Positions 1 through 18,326 of a DNA stretch of 18,326 nucleotides are shown here, in pieces. Location: contig JAFAYN010000237.1 in assembly GCA_019240375.1 (NCBI GenBank), positions 1 through 18,326 on the forward strand. The letters are read 5' to 3'. Position numbers and translations under genes: made by a program. The stretch is from Gemmatimonadota bacterium. GTDB taxonomy: Bacteria; Gemmatimonadota; Gemmatimonadetes; Longimicrobiales; Longimicrobiaceae. The notes below the pieces were generated by a model. That model saw only the letters and a program-made list of their open reading frames with translations, was not told the origin of the DNA and searched no databases. Within the stretch, counting starts at the first letter, position 1; the number at the start of each line of letters is the position of its first letter.

Positions 1-61
1 TGACTTCGCCCTCCGCCGCTTTCGCACGGCTCCATCCCACCGCTTCCCCGGTTTCTCTTCC

Positions 62-90
62 TTGTTTCAAAACCGCTCCGGCCGCATTAG
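62..90 (+). promoter_or_regulatory. possible promoter of the first histidine kinase
   Basis: TTGTTT at 62-67 and CATTAG at 85-90 are separated by 17 bases, the spacing of a housekeeping bacterial promoter. The -35 matches well and the -10 only about half. It lies in the least GC-rich part of the short stretch before the kinase start at 133. The rest of 1-132 shows no gene. Promoter logic in this phylum is poorly known, so this is weak. Confidence 0.25.
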
Positions 91-132
91 CTTCCACGCC
101 TGACCGGCCGTCCACATCGCGCGACCCGCTCC

Positions 133-2274
133 ATGGATCCACAGCCTCCTCACGCCCGCGCCGCCGGCCTCCACGAGGTTCTCGCGACGGAGAAGCTGGC
201 GCACCGCCCTTCCCGCCCCCCCCAGCACGAGGCCGAGAACCGCGCGCTCCAGGCCCTGGCGCAGGAGCTCGCGGCCACCCCCGGGAACCTGCTGCGGAAG
301 CTGGTGGAAACGGTGCTCGACGTCTGCCGGGCCGACTCGGCGGGGATCAGCATCCACGTGCCCGACGAGGGCGTCTTCCGCTGGGACGCCGTGGCGGGAC
401 GGCTGGCGCCCGACGCCGTCGGCACCCTCCCCCGGGACCGGAGTCCCTGCGGAACGGTGATCGACCGGGACGCAGTTCTCCTCTTCGACCGCCCCCACCG
501 CCACTTCACCGCGCTCGCGGGCGTGGAGCCTCCCTTCCTGGAAAGCCTGGTGGCCCCCTTCCACCTGGAGGGCCGGCCGGCGGGTACGCTGTGGGCCATC
601 GGCCACACGCCGGAGCGCGGGTTCGACGCGGAGGACGCCCGCCTGCTGGGCAGCCTGTCCCGCTTCGCCTCCGCCGGGTACCGGCTCGTCGGGGCGCTCG
701 ACGAGGCGGCGGCCGCCCGCGACCGGCTGGACGAGGAGGTCCGGGAGCGAAGGCGCGCGGAGGAGGCGCTGCGCTGGAGCGAGGAGCGGTTCCGCGCGCT
801 GGTCACCGCCAGCTCGGACGTGGTCTACCGGATGAGCCCGGACTGGAGCGAGATGCGCCATCTCCAGGGCCGGGAGTTCATCGCCGACACGCACGAGCCC
901 AGCCGCACCTGGCTGGAGAAGTACATCCCCCCGGAAGATCGGGAGACAGTGGTGGAGGCCATCCACGAGGCCATCCGGACCCGGAGCAACTTCGAGCTGG
1001 AGCACCGGGTCGTGCGTGTCGACGGCACGGTGGGATGGACGTTCTCGCGCGCCATCCCGCTGCTGGACGCCGACGGGGAGATCGTCGAGTGGTTCGGCGC
1101 CGCCGGCGACGTGACCCGGCGCAGGGAGACCGCGGAGGCGCTGCGCCTGAGCCAGGCCGAGGCCGAGCGGCAGAAGCGCCTGTACGAGGCGATCCTTTCC
1201 AGCACCCCGGACCTGGTCTACGTCTTCGACCTCGACTACCGCTTCACCTTCGCCAACCACGCCCTGCTGCAGATGTGGGGGCGGACGATCGAGGACTCCA
1301 TCGGGAAGGGCCTGCTGGAGATCGGCTACGAGCCGTGGCACGCGGAGATGCACGAGCGCGAGATCGACCGGATCGTCGCCACCGGGGAGCCGATCCGGGG
1401 CGAGGTCGCCTTTCCGCACGCCACCCTCGGCCGCCGCGTCTACGACTACATCTTCGTGCCGGTGCTGGGCGCCGAGGGCCGGGTCGAAGCGATCGCCGGA
1501 ACGACCCGCGACGTCACCGAGCGCAAGCGGACCGAGGAGGAGCTGAGGGAGGCGAAGCACCTCGCCGAGGCGGCGAGTCAGGCCAAGAGCCAGTTCCTGG
1601 CGACCATGAGCCACGAGCTCAGGACCCCGCTCACCGGCGTGATCGGCTTCGCCGAGCTGGTGGAGGGCGAGGTGCTCGGCCCCGTGACGGCCAGGCAGCG
1701 GGAGGCGCTCTCGCGGATCAAGGCCAGCTCCTGGCACCTGGTCTCGATCATCGACGAGATCCTCACCCTTTCGCGCGCCGAGGCCGGCAAGGAGGAGGTC
1801 CGCCGGGAGGAGGCCGACGTGGCCGCGATCGTCCGGGAGGTGGTGCAGATCCTGGAGCCGCAGGCCGACGCCCGCGGCCTCGCGCTGCGCCTGGAGGGTG
1901 CCCGCGAGCCGCTCCCGCTATGGACCGACCCGGGGAAGGTGCGGCAGATCCTGCTCAATCTGGTCGGCAACGCGGTCAAGTACACGGAGCGGGGCGGGAT
2001 CACGGTCGGGCTCGACGGCCCGGACCCGGCGTGGATCGGGATCCACATCCGGGACACGGGGCCCGGAATCGCGGAGGGGGACCAGGAGCGGATCTTCGAG
2101 CCCTTCACCCAGGCCGACAGCTCCCACACCCGCGCCATCGGCGGAACCGGGCTCGGCCTGGCGATCTCCCGCAAGCTGGCCCGGCTGCTCGGCGGCGAGG
2201 TCCTCCTCCGGAGCGTGCCGGGAGAGGGGAGCACGTTCACGCTGCGCCTGCCGAGCCACGACCGGCCGGGATGA
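133..2274 (+). CDS. GAF-PAS-PAS sensor histidine kinase (orphan)
   Basis: Predicted soluble two-component histidine kinase of 713 residues with no membrane segment. In order: a GAF-like domain at about 45-190; a coiled-coil linker (about 190-215); a PAS domain at about 216-330, ending in the typical VTRRR linker; a second PAS/PAC domain at about 350-465, ending in RDVTERKR; a HisKA dimerisation domain with FLATMSHELRTPL (phospho-acceptor His494); and a HATPase domain with the N box around Asn613 (NAVKYT), G1 box DTGPGI (Asp641), F box FEPF and G2 box GTGLGL at 671-676. It would autophosphorylate on His494 in response to a ligand or redox cue sensed by GAF/PAS; the signal cannot be told. There is no receiver domain and no neighbouring response regulator, so the partner is elsewhere. 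The ATG at 133 lacks a clear Shine-Dalgarno, but the N-terminal residues continue smoothly into the GAF. Ends before two terminator hairpins. Confidence 0.95.
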   Translation: MDPQPPHARAAGLHEVLATEKLAHRPSRPPQHEAENRALQALAQELAATPGNLLRKLVETVLDVCRADSAGISIHVPDEGVFRWDAVAGRLAPDAVGTLPRDRSPCGTVIDRDAVLLFDRPHRHFTALAGVEPPFLESLVAPFHLEGRPAGTLWAIGHTPERGFDAEDARLLGSLSRFASAGYRLVGALDEAAAARDRLDEEVRERRRAEEALRWSEERFRALVTASSDVVYRMSPDWSEMRHLQGREFIADTHEPSRTWLEKYIPPEDRETVVEAIHEAIRTRSNFELEHRVVRVDGTVGWTFSRAIPLLDADGEIVEWFGAAGDVTRRRETAEALRLSQAEAERQKRLYEAILSSTPDLVYVFDLDYRFTFANHALLQMWGRTIEDSIGKGLLEIGYEPWHAEMHEREIDRIVATGEPIRGEVAFPHATLGRRVYDYIFVPVLGAEGRVEAIAGTTRDVTERKRTEEELREAKHLAEAASQAKSQFLATMSHELRTPLTGVIGFAELVEGEVLGPVTARQREALSRIKASSWHLVSIIDEILTLSRAEAGKEEVRREEADVAAIVREVVQILEPQADARGLALRLEGAREPLPLWTDPGKVRQILLNLVGNAVKYTERGGITVGLDGPDPAWIGIHIRDTGPGIAEGDQERIFEPFTQADSSHTRAIGGTGLGLAISRKLARLLGGEVLLRSVPGEGSTFTLRLPSHDRPG

Positions 2275-2303
2275 ACGTGCCGGAGCGCCGATCCGTCCGG
2301 CGG

Positions 2304-2337
2304 CACCACCGCGCTCCGCTGCCGCAGCGCGGTGGTG
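2304..2337. terminator. terminator-type hairpin 1 (kinase / dehydrogenase convergent junction)
   Basis: A perfect 12-bp inverted repeat, CACCACCGCGCT (2304-2315) and AGCGCGGTGGTG (2326-2337), with a 10-base loop, starts 29 bases after the kinase stop. No T-run follows on the plus strand, so termination would depend on stem strength. It lies between convergent genes and could act in both directions. Confidence 0.6.
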
Positions 2338-2340
2338 GGA

Positions 2341-2369
2341 GGCCCCGGCGGCTCACACCCGCCGGGGCC
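2341..2369. terminator. terminator-type hairpin 2 (kinase / dehydrogenase convergent junction)
   Basis: A perfect 11-bp inverted repeat, GGCCCCGGCGG (2341-2351) and CCGCCGGGGCC (2359-2369), with loop CTCACAC. It begins three bases after the first hairpin and ends 22 bases before the dehydrogenase stop codon on the other strand. Most likely one hairpin serves each transcript. Confidence 0.6.
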
Positions 2370-2391
2370 CTCGTTCATCCGCCGCCCGGTT

Positions 2392-3570
2392 CTACTCCCA
2401 GGGCTTCAGGACCACCTTGATGCAGCCGTCCTCCTTGTCCCGGAAGGTCTTGTACATCTCGGGACCCTTGTCGATCGGGACGGTGTGCGTGATCACGAAG
2501 GACGGGTCGATCTCACCGGCCTCCACCCGGCGCAGCAGCTCGTCGTGGAAGCGCGGGACGTGCGTCTGCCCGGTCTTCATCGTGAGCGCCTTGTTCATGT
2601 AGGAGCCCATGGGGATCTTGTCGACGAAGCCGAGATAGACGCCGGGCACGGAGATGGTCCCGCCGGGCCGGCAACACATGATGGCCTCGCGGATCACGTG
2701 CGGCCGGTCGGTCTCCTGCATGAGCATCGTCTTGGCCTTGTCGTACAGCGAGTCGATGGTCCCGGTGGAGTGCGCCTCGGCGCCCACCGCGTCGACGCAG
2801 CGGTCGGGCCCGCGTCCGTTCGTCATCTCCATCAGCTGGTCGTAGACGCCCACCTCCTCGAAGTTGATCGTCTCGGCACGTCCGTGCTTGCGTGCCATCT
2901 CCAGCCGCTCCGGCACGCGGTCGATCGCGATCACCCGCCCCGCCCCGAGCATCCAGGCGCTCTGGATGGTGAACTGCCCCACTGGGCCGCACCCCCACAC
3001 GGCCACCGTGTCGCCGGGCTCGATCTCGGCGTTCACCGCCGCCATCCAGCCGGTGGGAAAGATGTCCGAGAGGAAGAGCACCTGCTCGTCGGGAAGGTCG
3101 GAATCGATGCGGAGCGGCCCCACGTCGGCGTAGGGGACGCGGAGATACTGGGCCTGTCCGCCGGCGTAGCCGCCCGTCAGGTGCGAGTAGCCGAACAGCC
3201 CCGCCGTGGTGTGCCCCATCACCTTCCGCGCGAGATCGGCGTTGCGGTTGGTGGTCTCGCACAGCGAGTAGAGGGTCTTCTGGCAGAAGTAGCAGGCGCC
3301 GCAGGAGATGGTGAAGGGGATCACCACCCGGTCCCCCTTCCGCAGCCGCCGCACCTCGCTCCCCACCTCCTCCACGATCCCCATCGGCTCGTGACCGAGG
3401 ATGTCGCCCGGCTCCATGAACGGGTTGAACCCGTCGTACAGGTGCAGGTCCGACCCGCAGATCGCGGTCGAGGTGATCCGCACGATGACGTCGGTCTGAT
3501 CGACGATGATCGGATCCGGGACCTCTTCGCACCGCATGTCCGCGCGTCCGTGCCAGCTCAATGCTTTCAT
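2392..3570 (-). CDS. zinc-dependent alcohol/formaldehyde dehydrogenase family protein
   Basis: A 392-residue medium-chain dehydrogenase (MDR). The N-terminal GroES-like half carries the catalytic-zinc residues Cys38 (ICGSDLH) and His60-Glu61 (GHEP), plus Asp169 in LSDIFPTGW. Structural-zinc cysteines lie at 90, 93, 96 and 104. The Rossmann half has GCGPVG at 193-198 and an acidic Asp217 after the second strand, which favours NAD+. The Cys/His/Asp ligand set with DIFPTG is the pattern of glutathione-independent formaldehyde dehydrogenase and its relatives; it differs from classical ADHs with a second cysteine. The substrate is therefore likely a small aldehyde or alcohol, but this is inferred from family resemblance. 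The start is ATG at 3570 with GGAG about 10 bases upstream. It lies 63 bases downstream of a small membrane protein gene on the same strand, with a terminator between them, so the two may be only partly co-transcribed. Confidence 0.93.
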
Positions 3571-3593
3571 TGTCGCCGCTCCGGTCTGGATAT

Positions 3594-3620
3594 GAGAAAG
3601 GGCCCGCCGCTCGGGCGGGC
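3594..3620 (-). terminator. intrinsic terminator after the small membrane protein gene
   Basis: Read on the minus strand this is a 7-bp perfect stem, GCCCGCC / GGCGGGC (plus positions 3614-3620 and 3602-3608), with a 5-base loop followed by CCTTTCTC. It starts 13 bases past the stop codon of the membrane protein gene (3634) and lies before the dehydrogenase start (3570). It would end or attenuate read-through into the dehydrogenase. Confidence 0.65.
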
Positions 3621-3633
3621 GCCGTGCGCTCCG

Positions 3634-4125
3634 TCAGTCGTGCCGTACCCGCTCGTTCTTGCTCTCGCTGAGCTGGCGCGCGACGACCACGTCCAGCACC
3701 GTCACCCCGACGACCGCGCTGATCGCCTTCAGGACGTTGTCGCGCTTCGGGTTGCCCTTGCGCAGCCCGCTGGCGAGCGTCGCCAGGTCGAGCACGTCGC
3801 CCGCGACGCGCCCCCACACCCACCCGGCCGGCTTTCGATTCGAGAGGATTCCCGCCCCCTTGGCGATCTCGCGGAAGCCGTAGAGGCGGACCAGGTTCTT
3901 CTTGTCCTCCAGCCCCAGCTCTCCCGCGATCTTTTCCGGGGCGACCACCTCGGCGAGCCCCAGCGCGAGACTGAACCACCCCACCCCGGTCGCCATCGTC
4001 TGACCGTCGTCGCTCCTCCGCTCCGTGCCGAGATCCCAGCCCGGAGTGCTGGTCCCGGTGCCGAGCACCGCCGCGTCCTCCGGCCGGAAGGCCCGTGTGC
4101 GCGTAACGTCCGTATTCGTTGCCAT
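3634..4125 (-). CDS. small multi-pass membrane protein (DUF4267-like / cyclase-dehydrase transmembrane module)
   Basis: A 163-residue protein of unknown function. Residues 1-45 are polar. Hydrophobic segments follow at about 45-63 (GVGWFSLALGLAEVVAP), about 82-95, 103-120 (WGRVAGDVLDLATLASG) and 130-150, suggesting three to four membrane helices. The conserved-looking core, GLAEVVAP followed by a short loop, then LYGFREIAKGAGIL and a GD-x-x-DL segment, resembles DUF4267-type proteins and the membrane part that precedes SRPBCC domains in 'cyclase/dehydrase' proteins. No SRPBCC domain is present here. Such proteins are often found near zinc alcohol dehydrogenases, as here. The ATG at 4125 is preferred to an upstream start at 4260 because GGAGGGAAGC precedes it directly and the upstream extension looks non-coding. 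The family assignment is tentative; the gene itself is solid. Confidence 0.82.
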   Translation of the reverse strand: MATNTDVTRTRAFRPEDAAVLGTGTSTPGWDLGTERRSDDGQTMATGVGWFSLALGLAEVVAPEKIAGELGLEDKKNLVRLYGFREIAKGAGILSNRKPAGWVWGRVAGDVLDLATLASGLRKGNPKRDNVLKAISAVVGVTVLDVVVARQLSESKNERVRHD

Positions 4126-4216
4126 GCTTCCCTCCACCTCGTGTGAGTGCGCCCCCCATGCCGTGAAAGCCGGCGGGGTGGCGGGCGGGGTGGCAGCATG
4201 GCACATGCCAGGGGGA

Positions 4217-4231
4217 TGGCACACCAACTGC
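4217..4231 (+). promoter_or_regulatory. possible sigma-54 (-24/-12) promoter
   Basis: TGGCACACCAACTGC matches the sigma-54 consensus TGGCACR-N4-TTGC at all but one position, with the required GG-N10-GC spacing. It lies in the divergent region between the small membrane protein gene and the channel gene, pointing at the channel (start 4371). A second TGGCA arm, in TGGCA-CA-TGCCA at 4199-4210, lies just upstream. No sigma-54 activator is encoded in the window, and a chance match is possible in this base composition. Confidence 0.35.
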
Positions 4232-4245
4232 CGTATGCGAAGACC

Positions 4246-4286
4246 CTGTTCCGGCCTCACTTAGCCCGCCGCAGGCCAGGGAACAG
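4246..4286 (+). promoter_or_regulatory. imperfect hairpin in the channel-gene leader
   Basis: CTGTTCC-GGCC (4246-4256) can pair with GGCC-AG-GGAACAG (4274-4286): a 7-bp outer stem, a two-base bulge and a 4-bp inner stem around a 17-base loop. It lies just downstream of the possible sigma-54 site and ends directly before the upstream alternative ATG (4287) of the channel frame. It could be an operator or an RNA leader structure; the role is unknown. Confidence 0.3.
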
Positions 4287-4370
4287 ATGGCGGAATCTCG
4301 GCGAACTGAACCGCCCCACGCTCGCGCACCGCGGTGCGTATGCCGGGTCCCCTCGTTCGGGAGACAGGCC

Positions 4371-5474
4371 ATGCAGGACTGGCTGGAGCCGCTCGCCGGC
4401 GGCATCGTGCTCGCGATCACCCTGCTGGACGTGTTCCTCACCGTCCTGTACGCGCGTGCGGGCACCGGGCTTCTCGCGCCGCGCCTGGCCCGGGGCGTGT
4501 GGCGCGTCTTCCGCGGGCTGTCCGGCGGAAGGCACGCGGGCATCCTCAGCTACTGCGGTCCCGTGCAGCTCGTCGTGCTGGTGCTGACGTGGAGCCTGCT
4601 GCTGGCACTCGGCTCCGGCCTGGTGATTCATCCCGCCCTCGGCACGGGCGTCGAATCCAGCTCCGGCGCGACCGACACCGACTTCGTCACCGCGCTGCTC
4701 GTCGGGGGGAGCAGCATGTCCATCGTGGGCGCCAGCGACTACGGCCCCACCAGCCCGGGCTACAAGCTGCTCTTCCTGTTCAACTCGCTGGTGGGCATGT
4801 CGGTGACCTCGCTCACGCTCACCTACCTGATGCAGGTCTACACGGCGCTGCGCAGTCGCAACGTGCTGGGGCTGATGGTGCAGACGCAGAGCGGCGAAAC
4901 CGGCGACGCCGCAGAGCTGCTCGCGCGCTGGGGCCCACGCGGACGCTTCGACGGCGGCTACAACAACCTGTCCACCCTGGCCGGCGAGGTCGCGGCGATC
5001 AAGGAGACGCACCATTTCTATCCCGTGCTCTTCTACTTCCGCTTCGAGGAGGCTTTCTACGCGCCCTCGCGTATCCTGCTGGTCGCTCTCGACGCGGCCG
5101 CGCTGGTCCGCACCGCGCTGGATCCGCGCGAGCTGGGCTGGCTGCAGGAATCCGCGGCCCTGGCCGAACTGGAGCGGTCCAGTGCCCTGCTGCTGCGCAC
5201 CCTCGACCAGAACTTTCCGACACCCCATGGGCCGTCCGCGAACGGCACGCAGTCGCGCGAGCGCTGGCGGCTGCGCTACGAGCGGGCCCTGCTGCGGCTG
5301 CGCGAGGCGGGCATCCCCACGCGCGAGGACCCGGAAGCGGGCGCGCGCGAATACGTGGAGATGCGCGCGAGATGGGAGCCGGGGATCGAGGCGGTCGCGC
5401 CTGCGCTCGGCTACCGCATGGAAGAGGTGGACACGGCGGGGTACGGCGCGCACGCACGCGCGGCGGGCGGCTGA
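4371..5474 (+). CDS. pore-loop ion channel-like membrane protein (K+ channel family fold, degenerate filter)
   Basis: A 367-residue inner-membrane protein. Hydrophobic helices lie at about 3-26 (from the start used here) and 62-85. A re-entrant pore-loop-like segment lies at about 110-122, and a third helix at about 128-155 (LLFLFNSLVGMSVTSLTL...). This is the layout of bacterial two-pore-type (Ion_trans_2) potassium channel proteins with one extra N-terminal helix. The long cytosolic tail (about 160-367) has no RCK/TrkA nucleotide-binding motif. The expected TxGYGD filter reads SIVGASDYGP, so potassium selectivity is doubtful. The start at 4371 has GGGAG seven bases upstream; an in-frame ATG at 4287 would add 28 arginine/proline-rich residues and is less likely, although AGGGAA precedes it. 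The TGA stop sits in the loop of a terminator hairpin. Confidence 0.82.
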   Translation: MQDWLEPLAGGIVLAITLLDVFLTVLYARAGTGLLAPRLARGVWRVFRGLSGGRHAGILSYCGPVQLVVLVLTWSLLLALGSGLVIHPALGTGVESSSGATDTDFVTALLVGGSSMSIVGASDYGPTSPGYKLLFLFNSLVGMSVTSLTLTYLMQVYTALRSRNVLGLMVQTQSGETGDAAELLARWGPRGRFDGGYNNLSTLAGEVAAIKETHHFYPVLFYFRFEEAFYAPSRILLVALDAAALVRTALDPRELGWLQESAALAELERSSALLLRTLDQNFPTPHGPSANGTQSRERWRLRYERALLRLREAGIPTREDPEAGAREYVEMRARWEPGIEAVAPALGYRMEEVDTAGYGAHARAAGG

Positions 5475-5492
5475 GGATCGCCGCCCGCCGCG
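5459..5492. terminator. hairpin terminator enclosing the channel-gene stop codon
   Basis: A perfect 13-bp inverted repeat, CGCGGCGGGCGGC (5459-5471) and GCCGCCCGCCGCG (5480-5492), has the 8-base loop TGAGGATC. The TGA stop (5472-5474) of the channel gene is the first triplet of the loop, so the last codons form one arm. It lies between convergent genes (lrgB ends at 5542) and has no T-tract. Confidence 0.65.
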
Positions 5493-5541
5493 AGCGGAGC
5501 CGTCCACGGTGGTGTACGCCGCGGTGCCGCGGCGATTCCGC

Positions 5542-6234
5542 TCAGAACAGCAGCCGGACGATCAGCGGAGTCAGCACGGCCGTGGCCAGCCCCATCAGCC
5601 CGATCGCCAGCCCCGCCGCGGCGCCTTCCACCTCGCCCTCCTCCAGCGCCCGCGCCGTCCCCACGCCGTGCGCCGCCGACCCCAGCGCCAGTCCCAGCGC
5701 GGTCCGGCTCCGCACCCCCAGCCGCCGGAGGAGCGGAGGCCCCACGACGGATCCCAGCACTCCCGTCCCGATCACCAGCGCCGCCGTGAGCGGCGGGATC
5801 CCTCCCGTCTTCTGCGCGATGGCCATGGCGATGGGGGTGGTCACCGACCGCGGCGCCACCGAGCGCACGATCTCCGGTGGGGCTCCCAGGAGCGAGGCCG
5901 CCCCCGCCGCGGTGAGGATCCCCACCACGCTCCCCGCCAGGATGGAAGCGAAGATCGACCTCCCCCGCCGCGCGATCTCCCCCCACTGCAGGTGCAGCGG
6001 GACGCCCAGCGCCACCACCGCCGGCCCCAGGAAGTAGCTCAGCACCCGCCCGCCCCGGTTGTAGGCGTCGTAGGGGACGCCGAGCAGGAGCAGCGCCGCG
6101 ATCACCACCGCGCTCGCCACCAGCACCGGGTTGAGCACCAGCAGGCGGGTGCGCCGGTACACCCACTGGGCGCCGTAGTACGCCGCCGCCGTGGCGACGA
6201 CGGCGAGCACCGCGCCCGGGAGCGTCTCAGCCAT
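5542..6234 (-). CDS. lrgB: LrgB/CidB family membrane protein
   Basis: A 230-residue, very hydrophobic protein with about six to seven membrane helices. It matches the LrgB/CidB family at full length. Recognisable family segments are NPVLVA (about 36), YFLGPAVVALGVPL (about 67-80), RSVAPRSVTTPIAM (about 122-136) and LGSAAHGVGTARA (about 184-196). LrgB proteins partner with LrgA/CidA in systems first described as holin/antiholin-like controllers of murein hydrolase activity and autolysis; related proteins act in pyruvate or glycolate transport. Which role applies here cannot be seen. The start is secure: AGGAGGGG immediately precedes the ATG and lies inside the end of lrgA, with an 8-base gene overlap that implies translational coupling. 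Confidence 0.93.
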   Translation of the reverse strand: MAETLPGAVLAVVATAAAYYGAQWVYRRTRLLVLNPVLVASAVVIAALLLLGVPYDAYNRGGRVLSYFLGPAVVALGVPLHLQWGEIARRGRSIFASILAGSVVGILTAAGAASLLGAPPEIVRSVAPRSVTTPIAMAIAQKTGGIPPLTAALVIGTGVLGSVVGPPLLRRLGVRSRTALGLALGSAAHGVGTARALEEGEVEGAAAGLAIGLMGLATAVLTPLIVRLLF

Positions 6235-6589
6235 CCCCCTCCTGCCGCTGCTGGAGGGACCCCACCACCAGGAGCACGGCCAGCGTCCCGCACACGCTCG
6301 CCCCGGCGATGGGGAGCCACTGCGCGCGCAGGAGGCCGCCGTACAGCATCAGCCCCACCCCGGGCGGGACGAACAGGAGCCCCATGTGCCGGAGGAGGAG
6401 GTCAGCCGCCGAGCGGACCAGCGCCAGGGGAACGATCCCCAGCCGGAGCGCCAGGGTCAGGAGCACCATCCCCACCACGCTCCCGGGAACGGGGACGCCG
6501 GTGGCGCGCACCACCCACTCGCCGGCGTACAGAAAGGCCAGCAGCACGGCGAGGCCGGCCAGGAACACGAGCAGGGATCGCGGTTTCAT
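6227..6589 (-). CDS. lrgA: LrgA/CidA family holin-like membrane protein
   Basis: A 120-residue protein with four predicted membrane helices (about 6-25, 33-52, 65-86, 92-113), the normal size for the CidA/LrgA family. Diagnostic segments are VPVPGSVVGMVLL (about 32-44), the LLLRHMGLLFVPPGVGLM region (about 64-81) and a short charged C-terminal tail. The family forms oligomeric, holin-like membrane proteins that work with LrgB/CidB, the next gene, which it overlaps by 8 bases. Together they form a two-gene operon transcribed away from the MFS gene. The lytic transglycosylase at 14679-15476 is the only murein hydrolase in the window and is not linked to it. No LytR- or CidR-type regulator adjoins the operon, unlike in Gram-positive bacteria. 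Confidence 0.92.
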   Translation of the reverse strand: MKPRSLLVFLAGLAVLLAFLYAGEWVVRATGVPVPGSVVGMVLLTLALRLGIVPLALVRSAADLLLRHMGLLFVPPGVGLMLYGGLLRAQWLPIAGASVCGTLAVLLVVGSLQQRQEGDG

Positions 6590-6604
6590 GCGGGGAATCT
6601 CTCA

Positions 6605-6649
6605 CCCCCGCCGGCCGCGCGCCACCACTCCGCCCCGGTGGTGCGGGGG
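6605..6649. promoter_or_regulatory. dyad in the divergent lrgA / MFS control region
   Basis: CCCCCG (6605-6610) pairs with CGGGGG (6644-6649), and inside it CACCAC (6623-6628) pairs with GTGGTG (6638-6643). The 113-base region between the divergent lrgA and MFS starts must hold both promoters, but no clear -35/-10 pair is visible. The dyad is a candidate operator or mRNA leader structure; GC-rich composition makes chance dyads common. Confidence 0.25.
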
Positions 6650-6702
6650 ATGCAGGGAGTCCTGGACCCGTCGCCCCGGAACCCTGACAGCCGTCGCACC
6701 GG

Positions 6703-7893
6703 ATGCCCGAAGCCAGCAGCACGCAGCGCCCCGTCCTGTCCAACACCACCGTCTGGCTCCTGTCGGCGGTCGGAGCGCTGGCGGTCGCAAACCTGTACTA
6801 CAGCCAGCCGCTGCTGGCCGACATCGCCCGCTACTTCCGGGTGCCGGCCAGCCGGGTGGGGATCGTTTCCACGCTCACCCAGGTGGGGTACGCCGTCGGG
6901 ATCCTCCTGTTCGTCCCCCTGTCGGACGTGCGCGAGCGCCGCGGGCTGATCGTGGTGATGCTCGGCGCGGTGGCGGTGGCGCTGACGGGGGTGGCGCTGG
7001 CCCCCTCGCTGGGGTGGCTGGCGGCGGCGAGCTTCGCCATGGGGGCAACCACCGTGGTCCCGCAGCTCATCGTCCCTTTCGCGGCGGGGCTGGCCGCGCC
7101 GGGGAGCCGGGGGCGGGTGGTGGGGCTGGTGATGAGCGGGATCCTGATCGGGGTGCTCGGCGCCCGCACGGTGAGCGGAGTGGTGGGATCGGCGCTGGGG
7201 TGGCGGGCGATGTTCGGGCTGGCGGCCGGGCTGATGCTGGCGCTGAGCCTGTGGGCCGGCCGCCGGCTCCCACACGCCCCCCCGGCCGCCTCGCTCCGCT
7301 ACGGACAGCTTCTCCGCTCGCTCCTCCCCCTGGCGCGCGGGGAGCCCGTGCTGCGCGAGGCTGCCATCCTGGCGGGGCTGGGGTTCGCGGCGTTCAGCGC
7401 CTTCTGGACCACCCTGGTCTTCCGGCTGGAAACGCCGCCGCTGCACTACGGCGCCCGCACCGCCGGCGGGTTCGGGCTGGTGGGGATCGTGGGGGCGCTG
7501 ACCGCCCCCTTCGTCGGGAGGCTGTCGGAGCGGCGGAGCCCCCGCACCACCGTGGGCGTGGGGATCGGGGTGGGGATCGCCGCCTACCTGTGCTTCTTCC
7601 TGGCGGGGAGCACCCTGGCCGGGCTGGTGGTGGGGGTGATCCTGCTCGACGCCGGGGCGCAGACCACCGGGGTGTCCAACCAGGCGCGCATCTACGGCCT
7701 CCCCGCCGAGCTGCACGGGCGGCTGAACACCGTGTACATGGTGGCCTACTTCGTGGGCGGCGCGCTCGGCTCGCTGCTGGGAGCGTGGGCGTGGGGCCGG
7801 TGGGGATGGGAGGGGGTGTGCGGCGTGGGGCTGGGAATGCTGCTGGCCGCGCTGGGGGTGTACCTGGCGGGGAGCCGGAAGCTGACGGCCTAG
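6703..7893 (+). CDS. MFS transporter (drug/metabolite exporter type)
   Basis: A 396-residue integral membrane protein with about 12 helices, full length for the 12-TM major facilitator superfamily. The opening ANLYYSQPLLADIA segment in helix 1 (about 28-41), the motif-A loop VPLSDVRERRG (about 70-80) and the central break near 200 are typical of the YnfM/YgaY-like branch of proton-coupled exporters. Helix 5 carries a glycine-rich motif-C-like segment around VMSGILIGVLGARTVSGVVG (about 143-162), a feature of antiporters. The substrate cannot be told. It is divergent from lrgA and convergent with the methyltransferase, with which it shares a four-base CTAG at its stop. The Shine-Dalgarno is weak; ATG at 6703 is the first start ahead of helix 1. 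Confidence 0.9.
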   Translation: MPEASSTQRPVLSNTTVWLLSAVGALAVANLYYSQPLLADIARYFRVPASRVGIVSTLTQVGYAVGILLFVPLSDVRERRGLIVVMLGAVAVALTGVALAPSLGWLAAASFAMGATTVVPQLIVPFAAGLAAPGSRGRVVGLVMSGILIGVLGARTVSGVVGSALGWRAMFGLAAGLMLALSLWAGRRLPHAPPAASLRYGQLLRSLLPLARGEPVLREAAILAGLGFAAFSAFWTTLVFRLETPPLHYGARTAGGFGLVGIVGALTAPFVGRLSERRSPRTTVGVGIGVGIAAYLCFFLAGSTLAGLVVGVILLDAGAQTTGVSNQARIYGLPAELHGRLNTVYMVAYFVGGALGSLLGAWAWGRWGWEGVCGVGLGMLLAALGVYLAGSRKLTA

Positions 7894-9149
7894 CCTCCGA
7901 CCGGGCCCGGCTGCTTGCGGCGCAGGAGGAAGGCCGTCTGGTAGAAGTACGCCTCCGGGACGACGGAAAGGACCTCGAACATGGAGCCCGCCATCCGGGC
8001 GAAGTATTCCGTGCCGTAGAAGACCTGCGACAGGTGGTCGCGCCCGATGGAGACCATTCCCAGGGAATCCTTCGCCCGCTGATAGGTCTCCTGCGTGCGC
8101 ATGCGGCGGGCGAGGGCGGAGGCCGGGTACCTGTCGCCGTCGAACAGCCGGACGGTGTTGCTGTCGTGGATCGTCATGTACAGGCGGCCGTCGAGCGCGA
8201 GGATCCGGTGCAGCTCCAGGAGCCACGCGTCGGCGAGGTCGTCGATGTGCGTGAACAGCGAGCCGCAGTAGACGAAGCGGAAGCTCCGGTCCTCGAAGGG
8301 GAGGTGCGGGACCTTGGTGCTGGTGGCGAAGTGGAAGGGAGGGCTCAGGTTCGCCCTGCACCAGAAGATGTGCTCGGCGCTGATGTCCATCCCCCAGATC
8401 TCGCAGGTGGCGGCCAGCTCCACCAGGTGGCGGATCATGCGTCCGGCACCGCAGCCGAGGTCCAGGATCCGGTCGTTCGGCGCGAAGGTCAGCCCCGACG
8501 CGTACGCCACGTCCAGCATGGTGCGGACGTGGGCCTGTCCGTGGGCCGGGTAGTTGTAGCCGAGCCACAGCTCCCGCGGGGGGACGGGGAGGTCGTCCGC
8601 GGACGCGACGCGGGGACCCACGGGCTCCATGGGCGGGAGGGCGAAGTCCTCGCCCGGCCGGAAGGGGAGGTACGCCAGCTCCTGGAACGACGCGGGTGCG
8701 TCCGCGCGGCGCAGGAAGCGCTTCAGCCACGCGGCCGCCGAGCGGGCCCTCGCCCGCGGCGCGGACGGCGCTGGTCCGGCTCCGTCCTCCGCCACCCGCG
8801 ATCTCGTCGCGCGCCACCCGGAGCCGGTCCTGCGGAACTCGAACGTCGTGTGATAGACGCTGCTGAACGTCGTGCCTTTGACCATGCCCGTCATGGCGAG
8901 ACGCGCCGCGGCGGTCGCCCGGTTCCCCTTCCTCGTCGTCCGGAGGTCCTGGACCTCGACCGAGTGGATCGCGACCGCGGGGGAGGCGAGGAGGGCGAGC
9001 TCGGCGTCCCGGGTGAGCACCTCGCCGGTCGGCAGGGTGCCCCGGTATCCCTCGTCCAGGAGCCGCGCGGCCGCCGACACGTCCTTCTCGGTCAGGCAGC
9101 GCCGCCACTCGTCGACGAAAAGCGCGATCTCCGGATCGACCGGGTTCAT
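7890..9149 (-). CDS. SnoaL/NTF2-like domain fused to a class I SAM-dependent methyltransferase
   Basis: A 419-residue two-domain protein. Residues about 1-118 look like an NTF2/SnoaL-type (DUF4440-like) alpha+beta domain, with a helical opening (ALFVDEWRRCLTEKDVSAAARLLDEGYRG) followed by strands ending in a Tyr/Phe-rich segment (VYHTTFEFRRTG). A disordered Ala/Arg/Pro linker spans about 119-155. The C-terminal half is a class I methyltransferase: motif I ILDLGCGAGRMI (228-239), acidic MDIS after strand 2 (Asp255), strand-4 region FRFVYCGSLFTHIDD and post-motif LELHRILALDGRLYMTIHD. The substrate is unknown. ATG at 9149 is preferred to the GTG at 9167 because an AGG lies upstream of it. The 118 bases before it, back to the kinase gene, show no clear promoter. 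Its TAG stop shares CTAG with the convergent MFS gene. Confidence 0.85.
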   Translation of the reverse strand: MNPVDPEIALFVDEWRRCLTEKDVSAAARLLDEGYRGTLPTGEVLTRDAELALLASPAVAIHSVEVQDLRTTRKGNRATAAARLAMTGMVKGTTFSSVYHTTFEFRRTGSGWRATRSRVAEDGAGPAPSAPRARARSAAAWLKRFLRRADAPASFQELAYLPFRPGEDFALPPMEPVGPRVASADDLPVPPRELWLGYNYPAHGQAHVRTMLDVAYASGLTFAPNDRILDLGCGAGRMIRHLVELAATCEIWGMDISAEHIFWCRANLSPPFHFATSTKVPHLPFEDRSFRFVYCGSLFTHIDDLADAWLLELHRILALDGRLYMTIHDSNTVRLFDGDRYPASALARRMRTQETYQRAKDSLGMVSIGRDHLSQVFYGTEYFARMAGSMFEVLSVVPEAYFYQTAFLLRRKQPGPVGG

Positions 9150-9267
9150 CCAGGACCTGACGTGCACGGGGTGGGTGGGATCGCCGACGGCGGGGAGGAG
9201 GTCGCCGGGACGCGGGTTCGGCGGTCAATGTAGGGGTCGGCCGCCCTTCCCGCACGCAGACCGCCGG

Positions 9268-10389
9268 CTACACCCCGCCCGCGCCCGCGTGGATCAGCCG
9301 CTCGACCGCCGCGACCAGCTCGCCGATGTCCCCGCCCTTGGCGAGGACCGGCCGCCCCGTCGCTTGGAAGACCTCCTCGTCCTCCCCCCACCCCGCCAGC
9401 CCGGTGTAGAACGCCACCCGCTGCGCCAGCGCGGGGAAGCGGGCGTTGAGGCGGTGCCAGGCGTCGATCCCGCTCGCCCGCCCCAGGCACAGGTCCAGGA
9501 GCAGCGCGTCGGGGGCGCTCGCCGCCAGGTCGTCCCAGGCGTCGTCGCTCCGCAGCGCCACCGGGTCCACCGTGACCACGCGCGCGCCGGACCGCTCCAG
9601 GATCCGGACCACCGAGCGCCGCACCATCTCGTCGTCGTCGATCACCGCCACCGTCCGCCCGGCGAGCACCCCCGGGTACGGGCTCCCCCGCGACCCCGCC
9701 TCCGCCGGGAGACGGAGCGGCACCCGCAGCTCGAAGCAGGCGCCGCCCAGCGCCCCGCCCTCCCCCAGGCGCACCTCCCCGCCCAGGTGCCCCATCGCCC
9801 ATGCGACCGACGCCAGCCCCACGCCGGACCCCTGCTCGCTCCGGTGCACGCCCGGCGCGAACAGCGTTTCCCGCACCTCCTCCGGCACCCCGGAGCCGTC
9901 GTCCTCCACCGCCACCAGCAGCCGCTCGGCGCCGCCGCGCCCCTCGGTCCGGACCCGCACCTCGATCCGATCGCGGGCGTGGCGGGCGGCGTTGCGGAGC
10001 AGGTTAGCCACCGAGCGGGCCAGCAGCGTTTCCCGTCCCCACACCCACACCCGCCCGTCGCAGGAGGAGCGGCAGTGGATGGCCAGCGGCGACGCCCGCT
10101 GCGAAACCCGGCTGATCTCGCGGTGGATGGTCGCGACTGGGTCAAAAGGAGCGGAGGGACGGCGCCCCGAAACCGTCGCCACCACGTCGTCCACCATCTC
10201 CTGGATCTCCTCGCACCCGGCCAGGACCGAGCGGGCGGCGGGGAGGGGGAGGCGGCCCGACTCCAGCTCGTCCACGGTGAAGGCCGCGTGCTCGCGCAGC
10301 GCGCCCACCAGCGCCTGGACGTCGTGCATCAGCGCCGCGCTGGCCAGGCCGAGGCCTGCGAGGTCCGGAGGTCGTGCCTGGCTGCTCAT
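9268..10389 (-). CDS. hybrid histidine kinase (HK-receiver), soluble
   Basis: A 373-residue protein with no sensor domain. Residues about 12-75 form a short dimerisation helix pair with LMHDVQALVG (probable phospho-acceptor His22, followed by Asp rather than Glu). The HATPase domain has LLRNAARHA (Asn133), VEDDGSGVP (Asp163) and a GSGVGLASV G2 box (187-195). A C-terminal receiver spans about 244-368, with acidic pocket Asp251-253, phospho-acceptor Asp299 (LLLDLCLG), Thr329 and Lys351, so it looks phosphorylation-competent. It starts within the stop of the upstream AraC-type gene (ATGA overlap, 10386-10389), indicating translational coupling. The frame stays open to 11127, but that part overlaps the AraC-type gene and is rejected. 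With no input domain it probably takes its signal from a partner protein, perhaps the coupled regulator. Confidence 0.88.
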   Translation of the reverse strand: MSSQARPPDLAGLGLASAALMHDVQALVGALREHAAFTVDELESGRLPLPAARSVLAGCEEIQEMVDDVVATVSGRRPSAPFDPVATIHREISRVSQRASPLAIHCRSSCDGRVWVWGRETLLARSVANLLRNAARHARDRIEVRVRTEGRGGAERLLVAVEDDGSGVPEEVRETLFAPGVHRSEQGSGVGLASVAWAMGHLGGEVRLGEGGALGGACFELRVPLRLPAEAGSRGSPYPGVLAGRTVAVIDDDEMVRRSVVRILERSGARVVTVDPVALRSDDAWDDLAASAPDALLLDLCLGRASGIDAWHRLNARFPALAQRVAFYTGLAGWGEDEEVFQATGRPVLAKGGDIGELVAAVERLIHAGAGGV

Positions 10390-11234
10390 GCGACCCGCAT
10401 GGAAGGGGAGTGGGGAGCGGACGGGGCTTCTTCGGGAGGGTAGAGCGCGCGGACCTCCGACTGGAAGCGCTCCACCGCGACCCGGAACGCCCCGTGCTGC
10501 CGCAGCGCGGCGGGGCGCATCCCCAGCCGGCGCTCCAGCGCGCGGGCGAGCGCGTCGTCCGAGGAGTACCCGCAGGCCAGGGCGACGTGCTCCACCGTCT
10601 GGCCGGGGTTGTCCAGCAGCTCGGCGGCGAGCAGCACCCGCAGCCACATCAGGAGCTGGCGCGGGACGGGGAGGCGCGCCTGGCGGCACCAGCGCAGGAG
10701 GGTGTCCCGGTGCACGTGGAGCTCCCGGGCGAGGTCGCGCGCGTGGTGGCCGGCGATCACGATCTCGATCGCGGTGTCGAGGATCAGCCGGGCGCGCCCG
10801 GTGGGGAGGGCGCCGAACCGGTCGCGGAGGAAGTTCCGCAGCGGCCGGCTCCTCCCTCCCTGCAGCGTGCGGAGGATGAGCAGGTCCGTGCTCTCGGCTT
10901 CCAGGTCGATGATCCCCGCGATCCCCCACTCCCCCAGGATCCGGATGTCCTCCAGCCACCCCGGGCGCATGAACGGCGCGGCGACCACCGCCGCGGAGGG
11001 GAAGCGCCGGAGGAGCGAGATCAGCTCCGGGGCGAGCCGGTCGCGGGGAGACCGGCCGTGGTAGGGATCGACGACCACGATGCCGCCGGGCGCCGTGGCG
11101 CGAACGGCCGCGTCCAGCTCCGGCCACTCCTGCACCCGGCGCAGGTCGAAACGCCCCTGCGCGATCCTGCGGAGCCGTTCCCGGAAGGCCGGATCCGAGT
11201 GGAGCAGGACGAGGGGGCGGAGAGCTTCGCGCAT
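10386..11234 (-). CDS. AraC-type transcriptional regulator with N-terminal pseudo-receiver
   Basis: A 282-residue predicted DNA-binding regulator. The C-terminal region has the two helix-turn-helix units of AraC/XylS proteins: ARDLARELHVHRDTLLRWCR, then the long linker helix (LLMWLRVLLAAELL), then TVEHVALACGYSSDDALARALERRLGMRPAALR. The N-terminal 120 residues have a receiver-like alternation of strands and helices, with LVLLHSDPAF at strand 1 and IVVVDPYHG at strand 3. However, the strand-4 Thr/Ser is Ala (VVAAP) and no Lys occurs at strand 5, so normal phosphorylation switching is unlikely. A C-terminal tail of about 45 residues ends in the ATGA overlap with the hybrid kinase. The start could be TTG at 11246 or ATG at 11234; neither has a good Shine-Dalgarno, and ATG is taken. 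It is divergent from a small lipoprotein gene. Confidence 0.87.
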   Translation of the reverse strand: MREALRPLVLLHSDPAFRERLRRIAQGRFDLRRVQEWPELDAAVRATAPGGIVVVDPYHGRSPRDRLAPELISLLRRFPSAAVVAAPFMRPGWLEDIRILGEWGIAGIIDLEAESTDLLILRTLQGGRSRPLRNFLRDRFGALPTGRARLILDTAIEIVIAGHHARDLARELHVHRDTLLRWCRQARLPVPRQLLMWLRVLLAAELLDNPGQTVEHVALACGYSSDDALARALERRLGMRPAALRQHGAFRVAVERFQSEVRALYPPEEAPSAPHSPSMRVA

Positions 11235-11257
11235 AGTTTTCGGCAAAAGGTCGGATT

Positions 11258-11305
11258 ACAAGGTAGTCGGAACCCTGCCCCGCCGCAAACAGGGGGATAC
11301 CTTGT
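11258..11305. promoter_or_regulatory. widely spaced inverted repeat in the AraC-gene / lipoprotein divergent region
   Basis: ACAAGGTA at 11258-11265 recurs as its exact reverse complement TACCTTGT at 11298-11305, separated by 32 bases, in the 119-base region between the divergent AraC-type regulator (start 11234) and the small lipoprotein (start 11354). Start-to-start spacing is 40 bases, close to four helical turns, so both sites would face the same side of DNA. AraC-type proteins often bind paired half-sites and control their own gene; that this one does so here is inference. Confidence 0.4.
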
Positions 11306-11353
11306 CCTCAAACGCCACCCCGACACCCCGACCGACACCCGAGGAGACGATCC

Positions 11354-11482
11354 ATGAAGACGCGCGTCCTGCTCGCCATCGCCGCCGCCGCCCTGCTCGC
11401 CGCCTGCGGACAGTCGCCCACCGCGCCCCGGACCATCTCCTCCCCTCGCGACACCAACACCTCGATCGGATCCGGGCTGTAA
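11354..11482 (+). CDS. 42-residue predicted lipoprotein
   Basis: A very small gene preceded by GAGGAG seven bases upstream of the ATG. The product has a positively charged start (MKTR), a hydrophobic core of leucines and alanines, and a lipobox LLAAC with the lipid-bearing cysteine at residue 19. Cleavage would leave a 24-residue mature peptide, CGQSPTAPRTISS followed by PRDTNTSIGSGL. The CG-x-S-P-T-A-P opening is the same type as in the lipoprotein at 17681, and I associate it with Gemmatimonadota lipoproteins. The mature part is too short to fold into a domain, so a peptide role (signal, accessory factor, or membrane-tethered tag) is more likely than an enzyme. It faces the TPR-like gene, whose stop lies 28 bases after its own. 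Coding status rests on the Shine-Dalgarno, the lipobox and codon use. Confidence 0.7.
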   Translation: MKTRVLLAIAAAALLAACGQSPTAPRTISSPRDTNTSIGSGL

Positions 11483-11501
11483 CGTCCTCCGCGGTCCGGG
11501 G

Positions 11502-11522
11502 GCCGGGGAGCTACGCCCCGGC
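11502..11522. terminator. hairpin enclosing the TPR-gene stop codon
   Basis: A perfect 7-bp stem, GCCGGGG (11502-11508) and CCCCGGC (11516-11522), has loop AGCTACG. The TAG stop of the minus-strand TPR gene (11511-11513) is in the loop. It lies between that gene and the convergent small lipoprotein gene, so it may terminate both. Confidence 0.5.
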
Positions 11523-12770
11523 TCCGGCGGGGGCCAGCACCCGCTCCAGCGTCCGGAGCAGGGGCGACCCTTCCCCGTCCGTCCGCGCGGCCTGGACCGG
11601 GCACCGCGTGGCGGTACGGCGCAGCCCCTCCACCTCGGCCAGCAGCCCCTCCATCTGCGCGACGGTGCCGTGCTGGCCGCGCTGCTCCGCGCCCGCGAGC
11701 ACGCTCCGGGCCCCCGCTTCCGCCAGATCGAGCACCCCAACGCCGACGGCGCCCAGCACCGCCGCGTTCAGCGCGTCCAGCCGGCGCGGCATCCCTTCCG
11801 GCGCGGCCAGCACCTCGTCGAAGGCCCTCCGGAAGCCCTCGTAGTCCCCCGCCCCGCCCGCCGCGCGCGCGGAGTTGCCGAGCGCCACCATCCGCGCCTC
11901 CCCCGAAAGGTGGGGGAGCATCCAGCGGAGCACGGTCGCCGCTTCGGCGAAGCGCCCCTGGTCCATCCACAGGATCGCCACGTCGCCGGCCAGCGCGGCC
12001 AGGCTGGCGTGCCCCGCCCCGTACGTCTCGGCCGCGGCCTGCGCGTACCCTTCCGCCTCCCCCATGCCGGACTCGCGGGCGACGGTGAAGAGGTCGTGCA
12101 GGACCATGGCGCGCAGCCCCCTCCGGTGGTGCCGCTCCGCGTTCCGCAGCGCCCTCAGCAGCGCCCTGCGCGCGGAGGGGTACCGTCCGCGCGCCTGGGC
12201 GAGCTTCCCCAGCCCCGCATGGGCGCGGACGTAGCTGTCCCAGTCGTGCACCTGGCGCGCCAGACCGACGGCGCGGTGGTACATCGCCTCGGCCTCCTCC
12301 ACCTCGCCCCGGTCGCGGCTCGCGCGGGCGGCGGCGAGGGCGTGGGCCGGGTTCCCGGGACAGACCAGCGCCGCCGCGTACGTGAACTCGTCGGCGGTGG
12401 CGGGCTTCCCCGCGCCCCGTGCCCACCCGGCGACGCACAGGCACGCCAGCGCGACCCGCTCACCGTCGATCCGGGAGGAGCCGTCCAGCAATTCCGACAG
12501 GACCAGGAGCGGCCGCTCGAGCGCGGGGTCCGGCGCCGCCGAGAGCAGGTCGGCCATGCGGCGGTCGCGGGCGTCCGGGGGGAAGACGAGGGAGCGGTCG
12601 GCGGGGGCGGTGGTCGCCCAGGCGTGGACGGCGCGGAGGGTCCGCCAGAGGAGCATCCCCAGCTCGCCCTGCGTGTCCTGGAGGAGGACGGCGGCCAGCG
12701 AGCGCTCCGGACCCAGGGGAGGAAGAGGAATGACCCGCCAGCACCGTGTGCTCACAATATTCCTGTTCAT
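11511..12770 (-). CDS. TPR-like helical repeat protein of unknown function
   Basis: A 419-residue, Ala/Arg-rich, almost entirely helical protein. From about residue 125 on, helix pairs with TPR-type spacing and residues can be seen: NPAHALAAARASRDRGEVEEAEAMYHRAVGLA (about 135-166), SYVRAHAGLGKLAQARGRYPSARRALLRALRNA (about 173-205), AILWMDQGRFAEAATVLRWML, and a further pair near 310-350. There is no helix-turn-helix, kinase or other catalytic motif and no membrane segment. I associate proteins of this kind, with an N-terminal WRTLRAVHAW-like segment followed by TPRs, with multi-copy families in Longimicrobium-like genomes; that is from memory. Possible roles are scaffold or peptide-binding regulator. 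ATG at 12770 gives the longest form, but its first 17 codons have unusually low GC3, and ATG at 12656 is a reasonable alternative start. It is divergent from the GAF kinase and convergent with the small lipoprotein. Confidence 0.78.
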   Translation of the reverse strand: MNRNIVSTRCWRVIPLPPLGPERSLAAVLLQDTQGELGMLLWRTLRAVHAWATTAPADRSLVFPPDARDRRMADLLSAAPDPALERPLLVLSELLDGSSRIDGERVALACLCVAGWARGAGKPATADEFTYAAALVCPGNPAHALAAARASRDRGEVEEAEAMYHRAVGLARQVHDWDSYVRAHAGLGKLAQARGRYPSARRALLRALRNAERHHRRGLRAMVLHDLFTVARESGMGEAEGYAQAAAETYGAGHASLAALAGDVAILWMDQGRFAEAATVLRWMLPHLSGEARMVALGNSARAAGGAGDYEGFRRAFDEVLAAPEGMPRRLDALNAAVLGAVGVGVLDLAEAGARSVLAGAEQRGQHGTVAQMEGLLAEVEGLRRTATRCPVQAARTDGEGSPLLRTLERVLAPAGAGA

Positions 12771-12784
12771 CGAGGTAGGTGGAG

Positions 12785-12837
12785 TCTATAAATTCACCCC
12801 CGGAGGCGATCCGGACCGGACCAATCCGGTATATTAT
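12785..12837. promoter_or_regulatory. divergent promoter region with shared palindrome (TPR gene / GAF kinase)
   Basis: This is an AT-rich island in otherwise GC-rich DNA. On the minus strand TATAGA (12785-12790) is a -10-like box only 14 bases from the TPR-gene ATG, implying a very short leader. On the plus strand TATTAT (12832-12837) is a -10-like box about 65-130 bases before the kinase start. The 11-base palindrome TCCGG-A-CCGGA (12810-12820) lies where both -35 boxes would fall, in place of any TTGACA-like sequence, and is a natural candidate for a shared operator. Confidence 0.4.
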
Positions 12838-12966
12838 CCCGGCGCCGTCGCGGCGTCAAACGGCCGGCGGCGGTTGCCCTCCGCGCGTCCGGAACCGATT
12901 ATGCGGTCCGGTCCGCGCTCCCCCCTCACCCGGCCGCCACGCCCCGGACGGACACCCGAAGACCTC

Positions 12967-14166
12967 ATGACCGCTGAACAGGAAGCCGCCCGCCAGGGCG
13001 CCGCGCACGCCGGTCTGGTCCGCGCCCTCCGCATGGCCGCGGGCGCGCCGGACGTGGAGCAGGCGCTGGAAGCGGTGGTCCAGGAGGCCGTGGCGGCCTC
13101 GGGCGCGTGCGGGGGAGCGGTGGTGGAGCGGGAGGGATTGCGGGCGCGCGCCCTGCGCGGGTGCGCGGACGGGGAGCTGCAGCCGCTGCTGGAGCCCGGC
13201 GGCGCGCTGGTGGGGGCCTTCGCGCGGCTGGAGGAGTGGATCGACTCGCACCTGCAGCTGCGGGGCGGGAGCGGGATCCGCACCCTGCTCGCCCCCATGC
13301 AGATCCGCGGGGTGGGGACGGGGGCGCTGGTGCTCCAGTTCCCGGAGCGCGCCCTCCCGGTGGAGGAGGTGCAGGAGACCGCCCGCGCCTTCGCCGACGC
13401 GGCGGCGCTGGCGCTGGAGCACGACCACCTGTTCGAGGAGGCCCGAACGGCGCGGCAGGGGCGCGACCACTTCTTCACCGCGCTGAACCACGAGATCCGC
13501 ACCCCCGCCATGGCGCTGATGCTCAGCGCGGACATGCTGCGCCTGGAGCAGGCCCGCGTCCCCCCGCGGCTGCAGAAGGTGCTGGACCAGGCGCAGAACC
13601 ACCTGGGCACCATCATCCGCGTGCTGGACGGCGCGCTGGAGCTGGGCGACACCCCCGCGGAGGCGGCCGGGCAGACGGACGTGGTGCAGCCCCGGCAGTT
13701 CGTGCGCGACCTGCTGCTGCGCGTGGAGCCCGCCGCCAACCGCAAAAAGCTCCCGATCTCCTTTTACGTCCACCCCAGCCTCCCCCCGCTGCAGACCGAC
13801 GCGGCCAAGCTGTCGCAGATCCTCCTGCAGCTCTTTTCCAACGCCGTCAAGTACACCACCGAGGGGGGGATCGAGGTGCGCGTGCAGCGCACGGTGCGAA
13901 GCCTGGGGCGGCACCGGCGGGAGCCGGTGCTGGAGGTGCACGTGCGGGATTCGGGGCGGGGGATCCCCGCGGCGGAGCTGGAGCGGATCATGGAGCCCTT
14001 CGTCCAGGTGGACGAGGGGGCGCGCTCCGACTCGCACTCGCGCGGGGCCGGGCTGGGGCTGGCGCTTTCGCGGCGGCTGGCCCGGTCGCTGGGGGGGGAG
14101 CTGTTCATCGAGAGCCGGGCCGGAGAGGGGACGACCGCGTCGCTGGTCCTCCCCTACCGCCACTAG
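12967..14166 (+). CDS. GAF-domain sensor histidine kinase
   Basis: A 399-residue soluble histidine kinase. Residues about 12-155 form a GAF-like sensor domain (GLVRALRMAAGAPDVEQALE at the start; GVGTGALVLQF near 115-125; AFADAAALALEHDHLFEEA as the exit helix). HisKA has FFTALNHEIRTP (His175). The HATPase domain has SNAVKYT (Asn292), RDSGRGIP (Asp328), MEPFVQVDE and GAGLGLALSRRL (360-371). There is no receiver or membrane segment. The frame is open well upstream; ATG at 12967 sits just before the GAF domain, ATG at 12901 would add 22 Arg/Pro-rich residues, and neither has a strong Shine-Dalgarno. It is convergent with a single-domain response regulator with which it shares the CTAG at its stop, making that regulator a plausible partner despite the opposite strand. 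Confidence 0.9.
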   Translation: MTAEQEAARQGAAHAGLVRALRMAAGAPDVEQALEAVVQEAVAASGACGGAVVEREGLRARALRGCADGELQPLLEPGGALVGAFARLEEWIDSHLQLRGGSGIRTLLAPMQIRGVGTGALVLQFPERALPVEEVQETARAFADAAALALEHDHLFEEARTARQGRDHFFTALNHEIRTPAMALMLSADMLRLEQARVPPRLQKVLDQAQNHLGTIIRVLDGALELGDTPAEAAGQTDVVQPRQFVRDLLLRVEPAANRKKLPISFYVHPSLPPLQTDAAKLSQILLQLFSNAVKYTTEGGIEVRVQRTVRSLGRHRREPVLEVHVRDSGRGIPAAELERIMEPFVQVDEGARSDSHSRGAGLGLALSRRLARSLGGELFIESRAGEGTTASLVLPYRH

Positions 14167-14573
14167 CCCCCGGTCAGGCGGGCCACCTCGGCCAGGATCT
14201 GCGCCGCGGTGAAGGGCTTGGGGACGTACCCGTCGAACCCCTCCGCCAGCGTACTTTCCAGCGTCCTCCGGTACACGGCGGCCGTGACCGCCACGATAGG
14301 GATCCCCGCCGTCTCGACGCTCCTCTTCAGCTCCCGCATCGCCTCCGTCCCTGTCATCCGCGGCATCATGACGTCCATCAGGATGACGTCCGGCGACTCC
14401 GCCCGGGCGATCCGCACCGCTTCCTCGCCGTTCATGGCGTGGAGGACGGTGTACCCCTTGTGCTCCAGGAACTCGCCGATCGCGGTGTGGAACAGGGCCT
14501 CGTCTTCGGCCAGGAGGACCCGCTTTCCCGGGGCCGGGGCGGCGGGTTCTTCCGGAAGGGGTGAAGTGCTCAT
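14163..14573 (-). CDS. single-domain response regulator (receiver only)
   Basis: A 136-residue CheY-like protein: an 18-residue Pro/Ala-rich tail, then one complete receiver domain. The conserved residues are in place: acidic pocket Glu23-Asp24 (LLAEDEALF), phospho-acceptor Asp67 (VILMDVMMPRMTG), Thr97 (VAVTAA) and Lys119 (YVPKPF). There is no output domain, so it acts by protein contact or as a phosphorelay intermediate. The nearest kinases are the GAF kinase, convergent and overlapping by four bases, and the PAS kinase at 15620. The ATG at 14573 has no clear Shine-Dalgarno; an upstream in-frame start at 14666 would add a low-complexity Ser/Arg stretch and is disfavoured. Confidence 0.9.
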   Translation of the reverse strand: MSTSPLPEEPAAPAPGKRVLLAEDEALFHTAIGEFLEHKGYTVLHAMNGEEAVRIARAESPDVILMDVMMPRMTGTEAMRELKRSVETAGIPIVAVTAAVYRRTLESTLAEGFDGYVPKPFTAAQILAEVARLTGG

Positions 14574-14603
14574 CGGGAGTGACCGCGAAGCGGTGGACGG
14601 AGC

Positions 14604-14626
14604 CCCGCTCCGGGCGGTGGAGCGGG
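14604..14626 (-). terminator. hairpin between lytic transglycosylase and response regulator genes
   Basis: A perfect 8-bp inverted repeat, CCCGCTCC (14604-14611) and GGAGCGGG (14619-14626), with a 7-base loop, lies in the 105-base gap after the transglycosylase stop (14679) and before the response regulator start (14573), both on the minus strand. No T-tract follows, so it could be a weak terminator or a structured leader of the regulator. Confidence 0.35.
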
Positions 14627-14678
14627 ATGAACCGGTGAAGCTACTCGACCCACCGCCGGTCCGCACCCCCGGCCGCCG

Positions 14679-15476
14679 TCAGTGCCCGGCGCCGGAGGTC
14701 AGTCCGGCCACCCCGTCGTCCCGCGCGGGAGGAGCGGGCGGAGGCGCCACCTTCGGGACCAACCCCTTGCCGGTGTAGGGCTTGCCGCCGTGCGCCACCG
14801 GCCCCAGCACCAGCTTGCCGTACCCGTTCTCCGGGTCGCGCCCCCGCTTCAGCGCCCGGTCCACCGCGATCTCCCCCCGGTTGTAGGCGATCACCCCCAG
14901 GCGCACGTCGCCGTGGTAGCGCTCGATCATGTTGCGCAGGTTGATCAGCCCCACCCGGAGGTTGGTGCGCGGATCCATCAGCTGCTTCCGGGTGGTGATG
15001 GTGGAGTCGATGTCGCGCGCGGTCCCCAGCATCAGCTGGCACAGGCCCAGCCCCCCGGCGGGGTTGGACGCCGTGGCGTCGAACACGCTCTCCACCCGGA
15101 TCAGGCGGAAGGCCAGCTCGGGGTCGATCCCCTGCTCCAGCGCGGCCTCGTGGATCATCCGCGCCAGCGGCTCGGTGACGTAGTAGCGGTTGGCGAACCG
15201 CTCGATCTCCAGCTCGCGGGCGGACTTGTTCTCCACCACCCGCTCCAGGTACTCCGTCCCGAGCACCGGGGGGGTGCGCGGAAGGGGGATCCCGCTGAGG
15301 CGCAGGGAGTCGGGGGGGCCGGCCGGGGGGCTGAACAGGCGGGGAGCGCTGGTGGAGTAGAGCCCCAGCACCACGCCGAAGACGATGCACACGGGGAGCG
15401 CGAGCAGAATCCACCGGGGCACGCCGGCGTGGCGCGCGGGTCGTCGGTCTTCCAATCGTCCCGACAGGGTGCTCAT
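14679..15476 (-). CDS. membrane-anchored lytic transglycosylase (SLT family)
   Basis: A 265-residue protein. A charged N-terminus (1-20) precedes one membrane helix at about 22-41, which would anchor a periplasmic domain. The SLT/lysozyme-like catalytic domain spans about 97-215: AFRLIRVESVFDA holds the catalytic Glu129, NPAGGLGLCQLMLGTA (138-153) is the substrate-groove motif usually written GxxGLMQ, here GLGLCQL, and VRLGVIAYNRGE (191-202) is the AYN motif. The Met-to-Cys change in the GLMQ motif is a small oddity. The tail (about 240-265) is Pro/Ala-rich. Such enzymes cleave peptidoglycan to 1,6-anhydromuramyl products during wall remodelling or insertion of envelope machines. The ATG at 15476 has GGAG/AGGAAGG just upstream. 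It is divergent from the PAS kinase with 143 bases between starts, in which I see no clear promoter. Confidence 0.9.
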   Translation of the reverse strand: MSTLSGRLEDRRPARHAGVPRWILLALPVCIVFGVVLGLYSTSAPRLFSPPAGPPDSLRLSGIPLPRTPPVLGTEYLERVVENKSARELEIERFANRYYVTEPLARMIHEAALEQGIDPELAFRLIRVESVFDATASNPAGGLGLCQLMLGTARDIDSTITTRKQLMDPRTNLRVGLINLRNMIERYHGDVRLGVIAYNRGEIAVDRALKRGRDPENGYGKLVLGPVAHGGKPYTGKGLVPKVAPPPAPPARDDGVAGLTSGAGH

Positions 15477-15619
15477 CCTTCCTCTCCGGGTCGCAAGGAC
15501 GGACAGGCAGCTCGGACAGACGGCCGGCGGACGCGGAGTGCGGCAAATCCGGGGCCGCGGCCCCCCGGGAGGGGCGGCCGGGCGGCTCGCTGGCCCGGGT
15601 CCTGCAAATCGGCGCGCCC

Positions 15620-17455
15620 ATGCCCAACGACCGGAACGACACCCCCGGGGCTCTCCCGCCCCCCGAAGCGCGGGAGCGCGAGGCCGCCTGGCGCCGCGGC
15701 GCGGAGCGCGCCGCGCTGGCCGCCGGGGGAGCCGCGGTCCCGCGCGACCCGTACGCCGGGGTCGCCCGCGGCGAGACCGCCGCCCGCGCCTTCGCGGCGC
15801 TCGCCGAGAACGTGCGCGACTACGCCATCTTCCTGATGGATCCGGAGGGGGTCATCACCTTCTGGGGCGAGGGCGCCCGGCTGATCAAGTGGTGGACCAA
15901 GGAGGAGGCGGAGGGCGGCCACCTCCGTCTCCTGTACCCGGACGGCGGCTCCGAGGACGGCACCGCCGAGGCGCACATCCGGGAGGCGATGGAGGAGGGC
16001 GAGTACACGGGCGAGGGGCACCGCACGCGGAGCGACGGATCCACCTTCTGGGCCGGGGTCACGCTCACCGCCCTGCGCGACGACCGCGGCGAGCTGATCG
16101 GCTTCGCCAAGGTGACGCGCGACCTCACCGCCCAGCGCGCCGCCGAAGCCGCGCTCCAGGCGGCCCACGAGCTTTCGGAGGAGGCCCGGCGGCACGCGGA
16201 GGAGGCGAGCCGCGCCAAGAGCCTGTTCCTGGCGACGATCAGCCACGAGATCCGGACGCCGCTGAACGCGGTCATGGCCTACACCGACCTGCTGGACATG
16301 GAGCTGGCGGGGCCGGTGAACGACCAGCAGCGGGGGCAGCTCGGGCGCATCCGGATGAGCAGCATGCACCTCCTGGAGATCGTGGACGAGGTGCTGGAGT
16401 ACGCGCGGACGGAGGCGGGCCGCACGGTGGTCAAGCGGACCGCCGGGCGCATCGGCCCGGCGGTGGAGGGCGCGCTCTCCCTGGTGGTCCCGCAGGCCGA
16501 CGCCCGCGGGGTCGAGGTCGTCGACGCGGTCTCGGGCTTCGCGGCGGAGGTCCCCTACTGGGGCGACGAGGAGCGGGTACGGCAGATCCTGGTCAACCTC
16601 CTTTCCAACGCCGTCAAGTTCACCCGGTCCGGCGGACGGATCACGGTGAGCGCGGGAACCGCCGCCACGCTCCCCGCCGACCCCGAGCTGGAAGGGCCGG
16701 GGCCCTGGGCGTACGTCCGCGTGGAGGACACGGGGCTCGGCATCCCCGCCGACCGGCTCGGCGCTGTCTTCGAGGCGTTCGTGCAGGCGGACATGACCCA
16801 CACGCGGCAGCACGGCGGCACGGGGCTGGGGCTCGCCATCAGCCGGCGGCTGGCCCGCCTCATGGGCGGCGACCTGACGGTGCGGAGCGAGCTGGGGGTG
16901 GGATCCACCTTCGTCCTCTGGCTTCCCGCCGCGACGGAGGAGACCCTCGCCCCGCCCGTCGCCGACGCGGAGGAGGAGCCGCCCACGCCTGGGCTCCTGC
17001 AGGAGGTCCGCGACGCCGTCCTCGCGGAGATGGAGCGGATCCTCCACGCCTTCGTGGCGCGGCTCCGCAGCGACCCCCACACCCCCAGCGCGCACCGGCT
17101 GGGCGAGGCAGAGCTGGAGGACCACCTGGCGAGCTTCCTGTCCGACACCGCGCAGACGATCGGGGGGATGGACCTGGCGGCCGGGAGCGAATCGGGGGCG
17201 TTGCGCGACGGCACCGCGATCCAGCGGACCATCGCGGAGCGACACGGGATGCAGCGCTTCCGCCTCGGCTGGAGCGAGGACGAGCTGCGGCGCGAGCACG
17301 AGATCCTGGGCGAGGAGTTCGCGGCGGCCGTCCGGCGCCGGGTTCACCCGGAGCGCGCGGCGGAGGTGGACGAGGCCATCGGGACCCTCATGACCTTTCT
17401 CGTCAGCGCGCAGCGGATCAGCATGGCCAGCCACCGGCAGGCGGCCGGGGGGTAG
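15620..17455 (+). CDS. PAS sensor histidine kinase with C-terminal RsbRD-like helical domain
   Basis: A 611-residue soluble kinase. After a 55-residue Ala/Arg/Pro-rich start come a PAS/PAC domain (about 58-172, DYAIFLMDPEGVITFWGEGA ... GFAKVTRDLTAQR), a coiled linker, HisKA with FLATISHEIRTPLNAV (His209), and HATPase with SNAVKFT (Asn330), EDTGLGIP (Asp370) and GTGLGLAISRRL (400-411). Unusually, about 150 further residues follow (455-605). They are helical and end in IAERHGMQRFRLGWSEDELRREHEIL, the signature I associate with the RsbRD N-terminal sensor domain (all-helical, globin-like), which normally sits at the N-terminus of stress regulators and kinases. No receiver is present. HisKA and HATPase closely resemble those of the kinase at 133, including GPV..QR..L.RI..SS.HL. 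No Shine-Dalgarno precedes the start. No partner regulator is adjacent on the same strand. Confidence 0.92.
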   Translation: MPNDRNDTPGALPPPEAREREAAWRRGAERAALAAGGAAVPRDPYAGVARGETAARAFAALAENVRDYAIFLMDPEGVITFWGEGARLIKWWTKEEAEGGHLRLLYPDGGSEDGTAEAHIREAMEEGEYTGEGHRTRSDGSTFWAGVTLTALRDDRGELIGFAKVTRDLTAQRAAEAALQAAHELSEEARRHAEEASRAKSLFLATISHEIRTPLNAVMAYTDLLDMELAGPVNDQQRGQLGRIRMSSMHLLEIVDEVLEYARTEAGRTVVKRTAGRIGPAVEGALSLVVPQADARGVEVVDAVSGFAAEVPYWGDEERVRQILVNLLSNAVKFTRSGGRITVSAGTAATLPADPELEGPGPWAYVRVEDTGLGIPADRLGAVFEAFVQADMTHTRQHGGTGLGLAISRRLARLMGGDLTVRSELGVGSTFVLWLPAATEETLAPPVADAEEEPPTPGLLQEVRDAVLAEMERILHAFVARLRSDPHTPSAHRLGEAELEDHLASFLSDTAQTIGGMDLAAGSESGALRDGTAIQRTIAERHGMQRFRLGWSEDELRREHEILGEEFAAAVRRRVHPERAAEVDEAIGTLMTFLVSAQRISMASHRQAAGG

Positions 17456-17484
17456 ACGCGGCGCGCCGGAGCTGGGGGCGACTA

Positions 17485-17513
17485 TTGTTTTAGTAGGTGA
17501 CCCTCTTTAGAGT
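17485..17513 (+). promoter_or_regulatory. promoter of the riboswitch-lipoprotein transcript
   Basis: TTGTTT (17485-17490) and TAGAGT (17508-17513) are separated by exactly 17 bases in a locally AT-rich stretch after the kinase stop. Transcription from here would start near 17520 and give a leader of about 160 bases containing the structured element at 17569-17630. Confidence 0.45.
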
Positions 17514-17568
17514 GCAGCGCGTTCCAGCCCCGTCGGAATCCCGCATTCCGTCGCTCCCTTCCGAAAAA

Positions 17569-17630
17569 GGCACCCCGGTCGCGAGGCCGGTCCGCAAAGC
17601 CGGGGATCTCACCGAGACCGCCCCGGTGCC
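17569..17630 (+). promoter_or_regulatory. cyclic-di-GMP-I (GEMM)-like riboswitch aptamer
   Basis: The leader folds into the GEMM layout. P1 is GGCACC (17569-17574) with GGTGCC (17625-17630). P2 is CCGGTC (17575-17580) with GGCCGG (17585-17590), capped by the GNRA tetraloop GCGA. The joining segment TCC-GCAAAGCC (17591-17601) carries the GCAAAGCC that is the hallmark of this class. P3 is GGGG-A-TCTC (17602-17610) with GAGA-CCG-CCCC (17614-17624). Known class I aptamers bind cyclic di-GMP at the three-helix junction and dock the P2 tetraloop onto P3. A deviation is that the base corresponding to the intercalating A of GGGACGCAAAGCC appears to be C, so this may be a divergent member or have altered affinity. 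It lies 51 bases before the ATG of a secreted lipoprotein, a usual kind of target. Confidence 0.65.
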
Positions 17631-17637
17631 GAAGAAG

Positions 17638-17675
17638 GGCACCCGGCGCCCGCCGGGCCACCCTTTCCGGGAAGG
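17638..17675 (+). promoter_or_regulatory. probable expression platform of the riboswitch
   Basis: GGCACC at 17638-17643 exactly repeats the 5' strand of P1, so GGTGCC (17625-17630) can pair with either copy; the alternative hairpin would have the loop GAAGAAG. Downstream, CCCGGC (17642-17647) and GCCGGG (17652-17657) form a 6-bp stem that competes for the last two bases of that copy. CCTTTCC (17662-17668) abuts GGGAAGG (17669-17675), which contains the Shine-Dalgarno GGAAGG, and can mask it. There is no strong T-tract, so control of translation start is more likely than termination. The fold is inferred by eye. Confidence 0.45.
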
Positions 17676-17680
17676 TTTTC

Positions 17681-18326
17681 ATGCGCAGACCCTGCACCCT
17701 CCTCGCCTTCGCAGGCACCCTCGCCCTCGCCGCCTGCGGCACGGATTCCACCGCGCCGCTTGCTCCCGAGCGCCTCCCGGCGGTCTTCGCCCAGGCGCCG
17801 GGAGCCACCACCGTGGTCACCGAAGAGGACGTCGCGCGGCAGCCGGAGAACACGCCGCCAACCCGGAGCTGGGTGCTGTACACCCGCAACGCCGGGAACG
17901 CCGCGTTCGTGCCAGGGCCGGGCACGCCGCCCCTGGGCGTGGGGAGCTTCCAGATGCAGACGCCCACCGGCTCCGACAAGGTCTTCCTGTTCAACTACGA
18001 CCACCTGGGCACCCGGCTGGCCGACGTGGACGGGCTGGGCTACGCCACCTACCGCTTCGCGGGGGGGACCACGTTCCAGGTGCCGTCCATCAACCTGGAG
18101 ATCGACTACAACGGGCCCAACGTAGCCGGCGGGTTCGCCACCCTGGTCTTCGAGCCGGTCTACAACACCGGCCAGGGGGCGGTCCAGCCCGGGACCTGGC
18201 AGTCGTGGGACGCGTACGCCGGGGGGAGCGCCGTCTGGTGGTCGTCGAAGCCCATCAACGGCGTGTGCGCCTTCTCGTGCTTCGTCCCCTGGAGCACCAT
18301 CGTGGCGAACAACCCGGACGCGGTCG
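17681..18326 (+). CDS. secreted lipoprotein of unknown function (3' end beyond window)
   Basis: An open frame of 215 codons with no stop before the window ends, so the gene is partial. GGAAGG lies five bases before the ATG. The N-terminus is MRR, a hydrophobic core and a lipobox ALAAC (Cys19), followed by GTDSTAP; it is therefore an exported, lipid-anchored protein. From about residue 65 it is rich in beta-strand and aromatic residues: SWVLYTRNAGNAAF, GVGSFQMQTPTGSDKVFLFNYDHLGTRLADVDGLGYATYRF, FATLVFEPVYN and GTWQSWDAYAGGSAVWWSS. This is the look of a beta-sandwich domain I have seen in secreted proteins of high-GC bacteria without assigned function; carbohydrate or surface binding is a guess. 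Two cysteines near the end of the visible part (GVCAFSCF) could form a disulfide. The riboswitch-like leader links it to surface/biofilm control. Confidence 0.8.
   Translation, partial: MRRPCTLLAFAGTLALAACGTDSTAPLAPERLPAVFAQAPGATTVVTEEDVARQPENTPPTRSWVLYTRNAGNAAFVPGPGTPPLGVGSFQMQTPTGSDKVFLFNYDHLGTRLADVDGLGYATYRFAGGTTFQVPSINLEIDYNGPNVAGGFATLVFEPVYNTGQGAVQPGTWQSWDAYAGGSAVWWSSKPINGVCAFSCFVPWSTIVANNPDAV

Follow-up and report, generated by a model that had tools for sequence, protein, structure and literature searches.

The window, by which we mean the whole 18,326-nt stretch of DNA that was analysed, carries two forward-strand genes for large PAS-containing sensor histidine kinases, one at 133-2274, which also encodes a GAF domain, and one at 15620-17455, which ends about 100 nt before a riboswitch-like leader. 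Downstream of this leader, a lipoprotein gene (MRRPCTLLAFAGTLALAAC..., 17681-18326, +) begins at ATG 17681 and runs past the contig end. A secreted lipoprotein had been placed here by the first-pass annotation, and the open reading frame, with a lipobox (LAAC) read from its sequence, agrees; it has no match in Pfam or NCBIfam, and a search for homologues in 99 genomes recovered, apart from the window's own gene, a single weak match at 33% identity. Within the leader, cmscan places a match to Rfam model RF01051 (c-di-GMP-I, or GEMM-I) at 17559-17633 (+; 38.8 bits, E 0.00014, gathering cut-off 35), 47 nt upstream of the ATG, and this is the sole Rfam match at gathering threshold across the entire window. 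The covariance-model search, which the first-pass annotation had itself proposed as a check on its GEMM-I assignment, thus upholds that assignment, as does covariation among sibling copies. Judged from its sequence, the element at 17559-17633 is very probably a genuine c-di-GMP class I riboswitch with c-di-GMP as its ligand type.

Positions within the aptamer follow the numbering in the excerpted text of PMC3764141, placed on the cmscan alignment. The P1 stem consists of a 5' strand at 17556-17563 (CCCUUC followed by CG) and a 3' strand at 17630-17639 (C93, at 17630, and G94, then an AA bulge and GAAGGG), both supported by fold models and by sibling covariation. G20, the base that sets ligand specificity (G being the c-di-GMP type), lies at 17569 and is followed by P2 (17570-17595), in which the pairs G21-C46 and C22-G45 lead through an internal loop (ACC at 17572-17574, UCC at 17591-17593) to a CCGGUC/GGCCGG helix capped by a GCGA tetraloop (17581-17584). 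The junction J2/3 retains A47, A48 and A49 (17596-17598), the equivalent of G83 (17620) stands opposite C44 (17593), and C92, the Watson-Crick partner of a ligand G, lies at 17629. According to the same excerpts, G20, C92, A47 and A48 are the key ligand-recognition bases, and all four are unchanged in the window element; the apparent replacement of the intercalating A by C that the first-pass annotation had noted is not seen, A47 being an A at 17596. The GNRA-capped P2, the segment GCAAAGCC (17594-17601) and P3 (17599-17627) are all present as it described them. In P3 of the window copy, three positions (G50, C52 and A57) are unpaired in the consensus register, and the best pairing in fold models is shifted, joining 17599-17605 with 17621-17627 over 7 bp and 17607-17610 with 17614-17617. 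Because its P3 is out of register, the window copy may be weakened.

The element is a further example of a known riboswitch class and not a new ligand class. It shares with RF01051 the three-way junction of P1, P2 and P3 with its compensatory changes, the pocket of G20, A47 and C92, the GNRA tetraloop and the C44-G83 contact, and its score passes the curated threshold. It departs from the class in having a short, register-shifted P3 and in its P2 internal loop, where ACC/UCC replaces the canonical AAA/GAC: A24 and A25 have become C, and positions 42-43 are U and C, so that neither A25 nor G42 is retained. Both are highly conserved bases in the excerpts of PMC3764141, outside the key ligand-recognition set. 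The window element is not among the gathering-threshold matches of the variant model RF03167 (c-di-GMP-I-GGC, cut-off 59), whereas siblings L001, L005 and L036 (the last inside L066) pass that cut-off; the RF03167 consensus has G at the A47 position, unlike the window element and these three siblings, which have A. The cGAMP (GEMM-Ib) riboswitches of Geobacter have a similar short GCGA-type architecture. The window element resembles them in fold, and its relatives resemble them in multi-copy and tandem use per genome (17 GEMM-I copies in G. sulfurreducens, as excerpted from PMC6456294), but its specificity base is G20, where GEMM-Ib has A (A14 of the structure in the excerpts of PMC6274999). 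In the open-licence literature, we found no paper that combines Gemmatimonadetes, Gemmatimonadota or Longimicrobium with riboswitches, whether for c-di-GMP or in general.

At least one RF01051 match was found in 31 of the 61 genomes searched, with 178 matches summed over the 61; 152 of these were studied, two of them additions from the window's own genome, and 150 could be parsed. By their P2 internal loop, the parsed matches fall into three architectures: AAA/GRC (90), ACC/YCC (37) and ACA/GYC (23). GAAA loops cap 88 of the AAA/GRC type, or 72 by a stricter stem-based reading, a gap that we presume to come from stems mismatched next to the loop. The ACC/YCC type has 33 GCGA, three GTGA and one GCAA tetraloop in both readings, and the ACA/GYC type has GCGA in 20 or 19 copies, depending on the reading; just two supposed AAA-type matches, L065 and L038 (the latter AAC/TCC), carry GCGA or GTGA loops. 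The window element belongs to the ACC type and has G20, a base that 29 of the 37 ACC-type copies carry. A strict ACC-type pattern was searched across 84,980 species, each represented by one genome; all 17 stretches recovered carry Gemmatimonadota names or that of Roseisolibacter, a member of the phylum, and viral contigs yielded none. By this pattern the sub-type looks confined to one phylum, although so strict a pattern would miss looser relatives, which could exist elsewhere. Tandem aptamers, with two RF01051 matches within a few hundred bases, occur in several relatives, at L064, L089, L092, L093, L094 and L095.

The first-pass annotation had proposed looking for covariation in homologous leaders, and compensatory changes are indeed found once P1 is placed correctly. 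Leaders of the same lipoprotein gene are too few for this (the window and its one weak relative), and the covariation is that of sub-type aptamers, aligned as 32 of the 37 ACC-type copies together with L038 (n=33; L137, L143, L147, L040 and L150 were excluded for their long P3 loops). Changes on both sides occur in 13 of the 29 P1-P3 pairs, a number reached in none of 500 shuffles; structures slid along the alignment have at most eight such pairs, a comparison that favours the drawn structure because it was drawn from the same 33 sequences. P1 accounts for two-sided changes in five of its eight pairs and is loose, with 68.6% of cells paired and the G14-C93 pair failing in 15 of the 33 siblings. 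The eight pairs of P2 form in 33 of 33, two of them with two-sided changes, and the C44-G83 contact is present in all 33 and never varies.

This placement of P1 bears on the switching element that had been described for the leader, in which GGCACC (17569-17574) pairs with GGTGCC (17625-17630) as P1 and a second GGCACC (17638-17643) competes for the same GGTGCC. All three motifs exist, but the first GGCACC is not a P1 strand: it comprises G20, G21 and C22 and the internal-loop bases on the 5' side of P2, and a GGCACC/GGTGCC stem was rejected in favour of the pairing of 17556-17563 with 17630-17639 that covariation backs. The second copy pairs with GGTGCC at a probability of 0.00-0.22 in the modelled ensembles and is probably fortuitous. 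Of 1000 dinucleotide shuffles, 546 contain a perfect downstream complement of at least 6 nt to 17620-17633, which is the level of chance, and at least 6 nt of complement to this region is found downstream in seven of the 30 sub-type leaders, that of the window included. The claimed switch rests on a wrong P1 and a chance-level repeat; a misplaced P1 easily makes a fortuitous repeat look like a switch.

The combination of G20, A47 and C92 predicts c-di-GMP as the ligand, and we regard it as highly improbable that the window element is a divergent aptamer for another ligand such as cGAMP, along the lines of the altered ligand that the first-pass annotation had raised. That idea draws on the departure of the P2 internal loop from AAA/GAC, but the change is common to 37 of the 150 parsed copies, tracks the tetraloop and mostly accompanies G20. 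It also draws on the cGAMP-type base A20, which is present in four of the nine own-genome matches, so that an altered ligand may be suspected for some siblings and not for the window element, whose three pocket bases are canonical. Among seven relatives (G009, G010, G033, G039, G000, G001 and G003), no Ser of the Hypr type was seen in the 60 of 76 GGDEF matches that were examined (30 of 44 and 30 of 32, the 16 others being without a locus): 57 have Asp, one has Asn (L224) and two are unreadable (L199 and L200). A20 riboswitches thus abound without a recognised cGAMP cyclase, the parsed matches of G009, G010, G033 and G039 having A20 only; SMODS (CD-NTase) domains above the cut-off were absent from seven genomes, with two weak sub-threshold matches. 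Among AAA-type aptamers, G48 (GCAGAGC) is found in 46 of 49 A20 copies and in one of 40 G20 copies, L002, L089 and L099 being examples of A20/G48 among GAAA-type copies. The excerpts of PMC6274999 give A at the position equivalent to 48 in the cGAMP structure, and the A20/G48 combination may reflect a pocket with compensating changes or a further class of ligand. A C at position 20, which is the specificity base of neither ligand, occurs in four of the 150 parsed aptamers (L058, L061, L150 and L094).

Decay is a separate concern, in that the fold could still be recognisable although P3 has lost its fit and the ligand binds weakly or not at all. The window's own genome (62% complete, 632 contigs) has nine RF01051 matches above the cut-off, and the window copy is the weakest, at 38.8 bits against 39.7 for one other and 44.8-70.4 for the remaining seven. 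Its G50 pair (columns 49-87) is broken in no other of the 33 aligned copies, and in the consensus register C52 and A57 also lack partners. However, the copy retains all its ligand contacts, P2 and the C44-G83 pair, the models offer the 7-bp shifted P3 in exchange, and in so fragmented a genome an assembly error is possible; we consider decay quite unlikely.

Between the aptamer and the lipoprotein gene lie a spacer hairpin (17642-17657, CCCGGC-GCCC-GCCGGG), which forms with a probability of 0.92-0.98 in unconstrained models, a CCCUUU segment (17661-17666) and a Shine-Dalgarno sequence, GGAAGG (17670-17675), 5 nt before the ATG. No terminator-like site was found on the forward strand between 17430 and 17720, and a search for a promoter-like site for the leader found none. 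CCUUCC within the P1 5' strand (17557-17562) complements the Shine-Dalgarno, and CCCUUU can pair with AAGGG of the P1 3' strand (17635-17639) or, weakly, with the Shine-Dalgarno. The further pairing that the first-pass annotation thought could mask the Shine-Dalgarno is plausible: in models without the aptamer, CCUUCC/GGAAGG has a probability of 0.79-0.94 when the transcript starts at 17550, but 0.15-0.18 when it starts at 17515. Enforcing the aptamer raises the unpaired probability of the Shine-Dalgarno from 0.04 to 0.33-0.35 from the first start and from 0.25 to 0.33-0.34 from the second, where the start codon is mostly buried either way (unpaired 0.10 free, 0.03-0.04 enforced). With the ends used for the sibling comparison, the window's Shine-Dalgarno does not open: its unpaired probability stays at 0.25 when 20 nt of upstream sequence are included and falls from 0.20 to 0.15 when 45 nt are. 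The complement itself is at chance, an equally long match occurring in 875 of 1000 shuffles, and 27% of shuffles give an equally strong duplex between the P1 5' strand and the Shine-Dalgarno.

Among siblings of the same sub-type, with start codons assigned by our own choice of open reading frame, 25 of the 28 ACC/TCC members with G20 start 31-65 nt downstream of the aptamer, and a looser terminator scan finds a U-run hairpin before the gene in one of the 28. A reading frame could be assigned to 36 ACC members; it starts within 80 nt in 30 of them, and 25 of these 30 encode lipoprotein-like products. A spacer hairpin of at least 5 bp is present in 27 of the 30 sub-type leaders, against 10.5 expected from mononucleotide shuffles. 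Pfam searches covering 20 of these 30 proteins identified six subtilases, two proteins with Ig-like domains, one with RTX repeats and one with curlin repeats, and found nothing above its curated cut-offs in the other ten. In these Gemmatimonadota relatives, the sub-type is used repeatedly for cell-surface genes, and the start spacing, spacer hairpins and secreted or surface products together fit a platform that acts on the translation of such proteins. c-di-GMP would control secreted subtilases and Ig-like, RTX and curlin proteins, which gives the phylum both an annotation and a testable regulon.

In L143, L036, L054, L066 and L050, the surroundings of the Shine-Dalgarno (GUCGAAGGAG or close to it) nearly complement the P1 5' strand (CUCCUUCCGAC); L143 and L036 rank among the leaders with the strongest complementarity. 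Over 27 leaders (the 30 less L071, L078 and L049, which are shorter, a start codon at 40-80 nt being required), the P1 5' strand forms a mean duplex of -10.3 kcal/mol with its own Shine-Dalgarno region, -9.1 with those of other leaders and -6.9 with shuffled ones, and a permutation gives 0.0054 for own-region pairing, a figure that overstates independence, the siblings being related. This pairing beats 95% of shuffles in 10 of the 27 leaders, that of the window not among them. Enforcing the aptamer (as the top two P1 pairs plus P2) in the 30 leaders opens the Shine-Dalgarno by more than 0.1 in 12 when 20 nt of upstream sequence are included and in nine with 45 nt, and closes it by as much in none and in two, respectively. 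Without constraint, the Shine-Dalgarno is paired with the P1 5' strand at a probability of at least 0.5 in eight (20 nt) or six (45 nt) leaders; with either upstream length, just four of these gain more than 0.1 in openness, and several of the opening leaders open for reasons other than this decoy. P1 itself reaches 0.5 in four of the 30 unconstrained leaders. Sibling folds, as modelled, support an ON switch for part of the ACC type and leave room for other platforms.

On balance, we read the locus, with moderate confidence, as a c-di-GMP-I riboswitch that belongs to a sub-type from Gemmatimonadota and governs how much of a secreted lipoprotein is translated, and we infer an ON switch. Translational control by the window element is probable. 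The direction is another matter: the fold models of the window's leader change with the ends that are chosen, and the chance that this copy is an ON switch is therefore about even. The ON mechanism, derived for the window copy mainly from its siblings, would run as follows. In the ligand-free leader, the P1 5' strand would pair with the Shine-Dalgarno GGAAGG; c-di-GMP would then close P1, joining CCCUUC-CG with CG-AA-GAAGGG, and the closed stem would occupy the 5' strand and free the Shine-Dalgarno, so that translation would be favoured. c-di-GMP promotes surface or biofilm functions, and an ON sign is in line with this.

The opposite sign would follow if c-di-GMP, by closing P1, released CCCUU (17661-17665) from the P1 3' strand and CCUUU (17662-17666) then paired with GAAGG of the Shine-Dalgarno, turning translation off. 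In the fold models, AAGGG/CCCUU does pair at 0.61-0.74 as long as the aptamer is not enforced and is lost once the full P1 is, and in eight of the 30 unconstrained leaders, that of the window included, the spacer takes the P1 3' strand at a probability of at least 0.5. Precedent for such a sign may lie in the canonical GAAA-type copies with G20 (L014, L015, L016, L017, L019 and others), 25 of 39 of which begin their gene 10-17 nt past the aptamer; with this spacing the Shine-Dalgarno overlaps or adjoins the P1 3' strand, so that closing P1 should conceal it, and an OFF switch would be expected, the output being inferred from the spacing. The second pairing, however, is nearly absent from the models of the window leader, CCUUU/GAAGG reaching just 0.00-0.08 in the enforced ensembles, and we hold the OFF direction to be unlikely here.

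A wider and more tentative proposal, which we think possible though rather doubtful as a whole, is that Gemmatimonadota have a phylum-specific GEMM-I architecture whose P2 loop (ACC/UCC or ACA/GCC) co-evolved with a GCGA-like tetraloop. Its ACC-type members would share a platform that turns translation on, the P1 5' strand acting as a decoy that pairs with the Shine-Dalgarno, and the canonical GAAA-type copies of these genomes, whose Shine-Dalgarno overlaps or adjoins the P1 3' strand, would have the opposite sign. If this were true, one genome would read c-di-GMP through two aptamer architectures with opposite outputs for surface genes. In two siblings, as judged by eye, a segment 3' of the aptamer complements the aptamer 5' strand over about 12 nt in L003 (160-300) and over about 8 nt in L005 (33-200), and these long complements suggest another kind of expression platform.
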